Positions 1 through 61,346 of a stretch of DNA of 61,346 bases are shown piece after piece. A program made the translations under genes and the position numbers. The stretch lies in the NCBI GenBank assembly GCA_947259355.1, contig CAMYMF010000011.1, positions 1 through 61,346 on the forward strand, given 5' to 3'. Origin of the DNA: an uncultured Nitrospirota bacterium (lineage in GTDB: Bacteria; CG2-30-53-67). Under the pieces are notes generated by a model, which worked only from the letters and a program-made list of their open reading frames with translations, was not told the DNA's origin and ran no database searches. Positions within the stretch are counted from its first letter, which is position 1. The number at the start of each line of letters is the position of its first letter.

Positions 1-219
1 GCTCAGAAATACATTCACATTTTCGCATCCCGTCTTCGGGCCATCTTTCGTCGCGTCTCAATCGCAAAATCCTCGAATTAGCGCTGCTAGTCCTGCGGTC
101 TTGCTCAATCGGCGCAACAAGATCTGACCCAAATACGGGCCCGAATTCTGTGAATCTATTTCTGAGCGAACCCTAAGTATGTGGCGCGGTTCCAGGGGAA
201 CAGTCGAAGAGAAGACCGT

Positions 220-1293
220 TCATGAATGCGCATCCTCTTCGGACCTAAGGGCCTTGGCACCTTGCAGATACTCCAGGAAGAAGGCGAGGAAGACGGACCC
301 GATGACGCCGGCCAGGCCGGAGAGCAGAAGGTTCAGGCCCTTACGCGGTCTTATCGGCCGCTCCGAGTTGCGCGGCTTCTTCACGATCCAGGTGTCCCGG
401 AACGCATCCAGATAACGCTTCAACTTCTGATTCTCAAGCAAGAGAGATTGCTTGCTTTTCTCCAGGCTGTTCAGCTTGTCACGCAGGGCAGATGCATCCT
501 GTGCCAGCCCGAAGTGCAGGCGCTCCTGAAGCTCGTTGTAATAGCGTTTATTCGCCTGAATCTCGTTATTGAACAGGAGTAAACTGAGGGCATTGTCAGC
601 ATCGGCCTTGGCGTCCATCGAGGCCTTATATCGCTCGAGCTCCGTGATCCGTTCCTGCACCTCGTCGATCTGGTCCTGAAGGTGGCTCTTCTGCTTCTTG
701 TTCATGAGGAGTTGCTCTTTTGTGCTCGCCTCCTCCTTGACCATCAACGCCATTTCGTTTTCGTTCTCCAAGACGGTATTTTCGATATCGAATTTACGGA
801 CCGTAATCAGTTCATCGTGATCTCGCACAATCAATTCATTCAGATGCCCTAATATCTTCAGGGCAGTCTCTTTGTCGGGCGATTCGATGGTGGCCTCAAG
901 CAGGGGGGTATTCTTCGGGTTTTTCGTTCTGATTTCTGGGTATTCACTCTCTTTGAGGCCCAGCTTTTCCCGGATGATTTCGTCGTAGACTTTCCCCTGA
1001 ATCTTCTCCAAGAGGGATACCGGCTTTTCGATCAACGCCGATTGTTGCATACCATCCCGGCCAAGCCGCTCTACCGTGCCGATTTCTATGATCGAGCTGA
1101 CATGATAGACGGGCGGCAGAGCAAAGCCGACAATACCGGTGACGAGCATGCAGATCAGCGTACCGCCGATAATCAACTTCTTTCTCTTGCCAAGGACAAG
1201 TATCAAGTCGATGAGTTCCACTTCATCGACTTCATGGTCCTTTCGTGGATAATCCACCGACTCGTCCGAAGATCGCTCTTGTTGATCTTGCAC
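220..1293 (-). CDS. Wzz/chain-length determinant family protein (shorter copy)
   Basis: Polysaccharide co-polymerase-like inner-membrane protein, expected to control O-antigen or exopolysaccharide chain length. From the GTG start at 1293 it has about 357 residues. An N-terminal Wzz segment carries one membrane helix (around LIIGGTLICMLVTGIVGF). A long charged periplasmic coiled coil follows, then a proline-containing P-x-R-P-R-K-G-L-N motif and a second membrane helix (SGLAGVIGSVFLAFFLEYL). No Walker-type tyrosine kinase domain follows. The GTG is preferred because GGGGAG lies 7 bases upstream and it falls just after the stop of the upstream Wzz gene. An in-frame ATG at 1344 lacks a ribosome site and would overlap that gene. 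It is the last gene of the leftward DegT-Wzz-Wzz group. The family call is firm; the polymer it acts on is unknown. Confidence 0.85.
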   Translation of the reverse strand: MQDQQERSSDESVDYPRKDHEVDEVELIDLILVLGKRKKLIIGGTLICMLVTGIVGFALPPVYHVSSIIEIGTVERLGRDGMQQSALIEKPVSLLEKIQGKVYDEIIREKLGLKESEYPEIRTKNPKNTPLLEATIESPDKETALKILGHLNELIVRDHDELITVRKFDIENTVLENENEMALMVKEEASTKEQLLMNKKQKSHLQDQIDEVQERITELERYKASMDAKADADNALSLLLFNNEIQANKRYYNELQERLHFGLAQDASALRDKLNSLEKSKQSLLLENQKLKRYLDAFRDTWIVKKPRNSERPIRPRKGLNLLLSGLAGVIGSVFLAFFLEYLQGAKALRSEEDAHS

Positions 1294-1309
1294 CTGAAAT
1301 CTCCCCAAG

Positions 1310-2749
1310 TTACCCCGATACACCTGCCGAGTGCGGTTCCTCATCAGAGAGATCGGTCAAGGACGGTGGGCGGCTCGGATGCTCAATCATCACAGCCGTG
1401 TCTTCTCCTCTTCGCATGCGCATCTCGGCCAAATACTCCAGGAAAAAGGCAAGAAATATAGAAAGCAGAAAACCAGCCAGTGTTGCCAGAGAAACGTTCA
1501 GCCCTGTTCTTGGTCCTATGGGCTTTAAGGTTCTGACGGGTCTTGAAAGAACCGTTAACGGCGAAACGAGCTTTATCTTCTCGGTGACCTCCGCCATCCC
1601 GAGTTGTAACATCCGCTTTTTCTCGTCGAGTTCAGTCACGTCCTGCTCGGTTTTCGCAAGCCATTTGTCAAAAGCGTTCTTCCGGTCCTCTTGGTCTCGC
1701 TTGAGGCCTTGCATAGCACTTCTGATATTGGCAATTTCCCCTTTGATGTTTTCAATCTGGACCTGCTCAATATCCGCCATAGCCGCTTCCTGGATTCGGA
1801 TTTGCAGAGCCAGGTCTTCAACTTCGAGATCGATGTCCTTCGTGCTCTTTCGCAAATTGTTGGCATACTCGATTGATTTTTGGCCTAGATCTGAGAAAAG
1901 AAGAAGTTTGAATTCATCTTGCTCCAATGGACTTTTCTGAACAAGAGAATTTCTCCCTTCCAGCAGAAATTGCATATTGTTTTCGATTTGCTCCAGATGA
2001 GCCAAGACAGAACCCTTCTTCTCTTCCGTGATCTTTCTTTTCTTCTTCAGTGTTTCGATCCGCTCCAGCTTTGTTACCAACTCTCTTTGCTTTGCCGTTA
2101 TCGCCCGTTCCTGCTCCTCTACAGCCCTGCTCTTCATGGCCAACTGATTGTCGAGCTTCCTCAAGTTCAGCTGCAGCGATTTTCTTTGTTTCGTGATGGC
2201 ATCCTCAAGGTAGGCCTTCTTAGAGTCCAAGCCTTCGATCTGCACTTCTTTTCTCTCAAGACCGGTTTGCAGCAGATTACTGTAGACACTGACTTGCAGA
2301 CCGTAGGTGTCGGCCACCGCACCCATCAAGGCATTCAGAGCCGCTTGCGCCAGAGCACTGTCGTGGTGTTCAAGGGATACTGAGATTTGATGATTATCTT
2401 TGTTCGTTTTGACACGCCAAGGCAATTGCTCGATCGGCTCGGTGGAGGAAACCTCTTGAATGACCTGGGGATCGTAGATGCCACTCTTGATCCGATTGGC
2501 AATCGCTTCCGTATCATCGACGTATTCTCTGCTATGATTGATGATCTGGCCCGTTTGGCCGGGCTTAAAAACTGCTGTCACACGATAGACATTCGGAAGC
2601 CGGCTACTCCACAGCGCTGCCCCCATCATACAGGCAAGGGTCCCGAGAAGAATCAGCTTCTTCCGGCTCCAGAGAACATTGATGATATCCATGAGTTCAA
2701 TTTCATCGGCCGCCTCACCGACATGCTCTTCAACCCGGTCTGTCTTCAT
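1310..2749 (-). CDS. Wzz/chain-length determinant family protein (longer copy)
   Basis: Second polysaccharide co-polymerase-like protein, about 479 residues from the ATG at 2749, which has GGAGG 9 bases upstream. An in-frame ATG at 2818 is further upstream but has no such site. The plan matches the downstream copy: a short cytosolic N-terminus with an ELMDIINVLWSRKK stretch, a first membrane helix (ILLGTLACMMGAALW), a very long coiled-coil periplasmic region of roughly 330 residues rich in Lys, Glu and Gln, then P-I-G-P-R-T-G-L-N and a terminal helix (LATLAGFLLSIFLAFFLEYL). A short Asp/Glu/Ser-rich cytosolic tail follows. It has no kinase domain. The two Wzz genes differ mainly in coiled-coil length and probably form one operon with the upstream aminotransferase. 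Confidence 0.85.
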   Translation of the reverse strand: MKTDRVEEHVGEAADEIELMDIINVLWSRKKLILLGTLACMMGAALWSSRLPNVYRVTAVFKPGQTGQIINHSREYVDDTEAIANRIKSGIYDPQVIQEVSSTEPIEQLPWRVKTNKDNHQISVSLEHHDSALAQAALNALMGAVADTYGLQVSVYSNLLQTGLERKEVQIEGLDSKKAYLEDAITKQRKSLQLNLRKLDNQLAMKSRAVEEQERAITAKQRELVTKLERIETLKKKRKITEEKKGSVLAHLEQIENNMQFLLEGRNSLVQKSPLEQDEFKLLLFSDLGQKSIEYANNLRKSTKDIDLEVEDLALQIRIQEAAMADIEQVQIENIKGEIANIRSAMQGLKRDQEDRKNAFDKWLAKTEQDVTELDEKKRMLQLGMAEVTEKIKLVSPLTVLSRPVRTLKPIGPRTGLNVSLATLAGFLLSIFLAFFLEYLAEMRMRRGEDTAVMIEHPSRPPSLTDLSDEEPHSAGVSG

Positions 2750-2942
2750 GCCCGCAGTCCTCCGGTTGGGGTTTGATGCTACCGGTGCACACCACCCTCC
2801 GACAGCACGTCCTTCCATAGCATTCTAATAACAGCATCGTTTGACACCGGATGGTTGAATTAGTACCTTGCACAGCTCCGCCCTCTCGGTTACGCGTGGG
2901 CAGCCAAGAAATCCGCGGGCATTCAGCTGATAGGGGTCTGAC

Positions 2943-2978
2943 GCGGATTGCCGCAGTTAATAGTACGCGGCAATCCGC
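2943..2978. repeat. 12-bp perfect hairpin across the end of the aminotransferase gene
   Basis: GCGGATTGCCGC (2943-2954) pairs exactly with GCGGCAATCCGC (2967-2978) around a 12-base loop. One arm codes for the last residues of the DegT-family protein and the loop holds its TAA stop. There is no T-run after it on either strand, so it is not a standard intrinsic terminator. It may protect the 3' end of the mRNA or reduce read-through into the Wzz genes. Confidence 0.6.
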
Positions 2979-4096
2979 TCGACCACGTAGTGCTGCTGCT
3001 CTTGTGTCAGTTCGGGATAGATGGGAAGCGCCAGGGTCTCTTGGGCGGCCCGTTCCGATTCGGGGAAGTCTCCCCGCCCATAACCGAGAGAGGCGAAACA
3101 TTCCTGTAGATGGAGCGGGATCGGATAATAGACTTCTGTGCCCACCCCCTGCTCAGCGAGGTAAGCACGGAGGCCGTCGCGATCCCGGGCGCGCAACACG
3201 TACTGATTGTAAACGTGTCGGCCTGCCGCCTCCGAACCTTGTCCAGCGGCCTTGCCATCCGTCGGCAGGGCCATGATGCAATCCCTAGCGATGCCTGCCT
3301 CCCGAAAGAGGCGATGGTAACGCTGGGCGTTTTCACGCCGTCTGCGGTGCCACTCATCGAGGTGCTTCAGTTTCTGCGACAGGACCACCGCCTGTAGGGC
3401 ATCCAGGCGGCTGTTGATCCCGACATATTGGTGCATGTACTTCGGCTGCATCCCGTGAACCCGGAGAATCCGGATGCGCTCCGCGAGCTCCCCCCGGTCG
3501 GTCACGATCATTCCGCCATCGCCGAATCCCCCCAGATTCTTGGAAGGGAAGAAGGAGAGACACCCCACATCGCCCAAGGCCCCGGCGCGCCTTCCCCCGT
3601 ATTCCGCGCCGATGGCCTGAGCGGCATCTTCGACAATCAAGAGGTTGTATTTGCGCGCAAGGGCTGAAATGGCATCCATGTCAGCGCATCGACCAAAGAG
3701 GTGTACCGGCAGAACGGCGCGCGTCCGCTCGGTGATCTTTTCCTCAAGCCCGTCCGTGTCGATATTGTAGGAGCGCGGATCAATATCGACCAGAACCGCC
3801 CTGGCCCCGAGCCGGACGATCGCGCTGACCGTGGAGAAGAAGGTGTAGGGGGTGGTGATCACCTCATCACCGGCGCCGATGCCGCCGGCCATGAGGGCGA
3901 GGAGCAGCGCATCCGACCCGGAGGCAACGCCAACGGCGTATCCGACCCCGCAGTACGAGGCGATTTCCGCCTCCAGGGTCTCTACAGGCCCCCCCAGAAT
4001 GAACTGCTGGGAGTCGAAGAGGCGAAGAATCTCGGGCAGCAACGCATCCCGGAGGGATACGTATTGCTCCTTGAGATCCAGAAGTGGGACTTTCAT
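2957..4096 (-). CDS. DegT/DnrJ/EryC1/StrS family sugar aminotransferase
   Basis: PLP-dependent aminotransferase of about 379 residues that would convert a keto nucleotide sugar to an amino sugar for surface polysaccharide. Family landmarks in order: the N-terminal M-K-V-P-L-L-D-L-K-E-Q-Y start; GVASGSDALLLALMAGGIGAGDEV (cofactor phosphate region); VEDAAQAIGAEYGGRRAG with the PLP-contacting Asp; and FFPSKNLGGFGDGG, whose Lys should form the Schiff base. RVHG and the NSRLDALQAV region follow, and the C-terminus has VYYPIPLHLQECFASLGY. Length is normal. It leads the leftward polysaccharide group, with the two Wzz genes after it and a 242-base gap upstream that should hold the promoter. The substrate cannot be told from sequence alone. 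Confidence 0.9.
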   Translation of the reverse strand: MKVPLLDLKEQYVSLRDALLPEILRLFDSQQFILGGPVETLEAEIASYCGVGYAVGVASGSDALLLALMAGGIGAGDEVITTPYTFFSTVSAIVRLGARAVLVDIDPRSYNIDTDGLEEKITERTRAVLPVHLFGRCADMDAISALARKYNLLIVEDAAQAIGAEYGGRRAGALGDVGCLSFFPSKNLGGFGDGGMIVTDRGELAERIRILRVHGMQPKYMHQYVGINSRLDALQAVVLSQKLKHLDEWHRRRRENAQRYHRLFREAGIARDCIMALPTDGKAAGQGSEAAGRHVYNQYVLRARDRDGLRAYLAEQGVGTEVYYPIPLHLQECFASLGYGRGDFPESERAAQETLALPIYPELTQEQQHYVVERIAAYY

Positions 4097-4338
4097 ATTG
4101 TTATCGTGCTTTAACGGAAGACAAGAAGCTCTCTTCCGGTCAGACTCTCAAGAAAAGCTCAATATCGCCTGAGAACTCTGTACTCGTATGATAAGAGGAA
4201 CGGCTGTCCCGTCCCGGTCGGCCCTTCGCCCCGTCTGTCTGCAAGTTGGGGGACTTCTCCGTCGATACGTGTAGAATGAAAGGAGTAATTTACATTTTTA
4301 CCGTTGAAAAATCAACTGAAAACTGACTCTGCCAGTCG

Positions 4339-4899
4339 TCATTTCCCAGCGCTCTTGCCGTCACAGGCGCCGGCAATTTGAGCGCGAATCCGGTTGAAGA
4401 GCGCCACCGTTTCCAAAGCGCGGTAGTCGGGGTAAGTGTGCGGTTGAGGACGATAGCTGCCCCGGACATAGGTCAGGGTCACCTCTGCAAAGATGCCGTC
4501 ACCGAGGTAAATCCGGTGGCTGTAATCCTTAGTGGTGGCAAGGACCACACGGGCCGTGTCCAGATAGCCGGGATCGAGATTGATCCGCCGAAGCAGGCGC
4601 GCGCCCCGGGCCCGCACGTAGCCCCGCTCCAACGCGATGGTGGTTCTTTTGATACGGGCGATCTCGTCCGGCTGAATCCGATTCCGGAAAAAAAGAAAGC
4701 GGCGGACAATGGCCTCTCCGAGCTCCTCGGCGTAGTAGTCGGTGTAATGCCACGGAAAATCTTCGCTGCTGTGCAGCAGGGGGCCGAATTTCTCCTTCAG
4801 GCGCCCCTGCAGCGCATCCAGCAGAGAGATCTCCCCCGAGAGCATTCCCACGAAAAGCGTGACGGGCGGTGGTGTTGCGGGATCACCCATAGTTCGCAT
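4339..4899 (-). CDS. DUF4416 family protein
   Basis: About 186 residues, recognisable as the DUF4416 family: an N-terminal P-V-T-L-F-V-G-M-L-S-G stretch, then FGPLLHSSEDFPWHYTDYYAEELG, FFRNRIQPDEIARIK and R-R-I-N-L-D-P-G-Y-L. It continues with V-V-L-A-T-T-K-D-Y-S-H-R-I-Y-L, an E-V-T-L-T-Y segment and a FPDY-like TYPDYR motif. The biochemical function of this family is not established. No signal peptide or membrane segment is seen. It is divergent from the radical SAM gene, with only about 70 bases between their likely starts, so a shared control region is plausible. Neither ATG 4899 nor ATG 4890 has a good ribosome site, so the start is uncertain by three codons. Confidence 0.8.
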   Translation of the reverse strand: MRTMGDPATPPPVTLFVGMLSGEISLLDALQGRLKEKFGPLLHSSEDFPWHYTDYYAEELGEAIVRRFLFFRNRIQPDEIARIKRTTIALERGYVRARGARLLRRINLDPGYLDTARVVLATTKDYSHRIYLGDGIFAEVTLTYVRGSYRPQPHTYPDYRALETVALFNRIRAQIAGACDGKSAGK

Positions 4900-4969
4900 T
4901 TGATTTGCCGGTTCGTTTCATCTTATGATGACCCGCCCCATCATAGGACAAAGCAGAATCGGGATCAAG

Positions 4970-6322
4970 ATGAAGAAAGTTCTTCTCATTCACCCCTGGA
5001 TCGAGGATTTCTCCGCGTACGACTTCTGGATCAAACCGCTCGGCCTGCTGGCCGTCGGCACCGTCCTGAAAGAGGCCGGATACGACGTGGCGCTCATCGA
5101 CTGCGTCGACCGGGCCGGTCTGGGCGCACCGGACAAACGCTACGGTGCGGGCAAGATCCCCGGTGTCTCCATCCCGAAACCGGCCGCGCTCGCCAAGATC
5201 CCGCGGCATTTCAAACGATTCGGCATGGACGATACCTCTTTCGAAGCGAAGCTGCACGCCTTCGGCCGGCCCGACCTGGTCCTGATCACCTGCATGATGA
5301 CCTACTGGTATCGCGGTGCCTTCCGGGCGATCCGGAGGGTGCGGGACGCGTATCCCGGCGTGGCCGTGGGGCTGGGCGGCAATTATGTCTCCCTCTGCCT
5401 GCCCCATGCTCGACGGCACTCGGGGGCCGATTTTTTCTTCCCCGAAAAGAGCTGGGCCGCCATCGCCGGAAGACTCGCCCGCACTCTGGGCGCCGCCCAT
5501 CTGGCGGCCAGGCCGGCACCCACCGTCATCGATTTCGGCTTTTATCCGAAGCTGAAAAGCGTCGCCCTCGTCACGTCGCGAGGCTGCCCCTATCGCTGCA
5601 CCTATTGCGCGGCAGCCCGCCTGTACCCCACGTTCTCACAGGACGAACCGGCAGCGGTGGCCGCCGCCATCGCCTCCTACGCCGCAAAATACGGCGTCCG
5701 GGATATGGCTTTCTTCGATGACGCCTTTCTCGTTGGCGCCACGCGGCACTGCCACCGTATTCTGGAGGGCGTTATCCAAACGCGGCAGGGAAGAGAAAAC
5801 CTGCGTTTTCATCTTCCCAATGCGGTCCATGCCGGGGCCATCACAGACAGGACGGCTGCCCTCATGTTCGACACTGGATTCAAGACGGTCCGCCTCGGCC
5901 TCGAAAGCAGCGCGCCCGGTTTTCATGCCGATCGTTCGAGCCGGAAGATCACCCGGCGCGCCTTTGCGCGAGCCGCCGTCACCCTGCAGGCGGCGGGGTT
6001 TACTGCGGCGGAGCTGGGCGCCTACGTTCTGTACGGTCTTCCCGGCCTGACACCGGCGTCTGTTCTGGAAACGCTGGAGGCGGTGCACGCGGCAGGCCTT
6101 CGCAGCTGTCTGGCAACCTACTCGCCCGTGCCGGGAACAGCCGATTTCGAACGGGTGGCCCGGAAGAATCCGCTGGTTCGGAAAGAGCCACTGCTGCACA
6201 ATCAGCATCTGTGCTGCCACGAGAATCCGGCAACCTATCAGCAGGTCCGGGACCGGGCCAACACCCTCAATCACGCGCTGATGGCCGGGCTGCCAAGGAC
6301 TGGGGCGGAAGAAGGAGACTGA
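4970..6322 (+). CDS. B12-binding-domain radical SAM protein
   Basis: About 450 residues. The N-terminal half has the cobalamin-binding-like Rossmann pattern of this class (KKVLLIHPWI at the start, a long acidic loop, then DLVLITCMMTYWY and VAVGLGGNYVSLCLP). The radical SAM core follows with SRGCPYRCTYC, the CxxxCxxC cluster ligands near residues 205, 209 and 212. Further core motifs are DMAFFDDAFL and RLGLESSAPGFH. Proteins of this plan use SAM cleavage for methylation, ring or C-C chemistry; the substrate here is unknown. ATG 4970 is chosen because family members begin at the M-K-K-V-L-L-I-H segment. An in-frame ATG at 4925 adds 15 atypical residues. It is followed 76 bases later by thioredoxin reductase. 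Confidence 0.85.
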   Translation: MKKVLLIHPWIEDFSAYDFWIKPLGLLAVGTVLKEAGYDVALIDCVDRAGLGAPDKRYGAGKIPGVSIPKPAALAKIPRHFKRFGMDDTSFEAKLHAFGRPDLVLITCMMTYWYRGAFRAIRRVRDAYPGVAVGLGGNYVSLCLPHARRHSGADFFFPEKSWAAIAGRLARTLGAAHLAARPAPTVIDFGFYPKLKSVALVTSRGCPYRCTYCAAARLYPTFSQDEPAAVAAAIASYAAKYGVRDMAFFDDAFLVGATRHCHRILEGVIQTRQGRENLRFHLPNAVHAGAITDRTAALMFDTGFKTVRLGLESSAPGFHADRSSRKITRRAFARAAVTLQAAGFTAAELGAYVLYGLPGLTPASVLETLEAVHAAGLRSCLATYSPVPGTADFERVARKNPLVRKEPLLHNQHLCCHENPATYQQVRDRANTLNHALMAGLPRTGAEEGD

Positions 6323-6398
6323 AAATCCCTTTACAAATTACTGGGGCTTGGTTACACTCCCGGTTCCACCACTTTTCAAGCAGAGAGGAGAGGGGGCC

Positions 6399-7325
6399 AT
6401 GATTCGAAGCGTCGCCATTATCGGTTCGGGGCCGGCGGGCTACGCCGCAGCCATCTACAATGCCCGGGCGGACTTGAGCCCGGTGCTTTTCGAAGGCAAT
6501 CAGCCGGGCGGACAGCTGACCATCACGACGGAAGTGGAGAACTATCCCGGATTTGCCGAGGGGATCATGGGTCCCGCACTGATGGAGGAGATGAAGAGGC
6601 AGGCGGAGCGCTTCGGCACCGAAGTCGTCGCGGCGGAAGTACGAAGTGTCGATTTCTCCCAGCGCCCTCTGCGGCTGAGGCTCGACGGCGACAAGGAAGT
6701 CGAGGCGAAGACGGTCATCATCGCGAGCGGCGCTTCGGCCCGGTGGCTGGGGCTTCCTTCGGAAACCAAATTGCGAGGCAAAGGGGTGTCGGCCTGTGCC
6801 ACCTGCGACGGGTTCTTTTTCCGAGACAAGAAGATCGTGGTCGTCGGCGGCGGCGACACGGCCGTTGAGGAGGCCGTCTTTCTGACCAAGTTTGCTTCCC
6901 ACGTCACCCTGGTGCACCGGCGAGATGAACTTCGGGCATCCCGGATCATGCAGGATCGGGCCTTTGCCAACGAAAAGATCACCATGGCCTGGGACTCGGT
7001 GGTGCAGGAGATCCTGGGCGTCGATGCGGGCCATGTCAGTGGCGTACGCCTGGAGAATGTTAAGAGCGGCGAGACGACGGAGCTTCCCTGCGAGGGAGTC
7101 TTCATCGCCATCGGCCATGATCCCAATACGCAAATTTTCAGAGACCAGATCGAGCTCGACGCGAAGGGATACGTGGTGCTGCACGGGAAAACGGCCACCA
7201 GCGTTCCCGGAGTCTTTGCCGCCGGCGATGTGGCCGATCAGGTCTACAAACAAGCCGTCACCGCAGCCGGTATGGGCTGTATGGCAGCCCTCGATGCCGA
7301 ACGATTCCTTGCGGAGGAAGGCTGA
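6399..7325 (+). CDS. trxB: thioredoxin-disulfide reductase
   Basis: FAD/NADPH enzyme, 308 residues, that reduces thioredoxin in the cytoplasm. It shows the FAD-binding IIGSGPAGYAAAIYNARA, GGQLTITTEVENYPGF, the redox pair CATC (near residues 133/136) followed by DGFFFRDK, and the NADPH-binding VVVGGGDTAVEEAVFL. The HRRDELRAS motif is typical for NADPH preference, and the second FAD motif is VFAAGDVADQVYKQAVTAAGMGCMAALDAE. Length and all landmarks are normal. The ATG at 6399 has a purine-rich GAGAGGAGAGGGGG leader. An upstream open stretch is a different, unlikely extension. Confidence 0.96.
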   Translation: MIRSVAIIGSGPAGYAAAIYNARADLSPVLFEGNQPGGQLTITTEVENYPGFAEGIMGPALMEEMKRQAERFGTEVVAAEVRSVDFSQRPLRLRLDGDKEVEAKTVIIASGASARWLGLPSETKLRGKGVSACATCDGFFFRDKKIVVVGGGDTAVEEAVFLTKFASHVTLVHRRDELRASRIMQDRAFANEKITMAWDSVVQEILGVDAGHVSGVRLENVKSGETTELPCEGVFIAIGHDPNTQIFRDQIELDAKGYVVLHGKTATSVPGVFAAGDVADQVYKQAVTAAGMGCMAALDAERFLAEEG

Positions 7326-7368
7326 TCCGTCGCAAGCCACACACGCCCCCGCGACTGCCCCCGCAGGT

Positions 7369-7875
7369 TCAGTATCGCTTGAAGATCAACTCCTCCAGGG
7401 CCCGTCTCTCGGAGTCGGCGGGCTTTCGAAACGGATGGCCCACGGCGATCACACCCATCAGCTCAAAACTCTCGGGCACCGCCAGCAACCCTTCCACCTC
7501 CTCCCGCCGGTTGAGGATCTCGCCCATCCAGACCGTACCCAAACCCAGACTATGCGCGGCCAGCAACATGTTCTGCATGCAGGCCCCGATGCCCTGGACA
7601 TCCTTGGTCCGGTCATAGGAGAGGATCTGATCGAGAAAGATGGCGATCTGCAAGGGCGCCTGCTCCAGGACCTTGCGGTATTTCGTCTTCGCCGCGACGG
7701 CCGCGCGGGTCGTCTGATCTGTGATCACCACGAACTTCCAGGGCTGATTGTTCAGCCCCGACGGCGCCCACCGCCCCGCGTCCAGGACGGCCCGAAGAGT
7801 ACTCTCGGGCACCGCCTCCCCTGTAAACTTGCGCACACTGCGCCGTTTGCGGATGGCCTGCAAAACCTCATTCAT
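7369..7875 (-). CDS. nitroreductase family protein (FMN)
   Basis: 168-residue flavin reductase fold. It has AIRKRRSVRKFTGEAV at the N-terminus (FMN phosphate-binding Arg/Ser-Arg), DAGRWAPSGLNNQPWKFVV (the family A-P-S-x-x-N-x-Q-P-W), a central GIGACMQNMLLAAHSLGLGTVWMG, and the C-terminal GVIAVGHPFRKP. It is likely to reduce nitro- or quinone-type compounds with NAD(P)H; the physiological substrate is unknown. GGAGGTG precedes the ATG at 7875. It is convergent with trxB, 44 bases apart. Confidence 0.92.
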   Translation of the reverse strand: MNEVLQAIRKRRSVRKFTGEAVPESTLRAVLDAGRWAPSGLNNQPWKFVVITDQTTRAAVAAKTKYRKVLEQAPLQIAIFLDQILSYDRTKDVQGIGACMQNMLLAAHSLGLGTVWMGEILNRREEVEGLLAVPESFELMGVIAVGHPFRKPADSERRALEELIFKRY

Positions 7876-8077
7876 GGCTCGATTTCACCTCCGTAAAGCC
7901 TGCTTTATGCGGTCGGAGAACGCGCCCCCTTGTCTCCATCGAAGTGGATATTGCTCGCTCCATCTATAGCGTATATCGCTGCCGCGGGCCAGCCGACCGG
8001 GGGCGAATAGTCTCACGGCAGGCAGGAAAGCCATGGGGGGTATCTTCGGGGGGCCCGCCTGCAGCAAAAAGCGCCCT

Positions 8078-8431
8078 CTATTGAAGTATACTCGTTCCGC
8101 CGGGAAAAGACTCCGTGTGGACAATGTAATCGAATCCGATACTGTCCTGGGCAAGTACATGGCGCACATACTGGAAGAACTGAAGACTCTCGGGACCGGG
8201 CTGGGTGGTGGTGAAAAGCGTGATCACAACGTTGCTCGGCTCCGTGCCGGGGTACTCCCGAGCAAACTCCGAGTCCATGATATAGCCATAGTAACTGTCG
8301 ATCTTTGCCTTCAGCTGGGCATGCATGGTCTGCACATCCTGCCAGGGCCGGGTCTCTTTGATAATGAGCACCAGCTTGTCGTTGGCCTCGTCTCTTGCGA
8401 CGTAGTCGATGATGGAGGGATCGGACATCAT
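8078..8431 (-). CDS. DUF6572-like small protein
   Basis: 117 residues from ATG 8431, which has AAGGAGGT 7 bases upstream. The opening M-S-D-P-S-I-I-D-Y-V-A-R-D followed by DKLVLIIKETRPW resembles the DUF6572 family, whose function is unknown. The middle has VQTMHAQLKAKIDSYYGYIMDSEF. The C-terminal half is uncharacterised (VVITLFTTTQPGPESLQFFQYVRHVL). It is soluble, with no signal peptide. It stands alone between the nitroreductase (same strand) and a divergent TIM-barrel gene. Confidence 0.75.
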   Translation of the reverse strand: MMSDPSIIDYVARDEANDKLVLIIKETRPWQDVQTMHAQLKAKIDSYYGYIMDSEFAREYPGTEPSNVVITLFTTTQPGPESLQFFQYVRHVLAQDSIGFDYIVHTESFPGGTSILQ

Positions 8432-8609
8432 GCTCGGACCTCCTTGAATTGGCCCAACCATACGACACCGTCCTCGGAGCTGTCAAGTCGTGTCGTAACC
8501 CCCCTGGCACGGAACCAGGCGCTTGACGTGAGAGGGCAAATTGACATAGGGTAAAGGAGATGAACGCGCTAAATTCGGCAATCCGACGAATGAAGGAGTG
8601 AACTCAGGG

Positions 8610-9341
8610 ATGCAACTGGGATACCGCATAGCGAAGAAAGAGGAAGTCGGTTTGTACCAGGCCGATCTGGTCCAGATCTCCTACTGGAAACGTTTCGGCC
8701 CGGACCTGAACGAGATCAAAGAGATGGCCGCACGCTGCCGGAACGGGGGCATCCGTTTTGTGATCCATCCCGTATTCACCATGCTCTCGGAGACACGACC
8801 CGCGCCGCGTGAAGAAAATCTAGAGGAGCTCCTCCTGCTGGCCGAACTGGCCGATCTGGGGCTCATTGTGCACGATGAGGTGGGCCCGGGAGGCTCAAGG
8901 CTGTCGGAGGAAGGGCTGGCCGCCTATGGTGAGACGCTGGCGCAACTGCGAGCGTACTGCCCGGTTTCCATCGAGAATGCCAGCAACACCTCTGATATCG
9001 ACTGGTTCTGGGATCAGTTCGACGGCACTGTTACCGTGGATCTCGGCCATTTCGAGTCGAGTGATATCGATTCAATAGCGAAAATGAAATCGCTACCACC
9101 GGCCATCGTTGATCGCGTCGATTATGTCCACATCCACCGCAAGAACGGCGATCATGGCGGAATCCTGGACCACTGGCCGCTGACGGAGGACTGTGCGGAG
9201 CTGGCCGCTTTGAAAGTACTGGTGAGGAGAAAGCCGCAGCTTGCGGCGATTCTCGAAGTCAATGAGATGGAAGAGGTCGGCGGAAACCTTCAGATGCTGT
9301 CCCAAGTCCGGGACAAACTCGGGGACCCCGGTTTATCCTGA
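8610..9341 (+). CDS. sugar-phosphate isomerase/epimerase-like TIM-barrel protein
   Basis: 243 residues resembling the xylose isomerase-like TIM-barrel (AP-endonuclease 2 fold) superfamily. Features: GIRFVIHPVFTML near the start; a central CPVSIENASNTSDIDWFWDQF (a metal-ligand Glu is typical in such an I-E-N motif); TVTVDLGHFES; VDYVHIHRKNGDHGGILDHWPL with candidate metal-binding His; and AAILEVNEMEEVGG near the end. The exact reaction is unknown. The start is set at ATG 8610 because AAGGAG (8593-8598) is 11 bases upstream. The in-frame GTG at 8598 would overlap that ribosome site. Confidence 0.7.
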   Translation: MQLGYRIAKKEEVGLYQADLVQISYWKRFGPDLNEIKEMAARCRNGGIRFVIHPVFTMLSETRPAPREENLEELLLLAELADLGLIVHDEVGPGGSRLSEEGLAAYGETLAQLRAYCPVSIENASNTSDIDWFWDQFDGTVTVDLGHFESSDIDSIAKMKSLPPAIVDRVDYVHIHRKNGDHGGILDHWPLTEDCAELAALKVLVRRKPQLAAILEVNEMEEVGGNLQMLSQVRDKLGDPGLS

Positions 9342-9357
9342 GGCGGGCCTGCCGCGA

Positions 9358-11385
9358 TCAGGCCGATCGATGCCTCGCTTCCAGCGAATCGATCCCTTCG
9401 ATAATGAGTTCGCTTTCCCGTTTTCTCTGCTCGGCCTCCCGAAAGAGGGTTTCTACCATTTCGGCCACCAGGTGCACCCCCTGCATGACACTCTGAAAAT
9501 CGCGGGCCTGATGGACGTTGGCGCTGGCAACTTCATCGGTGAGCTGGCGCATCCGCTCATTGGCCTCTGCCATGAGACGACTCCCTTGACTCTGCTCCTC
9601 AATGCTCCGGGTGATGTCGTGAATCATCTCGTTAACGGTATTGAAGGCCCGGGTGACCAATTCGGTGGTTCCGACCTGTTCGCGGGTCGATCTTTCGATT
9701 TTGAGCGTCATACTCCGCGAACTGCCGGCGCTCTTTAAAATCTGGCTCAATGCGTCGCCCGACTTCTGCGACAGGTCCATACCGGAATCGACCTGTGCCG
9801 GAATCGACTCTATCATTGAGACCGTCTCCGCCACCTGTTCCCGGACGGATTCGATCATCTCCTCAATCTCCCGGGAGGACGATGCTGTCTGTTCCGAGAG
9901 GGCCCGTATCTCATTGCTCACCACAGCGAATCCCTTGCCGTGCTCTCCGGCCTGTGCGGAGATGATCGCGGCGTTCAGCGCCAGCACGTTGGTCTTTTCA
10001 TTGATCGCGTTGATCACCTCGAGGACGTCTCCGATCTCCTGCGTCTTGGCGGCGAGTCGCTGCATCCGTGCCGCGGCTTCATGGACCGTCTTTTGAATAG
10101 ACCCGACGCTCTTGAGGGACTCCTGGACCAGTGTGACGCCCTGCTGGGCATCCTTTTCCACCTGCTCCGATAGGGCATTGGAGTGCTTCGCGTGGGATTC
10201 AACCTCCCGGATCGAAAATTCCATTTCCGTGGTCGAGGAGACCGTGTTCTGCGCTTCGTCAGAGAGGGTGTTGACGCCAGAGGCCATGTGAGACATGGCC
10301 TGGGACATCTGGTGCACCGACGCGGCCGTTTCATTGACCATGGCCGACAACCCCTGGGAATTCTCCGCTACTTCCTGGATTTTGTTGGCGATGGTGCGTG
10401 AGCTTTGCGACAGGTCCCGTATGATGGCGGAGAGTCTCCCCTTACGGTCCAGAAGCTGTTCGTGATTACGGCCCAACTCATCATGGAGGCGGTTGACGCC
10501 CTGATACAGAGAGATGTTGGTCAATGCGGTGGAGCCCTGATCCGCCAGAATCTGCAGGGTGGAAAGCTCCTCGGTGCGAATGGCTCGACGCTGGTGCTTG
10601 TGATCAACCGCTATCAGCCCGATGGGCTCTCCCCGTTCCCGCAAGGGAATGCATGCAAAGGAGCGAGACCGAAGTTCGGGCATGGTCCTATACGGGGCGC
10701 CGAGTCTGAACTCAGCAGGCATCTCCGACACGTCCAAGATCTGATAGACCCGGTTGTCCCGGATGGTTTTGATCAAAGCCCCCGCGGGGTCGCTCAAGGG
10801 GATTTGGATCTTCTGCCAACTGCTTCCGGCGTGACCCTGAGCTTCGCAGCACGTCAGGACGTCCTTGTGCTGATCGAGCAGAAAGATATTGACCCGGTCG
10901 AAATTCAGGACCCGGTGTGCCCCGTCCGACAAAAGTTGCAGCACCTGTGCCCGGGTGACGGATTTCTGAATCTCCGCGCCGATCTGATAGAGACTCGACA
11001 TATCGTGCTGCAGCCCGTTAAACCGCCCTTCGAAATCCTGTTTCTGCTCCTCGATGCGGGCATGCACCTCCCGGAGCTGGGCCGCCTTTTCACGGTCCCA
11101 GTCGAATCCCCGTCCAACCAGATAACCTGTAATCCCCATTATCGCCGAGGTGCCGAACCCCATGTAGAGATAGATCAGAATTTGATGGGGCGAACCCACT
11201 ATTTGCACTAAGAAAGCGGCCACCGAGAGATGGGCTGGACGGAAGAAGACAAGCTCGATGAGCAGCCACCCCAGGGGCGCACCGATTCCCATCAGGACTC
11301 CGTCGACAGCAAAGGAGACCCGCCTGTGGGGAGACCAGCCTGTGAGTCGCTCGTAGAGAGTCTTGTAAAGGCGCATGCCGGTCAA
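9358..11385 (-). CDS. GAF-domain methyl-accepting chemotaxis-like transducer
   Basis: 675-residue membrane signal transducer. Three or four hydrophobic segments span residues about 25-95 ([20 protein letters not shown] and [20 protein letters not shown] are clear). A coiled coil follows, then a GAF domain at about 140-300 ([21 protein letters not shown] through [13 protein letters not shown]), then a long helical signalling domain. The MCP hairpin tip is visible as [39 protein letters not shown]. The usual E-A-A-R-A-G-E is altered to I-S-A-Q-A-G-E. No CheB/CheR recognition tail or HAMP is obvious. Its tip should interact with a CheA/CheW complex, but no che genes are in the window. It is convergent with the TIM-barrel gene. 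Confidence 0.85.
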
Positions 11386-11725
11386 GGGTAACGAATATCC
11401 TGGTAAAGAAAAGCCATTTCAATGTATTCGGGAATCTATAAAATATTATACCCCGGAAACCTCTTTTCGGGCGAACATTATTCTGCAGAAAATGAGCGTC
11501 TGGCCCCCACGGTTGCGCAAGTACTCGTCATGAGACACCTCGTAACGGCCAGAGGCGCCACGGGCAAGGTGCAGCCCGATTGCTTCCCGGTGTGCCAGGC
11601 TTTGCATCCAACGTCCGGTCACGAATTCTTTCGGCATGCGCGGAGAGAGGGGCTCTCACCTAGAAACCAAAAACCATAGATATCAGGAGCTTACTATAGA
11701 TTAAAAGAAATAATACCACTCTATA
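11386..11725. other. non-coding stretch between the transducer gene and the riboswitch promoter
   Basis: Open frames here (for example 11446-11637 on the minus strand) lack ribosome sites and recognisable motifs. The last 60 bases become AT-rich, unlike the GC-rich coding DNA around them, and lead into the promoter at 11726. I see no gene. Confidence 0.5.
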
Positions 11726-11755
11726 TTGACACAAACGCCTTATACTGCTTATAAT
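11726..11755 (+). promoter_or_regulatory. consensus sigma70 promoter for the riboswitch leader
   Basis: TTGACA at 11726-11731 and TATAAT at 11750-11755, both perfect matches, with an 18-base spacer. Transcription would start near 11762, directly before the GEMM-like aptamer. This agreement of promoter and aptamer position supports both calls. Confidence 0.85.
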
Positions 11756-11765
11756 TTAGAAAAAC

Positions 11766-11856
11766 GTGCGATCCAACGACAAGGGCAACCCAACAAGGGG
11801 AGCAAAGCCGCGGGCCATCAACCATCAAAGGGCATCCGGGGCTGCCGAAGTGGATA
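11766..11856 (+). promoter_or_regulatory. c-di-GMP-I (GEMM-I) type riboswitch aptamer
   Basis: The conserved GEMM-I blocks are visible in order: AAGGGCAACCC (11781-11791), a short hairpin CCC-AACAA-GGG, GCAAAGCC (11802-11809), CGGGCC (11811-11816), and the 3' block GGGGCTGCCGAAG (11838-11850). The closing P1 stem is ATCCA (11771-11775) with TGGAT (11851-11855). The class binds c-di-GMP; a variant with A at the position called G20 binds 3',3'-cGAMP. Aligned to the Vibrio Vc2 aptamer from memory, the equivalent base here is the middle G of AGGGC, which favours c-di-GMP. The GNRA tetraloop common in P2 is replaced by AACAA. The ligand has not been shown. Confidence 0.8.
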
Positions 11857-11937
11857 GGACGACCTCAAACCTATCCCGGAGCTTGTCCGACGGATAGGAA
11901 GCTCTCACGCCTATCCTGAATTCTGTCGATGGATAGG
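11852..11937 (+). repeat. three GGATAGG and two CCTATCC segments forming alternative hairpins
   Basis: GGATAGG occurs at 11852-11858, 11892-11898 and 11931-11937. CCTATCC occurs at 11870-11876 and 11910-11916. Spacing between successive GGATAGG copies is 40 and 39 bases, and the flanks are partly similar (CTC inside the loop; a T-T/C-T-G-T-C-C/G-G-A stretch between units). Register 1 pairs copies 1-2 and 3-4 (11-base loops). Register 2 leaves the first copy in riboswitch P1, pairs CCTATCC 11870 with GGATAGG 11892, and CCTATCC 11910 with GGATAGG 11931. It looks like the expression platform of the riboswitch. Confidence 0.75.
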
Positions 11938-11943
11938 CTTTTT
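11909..11943 (+). terminator. intrinsic terminator of the riboswitch
   Basis: GCCTATCC (11909-11916) pairs with GGATAGGC (11931-11938) around a 14-base loop. Five T follow at once (11939-11943). The 5' arm is the same CCTATCC that the preceding GGATAGG can capture, so the structure can be switched off by the competing hairpin. Confidence 0.75.
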
Positions 11944-11973
11944 CATCGTTATTGTTGTTGAGGGGAAAACTTT

Positions 11974-12066
11974 GTGGCAGACGCAGCTCGCAGAAAGAGG
12001 GGTACGAACACGGCCCCGACTCGGAAAGCGCGTCACGCACGGAATCGGATTTCCGTGTCGACATAG
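11974..12066 (+). CDS. possible 30-residue Arg-rich leader peptide
   Basis: A GTG at 11974 has GAGGGG 8 bases upstream and opens a 30-codon frame ending in TAG at 12064. The product would be very basic (M-A-D-A-A-R-R-K-R-G-T-N-T-A-P-T-R-K-A-R and a further RHARNR-type stretch). It is the first good ribosome site after the riboswitch terminator and lies 187 bases before the HD-GYP gene. No homologue is recognised. It may equally be chance. Confidence 0.3.
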   Translation: MADAARRKRGTNTAPTRKARHARNRISVST

Positions 12067-12085
12067 AGTTCTTCCTCCTCCTCCT

Positions 12086-12140
12086 GACAGGTCGGCGGGC
12101 TTGTCCTGCCGGCCTGTCCCACCTTCTCAGGTCTGAGAAG
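12086..12140 (+). other. two stem-loops in the HD-GYP leader
   Basis: GACAGG (12086-12091) pairs with CCTGTC (12113-12118), with further G-C pairing inside. Directly downstream CTTCTCAG-GT-CTGAGAAG (12123-12140) is a perfect 8-bp hairpin. Neither has a T-run. They may stabilise or occlude the leader RNA before the HD-GYP start. Confidence 0.4.
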
Positions 12141-12252
12141 ACCCTCTTCTCATTTCCGACAGGATTTTCTGGACCCGCACCGCCGGTTCTGCTATCTTGG
12201 GACCCGCAGATTCCACCCCCCATTCGCCCGATGGCACTAGCAGGTTATTCGA

Positions 12253-12915
12253 ATGCCGGCACGTAGGACATCTCAACACAAGCGCTCGGCCCGGATTTTG
12301 ATGGGTCTTCTGGAAGCCAAAGACCAGGCCACGGCGGAGCATTCCCGCAACGTGGCGCGACTTGCCCTCCAACTGGGCGCATCCTGCGGGCTCAAGAAGA
12401 CGGAGCTGGCAGAGCTGGAGCTGGGTGCACTGTTGCATGATGCAGACAAACTGAACGTTCCCGATGATATTTTTGATAAACTACGACGAGGAGCGCCGCT
12501 AAGCGAGGAGGATCTGCGCATCCTCCGCGAGCATGCCTCACTGGAAGGGGAGATTCCTTTCGTAAAGGAAATGCCACACGTGGTGCGGGACTGCCAACAG
12601 CTCCACCACGAAAACTACAATGGCTCCGGCACGCCCCATGGATTGAAGGAAGACCAGATCCCGCTGTCCGTCCGTATCGTACAGGTGGCCGACACCTTCG
12701 ATGCCCTAACGCTGAACCTGCCGGGACGGCGCGGCCAATCAAGACACGAAGCGCTCCTGAGCCTCAAGGACTATGCCGGTACGATACTGGACCCCCACCT
12801 GGTCGCGCAATTCATCGAGTTGATCCGGTCCCCGTCGGCTTACCCAGAGCCCCCTGAGCGCTCTTCAAAACAGGCGGCCCGACTCCCAAGACAGGGCGGC
12901 CATAAAGAGCCCTAA
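12253..12915 (+). CDS. HD-GYP-type phosphodiesterase domain protein
   Basis: 220-residue stand-alone HD-GYP-like domain, a family that hydrolyses c-di-GMP or 3',3'-cGAMP. Visible ligand positions: EHSRNVARLAL (first His), LLHDADKLNVPDDIFDK (the HD-x-x-K set), LREHASLEGE, HHENYNGSGTPHGL (HH pair) and VADTFDALT (Asp). The signature differs from the usual HHExxDGxGYPxGL: D is N and GYP is GTP. HDIGK reads HDADK. Metal ligands are kept, so catalysis remains possible. The C-terminal 30 residues are proline- and basic-rich. An in-frame TAG at 12238 fixes ATG 12253 as the first possible ATG; its ribosome site is weak. It lies downstream of a c-di-GMP-type riboswitch and terminator, which implies feedback control by a cyclic dinucleotide. 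Confidence 0.85.
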   Translation: MPARRTSQHKRSARILMGLLEAKDQATAEHSRNVARLALQLGASCGLKKTELAELELGALLHDADKLNVPDDIFDKLRRGAPLSEEDLRILREHASLEGEIPFVKEMPHVVRDCQQLHHENYNGSGTPHGLKEDQIPLSVRIVQVADTFDALTLNLPGRRGQSRHEALLSLKDYAGTILDPHLVAQFIELIRSPSAYPEPPERSSKQAARLPRQGGHKEP

Positions 12916-13214
12916 CACCGCCTCCACTGCACTCTCCCCCCACGGCAATAGGTGGTCTCCCTCTCCGGTACAGGCGTTCACCGGCCGGCCCCGTGCCATT
13001 ATGATTTCGGTGCTGGCGGTCATCGCAGACGGTGGCGAAATGGTGGAAGACATGCCCAACGGGTGCAACAGCCCAGGACACCAGTTCCGCGGTCTGTTCG
13101 AAAACGACGATGCGTCCCATCCGTTTGTTTGCAAGCGCGTCGACCCAGAAGCCGGTTGCCGCGCCTCTGTGCCATTGAGCCCGCCCGCGCCTTGCCCGCG
13201 GCGCGCCTCCGTCC

Positions 13215-14435
13215 TCAAACAGCTTGTCTTGCTCGATCAATCCTGCTGAAGAAGAAATATCCCACCAGCAGCATCCCGATTTGAAACATCAGGGCTTTGT
13301 CGTAAGAGAAGAGATCGGCCAGCAGCCCGAAGGCCAACGCACCGACGGCGGAGAATTTGCCAGTCATGCCGTAGAGCCCCATGAATTCACCAACCCGCTG
13401 CGGTGGTGAGAGCTCGAGGAGCATGGTCCTGCCGGCCACCCAGATGCCGCCCAGTCCAAACCCGCCGATGACGGAGGCAAGCAGGACCACCGGATAGCTG
13501 CCCGTGAGTAGCACCAGGGCAATGGCGATGATCCAAACCACGGTCACCCACAGCAACATGGCTCGGGAGCCGGTCCGGTCGACGCGCCGGCCGATCCATA
13601 GGGAAAAGCAGAGCGCCGATAGCTGCACCGCAATCAAACAAAGATCGACTTTACTGCCTGGAATCCCACGCGCGTGGATCAAATACTCCGAATAGAAAAT
13701 AATCGTCGTGTTCACAGCATCCAGGCAGAAGAAATTGCCCAGGAGAAAGTAGAGCATGGAACGGTGGGACGGGAGTTCCCGGACCGTATCGAACACCCGG
13801 CGAAAGCGCTCCACCACGAGGTCGCGGCTGAAAACAGCACCGGGAGCCCCGGTCCGCTCGGCAACACCAATAAAAATGGGGAGCGAAAAAAGGAGAAAGA
13901 GCCCGCCAGCCAGCACGAACACGTTCTCAACGCCGTAGGCCCGAACGTAGGGCCCTGCGAGCAGGAGTGCGAAGAAGGAGCCACCATAGCCCAAAGCCAC
14001 CCCCAGGCCCGACACTGTCCCGACTTTGTCGACCGTGCAAATCGTGGGCAGAAGAGAATTGTAAAACACCATGGAGACCTGATAGGTCAGATTGGCCACC
14101 AGAAAGAGGGCCAGCATCACAGGGGCCTGCTGTGTCGAGGAGATTGCGGACGTGGCCGCCACACAGATGAGGGTGGTGACGGTGAGGTACCGTCTATTCC
14201 TGCCGGTAATATCGGAAACGGCCCCCATCACGGGAACCAGAATGCCCGCCAGGAGCATCGACACCGCCACGGCGCCCCCCAGCGGACTGCTGGCACCGGT
14301 GATCTCCTTGAGCAGGGGAGGCAAATAACGGGTGACCACTAGGATACTGAAAATCGTGTTGGCAAAATCGTACAGTGCCCAACTGACGATCGGAAGAAAA
14401 CGGTTGTTCGGCGCGTAGTCGACGTCGGCTTGCAT
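13215..14435 (-). CDS. MFS transporter, UMF1/Atg22-like family
   Basis: 406-residue major facilitator protein with about 12 hydrophobic segments. The opening WALYDFANTIFSILVVTRYLPP is characteristic of the UMF1 (Atg22-like) branch. GAVSDITGRNRRYLTV is the loop 2-3 MFS motif, and RRVDRTGSRAML the equivalent in the second half. Members are presumed exporters of amino acids or other small molecules, but the substrate is unknown here. The gene stands alone, convergent with the HD-GYP gene across about 300 bases in which I find no convincing gene. Confidence 0.88.
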   Translation of the reverse strand: MQADVDYAPNNRFLPIVSWALYDFANTIFSILVVTRYLPPLLKEITGASSPLGGAVAVSMLLAGILVPVMGAVSDITGRNRRYLTVTTLICVAATSAISSTQQAPVMLALFLVANLTYQVSMVFYNSLLPTICTVDKVGTVSGLGVALGYGGSFFALLLAGPYVRAYGVENVFVLAGGLFLLFSLPIFIGVAERTGAPGAVFSRDLVVERFRRVFDTVRELPSHRSMLYFLLGNFFCLDAVNTTIIFYSEYLIHARGIPGSKVDLCLIAVQLSALCFSLWIGRRVDRTGSRAMLLWVTVVWIIAIALVLLTGSYPVVLLASVIGGFGLGGIWVAGRTMLLELSPPQRVGEFMGLYGMTGKFSAVGALAFGLLADLFSYDKALMFQIGMLLVGYFFFSRIDRARQAV

Positions 14436-15095
14436 GTAAGGGGCTTCACGATGGGGGTGACGTTTCGGGACCCACGAATGATCGACGTCATGCTACGGCT
14501 TCTCGCACCCAAAATCAAGCCCTTTCAGGGAGCAGCGCGACTGCCGCCTCACGATAAGGCCAAATTCGAGCAGATATAGGGCGAGCACCCGTCAGGTTCT
14601 CTAGCCCCATATGCGCGCACGACCCTCTCATCGCTCTTTTCCAGAAGAGACTGCGCGGGGCTAGGGCTTCGGACGACCGTTGGCGCGGTGCCGGCCACAG
14701 CACCGAGCAGCGAATAAGTCTATTGAAATCAGGTACTTGGAGAAGCCCTGGATCCCCGGCGCCCATTCTTTCGTCTCCTTCTTGAAGAAAATGCTTGGCC
14801 GCTCTGTGACTTCCTCGGCCTTGTGCACACTATAAAACCATAAGGAAAGCATATCCGATACACCTTCTTTCACCCGGCCCGTCCGGATAAAGTCGACCAC
14901 CCAAAGAGGGGCTTCCGCCCGAACCTATCGAAACGATAGGACAATAACACGGGGACGGCCGCCTGCTCAGTGACGGAGTGGCTGTCCAAGACGACCCGCA
15001 GGCACATGCTTGACATAGCGCCAAGACAGGCGGCCACGGATGCCATATCGGGGCTAGAGCGAACGGGAAATGGAATTATGGGGGACGGGTAGAAG
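14436..15095. other. gene-poor 660-base interval with a perfect hairpin
   Basis: Divergent spacer between the MFS gene and a small + strand gene. CCTATCG-AAA-CGATAGG (14924-14940) is a perfect 7-bp hairpin with a three-base loop. No T-run follows. A minus-strand open frame at 14661-14900 is listed separately as doubtful. Nothing else is recognisable. Confidence 0.4.
14661..14900 (-). CDS. doubtful 79-residue ORF, possibly a gene remnant
   Basis: From a GTG at 14900 the frame reads as normal-looking protein (VDFIRTGRVKEGVSDM, then LSLWFYSVHKAEEVTERP and FFKKETKEWAPGIQGFSKYL) and then becomes Arg/Cys-rich. There is no ribosome site. The frame stays open upstream only to a TAG at 14927-14925, so if coding it is either a small gene with a poor start or the truncated end of a lost gene. 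No family is recognised. Confidence 0.28.
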   Translation of the reverse strand: MVDFIRTGRVKEGVSDMLSLWFYSVHKAEEVTERPSIFFKKETKEWAPGIQGFSKYLISIDLFAARCCGRHRANGRPKP

Positions 15096-15350
15096 ATGTC
15101 GGAGGAGAAGAAAAAGCAGAAAGAGGAGAAAGTGCCGATCGTCATGGAGGGACGGCTGATAAATCATCACGCCGCTGAGGATACGGAAGTGGCCTGCAAT
15201 GCCGACGAACTGGCCGAGTTCATCGAAGCCGACGAGAAGCCCACCCGTGCGTCGCAAGAATTCAAGCACACCCTATGGGAGAAACTCTGGCGGATGGTAA
15301 AGGACAAATACCACCTCCTCATTCTCGCAAGCGCTCTGCTGTTGCGTTAG
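15096..15350 (+). CDS. small charged protein with a hydrophobic C-terminal tail
   Basis: 84 residues. The N-terminal two thirds are highly charged (M-S-E-E-K-K-K-Q-K-E-E-K start, then several Glu/Asp clusters). The end is FKHTLWEKLWRMVKDKYHLL followed by ILASALLLR. The last 12 or so residues could anchor in a membrane. A G-rich GGGGGACGGG lies shortly before the ATG. No family is recognised. Codon use looks like that of the neighbouring genes, so I consider it likely to be real. It is convergent with the symporter gene. Confidence 0.55.
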   Translation: MSEEKKKQKEEKVPIVMEGRLINHHAAEDTEVACNADELAEFIEADEKPTRASQEFKHTLWEKLWRMVKDKYHLLILASALLLR

Positions 15351-15487
15351 CCCGGCTGGGATGGGTGGCTTGGCCAAAGGACCACGATCTCCCCTGGAAT
15401 TTTCAACCCCACCAGAAACAGGTTGCCAACGGGGTAGCGCCCACGGTGCCATGCTGCGCCCGGTCACACAGGATGGCATTGGGCGCG

Positions 15488-16840
15488 TCATTTTGCCTGA
15501 TGCAGGAAAGCATCCAGGTGCGTGCGGGTCTCTTTGAGTATCACCGGGGAGAGCCCAATCAGCCCAATGAGGTTCGGCAAAGCCATCAGGCCGTTCATGA
15601 CATCGGCGAAGGTCCAGACAAGGTCGAGCTTGACCATGGCGCCGAAAGCAACCACCGCAACCCAGAGTATCCGGTAAGGTACCCGGGAGCCCGCCCCGAA
15701 GAGATACTCGATCGATTTCTCCCCGTAGTAAGACCACCCCAGGATGGTCGAGTAGGCAAAGAGGACCAGACCGCTGGAGACGATGATCCCGCCGAATTTC
15801 TGAAGGGGCCCGGTGGAGAATGCCAGGGTGCTCAGCTCGGCACCGGTCACACCGGAATTCCAGATCCCGCTGGTGAGAATCACCAAGCCGGTGATGGTGC
15901 AGACCACAATCGTATCGATGAACGTCTGTGTCATCGACACCAGCGCCTGCGTGACGGGGTTGGGTGTTTGGGCCGCAGCGGCGGCGATGGGCGAGCTTCC
16001 GAGACCGGACTCGTTGGAGAAAACCCCCCGGGACACCCCCTTTTGAATCGCCAGCGATACGGCCGCCCCGGCAAAGCCGCCCGAGGCGGCAATGGGCGTG
16101 AAGGCATGTTTGAAGATCATGGCAAAGGCCTGCGGGATGGCCGCAGCATTCGCCACCAGCACGGCGAGACCACCGACCACATAGAGCACGATCATCACGG
16201 GCACCAGGGCGCTCGTAACCCGTCCGATGCTCTTGATCCCCCCGAGGATCACAAGCCCCGTGGCGAGTGCCAGTATCGCCCCGACCCAGCCGTTGCCAAT
16301 GCCGAAGGTCGTCTCGACGGCATGGGCCACAGAATTGGATTGCACCATGTTGCCGATGCCGAAGGCCGCAATGGACGCAAATACGGCAAAGGCCCCCCCC
16401 AGGAGCCTCGAGTTCAAGCCGATGGAGAGGTAGTACATGGGCCCGCCGCTCATGGTGCCCTTGGCCCCGTGTACTCGGTACTTCACAGCCAGCACGGCTT
16501 CTCCATACTTGGTCGCCATTCCGAACAGACCCGTGATCCACATCCAGAACAGAGCACCCGGACCGCCCGCAGCGATGGCGGTGGCCACCCCTGCGATATT
16601 GCCGGTACCCACCGTCGCCGACAACGCCGTCATCAGAGCCTGAAAATGGGAGATATCGCCTTCGCCGGCCTGTTTGCGTTGAATCAACGCCAGCCGGAGC
16701 GAAGGGTAGAGGGTAGTAAACTGGATACCCCGTAACAACACCGTCAGATAGACGCCGGTACCGACGAGGAGCAGCAACATGGGGGTGCCCCAGACCAGAT
16801 TGTTCGCCCACTGTAACAGCCCAATGACTTTTTCCTGCAC
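15488..16840 (-). CDS. sodium:alanine (AGCS family) amino-acid symporter
   Basis: 450-residue inner-membrane Na+-coupled transporter for alanine or glycine. Typical AGCS features: the N-terminal [50 protein letters not shown] (the G-T-G-N-I-x-G signature), [16 protein letters not shown] and [11 protein letters not shown]. Later segments are [43 protein letters not shown] and [20 protein letters not shown]. About 10-11 membrane helices; length is normal. It is transcribed leftward, downstream of the histidine kinase gene but 112 bases away, so it may have its own promoter. The exact amino acid is not predictable. Confidence 0.93.
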
Positions 16841-16952
16841 AGCACACTCCTTATGGTTTGAAAAACGCCGGCGCGCACCGCATTTCAGTCCCCACGAAGG
16901 CCAACGGGTTCTGCACGAAAGAGCGCAACGGCCACTGCCGTGTGAGGATCCT

Positions 16953-19697
16953 CTAGACAGACGCGCGAGGGGGCGCCGCCGCCCATGGGGCGCGCGGGAC
17001 GATCTTGCCGTTCGTCAGCGAATAATGGTGCAGGCCGATCAGTCCGGCCATGTCGCTCTCGGAGAAAGCTTCCGGCGCATGGCGGCAGATGTGAATAATC
17101 GGCTTGCCGGCACATGCAAGATAGTCGTTGATCCACGACTCGAAGGTCACGATTTCCTGCATCCTGTCCGCATCGGCAAATTCATGGGCCACAGCGCAGA
17201 TGACAATGACTCCGTTCCACGAAGCCGTCTCTACTCGATCCAGCACTGCCGCCACCCTGCTATGGAGGTCTTTGTGGCGGCGGCTTTGCTCGGAGGCCAC
17301 CCCGTGCGCATCGGCATCGAAAACCAATTGCTCCCGCTGCATGAGGTGCTCCACATCCATGCCTTGCTCGCTCAAGGCTGTCCGGAGTCCATCGAACGCT
17401 TCGACGCCACCGAAGAATACGCAGACAAAGTGGCGTCTCAGATAGGTCCGACACAACGGGGTAATCTGGTGGATCAACTCCCGAGGATCACTTTGGAGCG
17501 CAACCACATGCCGTGACGGACAGCCGGCAAGGGCCGGGGGCAGGGTGAAAATGAAACGGGATCCCCTTCCTTTTTGGCTCTCGACCCAGATCCGGCCGCC
17601 GTAGTGCTCCACAATGGTCTTGACAATGGAAAGACCGAGACCGCTGCCCTGGTGCTTGCGGACCGCTGCATCCATGACGCGCCCGAATTTTGCAAAGAGC
17701 CTCACCTGGTCTTTCGCATCGATGCCGACACCCGAGTCTTGGACGACAAAACGGAGCAGCCCCGCTCCACACAGCAGCTCGCCGGCGATCGATATGGAGC
17801 CGCCGGGCGGCGTGTACTTGATCGCATTGTCGATGAGATTGGAGAAAACCTGCTTGATTCGTTCCGCGTCCATGTTGAGAATAGGCAGCGCCGGCGAGAA
17901 ATTCTCCGTCACACGGATCTGCTTCTCCCGCAGCTTTCTGTCGAAAGATTGGAGCACTTCTCGAACCACCGACCGCACATCGACATCCTCCGTGCGGAAA
18001 TCGATAAATCCCGCCTCCAATTTCGACAGATCGAGATAGTCATTGATGAGCGCATTCATCCGACGGCTTTCTTGCAGGATAATATCTAGGAATTCCCGAC
18101 GGGTCTCATAGGGCTCCTCTCCATAACGCCGCAACAGGTCCGCATAGCTGACGATGGCCGTCAGCGGCGTCCGTAGATCATGAACGGCAATGTCAATGAA
18201 CTCAGACTTGGCCCGGTTCAGTTCTTTCAGACGTTCATTGGAGAGGAGCAGGTCCGCGTTCGCCTCCTCCAACTCGCGAGTTTTTGCCGCCACGGTCTGC
18301 TCGAGCTTCACATTCAGCTCTTCGATGACACCGTAGGTTCGCGCATTGGCCATGCCCGCAGCCACTTGGCTGACCAGGTTCTCCAGCAGGCGTCGCTTGG
18401 TTTCAGTGATGGCGTCGCCAGAGCGGATGTTGTCGGCCGCCAGAACGCCCAGAAGCTCCTCTTTCCAGACGATGGGGGCCACCACATATTCCCGGGTACC
18501 GGTGATCTCATAGATCCTGCGTTCCAGCTCCGACGTTTTACCGTCTTGCACGCTGTCCGGCCGTACCACCCGCACCTGCCATTCCTGAAGGACACGGCGA
18601 GCGAGGGTTGATTTGCCGTTGAGGGGAACCATGAGCTGTGTCACGTGCCGCTGCAAGGTTTCATCGCCATAAACCCTCGCATCCTGGAGAAGGCCCCGCT
18701 CGGTATCTCTCAACAACACCAGGCACCGGTCAAATCCGAGCTGTTCCACGATGAGACGGAGAAGATCGTTGAGCAGCTCGTCCAGGCGGGGGGTCCCGTG
18801 GATCCGTTGGGTGATTTCATAGATAACGGTCAGCCCCTCGTGGGCCTCCCGCAGCGCTCCGTATTTGTTTTCGATTACCTGCAGCGACTCCTCCAGTGCG
18901 ACGGTCTGCTCGCGGTTGATCCTTGCGTTGCCTGCTTCCGTCACCCGAGAATCAAAGACCCTGCCCAAAAGGTATCCCAGCAACGGAACCCCGGCAGCCG
19001 TCCCCACCCCGAGGGCACCACCCGGCAGTTTGGGATAGAGCAGGGCCATGAGTGGCAGGGCGATCAGGAGCCCCAACATGGAGAAAAGTCTTTGCGGACG
19101 GTTCAGCCAAGTCACCTCGCAGACGCATGCATCCGCTCCAAGGGCCTGGCACTGAAGCTCGCGAGCGGTGCCTAGGGGCATGCCGAAGGCCCTTGAAATC
19201 CCCGCCGCCTGTCCCATGCGCGCTTCACAGCAGAGCCGATTGGCCTGATAACCGGGCTTCATCCGGATCCGGAAGGTGCACCGGTTCCTCTGCAGGCTGA
19301 GCAGCGTCCACTCGGCAGTCTTGTTGAAACGCGGCACAATCTCAACTGCTTTTCTTAGAATCAAACCGACATGGCCGAAGGCATAGAAGATATGGTAGAG
19401 GCTTCCCCAGGATTTGCGATGACCGGAAAACGTGCCGGCCCGAAAGGGTGCCCGGGGATCCCCCGTCCACGCAGCCAGTTCTTCCAGAAGGGCACAGTAA
19501 TAGGACCAGGAGACCCAGTTGTTCTCATCCCGGAGGTACGCCAGGGGCATACCGGTCCTTTGGATGAGGGTCTGCAATCCCTCTTCCCCATAGGTGTTTT
19601 CTACGAAGACAAGGATGGTGTTGAGCGCTCTGCAGTTGACCTCGCGCTTAATTTTCGATGGATGCGGCCTCGGCACGGATTGTGGGTCCAAGTTCAT
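16953..19697 (-). CDS. multidomain sensor histidine kinase with V4R-like, GAF and C-terminal MEDS-like domains
   Basis: About 914 residues. Order: a soluble N-terminal region with a V4R-like end (residues ~90-195, ..GADACVCEV); two close hydrophobic helices (~205-245); coiled coil; GAF (~290-450); coiled coil; HisKA with [20 protein letters not shown] (phospho-acceptor His ~506); HATPase with [24 protein letters not shown] and [18 protein letters not shown] (~610-720). The last ~180 residues look like a MEDS (DcmR-type sensory) domain: [19 protein letters not shown] at its start and [33 protein letters not shown] near its end. No receiver domain and no response regulator gene are nearby. ATG 19697 is preferred; an in-frame ATG at 19832 adds 45 residues that look non-coding and overlap a better frame. 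Confidence 0.85.
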
Positions 19698-19887
19698 CGT
19701 CCATGTCCCGGGCTTCCGTGCGCCCCCCTTGTTGGCCGAAGCACGGCTCCAGAGGATCCAAGCGGTTGATGGCGGCACAGGCTGCAGAGACTGCCTGCAC
19801 GCAAATGAACTGCTCTGGGTGCAGGGCGGCACAGGTCATGATCAGCACCCGCTTATCGCTCCCAGCTAATGAAACAATTCTTGGCAT
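19648..19887 (-). CDS. small ORF overlapping the 5' end of the histidine kinase gene
   Basis: About 79 residues from ATG 19887, or 66 from GTG 19848, which has GGGAG 10 bases upstream. The middle is a plausible helical protein with three cysteines (VLIMTCAALHPEQFIC, then VQAVSAACAAINRLDP) and GC-rich third codon positions as in neighbouring genes. It ends 50 bases inside the histidine kinase gene. That would fit translational coupling. No family is recognised. The competing frame is the doubtful N-terminal extension of the kinase, which reads less like protein. Confidence 0.4.
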   Translation of the reverse strand: MPRIVSLAGSDKRVLIMTCAALHPEQFICVQAVSAACAAINRLDPLEPCFGQQGGRTEARDMDDELGPTIRAEAASIEN

Positions 19888-20019
19888 CATAGTACAAAAG
19901 ATACAGCGCATTCAAGCCGGAAATGCCCACGTCCGAAAAAGCTTTGCAAATCCGCGAGAGGGGAACCACAGCGCCGCCGCCCGCAGGCCCTTTGCCGAAA
20001 CGAAACCTGTCTGCCCAGC

Positions 20020-20048
20020 TTGATCTCTTGCCCCCTTTCTGGTATCTA
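20020..20048 (+). promoter_or_regulatory. sigma70-like promoter for groES
   Basis: TTGATC (20020-20025), a 17-base spacer, then TATCTA (20043-20048), 47 bases before the groES start. No CIRCE inverted repeat is visible. Confidence 0.45.
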
Positions 20049-20095
20049 TCTTCAGTGAACACAACCAAAGGGTAGTCGCTGGGGAGGAGGCAACC

Positions 20096-20410
20096 ATGAA
20101 ACTTCGTCCGTTAAATGATTGGGTTCTACTGCGCCCCTTGGCATCGGAGAAAGAAACGGCCGGCGGCATCGTCATCCCCGAATCGGCCCAGGAGAAACCG
20201 ACTCGGGGCGAAGTGCAGGCCGTCGGCCGGGGACGGGTCGAGAAAGAACGGGATGATCGGGGCCGTCCCACCGGAGAGAAGAAGTTCATTGAAACCGAAC
20301 TGAAGGCGGGCCAGACCGTTCTGTTCCGACGCTACGGTGCGGATGAGGTCGACGTGGGCGGCGAGAAGCTTCTGATGGTGCGGGAGGGAGACATCCTGGG
20401 AATCCTTTAA
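20096..20410 (+). CDS. groES: co-chaperonin GroES (solitary copy)
   Basis: 104-residue GroES: M-K-L-R-P-L-N-D-W-V-L-L-R-P start, TAGGIVIPESAQEKPTRGEV (mobile loop that contacts GroEL), VGRGRV, then KAGQTVLFRRYGADEVDVGG and a G-D-I-L-G-I-L end. A charged segment of about 20 residues (EKERDDRGRPTGEKKFIETE) between the roof strand and the KAGQTV strand is longer than usual. Total length is near the top of the family range. groEL does not follow; the next gene is proline dehydrogenase. It is therefore an unlinked or additional GroES copy. GGGAGGAGG lies before the ATG. Directly after its TAA begins a dispersed repeat. Confidence 0.93.
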   Translation: MKLRPLNDWVLLRPLASEKETAGGIVIPESAQEKPTRGEVQAVGRGRVEKERDDRGRPTGEKKFIETELKAGQTVLFRRYGADEVDVGGEKLLMVREGDILGIL

Positions 20411-20585
20411 CCCGGATATTGCATGAGTGATCGTAACGAGAGGCCGTAGAAGCAACATAGGCAAGGCGCAGAAATTTGTGGCCGTGGGCCTCGCGCCCTG
20501 TTCCACATTTTCCGCTGGACTGCCCATGGCAACCTGGCCCGCCCGGTAATCGTCCGGTAATAGATTCACGCGTGCAATCTCCGCT
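20411..20585. repeat. MITE-like dispersed repeat, copy 1 (groES-putA gap)
   Basis: Begins at the base after the groES TAA with CCCGGATATTGCATGAG, continuing GTGATCGTAACGAGAGGCCG and GGCAAGGCGCAGAA. The far end (about 20555-20580) has a diverged inverted copy, TAATAGATTCACGCGTGCAAT, matching the tolB-side and 37.3-kb copies. Size about 170 bases. No open frame is shared between copies. Confidence 0.7.
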
Positions 20586-20638
20586 CAGGCGCTCTCGCCT
20601 GGGAGGTGCCGTGACCGGCTTCGATGAGACGAGGAATC

Positions 20639-23587
20639 ATGCGCAACGCCGATACGTCTTTGCAGCAAAGGATCGAGGAGATCGGCCGCGAGATCTACGA
20701 GCAGATGTCGGGTGTTTCCCCCTCGGTCTTTGATCCCCAGTGGTGGAGCGGCCATCTACTTGAGTGGGCCATGAAGGACGAATCTTTCAAGGTCCAGATG
20801 TTCCGATTCATCGATGTGCTTCCCGTGTTGCCCGACAACCGGCAGGTCGGCAAGCTCCTGAGTGAATACTTTGAAGATACCGGTGAGGCCCTCCCGGAAG
20901 CGTTCCGGCGCACCGTGCGGGCCGCGTCGAAACCCCTGACATCACTGCTGGCGGCACCGGCGGTCCGCAAGAACATGGAATTTATGGCCCGCCGATTCAT
21001 CACCGGTACGGACCCCGCTGGCAGCCTCCCGGCACTGGAGAAACTGTGGCGCGAGGGCCTGGCCTTCACTGTCGATCTTCTGGGTGAAGCCACCCTGAGC
21101 GAGCAGGAGGCCGATGTCTACCGTGACCGCTGTCTGGACGCCATCGACACCCTGGCCGACTCGGTGGCGGCCTGGAAGGAAAATCCCCTGCTCGATGAAG
21201 ACGGCTTTGGACCTATCCCCCGGCTCAACCTGTCGATTAAACTCTCCGCCCTGTCGCCAGCCTTTGAGCCTGTTCGGTGGGACGCCAGTCTGCGGGAGAT
21301 GAAACGGCGACTCTACCCCATCCTGAGGAGGGCTGCAGGCGCTTCGGCTCTCGTCAATTTCGATCTCGAGCACTACGATCAGAAGGCGCTGACCTATGCC
21401 GTCTTCCGGGAGGTTTTGGAACAGGACGAGTTCCGCGACGGGCTACCGCTGGGCATGGTGGTACAGAGCTACCTGCAGGACGGGCCCTCGGATCTGGCCG
21501 CCCTGATCGAATGGGCTGAAGCCTTTCGACGCCGCATCGCCGTCCGATTGGTCAAGGGGGCCTACTGGGATTATGAGACGGTGGTCCGCAGGCAACGGGG
21601 CTGGCGGCTTCCCGTGTTCCTCCACAAGGAAGTCACGGACCTCAACTACGAGCGGCTCACCCGGGAGCTGCTGGCCCATGCTGACAAACTCGCCCCAGCC
21701 TTTGCCAGCCATAACGTTCGTACTCTCGCCCATGTCGCTGCCGTGGCGGAGGAGATGGGCCTCGACAAAAGGGATTTCGAATTCCAGATGCTCAACGGGA
21801 TGGCCGAGCCCATCCGCCACGCCCTGGTGGCTCTTGGTTTTCGCCTGCGAGTCTATACCCCCATCGGAGAGATGCTGCCGGGGATGGCCTATCTGGTGAG
21901 GCGGCTCCTGGAAAATACCTCCAATGAGTCTTTCCTTCGGAAGAACTTCGTCGAAGCCACACCCTTCGAAGAATTGATGGCGCCGCCGGTGCCGCCGGAG
22001 TCTCCGCCCGAGGCAGTGACGGAGAGCTTCCGCAACGAACCCCACGCGGATTTTTCGGACCGTTCGCTGCGGGAACAATTCCTCCGTGCCCTGCAACATG
22101 TCGAAGCCCGTCTGGGCGGAGCCTACCCCCTGATCATCGATGGCCAGGAAGTGACGACGCCGGAGCAGATTCTCTCCATCAACCCCGCAGCACCGGATGT
22201 CGTGGTGGGGCATGTTTCCACCGCTGAGGGCAAACATGCCGATCAGGCCGTGGCTGCCGCACGGATAGCGTGGGAAGCGTGGCGGCATGTCCCGACCGAG
22301 GCGCACGCGGACCATCTGTTCCGAGCGGCCAAGGCCATCGCGAAGCGACGGTTTGAATTCGCCGCCCTGCAGGTCTTCGAAGTGGGAAAGAACTGGCTCG
22401 AAGCCGATGCCGACGTCTGCGAAGCCATTGATTTCCTGAATTACTACGGCAGCGAAATGATACGACTGGGGGGCCGTCGCCGGCTGTCGGACTACCCCGG
22501 TGAACTGAATCTATACCACTACGTCCCGCGGGGGGTCGGCGTGGTGTTGTCTCCCTGGAACTTTCCTCTGGCCATTGCCGCAGGCATGACGGCGGCAGGT
22601 CTGGCGGCTGGAAACTGCATGATCCTCAAACCTTCCAGCAATTCGCCGGTCACTGCATCCTGGCTGGTGGAGACGCTTCGCGGCGCGGGCATCCCCGATG
22701 GCGTCATCCAGTTTCTGCCGGGAGCGGGGGCTGCCGTCGGCAATCGTCTCGTCTCCCATCCCGGCGTCGATGTCATTGCATTCACGGGATCCCGCGAAGT
22801 CGGTCTCGGCATCGTAAAACGGGCCGCCGAGACCCATGCCGGTCAGCGACACGTCAAACAGGTGATTGCCGAGATGGGTGGAAAGAACGCGGTCATTGTT
22901 GATGAGAGCGCCGATCTCGACGAAGCAGTGCGGGGGGTGGTGGCGTCGGCCTTCGGCTTTCAGGGGCAGAAGTGCTCGGCCTGTTCCCGAGCTATTGTCT
23001 TGCGCTCCGTGGCCGACACCTTCGTCCGCCGCCTGGTGGAAGCCACCCGGAGTCTCCAGATGGGCCCGCCCGCGGATCCGGCCAATCAACTGGGACCGGT
23101 GGTGGATGCACCCGCCAAAGAAAAGATCGAAGCCTACATAGAACTCGGCTCCGAAGAAGGAACTCCCGTCTTCATCGGCGAAGCGCCCGCATCGGGCTAT
23201 TATGTTCCCTGCGCAATCTTCTCCGACATCCGCCCATCCCACCGCCTCTTTCAAGAAGAGGTCTTCGGCCCGGTGCTCGCCGTTATCGAGGCGCGGGACC
23301 TGAGCGAGGCACTGAAACTGGCAAACGATTCGGAATACGGTTTGACGGGTGGGCTCTTTTCCAGGAGCCCCGCGGCAATCCGGCGAGTGCAGAGCGAATT
23401 TGACGTGGGGAATCTCTATATCAACCGGGGTATCACGGGCGCGCTCGTTGCACGGCAGCCTTTCGGCGGAGCCCACATGTCGGGCATCGGTTCGAAGGCC
23501 GGAGGGCCGGATTACCTGCAGCAATTCATGATCCCCAGGAGTATCAGTGAAAACACCCTGCGGCGCGGTTTTGCTCCGGCCGACTGA
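20639..23587 (+). CDS. putA: bifunctional proline dehydrogenase / L-glutamate gamma-semialdehyde dehydrogenase
   Basis: About 982 residues; oxidises proline to glutamate in two steps with FAD and NAD+. The N-terminal half (~120-440) is the PRODH barrel: NLSIKLSALSPAFEP, VNFDLEHYDQK, RRIAVRLVKGAYWDYETV, PAFASHNVRTLAHVAAVAEE and FEFQMLNGMAEPIRHAL. The C-terminal half (~500-960) is an aldehyde dehydrogenase: VLSPWNFPLAIAAGM, ITFTGS-like VIAFTGSREVG, VIAEMGGKNAVIVDESADL, FQGQKCSACSRAIV (catalytic Cys) and FGPVLAVIEARD. There is no N-terminal ribbon-helix-helix domain, so it should not repress its own promoter as enterobacterial PutA does. ATG 20639 is used; ATG 20624 is an alternative. Confidence 0.94.
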   Translation: MRNADTSLQQRIEEIGREIYEQMSGVSPSVFDPQWWSGHLLEWAMKDESFKVQMFRFIDVLPVLPDNRQVGKLLSEYFEDTGEALPEAFRRTVRAASKPLTSLLAAPAVRKNMEFMARRFITGTDPAGSLPALEKLWREGLAFTVDLLGEATLSEQEADVYRDRCLDAIDTLADSVAAWKENPLLDEDGFGPIPRLNLSIKLSALSPAFEPVRWDASLREMKRRLYPILRRAAGASALVNFDLEHYDQKALTYAVFREVLEQDEFRDGLPLGMVVQSYLQDGPSDLAALIEWAEAFRRRIAVRLVKGAYWDYETVVRRQRGWRLPVFLHKEVTDLNYERLTRELLAHADKLAPAFASHNVRTLAHVAAVAEEMGLDKRDFEFQMLNGMAEPIRHALVALGFRLRVYTPIGEMLPGMAYLVRRLLENTSNESFLRKNFVEATPFEELMAPPVPPESPPEAVTESFRNEPHADFSDRSLREQFLRALQHVEARLGGAYPLIIDGQEVTTPEQILSINPAAPDVVVGHVSTAEGKHADQAVAAARIAWEAWRHVPTEAHADHLFRAAKAIAKRRFEFAALQVFEVGKNWLEADADVCEAIDFLNYYGSEMIRLGGRRRLSDYPGELNLYHYVPRGVGVVLSPWNFPLAIAAGMTAAGLAAGNCMILKPSSNSPVTASWLVETLRGAGIPDGVIQFLPGAGAAVGNRLVSHPGVDVIAFTGSREVGLGIVKRAAETHAGQRHVKQVIAEMGGKNAVIVDESADLDEAVRGVVASAFGFQGQKCSACSRAIVLRSVADTFVRRLVEATRSLQMGPPADPANQLGPVVDAPAKEKIEAYIELGSEEGTPVFIGEAPASGYYVPCAIFSDIRPSHRLFQEEVFGPVLAVIEARDLSEALKLANDSEYGLTGGLFSRSPAAIRRVQSEFDVGNLYINRGITGALVARQPFGGAHMSGIGSKAGGPDYLQQFMIPRSISENTLRRGFAPAD

Positions 23588-23664
23588 CGGGGTATCGTCC
23601 GCCCGACTGTTTTGCGTGACGGCGACCGCGTGAAACCTCGCCTGAAACAACCGGGAAGGGTTGC

Positions 23665-24330
23665 ATGGACATTGACTGGAACACCATCGACACGGTCCTG
23701 CTCGACATGGATGGCACCCTGCTGGACCTTCACTTCGACAACTACTTCTGGCTGGAATTCGTCCCCGGAGAATACGCAACGGCCAACGGTCTGTCGCGCG
23801 AGCAGGCTGCGGCTGAACTGACGGCGCGGTACCGGGAGGAAGAGGGCACCCTGAACTGGACCGATCTTGACTTCTGGTCGCGGGAGCTGGGACTCGACAT
23901 TCCGACGCTCAAGGTGGAGGTGGAACACCTCATTCAAGTTCACCCCTATGTGGAGCCGTTCCTCGAGTTTCTCCGAGCGGCACGCAAGGGCGTCTACCTG
24001 GTGACGAATGCCCACGGCAAGACGCTGGACCTGAAGATGAAAAAGACCCGTCTCGGGCCCCATTTCCACGGCATCGTCTCTGCCCACGAGGTGGGCCTCC
24101 CCAAGGAGACGCCCCGATTCTGGGACGCGCTGCACGCCCACATTGACTTCGACAAGGCCCGCACGCTACTGGCCGAGGACAGTGAGGCCAACCTCCATTC
24201 CGCTCGCGAGGCGGGTATCGCCTATCTCGTCTTTGTCGCGCGCCCCAGCACACGGGAGCCTGTAAGAACGTCGGCCGTGTTTCCGTCGATCGTCTATTTC
24301 AAAGAGCTCATGCCGAACCCCATTCCATAA
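23665..24330 (+). CDS. yrfG: HAD hydrolase, YrfG-type purine nucleotidase
   Basis: 221 residues, closely patterned on E. coli YrfG (GMP/IMP nucleotidase). It has the HAD motif I V-L-L-D-M-D-G-T-L-L-D-L, then FDNYFWLEFVPGEYATANGLS, GTLNWTDLDFWSRELGLDI and motif II YLVTNAHGKTLDLKM. Later come SAHEVGLPKETPRFWDAL with the motif III Lys, and the LLAEDSEANLHSAREAGI loop. In that loop the usual F-I-D-D-S is L-A-E-D-S, so one acidic residue is substituted but acidity is retained. It starts 78 bases after putA and may be co-transcribed. Confidence 0.88.
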   Translation: MDIDWNTIDTVLLDMDGTLLDLHFDNYFWLEFVPGEYATANGLSREQAAAELTARYREEEGTLNWTDLDFWSRELGLDIPTLKVEVEHLIQVHPYVEPFLEFLRAARKGVYLVTNAHGKTLDLKMKKTRLGPHFHGIVSAHEVGLPKETPRFWDALHAHIDFDKARTLLAEDSEANLHSAREAGIAYLVFVARPSTREPVRTSAVFPSIVYFKELMPNPIP

Positions 24331-24404
24331 GTCCACACGGCCCCCCTCCCATGATAAAACGGACGCCCCCCTTTCCCCGCTCGGGAAGAATGGGACAAAA
24401 GGGG

Positions 24405-24433
24405 TTGTATTCGCATCGGAATTTTACTATCTT
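24405..24433 (+). promoter_or_regulatory. sigma70-like promoter for the PilZ gene
   Basis: TTGTAT (24405-24410), a 17-base spacer, TATCTT (24428-24433), 43 bases before the PilZ start codon, inside an otherwise unassigned 146-base gap. Confidence 0.4.
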
Positions 24434-24476
24434 GAAAAGATGGTAGCAGACATCAGCCGCTCACAGAGTCCACGTC

Positions 24477-24944
24477 ATGGGCAAAGTCAAGAGAAGCAGA
24501 ATGTTGAAAGAGAGGCGCGCTATCCCGCGCAGCTCGGCTGGCCTAAAGGCCTTTTACCGAGTCGTCAGCGGTGACACGGAACGAAAAACCAAGGAAGTCC
24601 CGGCCATGGTGATGAACTTGTCGGAGACGGGCTTCTGCCTGAACACGAATTTCACGGTTGTGGAAGACCTCCACGTGCTCACGAGCAGTTGGGGCCTGTC
24701 CGGCAATACGCTGGAAGTCCGCATTCCTTTTCCCGACAGAGCTGAAATTCGAATGAGTGGAACGGCCTGCTGGTACAATGTGGCCACGCCCAAAGACAGG
24801 TACAGTTACGTCATCGGCGTCTCGGTCACGAAAATGTCGCCGCGGGATTACGAGGCGTTGCAGGCCTATCTGCGAAGCCACCAGCCAGGGGGTCGGTCGA
24901 TGCGAGGGACGGGGTGGCTGGACCGCCTCTTCAGGCGATCCTAG
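24477..24944 (+). CDS. PilZ domain protein
   Basis: 155-residue single-domain protein. The c-di-GMP-binding signature is visible as E-R-R-A-I-P-R-S-S (RxxxR, residues ~12-18) and, after the first strands, MVMNLSETGFCLNT ([D/N]xSxxG with Asn in place of Asp). Beta-strand segments follow (LEVRIPFPDRAEIRMSGTACWY, YSYVIGVSVTKMS). It is probably a cytosolic c-di-GMP effector. No partner gene is next to it. It ends 13 bases from the convergent cpoB gene. The ATG has no clear ribosome site; a later in-frame ATG at 24501 is less likely because it would remove residues before the RxxxR motif. Confidence 0.85.
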   Translation: MGKVKRSRMLKERRAIPRSSAGLKAFYRVVSGDTERKTKEVPAMVMNLSETGFCLNTNFTVVEDLHVLTSSWGLSGNTLEVRIPFPDRAEIRMSGTACWYNVATPKDRYSYVIGVSVTKMSPRDYEALQAYLRSHQPGGRSMRGTGWLDRLFRRS

Positions 24945-24957
24945 CCATGGGCGATCT

Positions 24958-25803
24958 TTAATTGAGCTCGGCCAGTGTTTTCTTTGCCATCTTCGCTTCC
25001 TCTGAGCTGGGATACTGATCGACAAGCTTGCGGAGGAGCTGCCGGGCCGTGTTCTTGTCCTCCAAGCGCTGAAAGGCCAGCCCTTCTTTCAGGAGCGCCG
25101 CCGGAACCTTGTCCCCCTTGGGATACTTCTGCAGCACCTCCTCGAATTCGATGATCGCCTCTTCGTACTTCTTCTGGGCGTAATAACTCTCGCCGATCCA
25201 GTATTGGGCGTTGTCCGCCAAGTCACCGCTGGGGTGTTTCCGCACAAAATTGCGAAACAGCTTGATGGCCGTGGCGTATTTCTTCTGTTTCAGGGCATCC
25301 ATGGCCTGATCGTATTCCTGGCGGGGGCCCGAGGGCGCCGCCGGTGGCACCGCCGCCACCGATGGGGGAGCCGACGCCGTACCGGTGGCGGGCTCCGGGC
25401 CTTCCACGCCCGCCACGGCCGCCTCGCCCGTAACACGCCGCTCCAGTTCCAAAAGTCTCGCCTCCAGATACTGGATCCTTTCCTGCAGGTCCCGCACCTC
25501 CGCACCCAACCCCTCCTGTGCAAAGATGGGATTCTGTCGCGGCACGCCGCCCGAGAGCATGTCCTCCACACGGCCCGTGAGGCTCTGCAGCTGCTCCCGG
25601 ATAGTGGCCACCTCCGCGGCCGTATCGGCCGTCTGCTGCCGCACCCCCCGGGAGGTCACATCCCATTCCGCGGATTTCTCGAGAACGCTCTTCATCTGCC
25701 CTTCCAGGAAATTGATGCGGGCATCCTGGTCGAGGGCGGCACAGCCCCCCAGCGCCCCCAGGAGAGCCGCCGCAGCAACCCCTCTTGCAATTTTGCCAAG
25801 CAT
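24958..25803 (-). CDS. cpoB: Tol-Pal cell division coordinator CpoB/YbgF (lipoprotein form)
   Basis: Last gene of the tol-pal operon, 281 residues from ATG 25803, with GGAGG 8 bases upstream. The N-terminus is a lipoprotein signal ending L-G-G-C, whereas E. coli CpoB is a soluble periplasmic protein. A coiled-coil region (residues ~25-110; INFLEGQMKSVLEKS, VATIREQLQSLTGRVEDM, RDLQERIQYLEARLLELE) gives trimerisation. A Pro/Ala-rich linker follows. Then come the C-terminal TPR repeats (YDQAMDALKQKKYATAIKLF, DNAQYWIGESYYAQKKYEEA, AALLKEGLAFQRLEDK), typical of YbgF. It works with TolA and PBP1B to coordinate peptidoglycan synthesis with outer-membrane constriction in E. coli. Confidence 0.9.
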   Translation of the reverse strand: MLGKIARGVAAAALLGALGGCAALDQDARINFLEGQMKSVLEKSAEWDVTSRGVRQQTADTAAEVATIREQLQSLTGRVEDMLSGGVPRQNPIFAQEGLGAEVRDLQERIQYLEARLLELERRVTGEAAVAGVEGPEPATGTASAPPSVAAVPPAAPSGPRQEYDQAMDALKQKKYATAIKLFRNFVRKHPSGDLADNAQYWIGESYYAQKKYEEAIIEFEEVLQKYPKGDKVPAALLKEGLAFQRLEDKNTARQLLRKLVDQYPSSEEAKMAKKTLAELN

Positions 25804-25887
25804 ACCATCCGCCTCCATGAACCTAATGACGCCCTGAAACGCCCGCATCGATGAAATAGCCATGACCCCTCCAGCGGTTCTGCCTAT

Positions 25888-26406
25888 CTACTTCACGGCG
25901 AAATGGGCCCGGCGATTCTGCCCCCAGCACTCTTCGGTGCGGCTCATGCAGGTCGGCCGTTCCTCGCCATAACTGATCGTGCTGAGTCGCTTCGCACTGA
26001 CACCGAGATTGACCAGGTAGTTCATCGCGCTCTTGGCCCGGCGGTCTCCCAAAGCCACGTTGTATTCCGTGGAACCCCGCTCATCGCAATGCCCCTCGAT
26101 CATCACCGCGGTGCCCGGATTGCTTTCGAGCCACGCGGCATTGTCGGCCAAAACGGCCCGGGCTTCCGGAGTCAGATCGAACCGATCAAAATCAAAATGG
26201 ATATCCCTCAGCTGCTTGGGCTGAAGTGCCTGAATGTCTTCAACGGATACATCGCGGCCCTCCATCCCCGTCGCCGAAGGTGCAGCCCCCGTCGTATCGG
26301 CATCTGACACACCGGGTACCCTCCCCGTCCGGCTGCATCCGCCCACCGTCAGGACCATCGCCAGTCCAACCATCGCGCACAGAGCCCACCATCCATTTTT
26401 TTTCAT
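25888..26406 (-). CDS. pal: peptidoglycan-associated lipoprotein Pal
   Basis: 172 residues from ATG 26406, which follows GGAAGGAGAGG. It has a lipoprotein signal ending T-V-G-G-C, then a Gly/Ala/Thr-rich linker. The OmpA-like domain follows: DIHFDFDRFDLTPEARAVLADNAAWL, VMIEGHCDERGSTEYNVALGDRRA (meso-DAP-binding Asp and Arg), and a C-terminal ECWGQNRRAHFAVK. It anchors the outer membrane to peptidoglycan and binds TolB. An upstream in-frame ATG (26562) would hide the signal peptide and is rejected. Confidence 0.95.
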   Translation of the reverse strand: MKKNGWWALCAMVGLAMVLTVGGCSRTGRVPGVSDADTTGAAPSATGMEGRDVSVEDIQALQPKQLRDIHFDFDRFDLTPEARAVLADNAAWLESNPGTAVMIEGHCDERGSTEYNVALGDRRAKSAMNYLVNLGVSAKRLSTISYGEERPTCMSRTEECWGQNRRAHFAVK

Positions 26407-26530
26407 AATCCTCTCCTTCCTCTGTTGTCCGTCCCTGCCTCCGGAAAATTTCGCAAGTGTATAATAATACAGAAAATCCTCTCTGTAAAACAGTTTTTTT
26501 GCGGCTGCCCGGGCGCTGTCGACGCGGCCC

Positions 26531-26578
26531 AGCTTATCCGGCCTCGCAATAGATTCACTCATGCAATATGCGGGCTAG
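26531..26578. repeat. MITE-like dispersed repeat, copy 2 (one end, at the tolB stop)
   Basis: AGCTTATCCGGCCTCGCAAT then AGATTCACTCATGCAATATG and CGGGCTAG. It matches copies 3 and 5 in order and spacing. Read on the minus strand, the tolB TAG stop is the first TAG of the repeat, as at the purD copy. Confidence 0.7.
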
Positions 26579-27912
26579 TCGAATACAAGGCGGGGAGACC
26601 AATGGGGTGCGAGATTTCGCGCAGCGCTCGAGGTGATCCTGCGCAGATTGCTCCCATTTGCGTTCATGACATAGATATCCGCCTTGCCGTCCATGGTGGA
26701 ACTGAAGCAGAGGAAGCGGCCATCAGGCGACCAGGCGGGTGTTTCGTTGTCGCCGGCATTGGCCGTAATAATCATGAATTCACTTTTGTCCGGCTTGATG
26801 GTGGCAATCTGAAAGTGCCCGTTGTTCATGGTGGCCAAGGCAATCCGGTCCCCCCGGGGCGACCAGGCCGGGGTCGCGTTGTAACTGCCCTGAAAGGTCA
26901 AGCGGTAGGGACCGTCGCCATCTCGTTCCATAATATAAATGTGGGGGCTGCCCGCGCGGTCCGACATGAAGGCGATCTTCTCTCCGTCGGGAGACCAGGC
27001 GGGGGAGACGTCGGTGGACCAGTTGTTCGTCACGCGGCGGGGTTTCTTCGCGTACTTGTCCAGAATATAGATTTCGGGATTGCCGTCTTTGCTCATCACG
27101 TAGGCCAGCTGACCGCCACCGGGCGAATAGGCGCCGCCGGTGTTGATCCCGGACTCGCCGGAAACCTTGAGAACACTGCCGGTACGGAGGGCAATCTGGA
27201 AGAGGTCGGGATTGTTGTCCCGGTAGGAGGTAAAGACAATCTGTTCGCCGTCCGGCGCCCACCGGGGCGACATGACGATCCCCTCCTCCTCGTAGATCAC
27301 GCGGTCGTTGTGACCGTCATAATCCATGATGTGTATCTGACGCGCTGTGGGTGTGATGGAGAGGTAGACAATGCGCGTGTCGAAGACGCCCGCCTCCCCC
27401 GTAATCTCCTTGATTACCTCGTTGGCGAACTTGTGGGCCATCTTTCTGACGTCCCCCAGGCCGCCGTAATAGCGTTTGCCGAGAATCTGTTTCTGTTGAT
27501 AGACATCATACAGATAGAACTCCGCCTGCAGTTGATCACCGTTCATGGACCAAGCGCCCTTGATCAGAGCATCCGCACCGATGACCCGCCAGTCCTGAAA
27601 GAGGATCCTCGAGGGGTCGGTCTGGGACAGCAGGGGATCTTCGATGAAGCTGACCGGATCGAGGAGTTGGAACAGTCCGGAAAAATCGAGGTCGCTGCTG
27701 ACCGTTTCATGGAGTTCACGACCGATTTCGGCGCCGCCCCTTTCGGGCCGCAGGTTCTTGAAAACCTGGATCGCCAGCGGCAGGCGCCGAATGGTCGGGG
27801 CATTGATGTCCAGATATATCTTGGCCCAGGCGGGCGACGTCCAGAACAGAGCCAGACAGATCAGCGATGCGGCCCTCAGCCGCCCATTCGACAACAGATG
27901 GGTTATTCTCAT
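26575..27912 (-). CDS. tolB: Tol-Pal system beta-propeller protein TolB
   Basis: 445 residues with a signal peptide ending in S-P-A-W-A and a mature start K-I-Y-L-D-I-N-A-P. The N-terminal alpha/beta domain is followed by six-bladed propeller repeats, each with a W-S-P-D/R-G motif: PRWAPDGEQIVFTSYRDNNPDLF, GAYSPGGGQLAYVMSKDGNPEIY, PAWSPDGEKIAFMSDRAGSPHIY, PAWSPRGDRIALATMNNGHFQI and PAWSPDGRFLCFSSTMDGKADIY. It is periplasmic and bridges Pal and TolA. It overlaps tolA by 4 bases and ends in a dispersed repeat before pal. Confidence 0.95.
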   Translation of the reverse strand: MRITHLLSNGRLRAASLICLALFWTSPAWAKIYLDINAPTIRRLPLAIQVFKNLRPERGGAEIGRELHETVSSDLDFSGLFQLLDPVSFIEDPLLSQTDPSRILFQDWRVIGADALIKGAWSMNGDQLQAEFYLYDVYQQKQILGKRYYGGLGDVRKMAHKFANEVIKEITGEAGVFDTRIVYLSITPTARQIHIMDYDGHNDRVIYEEEGIVMSPRWAPDGEQIVFTSYRDNNPDLFQIALRTGSVLKVSGESGINTGGAYSPGGGQLAYVMSKDGNPEIYILDKYAKKPRRVTNNWSTDVSPAWSPDGEKIAFMSDRAGSPHIYIMERDGDGPYRLTFQGSYNATPAWSPRGDRIALATMNNGHFQIATIKPDKSEFMIITANAGDNETPAWSPDGRFLCFSSTMDGKADIYVMNANGSNLRRITSSAARNLAPHWSPRLVFD

Positions 27913-28799
27913 TGTAACTCCTCAGGTGTGAAGCGAATGCCGACTTCCAGCTCCTTCTCTTCACCGGGCAGCGGCGGGAAGGGGCTGCTCCGCTCCACGG
28001 CGCGTACAGCCGAATCGTCGAAGGCGTCGTTTCCCGAACGCTTCTCCAAGTCAATATCTACGATCCTCCCGTTGGCGGCAACGGTAATCCCCAGGATGGT
28101 TTCCAGACCGGGTTGGAGCCGCACACCCTGCGGAACGATCCAGTTCTCCCTGATAATATCCCAGATGGTGTTATAATAGACTTTGTATTTGATCTGCATC
28201 ACTTGGCTGGTGATGCGCCCCCGGGCCGCCAGGGCCCTCTCCTCCACCGCCCGCTGCCGGTTCACCCGCTTCTTCAGATCAGCCAGCGCCGACCGAATCT
28301 GCTTCTCATTGTAGGCCTCTTTGGGCGCCTTCTTCTCGACCGGTTTTTCTTCAACCCGCTTCGGCTCCGCAGGCTTCTCCGTGGGTTTGTCCACCTTGGC
28401 TTCCGCCTTCTTCGGCTCGGGCGGCGCCTCTTTGGGCGCAACATCGGGGATGGCGATCTTCTTCTCGGGCTCGGCTTTCGCCGGCACCGACTTGGCCGCC
28501 TCCGGCTTGGGCTGGGGCACCGGTTTGGGCGTTGGCTTCGGCTCGGGCTTGGCCACCGGCGCCGGCTTGGGAGGTGCCTTCGGCTGGGGCCGCGGTTTGC
28601 GCTGAGGCTTTGGCTCCTCCACGCTTACAAGATCCACGGTATAGGACGGCGGCGCATAGAATACGGGCGGGGTCCACATCTTACGGGAATAGTTGATCAA
28701 GGCCAGCAGGGCAACATGCACAACGAGGGAGACCCAGAACATCCGCCAGAAGTCCCGTCCGAACTCGGTCTCCTGCATGAGTTGAAATTTTAGCAACAT
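27909..28799 (-). CDS. tolA: TolA/TonB-type energy transducer of the Tol system
   Basis: 296 residues in the tolA slot. A cytosolic N-terminus and one membrane helix (FWVSLVVHVALLALI) come first, then a Pro/Lys/Glu/Ala-rich extended region (~residues 55-165) that spans the periplasm. A basic helical segment follows (RSALADLKKRVNRQRAVEE). The C-terminal TonB/TolA-like domain has WDIIRENWIVPQGV, LGITVAANGRIVDIDLEKRSG and FDDSAVRAVERSSPFPPLP. The linker is shorter than in E. coli TolA. It overlaps tolR by one base and tolB by 4, showing tight coupling. Confidence 0.9.
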   Translation of the reverse strand: MLLKFQLMQETEFGRDFWRMFWVSLVVHVALLALINYSRKMWTPPVFYAPPSYTVDLVSVEEPKPQRKPRPQPKAPPKPAPVAKPEPKPTPKPVPQPKPEAAKSVPAKAEPEKKIAIPDVAPKEAPPEPKKAEAKVDKPTEKPAEPKRVEEKPVEKKAPKEAYNEKQIRSALADLKKRVNRQRAVEERALAARGRITSQVMQIKYKVYYNTIWDIIRENWIVPQGVRLQPGLETILGITVAANGRIVDIDLEKRSGNDAFDDSAVRAVERSSPFPPLPGEEKELEVGIRFTPEELQ

Positions 28800-29215
28800 C
28801 AGTCACGGATCTCCGAGACATCGGTGACCATGCCGAGCTTGGCAATTCCCGCCTCCTTGATGGCAGCCATGACCTGCACCACAAAACCGTAGGGCACGTT
28901 CTTGTCGGCCCGCAGGAACACCTCCCGGGTGGGATTGGCTTCGCGGATCTTCGTGAGTTTCTGCTGCAGTTCCTTTAGGGAGAAGGCGGTTTTGTTGATG
29001 TAGACATTCTGTGTCTTCGTGACGGTCACGATGAGCCGCTCCTCCCCCACTTTGATGGGGGCCGCCTTGGTCTTGGGCAGATCCACATCGACCCCCTGCT
29101 GCATCATCGGCGCCGTAACCATAAAGATGATCAGGAGCACGAGCATGACATCCACAAAGGGTGTCACATTGATCTCCGACATGGTTCCGTATTCTTTATT
29201 TCCCGTCATTCCCAT
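28799..29215 (-). CDS. tolR: ExbD/TolR biopolymer transport protein
   Basis: 138 residues. A short cytosolic start leads into the single helix E-I-N-V-T-P-F-V-D-V-M-L-V-L-L-I-I-F, which carries the conserved Asp for proton-motive-force coupling. MTAPMMQQGVDVDLPKTKAAP follows, then a periplasmic domain with FLRADKNVPYGFVVQVMAAIKEAGI and a C-terminal KLGMVTD. All landmarks of ExbD/TolR are present. It forms the proton-driven motor with TolQ and energises TolA. Confidence 0.95.
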   Translation of the reverse strand: MGMTGNKEYGTMSEINVTPFVDVMLVLLIIFMVTAPMMQQGVDVDLPKTKAAPIKVGEERLIVTVTKTQNVYINKTAFSLKELQQKLTKIREANPTREVFLRADKNVPYGFVVQVMAAIKEAGIAKLGMVTDVSEIRD

Positions 29216-29268
29216 TTGCTATTCCTGACGCCGCCCCGCGAGGAGACCGGCCTCGCCGGCGGTTGCTG

Positions 29269-30000
29269 CTACCCCAAGTGCTTCTCTGCGATACTCAGAA
29301 ACTCGGAGGAGAAGTTGTCCATCTCGTTCGACATGACGCGCACCTTACGTACAAAATGATTATATGCCACCACCGCGGGGATGGCGGCAGCCAGGCCCGC
29401 AGCCGTCGCCACCAGGGCCTCCGAGATACCCGGGGCCACCACGGCGAGACTGGCGGAACCGCGACTGCCGATACCCTGGAAGGCATCCATGATACCCCAA
29501 ACCGTTCCGAAGAGTCCGATGAAAGGCGCCGTGCTGCCTGTCGTAGCCAGAAAGGTGATAGAGCGTTCCAGGCGCGTGGTCTCGGAGATGATGGCCCGGT
29601 TCAGCGCGCGTTTGATGGGTTCGATTCCGTACACCTCGGCTCCCAGGAGTTCCACCACCTCCCCCTCCGAGTTGCGCGCACGTTTTTCGGGGCCGCGGCC
29701 TTTGAAAACTCTGTTCAGTTCTTCGTAGGCCGCCTCGAACAGCCGCGACAGCGGGCTGGCGGGATACTGCTTCGCCGTTCGGATCAGCGTCTCCAGCGGG
29801 TGGTTCATCCAGAAAACCTTGAGAAACTTCGTCGACTGCACCCGCGCAGCGCGGATCATCCGATACTTATAAAAAATGATTGCCCAGCAGATGACTGAAA
29901 AAAGCAGCAGAACCACGAGCACCGCTTGGACCACGGGGCCCGCGTTGGTAATCAGCGACATGATGCCGTGCTGGGTCAGGGTAAAGGCACTTTCTTCCAT
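29269..30000 (-). CDS. tolQ: MotA/TolQ/ExbB proton channel protein TolQ
   Basis: First gene of the tol-pal operon, 243 residues from ATG 30000. GGGAG lies 10 bases upstream, and an ATG at 30078 would add an atypical extension. It has three membrane helices: AVLVVLLLFSVICWAIIFYK near the start, then LATTGSTAPFIGLFGTVWGI and SEALVATAAGLAAAIPAVVAY. A large cytosolic loop lies between helices 1 and 2. The Thr-rich helix 2-3 signature of TolQ/ExbB is clear. The operon promoter should lie in the 171-base gap before the thioesterase stop at 30172. Confidence 0.95.
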   Translation of the reverse strand: MEESAFTLTQHGIMSLITNAGPVVQAVLVVLLLFSVICWAIIFYKYRMIRAARVQSTKFLKVFWMNHPLETLIRTAKQYPASPLSRLFEAAYEELNRVFKGRGPEKRARNSEGEVVELLGAEVYGIEPIKRALNRAIISETTRLERSITFLATTGSTAPFIGLFGTVWGIMDAFQGIGSRGSASLAVVAPGISEALVATAAGLAAAIPAVVAYNHFVRKVRVMSNEMDNFSSEFLSIAEKHLG

Positions 30001-30171
30001 AGATTGTCTGCTCCCATCCTGGCTTTCCGTTGTGGGAACTCTAATATAGTTGCCCACCAAAGTCAAGACCACGCGCACTCGATTGCATCCTCATTCCGGG
30101 CAGCGGTGCACGACTATTTCTATAGAGTGCCGCGCCCTGCGAACGGTTCCACAACGAATCCCCGGACGGGG

Positions 30172-30666
30172 CTATTCCTCGCAGTCGCCACGCCTCCGTT
30201 CCTGCTGCCAAGTTGCCCTGCGGGCATGCGCGTCGCGCTCCCGTGTTTTCTCCTCGGGTGTCTCGCAGACCAGCGGCGGCACCGGTGCTGGTCGGCCTGC
30301 CTCATCGAGGCACACATAGGTGACCCGTGCGGAACAGGTCCTGCATCGGCTTCCCGTGATGGGGTTTTCCGAATGAATTTCGACGGCCACCTCCACGGAT
30401 GTCCTGAACGCTGCGGTGAGTCGCGCCTCAATGATAACCAGATAGCCAATCTTGATGGGGTGGTCGAAGTCAACCCGCTCCACCGACGCCGTCACCACCG
30501 TCTGCCGGCAGTGCCGTATGGCAGTCATGGCGCCCGCCAGATCGATCATGGCCAACACCTTCCCACCGAAAATGTTGCCCAGATGATTGGCATCGTTCGG
30601 TTGGGCCAACGCCGTTGTGACCACCGTCGAGTCCGCGACGGTTTTGCCCGGCCGACTTCTTTTCAC
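30172..30666 (-). CDS. acyl-CoA thioesterase, hotdog fold (YciA-like)
   Basis: 164 residues. The YciA/acyl-CoA hydrolase pattern is clear: PNDANHLGNIFGGKVLAMIDLAGAMTAIRHCR (catalytic Asn/Asp and helix), VVTASVERVDFDHPIKIGYLV, and VEVAVEIHSENP. An acidic-basic, poorly conserved tail follows. It hydrolyses acyl-CoA thioesters. It overlaps the end of apbE by 4 bases and so is translationally coupled to it; the functional link is not obvious. Confidence 0.9.
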   Translation of the reverse strand: MKRSRPGKTVADSTVVTTALAQPNDANHLGNIFGGKVLAMIDLAGAMTAIRHCRQTVVTASVERVDFDHPIKIGYLVIIEARLTAAFRTSVEVAVEIHSENPITGSRCRTCSARVTYVCLDEAGRPAPVPPLVCETPEEKTRERDAHARRATWQQERRRGDCEE

Positions 30667-31661
30667 ACTCCCCCTCCTGTTGGAAAACCTGTGGTGCGGT
30701 GAACCTCACCGCGGGCATCGACAATCATCGCCTCGACGCCGGGTTGCCCTTCGATCAGAGCCAGCCCCGCTTCCGGTCCAAGCACGAAGGCGGCCGTCGA
30801 CAGCGCATCGGCCGTCATGGCCGACGCCGCGATGACCGTGACACTCATGCATCCCCGCGCCGGAAATCCTGTGCGCACATCCAGAAGATGATGATAACGC
30901 TGGCCCTCGTGAACGAAGAAGCGCTCATAGTCTCCCGAAGTCGCCACGGCTCCCATCGAGAGGGACACCTCATCCAGCAGGGCCTGCCGCTTTCGGGGAT
31001 GCTGAATCCCGATACGCCACGGCCGGTCCGGCGACGGCCTTCCCATGACGCGAACATCGCCGCCGGCATTGATGGTGGCATTGGCAATGCCCATTTTCTC
31101 CAAGATCTCGGCGGCACGGTCCGCGGCATAGCCCTTGGCAATGCCCCCGAGACCGATGGCCATTCCCGGGCGCACCAGCCGCACACGCCCGTCTTCGTCG
31201 ATGAGGACGTTGCGGTAATCGACCAGCGGCAATACTGCGTGCACCGCAGCCGTGGAAGGCGGCACACTGCCCGGTTCAAACTGCCAGAGGCGCGCCAGTG
31301 GTTTAAACGCAATGTCAAAGGCGCCCCCGGATAGATGGGCATAACGCAGGGCCTCCCGAATCACGCCGAGCACTTCCGCATCCACCACCACCGAGGCTTG
31401 GCCGGCGCCACGGTTCACCCGAGAGATATCGCTGTCCGCCAAATAGGTGCTCATGAGCCCCTCCAAACGTCGGATCTCCTGAAAGGCCGCGTCGGCCGCG
31501 CGGTGTGCAAGCGTCGTCTCGGCGCCCGCAATGGAGATGGACATGGTGGTGCCCATGAGATACTGCTGGCGCTGCACCGGCGGCGACTGGCTCCGGCATC
31601 CCGCGGTTGATCCCACGGCAAGTGCAATGAAAAGGGCGAGCGCCATGAAGTGAGGTTTCAT
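30663..31661 (-). CDS. apbE: FAD:protein FMN transferase (ApbE family, lipoprotein)
   Basis: 332 residues from ATG 31661, which starts a lipoprotein signal (ALFIALAVGSTAGC). It attaches FMN to Thr residues of redox proteins such as RnfG/NqrC on the periplasmic side. Motifs: YLMGTTMSISIAGAE, LMSTYLADSDISRVNRGAG, GAFDIAFKPLARLW, LGGIAKGYAADRAAEIL and ATINAGGDVRVMG. The C-terminal part has HHLLDVRTGFPARGCMSVTVIA and MTADALSTAAFVLG. An upstream extension to 31943 looks non-coding. No rnf or nqr genes are in the window, so the flavoprotein target lies elsewhere. Confidence 0.93.
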   Translation of the reverse strand: MKPHFMALALFIALAVGSTAGCRSQSPPVQRQQYLMGTTMSISIAGAETTLAHRAADAAFQEIRRLEGLMSTYLADSDISRVNRGAGQASVVVDAEVLGVIREALRYAHLSGGAFDIAFKPLARLWQFEPGSVPPSTAAVHAVLPLVDYRNVLIDEDGRVRLVRPGMAIGLGGIAKGYAADRAAEILEKMGIANATINAGGDVRVMGRPSPDRPWRIGIQHPRKRQALLDEVSLSMGAVATSGDYERFFVHEGQRYHHLLDVRTGFPARGCMSVTVIAASAMTADALSTAAFVLGPEAGLALIEGQPGVEAMIVDARGEVHRTTGFPTGGGV

Positions 31662-31743
31662 CTTCGAGGACCGGGAAGGCTGAAGGGGCTGACTCGGCGC
31701 GCCGCATCTCTGTTTGCATGACCGCGGACATGACCGGCGCTGC

Positions 31744-32718
31744 TCAGCGTTGCCTGCGGGAGATGTAATCGGACACGGCAAAGAGCGCATCCTTGGCCGA
31801 CGAGTCTTCGATGGGATCCAGATGCCGCTTGGCCGTTTCAATATGCGATTGGGCCTGCTGCATAGTGTAGTTGATGGAATCATATCTCGCGATGCAGTCC
31901 TGTACGAAGTCTGCATCGTCCGTGTCGGGGGTGCCATCTTCAAAGATCGCTCGAATACGGAATTGTTCCGCAGCCGCGCTGTGGCGCAACAGATGAATGA
32001 CGGGCAGCGTCACTTTCCCTTCCATAAGGTCCTTGCCGATCTTCTTGCCCAGCTTTCCCTCCTGCGCGGCGTAATCGAGCGCGTCATCAATGAGCTGAAA
32101 GGCAATGCCGATATCCAGTCCGAACTGGACCATGGCCTGCTTCCAAGTCGCAGCCGCGTCGGCCAGAATAGCCCCCAAGTGGCAGGCTGCAGAAATAAGC
32201 ACGGCCGTCTTGTTGGTCACGACCGTGAGGTACTCCTCTTCTGTCAGCTCGAGGTTCCCTATGCTGGCCAACTGCATCACCTCGCCTTCCGACATGACCG
32301 TGGTTGCGTCGGACAGAACGTCCATGATCTCCTGGTTTTGTTCCCGAACAGCCAGGTAGAGGGCCTTGGAATAGAGGAAGTCGCCAACGAGGATACTCGC
32401 CTGATTGCCAAAGACGCTATTGGCCGACGCCTGGCCTCGCCGGATGCTGGCCTCATCGATGACGTCGTCGTGCAGCAGTGATGCCGTGTGGATATATTCT
32501 ACGATGCTGCCGAGCAGATAGTGTCGCGCGCCGCGGTAACCGCACGCCTTGGCGGATAGCAGGAGCAGCAGGGGGCGAATTCGCTTGCCGCCCCCGCTCA
32601 GTATGTGGAAGCCCACCTCCGAAATCAGCGGTGCCCTGGAGTGCAGGTTCTGGGAGAGACATTGCTCCACGGCGGCCAGATCCTTCTCCAAGTCTTTCCA
32701 AACTTGTTCAATTTTCAT
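31744..32718 (-). CDS. ispB: trans-polyprenyl diphosphate synthase (octaprenyl-type)
   Basis: 324 residues. It makes the long isoprenoid side chain of quinones from IPP and an allylic primer. GGGKRIRPLLLLLSAKACG (substrate-binding G-G-K-R) is followed by the first aspartate-rich motif LLHDDVIDEASIRRG, FGNQASILVGDFLYSKAL and the second aspartate motif FQLIDDALDYAAQEGKLGKKIGKDLMEGKVTLP. Length is normal. Chain length cannot be fixed from sequence; ispB is the usual name for this form. It lies 82 bases upstream of apbE on the same strand. Confidence 0.92.
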   Translation of the reverse strand: MKIEQVWKDLEKDLAAVEQCLSQNLHSRAPLISEVGFHILSGGGKRIRPLLLLLSAKACGYRGARHYLLGSIVEYIHTASLLHDDVIDEASIRRGQASANSVFGNQASILVGDFLYSKALYLAVREQNQEIMDVLSDATTVMSEGEVMQLASIGNLELTEEEYLTVVTNKTAVLISAACHLGAILADAAATWKQAMVQFGLDIGIAFQLIDDALDYAAQEGKLGKKIGKDLMEGKVTLPVIHLLRHSAAAEQFRIRAIFEDGTPDTDDADFVQDCIARYDSINYTMQQAQSHIETAKRHLDPIEDSSAKDALFAVSDYISRRQR

Positions 32719-32989
32719 GGGCCTTCCCGTTCAAAATAGTGTGATAGTAGAAGATCGGGCCATGTTTGTCAAGCCGTAACCCCCTCGGAGAACCGCAACG
32801 TACCGTGCGCCAAACCCCTCAAATAAAAGGGCTTGGCTGACGCGACACCGCCCGCATCACCGGCGGTGCAGACGAAGCTCACGGCGGTGCTCGGCGATGC
32901 CTATCATGTTGACAAGGCCGGGAAAACTGTGTAGAGTGAGGCCTGTTTTCAGGATTGCCTCTGACCTTCATATTCCCGAGCAGCAGCAC

Positions 32990-33355
32990 ATGGCACGAGA
33001 ACACCGGGTGGAGTTTCTCCCCTTTGGCGTGAAAAGAACCGTCGCGGACCAGCAGCGGGTTTTCGACGCGGCCGGCGCTGCCGGTTTGGATCTCGCGAGC
33101 GAATGCTCGGGCGGCGGCACCTGCGGGCAATGTCTCGTGCGCCTGATCCGCTGCTTTACGGAACCCACGGGCAATGAAGTGCACCTGCTGTCCCAGGGTA
33201 AACTTGATGCGGGCTTCCGCTTCGCCTGCCAGACACGTGTCACCCGGGACCTGAAGGTGTTCATTCCGGAGATGACGCTTCGGTCTCCCAAAACCGACGG
33301 GGGCCCTGAGGAGGCGCTCCCCCACCCCACACCGAGCGGACACGAGAAAGGATAG
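32990..33355 (+). CDS. 2Fe-2S ferredoxin-type protein
   Basis: 121 residues with a plant-type [2Fe-2S] binding pattern: LASECSGGGTCGQCLVRLIR (C-x5-C-x2-C) and FACQTRVTRDLKVFIPE (fourth Cys). It resembles the N-terminal ferredoxin domain of the larger corrinoid-activating (ASKHA/DUF4445) proteins, here present alone. The start at ATG 32990 is set by where the ferredoxin fold begins (EHRVEFLPFGVKRTV). It ends 10 bases before purH on the same strand and is probably co-transcribed with it. Its redox partner is unknown. Confidence 0.82.
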   Translation: MAREHRVEFLPFGVKRTVADQQRVFDAAGAAGLDLASECSGGGTCGQCLVRLIRCFTEPTGNEVHLLSQGKLDAGFRFACQTRVTRDLKVFIPEMTLRSPKTDGGPEEALPHPTPSGHEKG

Positions 33356-33365
33356 GGAAGGGATG

Positions 33366-34907
33366 ATGAAACGGGCACTGATCAGCGTTTCGGACAAGAC
33401 GGGGATCGCCCCCTTGGCCAAGAAGCTGAAGATCATGGGGTTTGAGATCCTTTCCACAGGGGGTACCGCAAAGCTGCTGAAGGAAAACGGCATTGCTGTG
33501 CGTTCCGTCTCCGATTACACGGGATTCCCCGAAATGCTGGATGGGCGTATCAAAACCCTCCATCCCAGGATCCACGGCGGACTGCTCGGCCGGCGAAGCC
33601 TGCCGGAGCACCTGGAGCAGATGGAAGCGCAGGGAATTGAGCCGATCGACATCGTGGTTGTGAACCTATATCCCTTCGAGGCGACCGTTGCCAAAGCCGA
33701 TTGCTCTCTGGAAGACGCCATCGAGAACATCGACATCGGGGGGCCTACCATGCTGCGGGCTGCAGCCAAGAACTACACGGATGTCGTCGTCCTGGTCGAC
33801 CCGGCGGATTACGACTGGGTACTTCGAGAAATGGAAGAAAACGACGGCAGCGTCAGCCCCAAGACCCGTTACGCGCTGGCCTGCAAAGTCTTCCAGAGCA
33901 CAGCCCGCTACGACAGCATGATTGCAGGTTATTTAGGGGCCCAGGGGCGTACCCCACTTTTCCCGCCAACCCTGAACCTGCAGTTCACCAAATCGGAGGA
34001 ACTGCGCTACGGGGAGAATCCCCACCAACGGGGTGCCTTCTATCGGGCACTACAGATCGAGGAACCTTGCGTTTCCAATGCCGTCATCCGCCAGGGCAAG
34101 GCCATGTCCTTCAACAACTATCTGGACGCCAACGCGGCTCTGGAACTGGCCAAGGAGTTCGAAGAGCCCGTGTCGGTCATCATTAAGCACAACAATCCCT
34201 GCGGGGTTGCCACGGCCAGCGATCTGCGGGAGGCCTATGTCACTGCCCGGGAGGCAGACCCCGTCTCGGCCTTCGGAGGCGTGCTGGCTTTTAACCGGCC
34301 CGTCGATGCAGCCACGGCCAAGGAGATCGTTTCCACCTTCGTGGAAGTCGTGATCGCGCCGGGATACAATCCGGAGGTACTGGAAATCTTCCGGTCAAAG
34401 GAGAATATCCGCGTCCTGGAAGTAGATATCTGGGGTCACGAGCGGGCGCGCGATATGGATATGAAACGGGTGGTGGGCGGCCTCATCTACCAGGAGCGGG
34501 ATCTGGGGAGTGTGGACATAAACCATCTTGAGATCGTCACGAAACGGCTGCCGAGCGAAGATGAACTAAAGGCCATGGGCTTCGCATGGCGAGTGGCCAA
34601 GCATGTGAAGTCCAACGCCATCATCCTGACCCGAGCCGACCGTACTGTGGGCATCGGCGCCGGGCAGATGAGCCGGGTCGATTCGACCCGTCTCGCCATC
34701 TCCAAAGCCCTGAGCCCCACGCAGGGGTGCGCGCTGGCTTCGGACGCCTTTTTCCCCTTTCGCGACGGCATCGACGAGGCAGCCAAGTCGGGTGCCACGG
34801 CGATCATTCAACCGGGCGGATCGGTCAAAGACGATGAAGTGATCGCCGCGGCCGATGAGTATAATATGGCGATGGTGTTTACTAAGATGCGCCACTTCCG
34901 ACACTGA
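33366..34907 (+). CDS. purH: bifunctional AICAR formyltransferase / IMP cyclohydrolase
   Basis: 513 residues from ATG 33366 (ATG 33363 is immediately before and equally possible). It carries out the last two steps of IMP synthesis. The N-terminal IMP cyclohydrolase domain (MGS fold) has A-L-I-S-V-S-D-K-T-G, ILSTGGTAKLLKENGI, DGRIKTLHPRIHGGLL and IDIGGPTMLRAAAKNY. The C-terminal formyltransferase has LRYGENPHQRGAFYRA, SFNNYLDANAALELAKEF, IIKHNNPCGVATA (catalytic K-H pair), SAFGGVLAFNRPVD, and the end SDAFFPFRDGIDEAAKSGATAIIQPGGSVKDDEVI. It is complete and normal in length. Confidence 0.97.
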   Translation: MKRALISVSDKTGIAPLAKKLKIMGFEILSTGGTAKLLKENGIAVRSVSDYTGFPEMLDGRIKTLHPRIHGGLLGRRSLPEHLEQMEAQGIEPIDIVVVNLYPFEATVAKADCSLEDAIENIDIGGPTMLRAAAKNYTDVVVLVDPADYDWVLREMEENDGSVSPKTRYALACKVFQSTARYDSMIAGYLGAQGRTPLFPPTLNLQFTKSEELRYGENPHQRGAFYRALQIEEPCVSNAVIRQGKAMSFNNYLDANAALELAKEFEEPVSVIIKHNNPCGVATASDLREAYVTAREADPVSAFGGVLAFNRPVDAATAKEIVSTFVEVVIAPGYNPEVLEIFRSKENIRVLEVDIWGHERARDMDMKRVVGGLIYQERDLGSVDINHLEIVTKRLPSEDELKAMGFAWRVAKHVKSNAIILTRADRTVGIGAGQMSRVDSTRLAISKALSPTQGCALASDAFFPFRDGIDEAAKSGATAIIQPGGSVKDDEVIAAADEYNMAMVFTKMRHFRH

Positions 34908-34964
34908 CGATGGGAAACGGCTCTTTTCCGCAATCTCGGCGTTGGGCTGCGCGATGGTTTGTGC

Positions 34965-34984
34965 GGCGTACGCGAAAGTACGCC
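34965..34984. repeat. GGCGTAC/GTACGCC hairpin after purH
   Basis: GGCGTAC (34965-34971), loop GCGAAA, GTACGCC (34978-34984), 58 bases after the purH stop. The surrounding sequence (GTTGGGCTGCGCGATGG before, CTCATTCTGCAGGATGCG after) resembles a short interspersed repeat I associate with deltaproteobacterial genomes. I see no second copy in this window. There is no T-run, so it is not a simple terminator. Confidence 0.5.
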
Positions 34985-35125
34985 TCATTCTGCAGGATGC
35001 GCAAGCCTTGCATCTGGTGCTTTTTACTAAGCCATATTAATCCGGGCGGCGTTGATTTTTGTTACGAAACCGTCGCAGCATAGAGGTGCAGCAGACGGCC
35101 TTCTTACGCAGCCGCCTCCAAGAAT

Positions 35126-35202
35126 GCCCCCGTAGCTCAGATGGATAGAGCACAGGACTCCGGTTCCTGGTGTCGGAGGTTCGAATCCTCTCGGGGGTAC
35201 CA
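35126..35202 (+). tRNA. tRNA-Arg (anticodon CCG)
   Basis: Full cloverleaf, 77 bases including encoded CCA. Acceptor GCCCCCG pairs with CGGGGGT. D arm GCTC..GAGC. Anticodon stem CAGGA/TCCTG with loop CTCCGGT, giving anticodon CCG, which reads the Arg codon CGG. T arm GGAGG-TTCGAAT-CCTCT. A73 and CCA end at 35202. It is followed by a terminator. Confidence 0.97.
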
Positions 35203-35227
35203 GCCAATTCTGTTTCCAATTACATAG

Positions 35228-35256
35228 AAACGGCGACCTCGAAGGGTCGCCGTTTT
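35228..35256 (+). terminator. intrinsic terminator after tRNA-Arg
   Basis: CGGCGACC (35231-35238), loop TCGAAG, GGTCGCCG (35245-35252), then TTTT. AAA before the stem extends pairing to the T-run. It lies 25 bases beyond the tRNA 3' end. Confidence 0.9.
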
Positions 35257-35372
35257 CGCCGAAGGGCGTTTAGCGCGTGGCACGGGCGTCCAAAGATTGT
35301 CACGAGCAGGTGACCAAAGCGGACTGCCCTCACGTGCAACGGTTGCGCCTGTTCACGATGTTTCCGCCGTGC

Positions 35373-37076
35373 TTACCCTTGGCCAAGGGTCTGACCGAAC
35401 TGTTGCTCCTGCGCGGGGCTGCCGATGAGAATCAGCTGCACCTCCTCCACAAGGACGGTTTCGGGAGGGGGGACGATCATCGGTTCGCCCCCCTTGGGGG
35501 GCTCCAGGGCGACGATGGAGCACCCGGTGAGGGAGCGGATGCGGGAGTCGGCAATCGATTTCCCTGCCAGGCCGGGCGGCAGAGGACGGCGGAAGACGTT
35601 GATCCCTTCGGTTAGAAAGACCGATTCCTTCGATTCGAGAACATTGATCAGGATGCTGGCACCCACGGACGCTCTGGAAACGACGAAGTCGGCCCCGGCC
35701 GCATAGAGCTGATCGGCATTTTCGTCTCGATTGGCCCTCGCGACGATGCGTATGTTCGCGTTGCTGTGCCGGCTGGTCAGCGTGAGAAAGATGTTGGTGC
35801 TATCGTCGTTGGTGGTAACAACCAGCCCCTTGGCCTTGTCAACGCCGGCTTTCTTGAGCAGCAACCGCGACTTGGCGTCACCGATCACCGGCGTGTGGTC
35901 GGCACACTCGGGGTTTTGCCGCTGGTCAACAACAATGAAGGGCACCGGTTTGCGTTCGAGAAAAGCGGCAGCCGCGCAGCCGATACGGCCGTGCCCGAGA
36001 ATGAATATAAAGTCGTCCTCCGCCTGGCCGCCGGTCAACTGTTCGAGGACCTCGAGCTGTTCCCGGGTGCCCGCCAACATCATCAGCGCACCCTTCTGCA
36101 GCACTGTTTCACGGGAAGGGCTGGTGAAGACACCCCGCTCCCAAACACCGATGACCGCCAGGCCGGTGCGCTGCCTGATTCTTGCCTCCTCCAGCGTCAG
36201 ACCGACAAAGTCAGTGCCGTAGATGGGGATTTCCGCGATCTGCAGGCTGCCGAAGGAATCGATGACGTGGGCCAGGGCCCCCCGGGTGGTTGCCCGAGTC
36301 GCCAGGTAGCGGCCAAGAATCTTTTGCAGCGGGATGACTTGATTGGCGCCCGCCAAGCGGAGCGGTTCCGCATGGTCGGGCTCCAGCACCATGGCGGCGA
36401 TGGGCGTCTTGCAGAGTGAGCGGACCGTCAGGCAGAGATTGGCATTTTCGGGATCGCCGAGATTGGCGATGACGTACCGGGCCGACTCGACCCTGGCGCC
36501 CGTCAGAACATTGCGGTCAGTGGGGGACCCATAGATGACCTGCGCGTCTTGTTCCTCTTCGAGCACTTCGCCTTCCTCGTAATCATCGGTGATAACCACG
36601 AAAGGGATGTTGCGGGTCTGCAGCTTGCGAATAAATGTTCGGGCGATCGGATCGATGCCGAAAATGAGGACATGACCGGTGGTCGAGGAAGGCAGTTCGA
36701 GGCTTGGATGGTAGCGCAACCGGTGTTCTATCCACGGGGCGAGAAACAGGCTGATCAGGCCAAAGGGGAGGATAATCAGCAGGAATACCACGCCGGAGAT
36801 CGTCACAACGGCCGCAAAGAGATAGCCGGGGTCGCTGTGAAAGGTGATGTCTCCAAAGCCGAGGGTGGTCATGACCGTTATCGTCCAGTAGATCCCGGCG
36901 ATGAAGGAGAATTCACGCCCCTCCAGATTCCACATGAGGTACCGGAATAGGGTTGCGTAAACCAGAATTATCCCGGCCAGGAAGGCGCAGTATAAAATCA
37001 ACGCCTTCAGGTTCTGCCTTGCCCGTCGGCGTAAGAAATACGCCAGTTCAGCGGCCAAAGATTTCATGGAGGTCAT
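35373..37076 (-). CDS. potassium channel with two RCK (TrkA-N/TrkA-C) units
   Basis: 567-residue inner-membrane ion channel subunit. Two pore-flanking helices (ALILYCAFLAGIILVYATLF and YLFAAVVTISGVVFLLIILPF) enclose a pore loop with the K+ selectivity filter T-T-L-G-F-G-D. Two RCK units follow. Unit 1 has a Rossmann domain GHVLIFGIDPIARTFIRKL and a TrkA-C part. Unit 2 has FIFILGHGRIGCAAAAFLERK (G-x-G-x-x-G nucleotide site), TPVIGDAKSRLLLKKAGVDKA and a C-terminal TrkA-C part. The tandem RCK arrangement in one chain is like GsuK/MthK-type gated channels, with nucleotide or cation gating. It is transcribed toward the tRNA and stands alone. Confidence 0.9.
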   Translation of the reverse strand: MTSMKSLAAELAYFLRRRARQNLKALILYCAFLAGIILVYATLFRYLMWNLEGREFSFIAGIYWTITVMTTLGFGDITFHSDPGYLFAAVVTISGVVFLLIILPFGLISLFLAPWIEHRLRYHPSLELPSSTTGHVLIFGIDPIARTFIRKLQTRNIPFVVITDDYEEGEVLEEEQDAQVIYGSPTDRNVLTGARVESARYVIANLGDPENANLCLTVRSLCKTPIAAMVLEPDHAEPLRLAGANQVIPLQKILGRYLATRATTRGALAHVIDSFGSLQIAEIPIYGTDFVGLTLEEARIRQRTGLAVIGVWERGVFTSPSRETVLQKGALMMLAGTREQLEVLEQLTGGQAEDDFIFILGHGRIGCAAAAFLERKPVPFIVVDQRQNPECADHTPVIGDAKSRLLLKKAGVDKAKGLVVTTNDDSTNIFLTLTSRHSNANIRIVARANRDENADQLYAAGADFVVSRASVGASILINVLESKESVFLTEGINVFRRPLPPGLAGKSIADSRIRSLTGCSIVALEPPKGGEPMIVPPPETVLVEEVQLILIGSPAQEQQFGQTLGQG

Positions 37077-38023
37077 CCGGGGTAGATTTATCTGTTCAAT
37101 TCCGGGTTGACTATGCCATCAGATGCTGCCGCCGTCAACCGAAGACAGGATGCCCTCCTGGACCATCTCGATGAAGGCTTGTCCCGGCGGCATAAGTCTT
37201 GCCAATCTGTGAGGCCGGCCGACGCCGCATACGGCGGCTTATCCGTCTTCGCACAATGCTGTGCCGCGACAAGGCCGGCCTCGCAATAGACTTACTCATG
37301 CAATATTCGGGCTAGTGCAAACTACAGGCACGCCTTGAGAATGCCAGAGAACCTTTGCCCCGGGGACGCCCTGGTTTCATCTTTTTTCGACAACAAAGCG
37401 CGCCTCTCCTCTTCGGCCTGCACTGCCATATTCCCTCACCATCACGGCACTTGACGCGTGCATGCGAACAGTCCCTCCCCCACTGGTGTTTGAAGACATC
37501 TTGCTTCCCGCGCACTTCGTCTGGGCCGGCTGGACGAAGGAGGCTGCATCATGTCACAGGGCTCGCTGGCCCCGATACAAGACAGGATTGTTTTCTCCCC
37601 CAGCTGTCCTGCCGGGGTCACCCTCGCCCTGGGGCGTCCTTCGTTTCCCCAGGGATGGCGACATCGAAGAAACGCAGCAAACGGTGGCATGCCGTCAGGC
37701 ACGAACCACGGCGTTACTCGACATAAAAGTTATCTCGGGCATTTTGTCGGTATGTCAGTGCAAAGAAATTCCTATCTCTTGTGGTGTCTGTGGGTGCACT
37801 GAGCTTTGAAGGCAATGCAGGATGTGAAGGGAGTGTGATGGGAATCTAAGTTCGTCTTCCCGTGCGGGCCGAGATTGTAATGTGATTCACCGTAAGCCAA
37901 ACCTCTATCTCCTGGAGGGTCGCCTTTTGTTTGACACGGACCACAACCAGCGGCAGCGCTGTCGCAAGCACGCCGCTGAACCGACGGCAGACATCAAGGG
38001 GGGACGCGCCCGGCGTCGATGCC
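37077..38023. other. 947-base interval without a convincing gene
   Basis: It holds the dispersed repeat copy 3 (37236-37315). Open frames elsewhere (for example 37355-37726 and 37442-37702) have no ribosome site, no motif and unusual composition. The channel gene promoter should be at the left end. I see no RNA gene. Confidence 0.5.
37236..37315. repeat. MITE-like dispersed repeat, copy 3
   Basis: GGCTTATCCGTCTTCGCAC, AATGCTGTGCCGCGACAAGG, CCGGCCTCGCAATAGACTTA, then CTCATGCAATATTCGGGCTAG. The first half matches the inner part of copy 5 almost base for base. The second half matches copy 2. It is not next to a stop codon here. Confidence 0.7.
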
Positions 38024-38308
38024 TCAGGCCGACGCGTCCAGCTTCAGGCGCGCGCGGATTTCTCCAAGCACCCGGTCCAGATCCGCCAGTTCCAGCTTCT
38101 CCACCGACTCGAACAGATCCGCCTCGTCATCATTGCCCAGGTCCCGCTGGTGTTTGACGTAGAGCACGAAATCCTTTCCGTTCGCCTTGACGCTTCGGAT
38201 GTCCTCAAAGAACTCCAGGACCTGTAAGGCCACGGCGTGGGGCATTTCCGGAACCGGTCCGGCCAGTCTACTCTCGATCCAATCAATCAGACTCAGTCCT
38301 TCACCCAT
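38024..38308 (-). CDS. small acidic helical protein downstream of the DNA methyltransferase
   Basis: 94 residues from ATG 38308, which has AAGGAGAG 6 bases upstream. The upstream in-frame ATG at 38500 is rejected. It is predicted mainly helical and acidic (MGEGLSLIDWIESRL, ALQVLEFFEDIRSVKANG, then VKHQRDLGNDDEADLFESVE). No family is recognised. It begins 50 bases after the methyltransferase stop on the same strand, so the two probably share a transcript; whether they work together is not shown. Confidence 0.7.
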   Translation of the reverse strand: MGEGLSLIDWIESRLAGPVPEMPHAVALQVLEFFEDIRSVKANGKDFVLYVKHQRDLGNDDEADLFESVEKLELADLDRVLGEIRARLKLDASA

Positions 38309-38358
38309 GGGTTCTCTCCTTTTGGTTAATCTTGCGAATGATACAGCACACCATGACT

Positions 38359-39276
38359 TCACAGCTGTTGGCTGCCTTGGCGTTGTGCCTCCCTTCCTGA
38401 GTGCCGGTGTGCATCCATGCGCGCGTGTGCCAGATCGAGATACCGCTGTTCGGTATCGTAGCCGATATAACGGCGCCCGTCTTTCAGGGCTGCCAGACAC
38501 GTCGTACCGCTGCCGCAGAACGGATCCAAAACCACATCACCTTCAAACGTGTAGAGCTGGATCAAACGATGGGGCAGCTCCTCCGGGAAGGGCGCCGGAT
38601 GTCCGATGCTTCTGGCCGACACCGCAGAAAAGCTCCAGACACTCCGGGTCCACTCCAGAAAGCCCTCCTTGGTGATGGTATTCCTGCGCTCGCCCCGTTT
38701 TCGGGAAAAGGACTCCTTGGAGAAAACCAGAATATACTCATGGACATCCCGCAGAACAGGGTTGGCCGCAGACCGCCAGCTGCCCCACGCCGTGGACGGA
38801 CTGGCACTGGGTCCCTTGTTCCAGATGATTTCGCCCCGCATCAGGTAACCCAAATCGATCATGTCCTGGATCAGATAGACGTGCAGAGGAATGTAGGGTT
38901 TACGCCCCAGGTTGGCCACATTGATGCAGGCCTTGCCGCCGGTGACCAGCTTGCGGTAGGTCTCCGCGAAAACGGTCCGCAGCAGGTCGCGATACTCTCC
39001 GATGGAGAGATCCTGATCATATTCCTTCTGGACATTGTACGGGGGGGATGTGACCATGAGGTGAACGCTGTTGTCGGGAATCTCGTCCATCTCTTCACTC
39101 GACTTGCAGTAGAGGGTGTCGAGGCGTGCGATGGGGATGGGGCTTTCCTGGTAAGAAGGCGCTTCGGAGGGCCTGGCATCGGCGAAGAGGGCACCTTTGT
39201 AGAAAGCCGAGGCATCATGACTGATCCGGCCCGGTGTCCCAAACGCGCTCGTCTTTGTCCGCCTCCGTTTCGGCAT
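38359..39276 (-). CDS. site-specific DNA methyltransferase, beta class (N6-adenine or N4-cytosine)
   Basis: 305 residues from ATG 39276. Catalytic motif IV MVTSPPYNVQKEYD (T-S-P-P-Y, residues ~76-80) comes before the SAM-binding motif I VLDPFCGSGTTCLAAL near residue 260, the order that defines the beta class. IPDNSVHL precedes motif IV, and GKACINVANLGRKPYIPL follows. The putative target-recognition region lies between (LRDVHEYILVFSKES through RSVWSFSAV). S-P-P-Y occurs in both N4-cytosine and some N6-adenine enzymes, so the modified base is open. No restriction endonuclease gene is adjacent, so it looks like an orphan methyltransferase. The N-terminal extension to 39600 is non-coding in appearance. 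Confidence 0.88.
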   Translation of the reverse strand: MPKRRRTKTSAFGTPGRISHDASAFYKGALFADARPSEAPSYQESPIPIARLDTLYCKSSEEMDEIPDNSVHLMVTSPPYNVQKEYDQDLSIGEYRDLLRTVFAETYRKLVTGGKACINVANLGRKPYIPLHVYLIQDMIDLGYLMRGEIIWNKGPSASPSTAWGSWRSAANPVLRDVHEYILVFSKESFSRKRGERRNTITKEGFLEWTRSVWSFSAVSARSIGHPAPFPEELPHRLIQLYTFEGDVVLDPFCGSGTTCLAALKDGRRYIGYDTEQRYLDLAHARMDAHRHSGREAQRQGSQQL

Positions 39277-39541
39277 GAAAGCCACCTGCCTGTCGAACGA
39301 ATCTGGAACGTACCCTATCACATAAGTCCTTGGAAAACAAGGTTGATTGACACACGGAGGGAGGCGGCCCGTCCACCGCCGACAGAAGCGGCCATGGGCG
39401 GGAAACACGGTTGACAATCGGCCGCGGTTCCAATAACATGGGGGGCGGTTCGAGCGCTGCCACATCCTGCAAAATCCGGGTTCCACATACATTGCAAGAG
39501 CAGATATCCATAAAACCTCAACCAAGGGGAGCGGGTGCATC

Positions 39542-40813
39542 ATGAAAGTATTGGTCGTCGGGTCGGGAGGGAGGGAACACACGCTCGTCTGGAAGCTCAC
39601 CCAGAGCCCGCGAGTGGAGCGGATCTACTGTGCACCGGGTAACGGAGGGATTTCGAAGCTGGCTGAATGCGTCGACATTGGCGCCAACGACATGGAAGGC
39701 CTCGTCCGTTTTGCCCGTGAAAGCGGGATCGATTTAACCGTCGTCGGGCCGGAAGACCCCCTCGTGGAAGGCATCGTTGATCGCTTTGAGGAAGCGGGCC
39801 TTCGGGTTTTCGGACCGAAAAAGAATGCCGCCATCCTGGAAGGGAGTAAGCAATTCACCAAGGATTTCCTCACCCGCCACGGCATTGCGACGGCCGCCTA
39901 TGAAAGCTTCACCGATCCTGAAGCCGCCATTGCGTGCATCCGGCGCCAGGGCGCACCCATTGTCGTCAAGGCCGATGGGTTGGCTGCAGGCAAGGGTGTC
40001 ATCGTGGCGCAGCAGGTGGACGAAGCGGTCGCAGCGGTGGAACAGATCATGCGGGCCAAACGCTTCGGTTCGGCGGGTGACACGGTGGTGGTGGAGGCGT
40101 GTCTGGTGGGAGAAGAGGCGTCCTTCATGGCCTTTACCGACGGCAAGACGGTGGTGCCCATGCTCTCGTCCCAGGACCACAAACAGGTCCTGGACGGAGA
40201 TCGTGGGCCCAACACGGGCGGCATGGGCGCCTACACGCCCGCCCCGGTCATTCAGGAGAGAACGGCCGAGATCATGGATGCCATCATGGTTCCCACAGTC
40301 CGGGGCATGGCCGAAGAGGGAAGGCCCTTCAGCGGGGTACTCTATGCGGGGCTGATGATCACCGGCGATGGCATCTCGGTGCTCGAATACAATGTGCGCT
40401 TCGGAGACCCCGAGGCCCAGCCCATTCTTTTTCGACTGAAGAGCGATCTGATCGACATCATCGAAGCCATCCTGGAGAACCGCCTCCATGAGTGCCGGAT
40501 CGAGTGGACCAAAGGCGCGAGCGCCTGTGTGGTGCTGGCCTCCGGAGGATACCCCGGCAGCTATGAAACGGGAAAGGAAATCACGGGGCTTGATGCCGTG
40601 CCGGACTCGGACGATCTTTATGTCTTTCACGCAGGTACCCAGAAAAGCGGCGGTCGAATCGTGACCGGCGGCGGGCGGGTCCTGGGTATAACGGCCCGCG
40701 GCACCGACTTGGCGTCGACTCTTGGCAAGACCTACGACGCAGTGAACCGCATTCATTTCGAAGGGAAGCATTACCGCACCGATATCGGCCAGAAAGGGCT
40801 GCAACGGGACTAG
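39542..40813 (+). CDS. purD: phosphoribosylamine-glycine ligase
   Basis: 423 residues, ATP-grasp enzyme of purine synthesis. M-K-V-L-V-V-G-S-G-G-R-E-H opens the N-terminal domain. DLTVVGPEDPLVEGIVDRF, KQFTKDFLTRHGI, IVVKADGLAAGKGVIVA (ATP binding), DGDRGPNTGGMGAYTPAP and ISVLEYNVRFGDPEAQPIL (metal and substrate sites) follow. The C-terminus is VLGITARGTDLASTLGKTYDAVNRIHFEG. AAGGGGAG lies 10 bases upstream. A dispersed repeat begins in its TAG stop. It is separated from purH by 4.6 kb on the same strand. Confidence 0.97.
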   Translation: MKVLVVGSGGREHTLVWKLTQSPRVERIYCAPGNGGISKLAECVDIGANDMEGLVRFARESGIDLTVVGPEDPLVEGIVDRFEEAGLRVFGPKKNAAILEGSKQFTKDFLTRHGIATAAYESFTDPEAAIACIRRQGAPIVVKADGLAAGKGVIVAQQVDEAVAAVEQIMRAKRFGSAGDTVVVEACLVGEEASFMAFTDGKTVVPMLSSQDHKQVLDGDRGPNTGGMGAYTPAPVIQERTAEIMDAIMVPTVRGMAEEGRPFSGVLYAGLMITGDGISVLEYNVRFGDPEAQPILFRLKSDLIDIIEAILENRLHECRIEWTKGASACVVLASGGYPGSYETGKEITGLDAVPDSDDLYVFHAGTQKSGGRIVTGGGRVLGITARGTDLASTLGKTYDAVNRIHFEGKHYRTDIGQKGLQRD

Positions 40814-40860
40814 CCCGGATATTGCATGAGCGATCGTCATGAGAGGCCGTAGAGGCAACC
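40811..40860. repeat. MITE-like dispersed repeat, copy 4 (at the purD stop)
   Basis: TAGCCCGGATATTGCATGAG, then CGATCGTCATGAGAGGCCGT and AGAGGCAAC, nearly identical for about 46 bases to copy 1 after groES. The repeat starts with the purD stop codon. The opposite end in the purD-purE gap is not clear. Confidence 0.75.
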
Positions 40861-41021
40861 CTGTTGCCAAATGGGTGCCCTAACGAGAAGCTCACCGCGT
40901 GGCAGCGCTGCGGCCTCTCTGTCACAGGTCGCAAGGAGCGCAACGCAGAGAGCGGTGTGCGACCACCCACGCATGCCGCCGTAGTGAGCAACAGCGACAC
41001 CTAAAGATAAGGACACGCCCC

Positions 41022-41522
41022 ATGAAGAAACCCCTCGTTGGAATCGTGATGGGAAGTGAGTCGGACCTGCCGATTATGAAAGAGGCCGCGGAGACCTTGC
41101 AGCGCTTTGAGATCTCCTACGAGATGCGCGTCCTTTCCGCGCACCGCACGCCCGATGCGGCGGCGGAATACGCCAAGAAGGCCGCCGGTCGCGGCCTGCA
41201 GATGATCATCGCCGGGGCCGGCGCGGCCGCCCATCTGGCGGGTGTGCTGGCCGCCGGCACCGACCTGCCCGTCATCGGGGTCCCCATTGCCTCCACAACC
41301 CTGCAGGGACTCGATGCCCTCCTCTCCACGGTACAGATGCCCGGCGGAGTGCCGGTGGCAACCATGGGCATCGGTCAAGGGGGCGCCCGAAACGCGGCGC
41401 TGCTGGCCACCCGCATTCTGGCCCTCAAACAAAATCCACTGAAGCAGGAACTCAAAGACTACCGGCGGACCCAGGTGCGAAAAGTTGAGGAAGCCGATCA
41501 GCGCGTAAGGGAACAGGAATGA
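41022..41522 (+). CDS. purE: 5-(carboxyamino)imidazole ribonucleotide mutase, class I
   Basis: 166 residues. It has [31 protein letters not shown] (substrate-binding S-A-H-R-T-P), [52 protein letters not shown] and [14 protein letters not shown] class I pattern would imply a PurK partner; none is in this window. AAGGA lies 11 bases before ATG 41022. Its stop overlaps the start of the TolC-like gene by 4 bases, an odd coupling of purine synthesis to an export protein. Confidence 0.96.
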
Positions 41523-43117
41523 CTCACCGGCAGCGCCTTCTTCTTCTCACCCTCCTGGTTTTCTTGGGGCGGCCGCTTGAGGGCGTTTCCGCAGCCGTCG
41601 ACAGTGCGTTGCATCCGGACATCACGGAAGCGCAACTGCAGGATCTGCTGCAGCACAACGAGGTCGGCATCCCGCTCAGCGCCTCCCTGCAACTGGCACT
41701 GCGCAACAACCTCCAGATCGCCATTCAGCGGATGCAAACCCAAATCAGCGATCAGGAGGTGGTCCGCGAAGAATCGGCCTTTGACCCCACCGCCTCGCTG
41801 ACGGTGGCCAAGGACCGCTCGGTGCGACAAACGGGATCTGCACTGGCCCTGCCGCCACAGAATGAATCCGAAGAGATCCAGTGGAACGCGGGCATTTCGA
41901 ACCGCTGGCGGACCGGCACCGAAACGGAGCTGGTCTTCACCAACCGGCGGGATGAGACCAACTCGGTCTTTGCCGGCCTGAATCCAAGCTACACGTCGGA
42001 TCTCATTCTCTCCCTGACGCAGCCGCTATTGAAAGACTTCGGCATCGGCGTCAACACCACGGGCCTGCGCATCGCCTCCAACAACCGGGATATCTCGGAG
42101 TACCAGTTCAAGGATGCCGTGATGGAGATCCTCTTCGATGTGGAATCGACCTACTGGGAGCTGGTCTACGCCCGGGAGGAACTTCTGGTGAAAGAGGAAT
42201 CCCTCCGACTGGCTGAGGATTTCCTGAAGATCACCCGCCGCAAAGTGGAAGTCGGCGTCCTGCCGGAAGTGGAGATTCTTCAGGCGGAAGCGGAGCGGGC
42301 GGCCCGCGAGGAGGCTGTGATCACCGCGGAGGATGCCGTGCGCGATGCCGAAGACCTGCTCCGCAAGGCGATCAATCTGAGCGCGGACCCCCGCTACTGG
42401 GATGTCCGTCTCATCCCCTCCGATGACCCGACGATAGAGACGCAGGTCGCCCCTCTGGCGGAGGTGCTCCGCACCGCGCTGACCCAACGACCCGATCTCA
42501 ACCAGGCCCGGATCGATCTCGAGAACAAGCAGATTCAGCTGAAATACGCCCGCAACCAGACCCTGCCGCGGCTCGATCTGGTGGGATCTCTCGGTCTCAG
42601 CGGCTTGGCGGGCAACGCGCAGCCCGTCGCCCAGGGGCCCGGTGTGGTCTTCAGCCCCTTCGACGGCAATTACTCCGACACCCTGGAGGAGTTGCGATCG
42701 AAAGACCACTACGACTACAGCATCGGTCTGGAGCTGGCTTATCCCCTCGGAAACCGGGCCGCGAAGAGCGAGAAGATCATGGCCGATCTGGAAACCCAAC
42801 AGGCACTCTTTGCCCTAAAGGATCTGGAGAATGAGGCGATTCAGGTGGTCCGGGAAGCCTACCGTCAGATCGAAACCAACCGGAAGCGGATCGCTGCTGC
42901 GACGGCGGCCCGCAAGCTGGCCGAAGAGCGGCTCCGGACCGAGACCCGTCGTTTCGAGGTGGGGCTGGCGACCAGCCACGATGTCCTGGAATTTCAGGAG
43001 AAACTGGCCGTGGCCAAGAGCAACGAGCTCCGGGCCATCATCGATTACCGGGAATCACTCATGAACTTGCATCGGGTCCAGGGGACCCTGCTGGAGAGCA
43101 AAGGAATCGTGCTGTAA
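41519..43117 (+). CDS. TolC-family outer membrane efflux protein
   Basis: 532 residues with a signal peptide ([19 protein letters not shown]) and the duplicated OEP pattern. The first repeat has [21 protein letters not shown], then [33 protein letters not shown]. The second has [60 protein letters not shown] and [35 protein letters not shown] is the usual beta-barrel motif. No membrane fusion protein or inner-membrane pump is beside it, so its partner lies elsewhere. It starts inside the purE stop and ends near the convergent glycosyltransferase. Confidence 0.9.
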
Positions 43118-43150
43118 CCCGCCTCGGGGCTGACTGGCCCGCGCCCCTGA

Positions 43151-43918
43151 TCAGATTGGTGCGTCCAACCGCCGTCCGTCGGCATCGAAAATCCGGCTGC
43201 CATGCCAGCCCAGCTTCTGGAGCCGGAACCGCACCGCCGTTTCGAGAACCCCCAGCCCATAGACAACGCTGCGGGTGAAACTGATGGACGAGGCTTCCTC
43301 GAAGTAGCGCGTGGGGCAGGTGATCTCTTCGACGGAAAAACCGAAGTAGATGATCTGCGCGAGCATCTGATTGTCGAAGACAAAGTCATCGGAGTTCTCC
43401 AGTAGGGGTAGTGCCTCGAGCACCCTGCGGGAGAAAGCGCGGTAGCCCGTGTGATATTCTGAGAGTTTGTGCCCCAGCAGCAGGTTTTCGACGGCCGTGA
43501 GAAAACGGTTGCTGAAGTATTTGTAGCGGGGCATTCCTCCGGCGAGGGCACCAATGCCGAGGATACGGGAGCCGAGCACCACATCGAACTGTTCTTCCGC
43601 GATGAGCGATACCATGGTGGCCATCAGCCTGGGCGTGTACTGATAGTCGGGGTGAAGCATCACCACGATGTCCGCGCCCAGTTTCAGCGCCTCGCGGTAG
43701 CAGGTCTTTTGATTGCCGCCATCGCCAAGGTTCTGGTGGTGTTCGATGATTCGCATCCCGAGCCGCCGTGCCACGGCCAAGGTTCGATCCGAGCTCTTGT
43801 CGTCCACCAGAAGCACGTCATCCACGATGGCATGGGGAATTTCCGCATAGGTGGCCTCCAGGGTCTTCTCGGCGTTGTAGGCCGGTAGAACCACCACGAT
43901 CTTCTTTTCATGAAGCAT
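43151..43918 (-). CDS. family 2 glycosyltransferase (dolichyl-phosphate mannose synthase-like)
   Basis: 255 residues. GT-A fold: [78 protein letters not shown] (metal-binding D-x-D position reads HPDYQ), [10 protein letters not shown], and [34 protein letters not shown]. There are no clear membrane helices. It probably transfers a sugar to a polyprenyl phosphate or glycolipid. It overlaps the rimO stop by 11 bases and is the last gene of the long leftward run. Confidence 0.87.
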
Positions 43919-45254
43919 CGCCCCCTCCGGAATGCCCTACGATCTCACCGACCAGATCATACTCGTGTGCATCGGTGATACGAACGTCGTAAAACTCGCC
44001 CGGCACCGCATCGCCCCGGTTGATCAGTACCGCCCCATCGACCTCCGGAGCCTGGCCGTAGTAGCGTCCGGCCAGGAGCAGCTCCGTCTCCCGGGAGTGG
44101 CCCTCCACAAGGACCCGCAGGATGCTCCCTATCCGACGGCGATTCTTCTCTCGGGAAATACCGCTCTGCAGCGACAGAATCCGATCACGCCGGGACACCT
44201 TGACCGGCTCGGGAACGTGTCCGGGCAACGCGGCTGCCGGCGTTCCATCTTCCTGGGAATAGGCGAAGACCCCAAGATGCTCAAAGCGGCTCTCCGCCAC
44301 AAACGCACACAAATCCTGAAACTCGGCCTCCGTTTCACCGGGAAAGCCAACGATCAGACTCGTGCGCAGAACCAAATCGGGCAGGGCTTCCCGTGCTCTG
44401 CCGACGGCCCGTCGGATGGCCTGCGCACCCCCGACGCGGCCCATGCGGCGCAGCACTGTGTCACTGATGTGCTGCACCGGCAGGTCCAGATAAGGCACCA
44501 CCCGGGGCTCAGAGGCCATAATCTCGATGAGGGCCTCCGAGACGCGGTGGGGATAAGCATAGAGGAGCCGGATCCAGTCGAGCCCCTCCACGGCGGCGAG
44601 GTTCCGGAGCACCTCGGGCAATCCGTCTGTTGTCCCCCGATCCTGCCCATAGCGGGTGATGTCCTGCCCGATCAGGACCAGCTCCCGTACCCCGCCTGCA
44701 GCCAGCGCCTCGGCCTCCGCTATCAGCTCCGGGAGGTGCCGGCTGCGATGGGGCCCACGGATCATTGGAATGGCGCAGTAGCTGCACCCGTTGCTGCACC
44801 CCTCGGATATCTTGAGATAGGCGGTATAAAAGGGGGTCAGCAGCTCCCGCGCCGGTGCAGCCACCGTCTCTTCAGGCGGGGGCGTTGGAGAATGGCCGAG
44901 GAGCTGATCGACGATTTCCACAATCCGGGACTCGTCGGCAATCGGAAGAAACCGGTCCACTTCCGGAATCTCTCGGCACAGCTCCCGGGCGTAACGTTGC
45001 GCCAGACACCCCGTGACCACGAGCGCGCGCAGCTGGCCGCTCCCTTTCAGCCGGCAGTACTCCAAAATGGTGTCAATGGACTCCCGCTTGGCGTCGTCCA
45101 CGAAACCGCAGGTGTTGATCAGGATGAGGTCTGCCGCAGCGGCATCTGAAGCGAAGTCATAACCCGCCCGACGCAGCCGCCCCGCCATCCCTTCGCTGTC
45201 CACCAGGTTCTTGGCACAGCCCAGCGAGACGAGACCGATTCTGTCTGTTTTCAT
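43908..45254 (-). CDS. rimO: ribosomal protein S12 methylthiotransferase
   Basis: 448-residue radical SAM enzyme that adds a methylthio group to an Asp of ribosomal protein S12. The UPF0004 domain has [38 protein letters not shown] and [11 protein letters not shown], giving the three cysteines of the auxiliary cluster. The radical SAM motif is [54 protein letters not shown] and [18 protein letters not shown] follow, and a TRAM domain ends the protein. The S-L-G-C-A-K-N motif and S12-type spacing separate it from MiaB. Complete. Confidence 0.95.
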
Positions 45255-45336
45255 GTTGAATACGCGTTAAAACAGTGTGAGGTCGAGAGCGCCTCGAACC
45301 ACAAACCCTCGCCATTGATCCGAGCCCGGTCGCATC

Positions 45337-46044
45337 TCAGGGCTGATCGATGACCGCCACCCCCTTGGGGGGCTCGAAGCGAAAAAGGGTGTCGGACAGC
45401 CCTTGATTCACTTTGCTCTCTTTGAAGTAGAGCTCCGTCACATTGCCGTAGAGATCGTATTGATCGACGCGGACGACCTGGAAGGTCGTTTTGTCAACGA
45501 AGAGCAGGATCTTGAGAAGCGATGGTTTCTCCCGATGCCTCGGCGTGAGTTCCAGGATGTAGCGCGAGGAGCGGTCGAAGCTCGGATCCGCACTGAAAGC
45601 AATGGCATATTCTGACTGGGCCGCCGTGAGCCCTTCAAAGAAGACCAAGGGAGAGCGGACCCCGCCCTTGCCGGCCAAACGGAGCCGGCGGGCCTGTTTG
45701 ACATCCGGAGAGTAAGCGATGACCGTCTCGCCATTGATGAAATACTGATCCTTCACGGGGGTCTCATAGTCCCACCGCATCATCTGCTTGCGTTTCAAGT
45801 AGAAGGTGCCCTCCGAACGTTGGTCCTCCGGGTACGAAAGAATCCGGGCGACCTGCACGAACCGAGCCTGCAGATCGGAAACGCCCTTGTAGTACTGCTC
45901 CACCCTTTCGATGACGCCCTGCAGGTCAGGCGCCACGGCGGTGGTAGTCTCCACCAGCTGCGGGGGCATCGCACACAACAGCAACAGGAACGACCCGAGC
46001 AACCGGGAACCACGATTCGTCAATGGACTTCGAGGCGAACGCAT
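45337..46044 (-). CDS. lolA: outer-membrane lipoprotein carrier protein LolA
   Basis: 235 residues from ATG 46044, with AAGGAG 9 bases upstream; the preceding codon is a TTG that could also be read. A basic N-terminus and hydrophobic segment (LLGSFLLLLCAMPP) form the signal peptide. The periplasmic beta-structure has LQARFVQVARILSYPEDQRSEG, FYLKRKQMMRWDYETP, FINGETVIAYSPDVKQ and ILLFVDKTTFQVVRVDQYD. It shuttles lipoproteins from LolCDE to the outer membrane. It sits between ftsK and rimO in the same run. Confidence 0.9.
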   Translation of the reverse strand: MRSPRSPLTNRGSRLLGSFLLLLCAMPPQLVETTTAVAPDLQGVIERVEQYYKGVSDLQARFVQVARILSYPEDQRSEGTFYLKRKQMMRWDYETPVKDQYFINGETVIAYSPDVKQARRLRLAGKGGVRSPLVFFEGLTAAQSEYAIAFSADPSFDRSSRYILELTPRHREKPSLLKILLFVDKTTFQVVRVDQYDLYGNVTELYFKESKVNQGLSDTLFRFEPPKGVAVIDQP

Positions 46045-46172
46045 CAATTTGGCTCCTTCATCGCCTCCGGCGGAGAGGCAGAAAATTCCCGTCTAAACCA
46101 ATCAATAGACGTGCGGCGGTGTTCGTTTATTCAGGACCGGACAAAGCGGTGCCTTCTCGCGCCGCCGGGATT

Positions 46173-48398
46173 TCAGTGGAATTCCTTGCCCACCAGGACA
46201 TCCCGAGGGCGCGCGCCGTCCGCCGGCCCGACGACACCGTCTCTTTCCATCCGTTCGATCATTCGGGCGGCCCGGTTGTAACCGACCCGCAGCCGCCGCT
46301 GCAGCATCGAGATGGAAGCCTGCCGACTTTCGATCACGAGCTGCACCGCATCATCATAGAATTCGTCATAGGGCTCCTCCTCGCCCTTCTCCCCCTCCGA
46401 GCGGATATGCGCCTTGAGCACCTCCTCATCGTACTCGGGCGTCCCCTGTTTCTTCACAAAGTCCACCACCTGGCGGATGTCGTCGTCCGAGAGAAAGGAG
46501 CCGTGTACCCGAATCAGCTGCGAGGAGGCGGGGGGGAGAAAAAGCATGTCGCCTTTGCCCAGCAGGTGCTCGGAACCGACCGTATCGAGAATGGTCCGGG
46601 CATCATACTTGGACGATACCTGAAAGGAGATGCGCGCCGGGAAGTTGGCCTTGATGACCCCAGTGATGACATCGGTGGACGGGCGCTGGGTCGCCATGAT
46701 CAGATGAATCCCCGCGGCGCGAGCCATCTGGGACAACCGGGTGATGGCTTCCTCCACATCCCGTCCGGCCACCATCATGAGATCCGCCAGTTCGTCAATG
46801 ACGATCACCAGATAGGGAAGCTTTTGGGGCTTCTCACCGATATCCGGCCGCGCCGTGTCTGTGAGCGAGAGGGTCTTGCTCTTGTGAGACCACTCGGCGA
46901 TCTCTTTCTCGATGATGCGGTTGAAGCCGATGATGTTGCGCACCCCCTTTTCCGAGAGGAGTTGATAGCGGCGCTCCATCTCTTTGACGGCCCAGAAGAG
47001 TGCGCCGGCGGCTTTTCGTGAGTCGGTCACCACCGGTGCAATGAGATGGGGGATGCCGTCGTAGATGGACAGTTCCAGCATTTTCGGATCGACCATGATC
47101 ATCCGCACTTCGTCGGGCGTCGCATTGAACAGGAGGCTGATGATCATGGAGTTCACTGCCACCGACTTGCCCGAGCCTGTGGCCCCCGCCACGAGCAAAT
47201 GGGGCATCTTGGCCAGATCGTAGTAGAAGGGCTCGCCGAAGATGTTCTTGCCCAGGGCGAGCTTCAGTCGAGACTGCGCCCGTTGGTAGCCCTCCGACGT
47301 CACCACGTCCTTCATGTAGACATCTTCCCGATTGTTGTTCGGTATTTCGATGCCCACGGCCGCCTTGCCCGGCAGGGGTGCCACGATCCGAACCCGGATA
47401 GCCCGCAGGGCCATGGCCAGATCGTCGGCCAGATTGATGATCTTGCTGACCTTGATGCCGGGAGCCGGCTGGAATTCATACATGGTCACCACGGGACCGG
47501 GGTGGACTTCCGTCACCTGTCCGTGAACCCCGAAATCGGCCAGCTTCTTCTCGAGGATCTCCGAGTTCATAAGCAGCTCATCCCGGCTGGCTTTTCGTTC
47601 CGACTTGGGCGGATCCTCGAGGAGGCTGGGCGGGGGCAGACGGTATACACCGTCGGTGGCTTTGAAGTCAAGCTCCTCCTGAAAGGCTTCGACCCGCTTT
47701 GCAACCGGCGGCGTCTCCTCCACTTTCGGCTTCGGGCGCAGGCTCTTGATCTCGATCTTCCGCTTGAGGGTCTCCGTCTTCTTCTCCTTCTCCCGTCTGC
47801 GGGCGTAGAAATCGCGGCCCCGCCCATAGAGCCCCTTCAGGCCGGCCGCCGCACGGGCGGCCCACCGCGCCAGCGTCTGCAGCGATAGACCCGTGGTAAT
47901 CATGAGAGAGACAAAGAGGAGTGTCACGATCACCAGGTAGCTTCCGGGCCGACCGAGCAGATGTCCCATGAGCACGGCGAGCTGGCCGCCCAGAAATCCG
48001 CCGGCCCGATGGAGAGTCTGCGAAAAGAGCGGCAGACTCTTGTACTGCAAACTGAGCACGGCCGCCGTGGAGAGCATGAACAGTATGCCACCGCTGAGCT
48101 GGAGCAGCAGCCGGTTGCGGCCCCAGGGCTGGTTGCGAATCAGGCTCCCCGCAAAGATGAAGACAAAGAGAGGCAGCAGGAAGGCCGCAACACCAATGAG
48201 CTGAAAAAGAATGTCTGCCAGATACGCGCCGACCAGACCGCCGTAATTCCGAATCATCCCGTCGCCGGGCGTGCTGAAGGAGGCGTCCGTGTTGTGATAA
48301 CTCAGCAGGCTGATGAGCAGATAGATGGCGATGACCGCGCAGATCACGCCCAATACCTCCCGCATCCGAGCCTGCACTTTTTGCTTATCCGCCGACAC
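46173..48398 (-). CDS. ftsK: DNA translocase FtsK (compact form)
   Basis: 741 residues. Four N-terminal membrane helices anchor it at the septum (residues ~15-175). A short basic/acidic linker of about 90 residues replaces the very long linker of E. coli FtsK. The alpha-beta motor has LLVAGATGSGKSVAVNSMIISLL (Walker A), LVIVIDELADLMMVAG (Walker B) and MATQRPSTDVITGVIKANFPARISF. The C-terminal winged-helix gamma domain (SISMLQRRLRVGYNRAARMIERM) reads KOPS-type DNA polarity signals. The start is a GTG at 48398 with GGAGG about 7 bases upstream. It pumps chromosome DNA toward dif at division. The uppP stop is only 15 bases upstream. Confidence 0.95.
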   Translation of the reverse strand: MSADKQKVQARMREVLGVICAVIAIYLLISLLSYHNTDASFSTPGDGMIRNYGGLVGAYLADILFQLIGVAAFLLPLFVFIFAGSLIRNQPWGRNRLLLQLSGGILFMLSTAAVLSLQYKSLPLFSQTLHRAGGFLGGQLAVLMGHLLGRPGSYLVIVTLLFVSLMITTGLSLQTLARWAARAAAGLKGLYGRGRDFYARRREKEKKTETLKRKIEIKSLRPKPKVEETPPVAKRVEAFQEELDFKATDGVYRLPPPSLLEDPPKSERKASRDELLMNSEILEKKLADFGVHGQVTEVHPGPVVTMYEFQPAPGIKVSKIINLADDLAMALRAIRVRIVAPLPGKAAVGIEIPNNNREDVYMKDVVTSEGYQRAQSRLKLALGKNIFGEPFYYDLAKMPHLLVAGATGSGKSVAVNSMIISLLFNATPDEVRMIMVDPKMLELSIYDGIPHLIAPVVTDSRKAAGALFWAVKEMERRYQLLSEKGVRNIIGFNRIIEKEIAEWSHKSKTLSLTDTARPDIGEKPQKLPYLVIVIDELADLMMVAGRDVEEAITRLSQMARAAGIHLIMATQRPSTDVITGVIKANFPARISFQVSSKYDARTILDTVGSEHLLGKGDMLFLPPASSQLIRVHGSFLSDDDIRQVVDFVKKQGTPEYDEEVLKAHIRSEGEKGEEEPYDEFYDDAVQLVIESRQASISMLQRRLRVGYNRAARMIERMERDGVVGPADGARPRDVLVGKEFH

Positions 48399-48413
48399 GC
48401 AGAGCCTCCAGGA

Positions 48414-49199
48414 TCAGACGGTCGCCCAGAAGGCAACCGCCGCTACCAGCCAGCAATAGATAGAGAAAATGGTCAGTCTCTTCCATTTGAGAAATTTCAA
48501 CAGAATTCCGATGGCCCACCACCCGCTGACGGCAGACGTCAGGAATCCGGCCACGAAGGCGACGGCGGAGCCGTCCATCGTCTGGCCCACAATATCGCCG
48601 CTCTGCAGCACCACGGCCCCGAGAATGGCCGGAATGGAGAGCAGAAACGAAAACCGCGCAGCGGCATCCGCCTCAATCCCGAGCAAGAGTCCCGTCGCAA
48701 TGGTGGACCCCGACCGGGACAGGCCCGGAATAATGGAGATCCCCTGGACCAAACCGATCAGCAGCGCGTCCACCCGCTGGATGTCGAAGAGCGGCCGGTG
48801 CGTCCGGCCGACCCGCTCGGCAAGAAAGAGCACGAGCCCCGTCACACAGAGCATGACGGCCACGACCCGCACCGAAGAGAACATGGCCTCCAGCGGTTCC
48901 TTGAACAACACACCGATGAGCGCCGTAGGAACGGTGCCCAACAGAATGAGCAAACCCACCCGCCGCCACGGCCCGTCGCCATCGCCGGTAAATGCCTGGA
49001 GCAGCTCCAGGAGATCTCTCCGGAAGTAGATCAGCACGGACACCAATGTCCCCAGATGGAGCACCACATCGAAGGCAAGACCGGGGCCCGACGCTTTCAG
49101 CAAATGCTGTCCGAGGACGAGGTGTCCCGAACTGCTGATCGGTAGAAACTCGGTCAAGCCCTGAACCACACCGAGGATGATCGCATCCATGAGGCTCAT
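48414..49199 (-). CDS. uppP: undecaprenyl-diphosphatase (bacitracin resistance type)
   Basis: 261 residues, about eight membrane helices. The two catalytic regions are clear: GVVQGLTEFLPISSSGHLVLG (Glu-rich motif with PISSS) and GISIIPGLSRSGSTIATGLLLGI (P-G-x-S-R-S-G-x-T). It recycles undecaprenyl diphosphate to the monophosphate carrier for peptidoglycan and polysaccharide synthesis. Length is normal. It lies 12 bases after lysA and is followed closely by ftsK. Confidence 0.96.
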   Translation of the reverse strand: MSLMDAIILGVVQGLTEFLPISSSGHLVLGQHLLKASGPGLAFDVVLHLGTLVSVLIYFRRDLLELLQAFTGDGDGPWRRVGLLILLGTVPTALIGVLFKEPLEAMFSSVRVVAVMLCVTGLVLFLAERVGRTHRPLFDIQRVDALLIGLVQGISIIPGLSRSGSTIATGLLLGIEADAAARFSFLLSIPAILGAVVLQSGDIVGQTMDGSAVAFVAGFLTSAVSGWWAIGILLKFLKWKRLTIFSIYCWLVAAVAFWATV

Positions 49200-49211
49200 C
49201 GCCGGCGCACC

Positions 49212-50474
49212 TCAAGCGTGACGCAGAAAATCAGGCACCTCCTCCGCCGCAATCAGCTCGGCCAGCGTCTCCCGCCTGCGGATCACATAGTAGCGATCGT
49301 CCGAGACCAGCACCTCCGGCGCCCGGGGCCGCGTATTGTAATTGGACGCCATGGCAAAACCGTAGGCCCCCACGGACATGACGGCCACCAGGTCTCCCTT
49401 TTCATAGGGCTGGATCTCGCGGTCCTGTGCGAGGAAATCTCCGGACTCGCAAATGGGCCCCACCACGTCGGCCGTCACCATCTCCGTGATCCGCCGCCGT
49501 ACCGCTTGGAGCCGGTGATAGGCCTGGTAGAGACTCGGGCGCATGAGATCATTCATGCCGGCATCGACGATCACAAATTTCTTTCCCAGGTTCTCTTTCG
49601 TATAAAGAACCCGGGTCACCATGATCCCGGCGTTGCCCACAATCACCCGGCCCGGTTCCAGAATCAGAGTACATCCGAGCCCCTCGGTGTTCTCGATCAA
49701 CTCCCGCCCGTACTTCGTCGGGTGGGGTGGCTCCTCTTCATCATAGGTGATGCCAAGCCCGCCCCCCAAATCGAGGTATTGTATCTCAAAACCATCGTCT
49801 CTGAGCTGTGCGATGAGATCCTTGACGCGAGCCAGGGCGTCGACAAAGGGTGCAATTTCAGTCAGCTGCGATCCGATGTGGCAGTCCACACCGACGGGTG
49901 TGACATGGCGCAGGCTTCGCGCGGTGCGGTAGGCCGCCAACGCCTCCACCAGGGGAATGCCGAACTTGTTCTGTTTCAGTCCCGTCGAAATGTAGGGATG
50001 CGTCTTGGGGTCCACATCCGGGTTCACCCGAAACGCAATGGACGCGGTCTTCCCTGCAGCGGCCGCCACCGAATCGATCTCGTGAAGCTCCTGCAGCGAC
50101 TCCACATTGAACATCAGGATCCCCGCCACCAGGGCTTCGCGGATTTCCTCCCGGGTCTTGCCCACGCCCGAGAAGACCATTTTTTTCGGATCGCCCCCAG
50201 CTTTGAGCGCGCGAAAGAGCTCACCGCCGGAGACAATGTCGAAACCGCTGCCCAGGCGCGCGAACTGCGACAGAATGGCCAGGTTGGCGTTGGCCTTCAC
50301 CGAGTAGCAGATCAGGTGGTCCGTCGTCTTCAGGGCGTCTTCAAAGGCCCGGTAGTGACGCTGGAGCGTGGCGACACTGTAAAGGTAGAACGGGGTGCCC
50401 ACTGCGTCTGCAATCTTCTCGATGGAGACGTCTTCACAGTAGAGCTCATCGCCCCGGTACTTGAAATGATGCAT
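49212..50474 (-). CDS. lysA: diaminopimelate decarboxylase
   Basis: 420 residues, PLP enzyme that makes lysine from meso-DAP. FYLYSVATLQRHYRAFEDAL leads to ICYSVKANANLAILSQFARLGSGFDIVSGGEL, with the Schiff-base Lys in YSVKAN. HIGSQLTEIAPFVDAL, LDLGGGLGITYDEEEPPHP, LILEPGRVIVGNAGIMVTRVLY, GPICESGDFLAQDREI (active-site C-E-S) and VGAYGFAMASNYNTRPRAPEVL follow. It is complete. It lies 40 bases downstream of the lipoprotein gene. Confidence 0.96.
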   Translation of the reverse strand: MHHFKYRGDELYCEDVSIEKIADAVGTPFYLYSVATLQRHYRAFEDALKTTDHLICYSVKANANLAILSQFARLGSGFDIVSGGELFRALKAGGDPKKMVFSGVGKTREEIREALVAGILMFNVESLQELHEIDSVAAAAGKTASIAFRVNPDVDPKTHPYISTGLKQNKFGIPLVEALAAYRTARSLRHVTPVGVDCHIGSQLTEIAPFVDALARVKDLIAQLRDDGFEIQYLDLGGGLGITYDEEEPPHPTKYGRELIENTEGLGCTLILEPGRVIVGNAGIMVTRVLYTKENLGKKFVIVDAGMNDLMRPSLYQAYHRLQAVRRRITEMVTADVVGPICESGDFLAQDREIQPYEKGDLVAVMSVGAYGFAMASNYNTRPRAPEVLVSDDRYYVIRRRETLAELIAAEEVPDFLRHA

Positions 50475-50514
50475 GCCGTCGCTCCTCTTTCACCCGCGGG
50501 CGGCCGACCCTGCC

Positions 50515-51543
50515 TCAACGGCCGTGGGCAATCATCCGTACCGCTCGGGATGGGGCGCTCTCATTGGGTGTCGGCGCCGTGTCGAGGGCCGTGATATGGT
50601 AGTGGTACACAACCCCATCCCGGATCTCGCCGTCGGCAAACAGGCTCACCGGCTGGGCCACTTCGCCGATAACCCTCGGAACGCCTCGGGCCCCTTCACG
50701 CCGGTATATCCGATACCCCCTAAGATCGTCCTCCCGGTTCTCCTCCCAGACCAGGCGGATGAAACCCGGTCCTGGAATGGCCTCCAGACCCTGCGGCGGG
50801 GCCGGCGGGATCCGGTCGAGGGGTGTGACGACCACCGCACGCCCCGCGTCGCTCTCCACCCAGGGCGCTTCGATCGACCGGGTGCTGCGCATTGTATAGA
50901 CATACGCGACGCCGTTTTGCAACCCGCGATCGACATACTCAGGGCCGGTCACAGGACGGCGGTTAACCGGATAGAGCGGGTCGGAGGCCCCCTGCGCTTT
51001 GCGATAGATGTTGTAGCGCAAACGAACCGCCGGATCATCGGCCACCGGCCAGCGCAGGGTCACGGCACGATCTTGCCCCTCGGCGGCCGGTGCGGGCGGC
51101 GGGGGGGGCGCAGCCAACCAGCGAATGGTGATGGCCCGGGATTCGTGCCCGGCATATCCTGCTTTCCCGATGGGAACCACCACGTAGCGATAGGTCTTAC
51201 CCGCCCAGGCGGAATCGACGGCTGTGCGCAGAATGTAGCGGTTTGCGGCCGTCGGCGCCGCACGCTCTGCCCCCGGATCGAGGGCAGCGATCTCTTCGAA
51301 CTCGGGGCACCGGCATTCGTTGCGCAACCGGACCGCCGGGTCTTCCCGAAATACTTTGTAGGCGGCGATCTCAGCGTGCGCTTTCTCGTCGGGGGCCTCC
51401 CAGGTCAACAGGAACTCGGCGCCCCGCACAAAGGCGTCCACCCGCGACACAGCCGCGGGCAGTTGAACGTCCGGCGGCATCACGGGTGTTTTCACCCCGC
51501 AACCCCCCGCCAGCAGGAGTAGGCAGCCCGCACCCATGAGCAC
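50515..51543 (-). CDS. lipoprotein with fibronectin type III-like repeats
   Basis: About 342 residues from GTG 51543 (AGGGG 7 bases upstream) or ATG 51537. The signal is M-G-A-G-C-L-L-L-L-A-G-G-C, so it should be a lipid-anchored envelope protein. Two or three beta-sandwich (FN3-like) units can be seen from repeated L-x-W patterns and Y-x-I/V-x-R strands: FLLTWEAPDEKAHAEIAAYKVFR, VTLRWPVADDPAVRLRYNIYRK and IRLVWEENREDDLRGYRIYRR. Each has a later Y-x-Y strand. A Pro-rich linker (APPPPPAPA) separates units 1 and 2. The function is unknown. It lies 10 bases after the argH stop and before lysA, so it belongs to the same run. Confidence 0.8.
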   Translation of the reverse strand: MLMGAGCLLLLAGGCGVKTPVMPPDVQLPAAVSRVDAFVRGAEFLLTWEAPDEKAHAEIAAYKVFREDPAVRLRNECRCPEFEEIAALDPGAERAAPTAANRYILRTAVDSAWAGKTYRYVVVPIGKAGYAGHESRAITIRWLAAPPPPPAPAAEGQDRAVTLRWPVADDPAVRLRYNIYRKAQGASDPLYPVNRRPVTGPEYVDRGLQNGVAYVYTMRSTRSIEAPWVESDAGRAVVVTPLDRIPPAPPQGLEAIPGPGFIRLVWEENREDDLRGYRIYRREGARGVPRVIGEVAQPVSLFADGEIRDGVVYHYHITALDTAPTPNESAPSRAVRMIAHGR

Positions 51544-51553
51544 CCGGACGCCC

Positions 51554-52972
51554 CTAACGGCCTTTCGGCTTGGCGGTCCGCTTTTCCCTCGATGGCCGGG
51601 TGAGGCTCCGCTCCATCTCTCGCAGCCGTCTGCGGACACGAGACGGTGCTGTCCCGCCTGGGATATTCCGGGCCGAAACGGATCGCCTGGGGTCGATGAC
51701 TTCATACACATCCTCGTCAATGTCCGGATGAAAGCCTTGGAACTCGTCCAGACGGACCGTCGGGAGATCCCGTCCCGATTCAATGCAGAACCGCACGACG
51801 GCGCCCGTCACTTCGTGCGCCCGACGAAAGGGAAGCCCCTTGCGTACCAGGTAGTCCGCAAAATCGGTGGCCGTGGAGAAGCCCTTGGCCGCCACAGCCT
51901 CCATCTGCTCGGCGCGCACGGTCAGACCCTGCAGCATCCCCGTAAAAACCGTGAGCGATCCCTTCAGCGTGTCCACGGCATCGAACAGGGGCTCCTTGTC
52001 CTCTTGGAGGTCCCGGTTGTACGCCAGGGGCAGCCCCTTCAGCGTCGTCAACAGGGCCATGAGGTGCCCATAGACCCGCCCCGTCTTGCCCCGTATCAAT
52101 TCGGGGACATCGGGATTCTTCTTTTGCGGCATGATACTGCTGCCGGTGCAGTACGCGTCCCCGATCTCCACGAATGAGAAGGGCTCACTCGTCCAGAGAA
52201 TCAGCTCTTCGCAAAACCGGGACAGATGCATCATGATCAGCGATGCCGCGGCGAGGAACTCAATGAGGTAGTCCCGGTCGCTGACGGCATCCATGCTGTT
52301 CTGCGTCACCGCCTGAAAGCCCAATGCTTCGGCCACATAGCGCCGGTCGATCTCGAAGCTGGTCCCCGACAGCGCGCCCGAGCCGAGGGGCATCCGATTG
52401 ACCCGCCGGGCACAGTCCGAGAGCCGCTCCCGGTCCCGGGCAAACATCTCGCAATAGGCCAACAGGTGGTGCGCAAAAGGAACAGGCTGGGCGATCTGCA
52501 GATGGGTGAAGCCCGGCATGATGACATCCACTTCGTCCCGTGCCTTTCGCACGAGCGCGAGCATCAGATCCCGCAAGAGGTTGTCGACGGTATCTATCTC
52601 ATGGCGCAGGTAGAGACGCGTATCGAGGGCCACCTGATCGTTGCGGCTCCGAGCCGTATGAAGCTTCCCGCCCACCGTGCCGATCTTTTCGATGAGCCGC
52701 CGCTCGATGTTCATGTGAATGTCTTCATACTCGGGCCGGAAAGGAAAAGTCCCGTTGGCGATCTCCCTGCCGATAGCGCGAAGGCCCCGGACGATCTTAT
52801 CCGCGTCCGCCGCGGAGATGATATTCTGCCGGGCCAGCATCCTGCAGTGTGCGATGCTTCCGTCGATATCAAAGGGGGCGAGGCGCCGGTCAAAATGAAC
52901 GGAGGCCGTGAAGGCCTCGACCGACGCGTCCGTCTCCTTGGCAAACCGCCCGCCCCAGGGCTTCTTCGTCAC
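51554..52972 (-). CDS. argH: argininosuccinate lyase
   Basis: 472 residues from GTG 52972, with GGAGGA 8 bases upstream. It makes arginine and fumarate. The start K-K-P-W-G-G-R-F is typical. Next are [60 protein letters not shown] (catalytic region) and [25 protein letters not shown] (catalytic T-H). Then come [27 protein letters not shown] (G-S-S-x-M-P-x-K-x-N signature loop) and [21 protein letters not shown]. The Lys/Arg-rich C-terminal tail is slightly long. A dispersed repeat sits directly upstream of the ribosome site. Confidence 0.96.
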
Positions 52973-52992
52973 TGACAGGATCCTCCGTGATC

Positions 52993-53220
52993 CGGCCCGA
53001 ATAGGGCATGGGTCCATCGATTACGGGCCCGGACTTGTCGCGGCGTAGCATTCTGCGAAGACGGATAAGCTGCCCCATGCGCCGTTGCAGGAGATTTACT
53101 GACTTCGAAATATTTCAGCGCCATCGTCTCTTCAGCCAGCAGATCTTCTGCGCCTTGCCTGTGCCGCCCCCAGGATTTCTGGTGCCTCCCCTGACGATGG
53201 CCCACACAATATCCGGGCTA
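52993..53220. repeat. MITE-like dispersed repeat, copy 5 (full-length, upstream of argH)
   Basis: A 228-base element with imperfect inverted ends: CCGGCCCGAATAGGGCATGG at the left, and at the right (minus strand) TAGCCCGGATATTGTGTGGG. The interior has, on the minus strand, AGGCAAGGCGCAGAAGATC (shared with copy 1) and GCTTATCCGTCTTCGCA plus GCCGCGACAAG (shared with copy 3). It has no open frame of its own with a known domain. It separates the argH ribosome site from its promoter region. Confidence 0.72.
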
Positions 53221-53382
53221 CCTATCCCTTTGAAAGTAATACCAAAACACCGCCGTCAAACAATCGGCGTATCTTACCAACCGGCCCGGGGGTTGTCAAG
53301 AAGGGATTGGTCGGTGTGTCCAAGCCGGGGGCGGCGATGCTTTTGACTTTGCCTGCGGATCCCGCTATACTCGCCGGCACCG

Positions 53383-53823
53383 ATGGATAGAAAACTGCAG
53401 CGACTCAAGCCCGCGGTGGGGAAGCAAACGCTGGTTCTTCTCTCGGGCGTTCTGTGGGTCCTGGTGGGGCTCATGCTACTCAACTACGCCCGCCAATGGC
53501 TCATGGCGCAGGGAGGCGCCGCGGCCGTTGCGCTGGGGCTTTCGGGGCTCGGTGTTTCTCTGTTCATTCATCACTTCGGCTTTCTCCGGGTCGTGGACAA
53601 GAACCTGGGGCGCATTCTCCCCATGCAGGGGAAACGGTGTGTCTTCGCTTTTCAGTCATGGAAGAGCTATCTGATCGTTGTAATAATGATTGCCATGGGT
53701 GTCGGATTGCGCCACTCCCCCATTCCGAAGCCTTATCTCTCGGTGCTCTACATCGGCATCGGCCTGGCGCTGATCCTGTCCAGTTTTCGTTATCTCAAAT
53801 ACTATCGTGAACTCTCAGACTAG
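53383..53823 (+). CDS. small integral membrane protein, unknown function
   Basis: 146 residues with four predicted membrane helices (TLVLLSGVLWVLVGLMLLNY, AAVALGLSGLGVSLFIHHF, YLIVVIMIAMGVGLRH and LSVLYIGIGLALILSSF). A basic N-terminus and a K-x-L-G-R-I stretch lie between helices 2 and 3. No family assigned. The ATG lacks a clear ribosome site. Its TAG overlaps the approach to aguB (15 bases to its ATG), so it is probably the first gene of the same transcript. Confidence 0.75.
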   Translation: MDRKLQRLKPAVGKQTLVLLSGVLWVLVGLMLLNYARQWLMAQGGAAAVALGLSGLGVSLFIHHFGFLRVVDKNLGRILPMQGKRCVFAFQSWKSYLIVVIMIAMGVGLRHSPIPKPYLSVLYIGIGLALILSSFRYLKYYRELSD

Positions 53824-53838
53824 TTGCGGAGCCCTATC

Positions 53839-54747
53839 ATGACCGTGAAGCCTCAGGCGCGGGAACTCTCGATCGGCCTCGTTCAGATGGCCATGTCGGA
53901 AGATTCGCGCGCCAACACCGACCGGGCCCTGGCGAAGGTCGAAGAGACGGCCGCGGCGGGGGCCCAGATCATTTGTCTGCCCGAAATGTTTCAGAACCGC
54001 TACTTTCCACAGGAGTCGAAACAGGATTTCTTTCACCTGGCCGAGTCGGTGCCTGGCCCGACGACGACGCGCTTTGCGCCGCTGGCCCGTCGCCTCGGTA
54101 TCGTGCTCATTCTGCCCCTCTTTGAAAAGGCCCGGGATGGTCGGTTCTTCAACACCGCTGCGGTCATCGACGCAGACGGCTCCTTGCTGCCGTCCTACCG
54201 GAAGTTACACATTCCCCACGATCCGCTCTTCTATGAGCAGGACTATTTCGCGCCGGGCGATGGGGGCTACCGCATTTACCGCACCCGGTACGGGATCTTT
54301 GCCGTACTCATCTGCTACGATCAATGGTTCCCCGAAGCGGCTCGGGTCTGTGCCCTGGATGGCGCCGAAATCATTTTTTACCCGACAGCCATCGGCTGGA
54401 TTCGGGATCAGGTCCCAGAGGAAGACTGGCACAGCGGCTGGGAGACGATTCAACGGGCCCACGCGATCGCGAACGGCGTGCATGTGGCTGCGGTAAACCG
54501 CGTCGGTCGCGAGGCACGGCTCGACTTCTGGGGCGGCTCCTTTGTCTGCGACGCCTTCGGACAGGTTCTTCGGTGTGCCAGCCAAACGGAGGAGGAGCTG
54601 CTCGTGGTACCGGTCGATCCGAGTCAAAATGAGGAGATTCGGGAGGGCTGGGGGTTTCTGCGAAACCGCCGCCCCGACACCTACGGGAGGGTGGTAGAAA
54701 AGCCAAAGCAAGGGGTCAAGCATTCGAGGGTTCAAGGGTCTCAGTGA
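53839..54747 (+). CDS. aguB: N-carbamoylputrescine amidohydrolase
   Basis: 302 residues from ATG 53839 (GGAG 8 bases upstream; a TTG at 53824 is rejected). Nitrilase superfamily with the catalytic triad visible: QIICLPEMFQNRYFPQ (Glu), SLLPSYRKLHIPHDPLFYEQ (Lys) and FAVLICYDQWFPEAARV (Cys). The PHDPLFYEQDYFAPGD and FYPTAIGW segments match N-carbamoylputrescine amidases. It converts N-carbamoylputrescine to putrescine, CO2 and ammonia. The next gene, agmatine deiminase, makes its substrate and overlaps or abuts its stop. Confidence 0.93.
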   Translation: MTVKPQARELSIGLVQMAMSEDSRANTDRALAKVEETAAAGAQIICLPEMFQNRYFPQESKQDFFHLAESVPGPTTTRFAPLARRLGIVLILPLFEKARDGRFFNTAAVIDADGSLLPSYRKLHIPHDPLFYEQDYFAPGDGGYRIYRTRYGIFAVLICYDQWFPEAARVCALDGAEIIFYPTAIGWIRDQVPEEDWHSGWETIQRAHAIANGVHVAAVNRVGREARLDFWGGSFVCDAFGQVLRCASQTEEELLVVPVDPSQNEEIREGWGFLRNRRPDTYGRVVEKPKQGVKHSRVQGSQ

Positions 54748-54758
54748 AAGGCGCTCCC

Positions 54759-55856
54759 ATGACCGACATCGATTCCCAAGCCACCAACCCAAACCCGGCC
54801 GACACGCCCCGTGCGTGCGGTTACGTCATGCCCGCGGAGTGGGAGCGGCAGGACGCCGTCTGGCTTGCCTGGCCTCATGACAAAGCGACCTTTCCGGGCG
54901 GACTGTCCGAAGTCGAGGGGACCTATCTTCAGATCATCGCCACGCTCCACGTGGCGCAGAACGTCCATCTGCTGGTCACGGATGACAGCATGTCCGCCCG
55001 GGTCTCTCAGCAACTGCGGGACGCGACGATCGATGCAACCCGCGTCCATCTGCATGTGCATCCGTACCGCGATGTCTGGTTTCGCGACTACGGACCGATC
55101 TTTGTCACAAACCGCTCCGCCGGAAAGCTGGCCATGGTTCACTGGGGTTTCAATGCCTGGGGGGGGAAATATGAGACCCATCTTGGCGACGCACGGATCC
55201 CGCGCTTCATGGAGCAGCTGCTGGGTATCCACCGTTTTGAGCCGGGATTGGTCCTGGAAGGCGGCGCCATCGATGTCAACGGAGAGGGCGTGCTCCTCAC
55301 GACGGAGCAATGTCTTCTCAATTCAAATCGGAACCCTGGACGGAGCAGGGATGAGATCGAAGCCTATCTGCGGGATTACCTGGGGGTCTACCAATTCGTC
55401 TGGCTCAACGGGGGGATTGCCGGGGACGACACCGACGGTCACGTCGACACCATCGCCCGCTTCGTCAACGCCCGGACCATCGTCTGCGCCTTCGAGGAGA
55501 ATCGGGCCGATGTGAACCACAGGCCGCTATGCGAAAACCATGCGCGGCTATTGGAAGCAACCGATGGAAGGGGAGATCATTTTGAGATTGTGAAACTGCC
55601 CATGCCCGGTCGTCTCGACGGCCCGGGGGGGAGACTGCCCGCGACGTATGCCAACTTCCTCATCGGCACAGGCGTGGTGCTGGTGCCGGCGTACAGCGAT
55701 CCCAACGACGCCGTCGCGGCCGCACTCCTGCAGCGGTTCTTCCCCGAGCGCCAGATTGTTTCCATCGACTGCCGGGCATTGGTCCGAGGCTTCGGCACGC
55801 TGCACTGCATCACCCAGCAGCAGCCTGCTGTCTCGAGCAAACGGACTGAAAGCTAG
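54759..55856 (+). CDS. aguA: agmatine deiminase
   Basis: 365 residues from ATG 54759; an in-frame GTG at 54744 overlaps the aguB stop and is an alternative. It converts agmatine to N-carbamoylputrescine. Features: GYVMPAEWERQDAVWLAWPHDKATFPGG, VWFRDYGPIFVTNR, EGGAIDVNGEGVLLTTEQCLLNSNRNPG, NGGIAGDDTDGHVDTIARFV (catalytic His/Asp) and GFGTLHCITQQQPA (nucleophile Cys in G-x-x-H-C). With aguB it completes arginine to putrescine if an arginine decarboxylase is present elsewhere. Confidence 0.94.
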   Translation: MTDIDSQATNPNPADTPRACGYVMPAEWERQDAVWLAWPHDKATFPGGLSEVEGTYLQIIATLHVAQNVHLLVTDDSMSARVSQQLRDATIDATRVHLHVHPYRDVWFRDYGPIFVTNRSAGKLAMVHWGFNAWGGKYETHLGDARIPRFMEQLLGIHRFEPGLVLEGGAIDVNGEGVLLTTEQCLLNSNRNPGRSRDEIEAYLRDYLGVYQFVWLNGGIAGDDTDGHVDTIARFVNARTIVCAFEENRADVNHRPLCENHARLLEATDGRGDHFEIVKLPMPGRLDGPGGRLPATYANFLIGTGVVLVPAYSDPNDAVAAALLQRFFPERQIVSIDCRALVRGFGTLHCITQQQPAVSSKRTES

Positions 55857-55881
55857 CTCGTGATAAGACGGGCCCGGCATA

Positions 55882-56152
55882 GTTTCCAACTTGGAAATGA
55901 GCAATCTTTTCGATGAGTCTCGCGAAATGGCGGGATTTCACTTGTTGAATTCTTGAATGAATGTGTTCAACATGCCGCAGAAGGGTTTACGATCCGGCGT
56001 ACTCAAGTGTACGTCGAGGAAGTAAGCCCGCGGAGAACGCAGCTCATCGGGGAAAAGGGCTGTTTCCGGACGGAAGCTAGTTAGTGTCGATTCGGAAATG
56101 CTTCACCTCTGGATGGTTACAATAAATTGTTTCCATCCGGAAACTAGTTAGT
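55882..56152. repeat. GTTTCC...GGAAAC palindromic repeats
   Basis: Two 24-base direct repeats start at 56062 (GTTTCCGGACGGAAGCTAGT, then TAGT) and at 56129 (GTTTCCATCCGGAAACTAGT, then TAGT), 67 bases apart. A related palindrome GTTTCCAACTTGGAAAT is at 55882. Each can form a short hairpin. The last copy runs into the TAA stop of the small minus-strand gene (56148-56150). The rest of the 290-base gap holds no gene that I can see. Confidence 0.65.
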
Positions 56153-56330
56153 CCTCAATGGCAAAGCGAGCCAAGTTCCGCTTGAGCGGGATGTATTCCC
56201 CCACGGGAACCAGCTTCTTGTTGGACCGCACGCAGTCTACGATCACCTCCCAGACCTTCTGGAGGGCTGCCGTTTCCTCATCGTTTTCCGGCTCAAATTC
56301 GACCAGTGCCTTCTCCACTTTGATCTTCAT
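56148..56330 (-). CDS. small conserved-looking protein of unknown function
   Basis: 60 residues with a strong ribosome site (GAGGAGAG, about 5 bases before ATG 56330). The sequence is well-formed: M-K-I-K-V-E-K-A-L-V-E-F-E-P-E-N-D-E-E-T, a helix LQKVWEVIVDCVRSNKKLVP, then VGEYIPLKRNLARFAIED. Acidic start, one Cys, no membrane segment. No family recognised. It is monocistronic and its 3' end lies in a palindromic repeat. Confidence 0.75.
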   Translation of the reverse strand: MKIKVEKALVEFEPENDEETAALQKVWEVIVDCVRSNKKLVPVGEYIPLKRNLARFAIED

Positions 56331-56599
56331 CTCGTCTCTCCTCGGACTCTAACCCACGATTCAGGACAGGTTCTTCCAGGACGGGCCCGGCACAATCTCT
56401 CTTCTATTTCTCTCTGCAAACTGGCCCGCAAGCCTACACATACCCCGCCGGGGCGACAGGTTTGAATAAAATATGATAAATGCTATACTATTGCAACCCA
56501 AAACCTCAGCAGCAGCATCTGGGACACCGGAGTCCTTGCCGTGAAGGGTGTCCCGTCTCCTCGGGACGCCACGCGGCCCCTTACAGAAAGGCAATGACG

Positions 56600-56956
56600 A
56601 TGGGCTTTCATCTTTTGCTCCTGGTCCTCATGGGCTTTGTGGCCGGTATCGCGGCGGCCTTCTCAGGCCTCGGCGGCGGTTTCGTAATGGTGCCCTTCCT
56701 TCTGTTCTTAGGATACTCCGCACAGAAAGCGGTGGGCACCTCTTTCATGGCCATTCTCATCATCGCCGTCTCCGCTTTGGTGGCCCACGGCCGCTTGACC
56801 CACATCGATTACCGGGCGGGCATTCTGCTCGGCCTCGGCGGCATTGTGGGAGCACAGATCGGTGCCCGTTTGGTGGAGCACGTGTCGACGGCCAGCTTCC
56901 GGAAGATTTTCGCCTTCTTGCTGCTGGGTCTCGTCGTCTACCTGCTTCGGCGATAG
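56600..56956 (+). CDS. half-size TauE/SafE (DUF81) membrane protein
   Basis: 118 residues, about four membrane helices. It matches a single repeat of the TauE/SafE sulfite-exporter family: LMGFVAGIAAAFSGLGGGFVMVPFLLFLGY, then KAVGTSFMAILIIAVSALVAHGRLTHIDYRAGILLGLGGIVGAQIGARL. It ends with FRKIFAFLLLGLVVYLLRR. Usual members are ~250 residues with two such repeats. No second repeat follows in any frame downstream; the next gene is unrelated. It may work as a homodimer or be a natural single-repeat form. ATG 56600 is 8 bases after AAAGG; ATG 56594 is too close to it. Confidence 0.82.
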   Translation: MGFHLLLLVLMGFVAGIAAAFSGLGGGFVMVPFLLFLGYSAQKAVGTSFMAILIIAVSALVAHGRLTHIDYRAGILLGLGGIVGAQIGARLVEHVSTASFRKIFAFLLLGLVVYLLRR

Positions 56957-56995
56957 TCGTTCCTAGCGCCGGAGACACGACTGACGGAGTGCCCT

Positions 56996-57478
56996 GTGAA
57001 TGAACCTGTTCTCAAAGCCGACCGGGCTCTGCGGAGAAAGACCATTCTCTTTGTGGTGGCGGCCTCCGTGCTCGGTCTGGTCCTGCTCGTCTTTATCCAA
57101 AACGAGTTCGGCCAGCTGGATCAACTTGCCCGGGAGAACCCCCGGGCGTCCATGGAGCAGCTGCTGAACCGGCTGCATATACTGGCCCTTGCCATGACGC
57201 TCCTCTTCGTCCCCTTCAGTCTTTACCTGCTCTATTTCTCGATTCGAACCTATCGCGCGAGCCGCTTCCCACCACCGGGGACCCAGGTGATCCGGGACAC
57301 CCGAATTGTCACGGGCCGGCGGGCCCGGATGAAGGGAATCGCCGGAGTCCTGCTGGCCACGGTATTCCTCGCGCTGGTCCTCTACACCGCACGGCTCATG
57401 ATTCGGATCAACGAAACCCCGGTGGACGACCGCATCAGTCCCGTCGCCGGTCCCGGAGCGGTTCATGATGCTAACTGA
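56996..57478 (+). CDS. membrane protein of unknown function
   Basis: 160 residues from GTG 56996, with GGAG about 6 bases upstream. Three hydrophobic segments: TILFVVAASVLGLVLLVFIQ, ILALAMTLLFVPFSLYLLYF and IAGVLLATVFLALVLYTARL. A helical extracytoplasmic loop lies after the first (FGQLDQLARENPRASMEQLL) and a basic loop after the second. No family recognised. It follows the TauE-like gene by 39 bases, and its last codons overlap the next gene by 14 bases. Confidence 0.72.
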   Translation: MNEPVLKADRALRRKTILFVVAASVLGLVLLVFIQNEFGQLDQLARENPRASMEQLLNRLHILALAMTLLFVPFSLYLLYFSIRTYRASRFPPPGTQVIRDTRIVTGRRARMKGIAGVLLATVFLALVLYTARLMIRINETPVDDRISPVAGPGAVHDAN

Positions 57479-58169
57479 TCCGCTGCTCGCAGTCTGCCGG
57501 ATCCTGCTCACCCTGGGCAAATCCGGTCCTGTCCGGAAGACGATACCCGGCCTCGCGCCGTTGGTGGGGGACCTGGAAAGGGCTCTCGCGGGCGGCGATC
57601 CCGAGTGCGTCGAGGGGCCCGCTGTTGCGCTCTACAGTCTGCTCCATCAGGCCGGCGGTACCTATGCTGCAGTCGAACGGGAACGGCTCGATGCCGGGGA
57701 CGGCTACGCCTGTATTGCCGGCGGGTTCGCACCCCTGCTCCAGGCGGCACCGTTCATCAGTCCCGAGACAATCAGCGCCGATCTGGGCGCGGGAAACGGC
57801 CTGCAGGGGATCCTGCTCCAGCGTCTTTTTCCCCATCGACAAACCCTGCAGATCGAGATCTCCTCGGCCATGATACAGATGGGGAAGATCTATCAGAGGA
57901 TACTAGGGATCGAGGACGACCGGATGGTCTGGGTGCACGGGGACGTGGCCGAGGTCTCCCTGGACGGGGTCGATTTCATCTATCTCTACCGCCCCGCCAA
58001 ACCCTCCGCGACGGGTGACGGGCTTTACCGGCGCCTGGCCCGGAAACTGGCCGTCATCGACCATGCACTGGTCATCTTCAGCATCGCCGACTGCCTCGGT
58101 CCACATCTCGATGACAGCTTCTCAACCGTCTACGCCGACGGCCATCTGACCTGTTTCCGAAAGAAGTAG
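57465..58169 (+). CDS. class I SAM-dependent methyltransferase-like protein
   Basis: 234 residues. The central region looks like a Rossmann SAM-binding fold: PETISADLGAGNGLQGILLQRLF (motif I D-L-G-A-G-N-G), QTLQIEISSAMIQMGKIYQRIL (acidic residue at the end of strand 2), DRMVWVHGDVAEVSLDGVDFIYLYRPA and ALVIFSIADCLGPHLDDSF. The N-terminal 80 residues are helical and unassigned. The substrate is unknown. It overlaps the preceding membrane protein gene by 14 bases, suggesting coupled translation. It is convergent with the hydrogenase genes. Confidence 0.65.
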   Translation: MMLTDPLLAVCRILLTLGKSGPVRKTIPGLAPLVGDLERALAGGDPECVEGPAVALYSLLHQAGGTYAAVERERLDAGDGYACIAGGFAPLLQAAPFISPETISADLGAGNGLQGILLQRLFPHRQTLQIEISSAMIQMGKIYQRILGIEDDRMVWVHGDVAEVSLDGVDFIYLYRPAKPSATGDGLYRRLARKLAVIDHALVIFSIADCLGPHLDDSFSTVYADGHLTCFRKK

Positions 58170-58197
58170 GGAAATGCGCCATACCCAGATAAGCGAC

Positions 58198-58665
58198 TTA
58201 TACTTCTACTTCCGCACAGATCCGCCGGACAACTTCCAGGACCGCCTCTTCCACCGCAGCGCTGAGGGCGTCTCCGATGCCGAAAGCCCTCCCTTCAATG
58301 GCGTAAACGATGAGCCGTCTCGGCAGGCGGCCCAATGTCCGGGCCAGTTCGATGGCCTCAGCCACTCCGAAACCGTGCGGGGTGTTGCGACAGGCCTCGA
58401 AAGGGGTCGGACCCTGACCGAGCTCAAAGCGGTGAAGCGTTCCTTCCGGCGCGCCCGATTGTATCGCATCCACCAGAAAAACCCGATCTTTCTGTTGCCA
58501 GCGATCCAGGAGCGACAGGCCATCGCCGGTGGACTCGCGAATCGCGATGCGGGGCGGCGCCTGTCGTTGTAGTCTCCGTGCGACCAGGAGTCCTGCGGCA
58601 TCGTCGCCGCGGTGGGGATGACCGATGCCGATGACCAGGGTTGGGCTCTTTGCAGCGGCTGCCAT
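58198..58665 (-). CDS. [NiFe]-hydrogenase maturation protease
   Basis: 155 residues of the HyaD/HycI peptidase family, which cuts the C-terminal tail of the large subunit after nickel insertion. Motifs: TLVIGIGHPHRGDDAAGLLVARRL (G-x-G-x-x-x-R-x-D-D, with a nickel-sensing Asp/Glu), then SLLDRWQQKDRVFLVDAIQSGAPEGTL (second conserved D-A) and TPHGFGVAEAIELARTLGRLP (conserved His with G-F-G). It starts 6 bases after the large-subunit gene and is the last gene of the operon. Confidence 0.93.
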   Translation of the reverse strand: MAAAAKSPTLVIGIGHPHRGDDAAGLLVARRLQRQAPPRIAIRESTGDGLSLLDRWQQKDRVFLVDAIQSGAPEGTLHRFELGQGPTPFEACRNTPHGFGVAEAIELARTLGRLPRRLIVYAIEGRAFGIGDALSAAVEEAVLEVVRRICAEVEV

Positions 58666-58671
58666 GATCCC

Positions 58672-59970
58672 TCAGATACGGTCCACCTTCAGCTTGAGAA
58701 AGTGGGTGGCGCAGGAGATGCAGGGGTCATAGTTCCGGATGGCCTGCTCGCACTGCCATGTGAGTTCTGCCTCGGGCACCCCGAGCCGTGCTGGGAGGAA
58801 CTCCCGCAGATCCTGCTCAATGCGCTTTTGGTTCTGCGAGGTGGGCGGCACGATACGGGCGGCGAGGATGCTGCCGTCGGCGCCGACCTGGTAACGGTGA
58901 TAGAGGATTCCCCGGGGCGCTTCGGTGCAGCCGAATCCGGTACCCGCGCGAGGCGTTGCGTCCACAAAGGCTGCTGACGGCTGTTCGTAACTCTCAATGA
59001 TCCGAAGCGCTTCTTCACAGGCATAGAGGGTCTCCACACTCCGCACCACGATGCTCTGGAACGGGTTTCGGCAGACGGGACCGAGCCCGGCCTCCCGCGC
59101 CGCTTCCTGCGCGCCCGGCGTGAGCCGCTCGAAGTTCAGGCTGTAGCGCGCAAGAGGCCCGACCAGATAGTCACCGTGTTCACCATAGGTTGCATGGAGC
59201 GCGTTAGAATGGGCCACATGCTCTTCTTCAAAGTGCGCTTCGTAGTCCGACACGGCGATGTCGAGACCCCGGTTCGACACCAGCCGTCCCTGGTCCATGG
59301 GATACTCAGCGGGGTGGCGTAACGAAACAAAGGTGTATTCCGGTTCAAATTCTGGAAAGGGAAGGGACGCGGCGAATCGAACCATGTCGCGGGCCGCGTC
59401 GCACGCCCATCGAAGCTTCTCTGCCAGGGGGTCCAGTTCCCGGCGGGTCGGTACCCGGTAGAAGCCGCCGACCCGCATGTTGATGGGGTGGATCTCCCGG
59501 CCCCCCAGGAAGGAAACGATTTCGTTACCGATCTTTTTGAGGGCCAGGCCCCGCTCGACCTCAGCGCCGTGCTCCTGGGCCATTCGGATGGCATCGGAAT
59601 AGCCGAGGAAATCGGGGGCATGGAGCATGTAGACGTGCAGGACATGGCTTTCGATCCATTCACCGCAGTAAATGAGACGGCGCAGCTCCCGCAGCGGACC
59701 GTCCACCGCAAGCCCCAGGGCGTCCTCCACGGCCTGAACGGCACTCATCTGATACGCGATGGGACAGATGCCGCAGATCCGGGCGGTGATGTCGGGCGCC
59801 TCCGAGAAGTGACGGCCCCGCAGGAAGGCTTCGAAGAAGCGCGGCGGCTCGTAAATCTTGAGTTGCACGTCATGCAGACATCCGTCTTTGATCTTCACAA
59901 AGAGCGAGCCCTCCCCTTCCACCCGCGTGAGCGGGTCGACTTTGAGGGTCTTGGTTCTTCGTCGGGTCAT
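58672..59970 (-). CDS. hydA: group 3b-type [NiFe]-hydrogenase (sulfhydrogenase) large subunit alpha
   Basis: 432 residues from ATG 59970. It carries the Ni-Fe site. The L1 motif is [20 protein letters not shown] (Cys 66 and 69) and the L2 motif is [12 protein letters not shown] at the C-terminus (Cys ~417 and 420). The start [15 protein letters not shown] is typical. After the final His only nine residues remain, so the peptide removed by the adjacent protease is short. Group 3b enzymes are cytosolic and NADP(H)-linked, able to evolve or oxidise H2 and in some cases reduce sulfur. The stop-start overlap with the delta gene is 4 bases. An ORF extension to 60261 is rejected because it overlaps that gene. 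Confidence 0.93.
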
Positions 59971-60764
59971 CCGCGGTCTCCCGATTCGCCCCGGGGCTCC
60001 TGGGCCTCGCTCTCTTTGCGAAAGGGCTCGGCATACGCGTTGAACCCCCGGAACATCTGTACGACGCGCTTCGCCGCCACCCCTTCGCTGCGAAAATGTC
60101 GACTCAACGCGGCCGTGTTGGGCACCTCCTGGGGCCCGAAACAACCGTAGCAGCCCCGCTGGTAGGCGGGGCAGATCGCCCCGCAGCCGGCATGGGTAAC
60201 CCCGCCGAGGCAGGGGGTCCCGTGGGCCACCATGACGCAGACGATGCCATGCAGCTTGCACTCCACGCAGACGCTGTGGGGCGGTGTGACAGGCCGGCGG
60301 CCGTTGAGAAACGCGCTCAACACTTCGAGCAACTGAGTCTTGTTGATCGGGCAGCCCCGCAGTTCAAAATCGACGGGCACATGGTCCGAGATGGCGGTGG
60401 ACTTGCGCAACGTCTGGACATAGGCCGGATTGGCATAAACGGTCTTCACGAAATCCTCAACATTGCTGAAGTTGCGAAGCGCCTGAATGCCGCCGGCCGT
60501 GGCACAGGCCCCGATAGTGACGAGTACCTTGGAAGCCCGCCGCACTTTGTGGATCCGTTCGGCATCGTGAGGCGTGGTGATGGAGCCCTCTACGAGGGAG
60601 AGATCATAGGGCCCTTTGCGTATCGCGCGGGAGGCCTCGGGGAAGTACGCGATTTCCACGGCGCCCGCCACGGCGAGCAGCTCGTCCTCGCAATCGAGTA
60701 GGCTCAGCTGGCAGCCGTCGCAGGAGGCAAACTTCCAGACCGCGAGTTTGGGTTTTCGAGTCAT
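59967..60764 (-). CDS. hydD: sulfhydrogenase/[NiFe]-hydrogenase small subunit delta
   Basis: 265 residues. It has the proximal 4Fe-4S cluster ligands [55 protein letters not shown] and [20 protein letters not shown] Cys-rich region binding further clusters follows ([46 protein letters not shown]). The C-terminal 60 residues are variable. It passes electrons between the Ni-Fe subunit and the diaphorase subunits. It overlaps the alpha gene by 4 bases and sits 1 base after the gamma gene. Confidence 0.94.
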
Positions 60765-60765
60765 C

Positions 60766-61346
60766 TCAGATCTCCCGGATGGCCAGGAGCTCCTGGACCC
60801 TCCCGTAGGGATAGACCGGCCCGTCCTTGCAAACGAAGCTAGGCCCGCACTGGCAGTGGCCGCACAGCCCGATGCCGCACTTCATGTTACGCTCCATGGA
60901 GAGGTAGACATTCTCCGGCGCCACACCGCTTTTTCGCAGCGCAAGGACTGCGTGGCGCATCATGATCTCCGGACCGCAGACCATGGCCACTGTGTGCAGC
61001 GGGTCGAACCGGACCCGTGGCAGCAGCAGGGTGACGACGCCCACCGAACCGCGCCAGTCGTCGCCGCCCCGATCAACGGTCACATCCACATAGGTGTCGA
61101 TCCGGCTTCGCCATTGGCGCAGCTCCCGCAGGAAAAGGATGTCGGCCGGTGTTCTGGCGCCGTAGAGCACCACCAGCTTTCCATATTTCTGCCGATGTGC
61201 CAGGACGTGGTAAATGACGGGACGCAGCGGCGCGAGTCCGATACCGCCGGCCACAATCACCACATCGTGCCCTTCAGCCTCCACCACCGGCCACGCCGTT
61301 CCAAAGGGACCCCGGACGCCCAGCATGCCGCCCCGCTGCAGCCGCT
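60766..61346 (-). CDS. hydG: sulfhydrogenase gamma subunit, FAD/NAD(P)-binding (5' end outside the window)
   Basis: At least 193 residues; the frame is open to the window edge, so the N-terminal FAD-binding barrel is partly missing. Visible: [35 protein letters not shown] (nucleotide-binding G-G-I-G-x-A-P), [19 protein letters not shown], and [22 protein letters not shown]. The 2Fe-2S segment is [30 protein letters not shown]. It is the NAD(P)H-side diaphorase of the hydrogenase. The beta (Fe-S) subunit gene is expected just outside the window, to the right. Confidence 0.93.

Follow-up and report, generated by a model that had tools for sequence, protein, structure and literature searches.

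A GEMM-I-type riboswitch with five alternating platform segments, probably orphaned by loss of its target gene, in an uncultured Nitrospirota bacterium

The c-di-GMP-I riboswitches (RF01051) are exemplified by Cd1 of Clostridioides difficile, in which a three-helix junction with a 6-nt J1/2 ending in G20, together with A47 and C92, forms part of an OFF-switch whose ligand-stabilised P1 competes with an antiterminator, and in which a tetraloop on P2 is required for binding (PMC9262584). In the published junction map, J1/2 comprises six nucleotides up to the G20 equivalent, J2/3 is the A47 equivalent, and J1/3 ends at the C92 equivalent (PMC6274999). A lengthened expression platform with more than one hairpin behind a single aptamer has been described for the Bc1 c-di-GMP-I riboswitch, where both hairpins are terminators (PMC11218506). 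The 3',3'-cGAMP (GEMM-Ib) riboswitches of Geobacter have the same fold and carry an A at position 20. Chains of alternating complementary segments, in which the parity of pairing decides on termination, are known from amino-acid attenuators and pyr anti-antiterminators.

The element described here is located in a contig of 61,346 nucleotides from an uncultured Nitrospirota bacterium (GCA_947259355.1, CAMYMF010000011.1), the whole of which is referred to as the window. It resembles Cd1 in its junction, in its three pocket positions and in its predicted OFF logic, and departs from it in a P2 of only 5 bp without a GNRA loop, in an RF01051 score of 29.5 of the 35 bits needed, and in two extra complementary segments. 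As in Bc1, a single aptamer precedes a lengthened platform, but no T run follows the extra hairpin, and identical 7-mers serve as its segments; the attenuators and anti-antiterminators have fewer segments and respond to other signals, and the Geobacter switches differ at position 20, which is G in the window. Taken as a whole, the element is likely to be a GEMM-I-type transcriptional OFF-switch with a short P2, probably responding to c-di-GMP, with a duplicated module in its platform, and probably orphaned.

Table 1. Features of the switch and its surroundings (window coordinates)
Feature	Position	Strand	Basis or remark
Sigma-70-type promoter TTGACA-N18-TATAAT	11726..11755	+	12/12 consensus matches; -35 at 11726-11731, -10 at 11750-11755, 18-nt spacer
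GEMM-I (c-di-GMP-I-like) aptamer, short-P2 subtype	11768..11859	+	RF03167, RF01051, subtype model R1
P1 5' strand ATCCA ("segment 0")	11771..11775	+	Pairs with TGGAT 11851-11855; alternative partner TGGAT 11930-11934 in unit 5
J1/2 ACAAGG, last G at pocket position G20	11779..11784	+	Alignment A1; junction map of PMC6274999; G11 = G20 in PMC9262584
P2 apical region: short CCC/GGG stem, irregular loop, no GNRA tetraloop	11791..11798	+	Sequence and alignment A1
Extra module of ~40 nt (unit-linker-antiunit-loop), putative diverged copy of 11892-11930	11852..11891	+	Shuffling and linker scores
Unit 1 GGATAGG	11852..11858	+	GGAT shared with P1 3' strand TGGAT 11851-11855
Unit 2 CCTATCC	11870..11876	+	
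Unit 3 GGATAGG	11892..11898	+	
Unit 4 CCTATCC	11910..11916	+	
Unit 5 GGATAGG	11931..11937	+	
Hairpin 2-3, CCTATCC-CGGA-gcttg-TCCG-ac-GGATAGG, 11 bp, no T run after it	11870..11898	+	Predicted p 0.98, whether or not the ligand bonus is applied
Intrinsic terminator GCCTATCC/GGATAGGC, 8-bp stem and T5 (11939-11943)	11909..11943	+	Predicted p rises from 0.01 to 0.98 when the ligand bonus is applied
30-codon frame with GTG start, preceded by GAGGGG, in the position of the SQR gene	11975..12067	+	Two same-genus genomes compared
Inverted repeat TGACAGGTCGGC..GCCGGCCTGTC	12085..12118	+	Directly after SQR stop codon in sister genome
HD-domain protein (HD_5, HD-GYP-like)	12253..12915	+	Pfam HD_5 2.7e-29; G005 homolog follows SQR

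The aptamer and its structural subtype

The perfect promoter pointed out in an earlier note on this DNA is the sole promoter-like site found by a scan of 11650-12300, and its TTGACA and TATAAT boxes are kept in the ortholog of a same-genus genome (G001). The same note had the aptamer start at the first transcribed bases; it begins about 7-9 nt downstream of the expected transcription start, while its c-di-GMP-I-like nature is borne out by the junction and by the Rfam matches. The best-scoring model, and the only Rfam match over 11700-12000, is RF03167 (c-di-GMP-I-GGC), with 38.2 bits (E 9.8e-8 for 301 nt) against a gathering score of 59, and position 47 is G in its consensus (GCGAAG) and A in the window (GCAAAG). 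The RF01051 search that had been proposed does return a clear match (E 1e-3 per genome), which falls short of the gathering score. No riboswitch family reached its gathering cut-off in the Rfam scan of the window, and since the element scores below both thresholds, Rfam rules would leave it unannotated.

Close relatives of this aptamer occur in genomes of the same family, within a sample of only eight genomes of the phylum: one copy each in G002:C129 (CAKKPE010000129.1), G004:C35 and G003:C16, and two in G005 (JAJRUP010000048.1 and JAJRUP010000193.1), besides a decayed copy in G001:C180. With 27-39 bits, these relatives are likewise below the Rfam cut-offs. A subtype model built from them, R1, gives the window aptamer 89.4 bits, the window being itself one of the six training rows. 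The intact copies share P1 (ATCCAmCG..CGAAGTGGATA), a P2 of 5 bp whose loop is irregular or UNCG-like (AACAAG, ATTACG, GTCACG, and UNCG-like TGCG/TTCG in alignment A1), and a P3 with a conserved AT bulge; the GNRA tetraloop which in c-di-GMP-I docks from P2 onto P3 is absent from the subtype alignment. The window aptamer has the P1-P2-P3 three-way junction with its 6-nt J1/2. Over the six distinct sequences, standard pairs fill 94% of the pair cells, a proportion that drops to 30-45% when the partner strand is slid, and three pairs are altered on both sides, a modest covariation given the small sample and an alignment fitted to the structure. Judged by its sequence, the element is a GEMM-I aptamer belonging to a small structural subtype without a GNRA loop on P2. 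No copy of the subtype motif was found in viral contigs.

The pocket letters of the window, G20 (J1/2 ACAAGG), A47 (GC-A-AAGCC) and C92 (CTGC-CG), are those of the c-di-GMP set, from which we infer that c-di-GMP is probably the ligand. Binding is not assured, since P2 lacks the tetraloop that Cd1 needs. cGAMP had also been considered and was set aside, the window having G20 whereas the cGAMP type has A20.

Separate copies with A20 exist elsewhere in the same genome, at G000:C4 and G000:C19 (CTCAGAGC; CTCAGAGCAAACC). The former belongs to a locus, L006, with GEMM-I-type aptamers in tandem at 1290-1389 and 1501-1587 (G000:C4 7435-7534 and 7646-7732), of which the first has G20, as in the c-di-GMP type, and a terminator of its own, and the second is of the cGAMP type (CTCAGAGCAAACC). 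Similar pairs are seen in G000:C19, G002:C144, G002:C35, G003:C29 and G005:C50, and such tandems may be a conserved two-signal arrangement.

Origin of the platform and loss of the target gene

Downstream of the aptamer, three GGATAGG and two CCTATCC segments alternate strictly and end in a T5, with the 3' strand of P1 lying inside the first of them (Table 1), all of which agrees with the earlier description. As the + strand of the 61-kb window holds only four GGATAGG and five CCTATCC in total, five of them alternating within 86 nt are not a product of chance.

It had been suggested that this arrangement may be an unusual relay design, an idea that would be refuted if close relatives had lost the alternating 7-mers. 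The five-unit form is found in a single genome and is absent from those relatives, which, when intact, have three segments, TGGATA(A/G)GG, CCTATCC and TGGATAGG, followed by a T run; this is an ordinary antiterminator/terminator exchange. The idea of a design is further weakened by signs of a module duplication, by the broken pocket of the same-genus copy and by the disappearance of the regulated gene. The stretches 11852-11891 and 11892-11930 can be aligned with one gap, and the likeness of their linkers and loops was reached or exceeded in 166 of 20000 shuffles. Moreover, the first linker of the same-genus copy scores 7 against the 3-4 linker of the window and 1 against its 1-2 linker. Tandem Repeats Finder detected no array because the linkers have diverged and indels separate the copies, and the duplication was assessed by alignment and shuffling. 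The simplest account of these sequences is that one module of about 40 nt (unit, linker, antiunit and loop) would have been duplicated in an ancestral three-segment platform; with one pair added, the segment count stays odd, so that the logic of the switch would be left intact. A literature search on multi-segment relay platforms found nothing.

Enlargement of a platform by serial hairpins is seen again at another GEMM-I locus of the family, where one c-di-GMP-I aptamer is followed by near-identical CCGAACC/GGTTCGG terminator hairpins in series, three at L062 and L068, two at L042, and one at L048, L049 and L057, their number varying between sister genomes.

In G002, G004 and G005, the switch lies directly upstream of a gene for a type III sulfide:quinone reductase (SQR; NF049943, 556 bits vs a cut-off of 525), after which come, in G005, the inverted repeat CTCCTCCTGACAGGCCGGCAGG..GCCGGCCTGTC and an HD-domain gene. 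In the window and in G001, the switch is followed by about 140 nt and then by the repeat and HD gene just described (in the window, NF053512 at 106.6 bits, under the cut-off of that model), the SQR gene being missing between them. No SQR homolog at E <= 1e-10 is present anywhere in the window's genome or in G001 (assemblies 90% and 93% complete). In G003, the switch, about 30 nt and the repeat precede unrelated genes, and the SQR-like genes remaining in that genome are just 35-36% identical. This synteny without SQR indicates that the gene was deleted from behind the switch in the genus of the window (g1), and also in G003. The 30-codon frame at its place was examined as a candidate regulated gene and rejected, the changes between two same-genus genomes being mostly nonsynonymous by inspection; it is probably not a gene.

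The aptamer of G001 has lost its binding pocket, cmsearch placing a 4-nt deletion in J1/2 and an ungapped reading breaking G21-C46 instead, and its third segment is degenerate; the copy lacks usable units 3-5. In this ortholog (L089), hairpin 1-2 is directly followed by T9; to judge from these letters, the former antiterminator appears to have turned into a terminator while the aptamer decayed. A switch that decays once its target is gone would look like this. In the window, the deletion of an SQR gene which the switch precedes in sister genomes would have orphaned the element, which is probably now heading for decay. A literature search on orphan or decayed riboswitches found nothing related.

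Type III SQR genes right behind a c-di-GMP-I-like OFF-switch are observed at L055 (529-1785), L059 and L083, and a literature search on c-di-GMP riboswitches and sulfide:quinone reductase found no such link among the papers listed. The divergent neighbour of the switch in the window encodes a GAF-domain methyl-accepting chemotaxis protein (9358-11385, - strand).

Predicted folding and competing readings

As in an OFF-switch, the 3' strand of P1 is shared with the antiterminator and the terminator is separate from the aptamer, features taken from the letters and from computation. All folding models agree with the proposed ligand-off logic. A ligand holding P1 would keep unit 1 engaged, hairpin 2-3 would form, and unit 4 would be left to pair with unit 5, causing termination at T5. 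In the ligand-free state, unit 1 would leave P1 and take either unit 2, after which 3-4 would pair, or unit 4 around hairpin 2-3; the freed 5' strand of P1 could cap unit 5, a further pairing that the models predict and the earlier scheme lacked, and the terminator could not form.

At equilibrium, with the ligand mimicked by a bonus of -8 kcal/mol on P1, the probabilities are 0.99 for P1 and 0.98 for each of 2-3 and 4-5. In the ligand-free calculation, 1-4 (0.97) encloses 2-3 (0.98), unit 5 is capped by the 5' strand of P1 (0.98), and the terminator falls to 0.01, with a similar outcome at 20 C. Hairpin 2-3 is therefore present in both ligand states, which gives close to an even chance to a nested exchange in which it would be a constitutive, inert insert and unit 1 would choose between P1 and unit 4. 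As the modelled transcript grows, P1 holds at 11856-11862, gives way to 1-2 at 11877-11885, comes back at 11899-11905 once 2-3 can form, and gives way again to 1-4 from 11917. Against such a nested exchange, conversion of 1-2 plus the CGGA/TCCG hairpin into 2-3 faces a barrier of about 8.8 kcal/mol (only bonus-free barriers were used, those with the ligand bonus being unreliable as the saddle search seems to ignore it), and few kinetic runs arrive at 1-4.

A second possibility, which we regard as appreciable though tentative, is that the element is already a non-functional relic, ligand control having been abolished by a C-to-A mutation beside ATCCA in P1 and a G-G mismatch in P3. The window does deviate at positions that do not vary among the other loci, its target gene is lost and its ortholog has decayed; however, it retains G20, G21-C46, A47 and C92 as well as almost every pair, and the folding model still switches. 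The folding kinetics were modelled by a base-pair Monte Carlo with ViennaRNA energies, stems of at least 4 bp, P2 and P3 fixed, and assumed rates and ligand energies. Without ligand, the terminator formed in 0% of window runs, as in those of the relatives in G004 and G005 (Dive96), and in 40% of those of G002. With ligand, it formed in 98-100% of runs for the three-segment relatives, and for the window in 35-45% at a k0 of 1e5/s, in 58-92% at 1e6/s and 30 nt/s (12 runs each), and in 87-95% at 1e6/s, 20-50 nt/s and a stronger bonus. Given the low figure in the slower-folding runs, the five-segment form may be leaky. A greedy Kinwalker-like fold was discarded as threshold-dependent.

The two-step relay proposed in the earlier note, in which P1 would decide between 1-2 and 2-3 and these in turn between 3-4 and 4-5, is rather unlikely as a selected device, and so is the associated idea that the extra step is kept for a changed threshold, timing or noise. 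In its favour, the ligand-free kinetic runs end mostly in 1-2 plus 3-4 with the 5' strand of P1 on unit 5 (36/60 and 33/40 trajectories), and the 7-mers stay identical despite the divergence of their linkers. At equilibrium, however, the 1-2 plus 3-4 state has a ligand-free probability of only about 0.02, disfavoured because CGGA/TCCG lengthens 2-3 to 11 bp. An orthogonal 2'/3' pair introduced in silico still switches, from 0% terminator without ligand to 90% with it, so that the relay is possible and not required. The restriction of the five units to one genome, the decay of the same-genus copy and the loss of the target gene also argue against selection. The relay and the nested exchange are compatible with the computed output, both blocking the terminator in the ligand-free models. 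The succession of five segments truly exists in the sequence and makes a plausible folding path, at a locus that is probably losing its function.

It is doubtful that the switch, instead of being an orphan, controls the HD gene by read-through of the hairpin at 12085-12118, in a c-di-GMP feedback. This gene is the next one on the same strand, the hairpin has no T run, and SQR and HD genes are syntenic in G005; yet some 310 nt between are untranslated, three genomes retain a promoter-like CTGGAC-18/19-TATnTT just upstream of the HD gene (by inspection; the promoter scan did not call it), and the G001 aptamer decays although its HD gene stays intact. It is equally unlikely that a hairpin-module duplication created a six-strand domino, in which the 5' strand of P1 would hop from unit 1 to 3 to 5 during transcription and P1 would gain a second period to re-form and bind ligand. 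The reading we favour remains that of an OFF-switch with a duplicated platform module, from which function is probably being lost.

Significance of the locus and its relatives

Together with its relatives, this locus shows the fate of a switch once its gene is gone. The sister genomes show that a platform can grow by duplication of a unit/anti-unit module without a change in logic, and the related loci reveal a GEMM-I subtype that slips past the Rfam cut-offs. These loci also suggest that type III sulfide:quinone reductase is under c-di-GMP control in this little-known group of bacteria.

Follow-up and report, generated by a model that had tools for sequence, protein, structure and literature searches.

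The window, that is, the whole stretch of 61,346 nucleotides that was analysed, carries on its forward strand a riboswitch leader followed by a gene for an HD-GYP-type protein. Upstream of the leader lies a sigma-70-type promoter (11726-11755, +), with hexamers TTGACA and TATAAT separated by 18 nt, agreeing with the consensus at 12 of 12 positions. The core of a class I c-di-GMP aptamer follows (11775-11850, +); the 5' strand of its P1 helix, ATCCA (11771-11775, +), has the partner TGGAT at 11851-11855. Next come a series of alternating strands and an intrinsic terminator, and then a standalone HD-GYP-type phosphodiesterase gene of 220 aa (12253-12915, +), identified by Pfam HD_5 (E 2.7e-29) and HD (E 7.5e-13). 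Between leader and gene no other recognised plus-strand gene was found, the sole frame being one of 30 codons (11974-12066, +). The aptamer match, the HD_5/HD gene and this strand survey bear out the first-pass annotation, which had placed a cyclic-dinucleotide riboswitch ahead of an HD-GYP gene with no recognised gene between them.

The aptamer and the HD-GYP-type protein

In a relaxed-filter cmscan of a 611-base stretch, the aptamer core matched RF03167 (c-di-GMP-I-GGC) with 38.2 bits and E 2e-7, and the genome-wide scan with the same model again gave 38.2 bits. This score is beneath the RF03167 gathering score of 59, and the default-threshold Rfam scan of the whole window missed the aptamer, reporting a tRNA alone. 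The general model RF01051 (c-di-GMP-I) gave 29.5 bits in a genome-wide scan, also under its gathering score. Eight class I matches were found in the genome of the window (G000), this aptamer among them, and its score is on a par with those of the orthologous leaders in related genomes (27.4 to 38.9 bits); therefore, it is not regarded as a chance match.

The architecture of the aptamer is of the GGC type. According to the RF03167 alignment, G, A and C stand at the positions equivalent to 20, 47 and 92 of Vc2, as in canonical c-di-GMP aptamers of the GEMM-I class, and the core pairs G14-C93 and G21-C46 are present. Judging from the model consensus, GGC in the name of RF03167 probably denotes positions 20, 47 and 92. 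The variant is defined by G at position 47 (consensus GCGAAGCC), and the window reads GCAAAGCC; because its position 47 is A, not G, the aptamer was not filed as a GGC-specificity variant.

The GEMM-Ib switches selective for cGAMP are marked by A20, and an A20G change shifts their selectivity to c-di-GMP (PMC6456294). The window has G at this position, just as the first-pass annotation had read it. That annotation had nevertheless kept cGAMP in play with the argument that deltaproteobacteria use both messengers, which is not supported by a survey of GGDEF motifs: all 14 readable loci (13 distinct domains, with 6 unreadable loci left out) carry the normal Asp, and the Hypr Ser occurs in none. 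As the triad G20/A47/C92 is canonical and every readable GGDEF motif carries Asp, the sequences favour c-di-GMP as the ligand. Position 20 affects selectivity without being a strict filter (PMC9262584), and GEMM-Ib cGAMP switches occur in Geobacter (PMC6456294), but in view of the triad and the uniform Asp it is very improbable that the window aptamer binds 3',3'-cGAMP instead.

The protein was compared with PmGH, with which it shares seven of eight metal ligands (H30, H62, D63, H94, H118, H119 and D147); its D24, K66 and D150 are the equivalents of PmGH D183, K225 and D308. Substitutions were seen at Glu185 (Ala26), the GYP Tyr285 (Thr127), Arg314, a guanine contact (Leu156), and Lys317 (Arg159). 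The HD_5/HD domain, the metal ligands and the catalytic Lys and Asp of an HD-GYP enzyme are therefore all found, but the tripeptide with Tyr is not, being GTP in the window and in G001 and GVP in G005. In PmGH, replacement of Y285, R314 or K317 by Ala little reduced activity, whereas Bd1817, which has no GYP Tyr, is inactive (PMC4159591). Since the Tyr is missing, and one Tyr-less protein is inactive while the other is active, the label HD-GYP-type is used here in place of certain active member. The degrading enzyme claimed in the first-pass annotation thus holds as to the catalytic and most metal-binding residues, but not as to the GYP Tyr; catalytic activity is likely. Among proteins of solved structure, the best sequence relative is the 3'3'-cGAMP-specific phosphodiesterase 3 (PDB 5z7c). 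Orthologs were found by protein search of 60 relatives only in G001 (84%) and G005 (61%), and phage and plasmid searches with the protein returned only relatives below 60% identity. Between G000 and G001 the gene shows 63 synonymous and 29 non-synonymous codon changes, indicating purifying selection.

The expression platform

Five alternating strands follow the aptamer. Strand 1 (GGATAGG, 11852-11858, +) shares bases with the 3' strand of P1 and at the same time serves as the first antiterminator strand. Strand 2 (CCTATCC, 11870-11876, +) can pair with strand 1 in the ON state or with strand 3 (GGATAGG, 11892-11898, +) in the OFF state. Strand 4 (CCTATCC, 11910-11916, +) can pair with strand 3 in the ON state or, forming the terminator, with strand 5 (GGATAGG followed by C and T5, 11931-11943, +; inverted repeat I3), which provides the 3' arm and the U-tract. 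The terminator hairpin at 11909-11938 has a folding energy of -13.5 kcal/mol (z -2.8); a further terminator call at 11927-11948 was set aside as an alternative pairing within it.

Only three strands (GGATAGG/CCTATCC/GGATAGG), with a U-tract and the same P1 overlap, are present in the leaders of G002, G004 and G005, and the G003 leader has this layout near-exactly, with one extra A in strand 1. The additional strand pair of the window, absent from these relatives, arose from a 40-nt tandem duplication, seen as direct repeat D1 (36 nt at 72% identity, spacing 40), from which strand 3 derives. Exclusive antiterminator and terminator pairings, an overlap with P1 and a U-tract, as expected of an OFF riboswitch, are found in the sequence and folds of the window, and this layout is kept in G002-G005. 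Because the strand closing P1 doubles as the first antiterminator strand, ligand binding is predicted to lead to termination. With five strands the number remains odd, hence the OFF logic would be kept.

Constrained folds of the ON and OFF states are nearly isoenergetic (-62.7 and -62.0 kcal/mol), so ligand binding could tip the balance. The lowest-energy fold is another ON-type structure, with strands 1:4 and 2:3 paired (-65.9 kcal/mol), so that efficient termination is not what equilibrium folding by itself would predict. The modelled energies are consistent with a switch, without amounting to proof of one. The two platform copies differ at 10 positions, none of which is among the 14 positions of the arms (by hand calculation, hypergeometric p is 0.0025; it is about 0.03 if one arm is assumed, to allow for the exact seed of the repeat finder). 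Arms left intact after the duplication speak for a function still kept in the window.

The leader in related genomes

Sixty relatives were searched, and six of the genomes covered are of the family, so that the reading of polarity and of history is based on a small number of sequences. The leader DNA found matches in the sister genome G001, which is of the same genus, and in G002-G005. In G002, G004 and G005, which are of the same family, the leader stands immediately 5' of a gene for a type III sulfide:quinone oxidoreductase (SQR), identified above cut-off by NCBIfam NF049943 (E 2e-167 for the G005 protein and 3.8e-167 for the G002 protein); the G002 and G004 proteins share 93% identity. The gene order in G005 is leader, SQR, HD-GYP, Rrf2 regulator and NifS-like cysteine desulfurase, and G002 and G004 are without the HD-GYP gene. 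No SQR ortholog was found in G000 and G001 (best E 1.6e-4).

Directly 3' of the SQR stop codon of G005 is a strong hairpin, GACAGGCCGGCAGG...TTGCCGGCCTGTC, and HD-GYP starts about 130 nt past the stop. The homologue in the window is a 14-bp hairpin at 12086-12118 (+; -27.6 kcal/mol, z -5.0), which has no U-tract, is 97% identical in G001, and would be the former 3' hairpin of a lost SQR gene. A dispersed repeat was considered for this hairpin and rejected, the exact pattern occurring once in G000 and once in G001. A 15-nt inverted repeat (11718-11732/12055-12069) was likewise tried as element ends; its 5' arm is not retained in G001 and it was treated as chance. In G003 the leader and the SQR hairpin remain, and SQR and HD-GYP are both absent.

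The aptamer match, the alternative strands, the SQR-linked leader of the relatives, the absence of SQR from the genus and the residual hairpin are read from the sequence. In the simplest account of them, the window leader originally belonged to an SQR gene, and this gene was lost in the genus of the window between leader and hairpin. The loss would have left HD-GYP as the next full-length gene after the leader.

The leader of G001 has had a different fate. P1 is retained in G002-G005, but in G001 two P1 pairs as well as core pairs are broken, and the score is 12.7 bits against 38.2 in the window. As HD-GYP is kept there despite this decay, the switch appears dispensable for HD-GYP in the sister species. 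Both promoter hexamers of the leader are still perfect and identical to those of the window, so leader read-through may matter in both species. For the window itself, the retained aptamer score, which is on a par with those of leaders that still serve SQR, and the retained arms argue for continuing function.

Several other features of the relatives were seen. The genomes G002, G004 and G005 have the OFF-type c-di-GMP leader before SQR and then Rrf2 and NifS-like genes, a connection of c-di-GMP with sulfide for which no paper linking a c-di-GMP riboswitch with sulfide:quinone oxidoreductase was found in a limited full-text literature search. G004 has a very long near-perfect hairpin after SQR (3662-3839), with a shorter relative in G002. 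In G003 (contig C16), the leader and hairpin are now followed by a small antitoxin-like gene and another short frame, which together look like a toxin-antitoxin pair.

Possible control of the HD-GYP-type gene, and known systems

Taken together, it is probable that the window contains a class I OFF leader that once served SQR, that SQR was deleted and HD-GYP came to be next, and that any feedback is positive and partial. The ligand, the switching direction, read-through into HD-GYP and enzyme activity are what we infer in this account. In the absence of ligand, strands 1 and 2 would pair, as would strands 3 and 4, blocking the strand 5 terminator and permitting read-through. With c-di-GMP bound, P1 would hold strand 1, leaving strand 2 to pair with 3 and strand 4 with 5, and transcription would stop at 11939-11943. 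The read-through RNA would pass the hairpin without U-tract and then reach HD-GYP, which probably has a promoter of its own as well. Low c-di-GMP would then give more of the degrading enzyme, a feedback both positive and partial.

Judged from the sequence, riboswitch control of HD-GYP in the window has slightly less than an even chance; if real, it is positive feedback. The first-pass annotation had offered both a positive and a homeostatic loop, between which the predicted OFF platform selects the former. A feedback loop is possible, though probably as a remnant and not as a circuit by design. A more specific version, which is held only tentatively and is on balance doubtful, is rewiring by deletion, whereby the OFF leader of SQR passed to a c-di-GMP-degrading enzyme and so gave positive feedback, the platform having grown in this species by tandem duplication into a five-strand, parity-preserving 'domino' in which ligand would still mean termination.

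The same SQR ancestry would also be compatible with a stranded relic, HD-GYP being independent of the riboswitch and transcribed from its own promoter. A promoter-like element, TGGACC-17-TATCTT with an extended TGC before the second hexamer, does lie ahead of HD-GYP (12170-12198, +); it was missed by the promoter scan and agrees with the consensus at 8 of 12 positions. All three genomes with HD-GYP (G000, G001 and G005) share CTGGAC and, 17-18 nt after the first hexamer, TG.TAT.TT, the spacers in G001 and G005 being 17 and 18, so that the element is weak but conserved. It can further be seen that the SQR 3' hairpin separates leader and gene, that the G001 aptamer decayed while HD-GYP kept its excess of synonymous changes, and that G003 retains the leader with neither SQR nor HD-GYP. 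However, the leader promoter is of perfect consensus in both G000 and G001, the window aptamer is at full score with platform arms intact after the duplication, and leader, hairpin and HD-GYP are still linked though the neighbouring genes differ from those of G003 and G005. The hairpin, having no U-tract, need not stop RNA polymerase. A relic is thus a serious possibility, though one we hold to be somewhat short of probable.

A designed feedback circuit, in which HD-GYP would be controlled mainly by a riboswitch selected for this role, is unlikely. The adjacency, the lack of a recognised gene between, and the intact aptamer and platform fit such a circuit, as does a second c-di-GMP-I-type leader of the genome, placed 132 nt before a REC-GAF-HD-GYP gene and conserved in G001; but the SQR-linked ancestry, the intervening hairpin, the promoter-like element and the decayed G001 leader all speak against it. 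It is still less likely that HD-GYP is a bystander and that the product of the leader is a terminated small RNA or a peptide of the 30-codon frame: in three genomes the leader has outlasted the gene that it used to serve, and the frame is as long in G000 as in G001, with a ribosome-binding-like start region (GTG after GAGGGG) 96% identical, but no trans-acting RNA target was identified, and 16 non-synonymous against 2 synonymous codon changes, with no third-position excess, rule out a conserved small protein.

Other class I aptamers of the genome were also inspected. The second leader just mentioned, on contig C43 (45000-55000), has its aptamer at 49203-49283, is c-di-GMP-I-UAU-like (RF01051 43.3 bits, above cut-off; RF03168 51.1 bits), and is a cleaner example of a riboswitch and HD-GYP pair than that of the window. 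Its position-20 equivalent is A in G000 and G in G001, position 92 being U in both; going by these residues, ligand choice may differ between the orthologs. The REC-GGDEF gene after this HD-GYP gene is split in two frames (51398-51664 and 51694-51891), either through a frameshift or through a mistake in the assembly. Long P3 inserts are seen in two similar class I aptamers (C4:7647 and C19:77732), which precede genes for fn3/Ig-like-domain proteins, and a terminator-like hairpin with a T-run just upstream of each hints at tandem leaders. Others, on contigs C10 and C6, stand ahead of a gene for cytochrome c552, one for a branched-chain-type periplasmic binding protein, and a multihaem-cytochrome-like frame.

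These genomes make a riboswitch that outlives its target traceable: intact with the target in G002, G004 and G005, intact without it in G003 and the window, and decayed without it in G001. Through the SQR leaders, c-di-GMP is linked to the oxidation of sulfide in a lineage without cultured members. If the window leader controls HD-GYP, no more than a deletion was needed to create a positive-feedback circuit. With the five-strand platform it can also be tested directly whether switch polarity is kept as long as the number of alternating strands is odd.

Compared with class I aptamers of RF01051 (GEMM-I), the window shares the conserved core, the secondary structure and G20/A47/C92, but it is matched best by the GGC variant model RF03167 despite its canonical A47, and lies beneath both gathering scores. 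As in the OFF riboswitch Cd1 of Clostridioides difficile (PMC9262584), the aptamer-closing strand doubles as an antiterminator strand and ligand is predicted to favour the terminator; the window differs in its five alternating strands, and the three-strand version of the relatives is closer to Cd1. The protein has in common with PmGH (PDB 4mcw, PMC4159591) and PDB 5z7c the seven metal ligands and the equivalents of D183, K225 and D308, but is without an N-terminal sensor domain. A turnover gene for c-di-GMP that follows a c-di-GMP riboswitch has been described as rare (PMC6366702). According to PMC3971182, which cites Sudarsan 2008, GEMM leaders before diguanylate cyclase and phosphodiesterase genes are known, and therefore the circuit idea is not new in kind. 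The window shares with those leaders the position of a c-di-GMP riboswitch upstream of a turnover gene; it differs from them in that its pairing would have arisen by loss of SQR, and in the hairpin and second promoter-like element that intervene.
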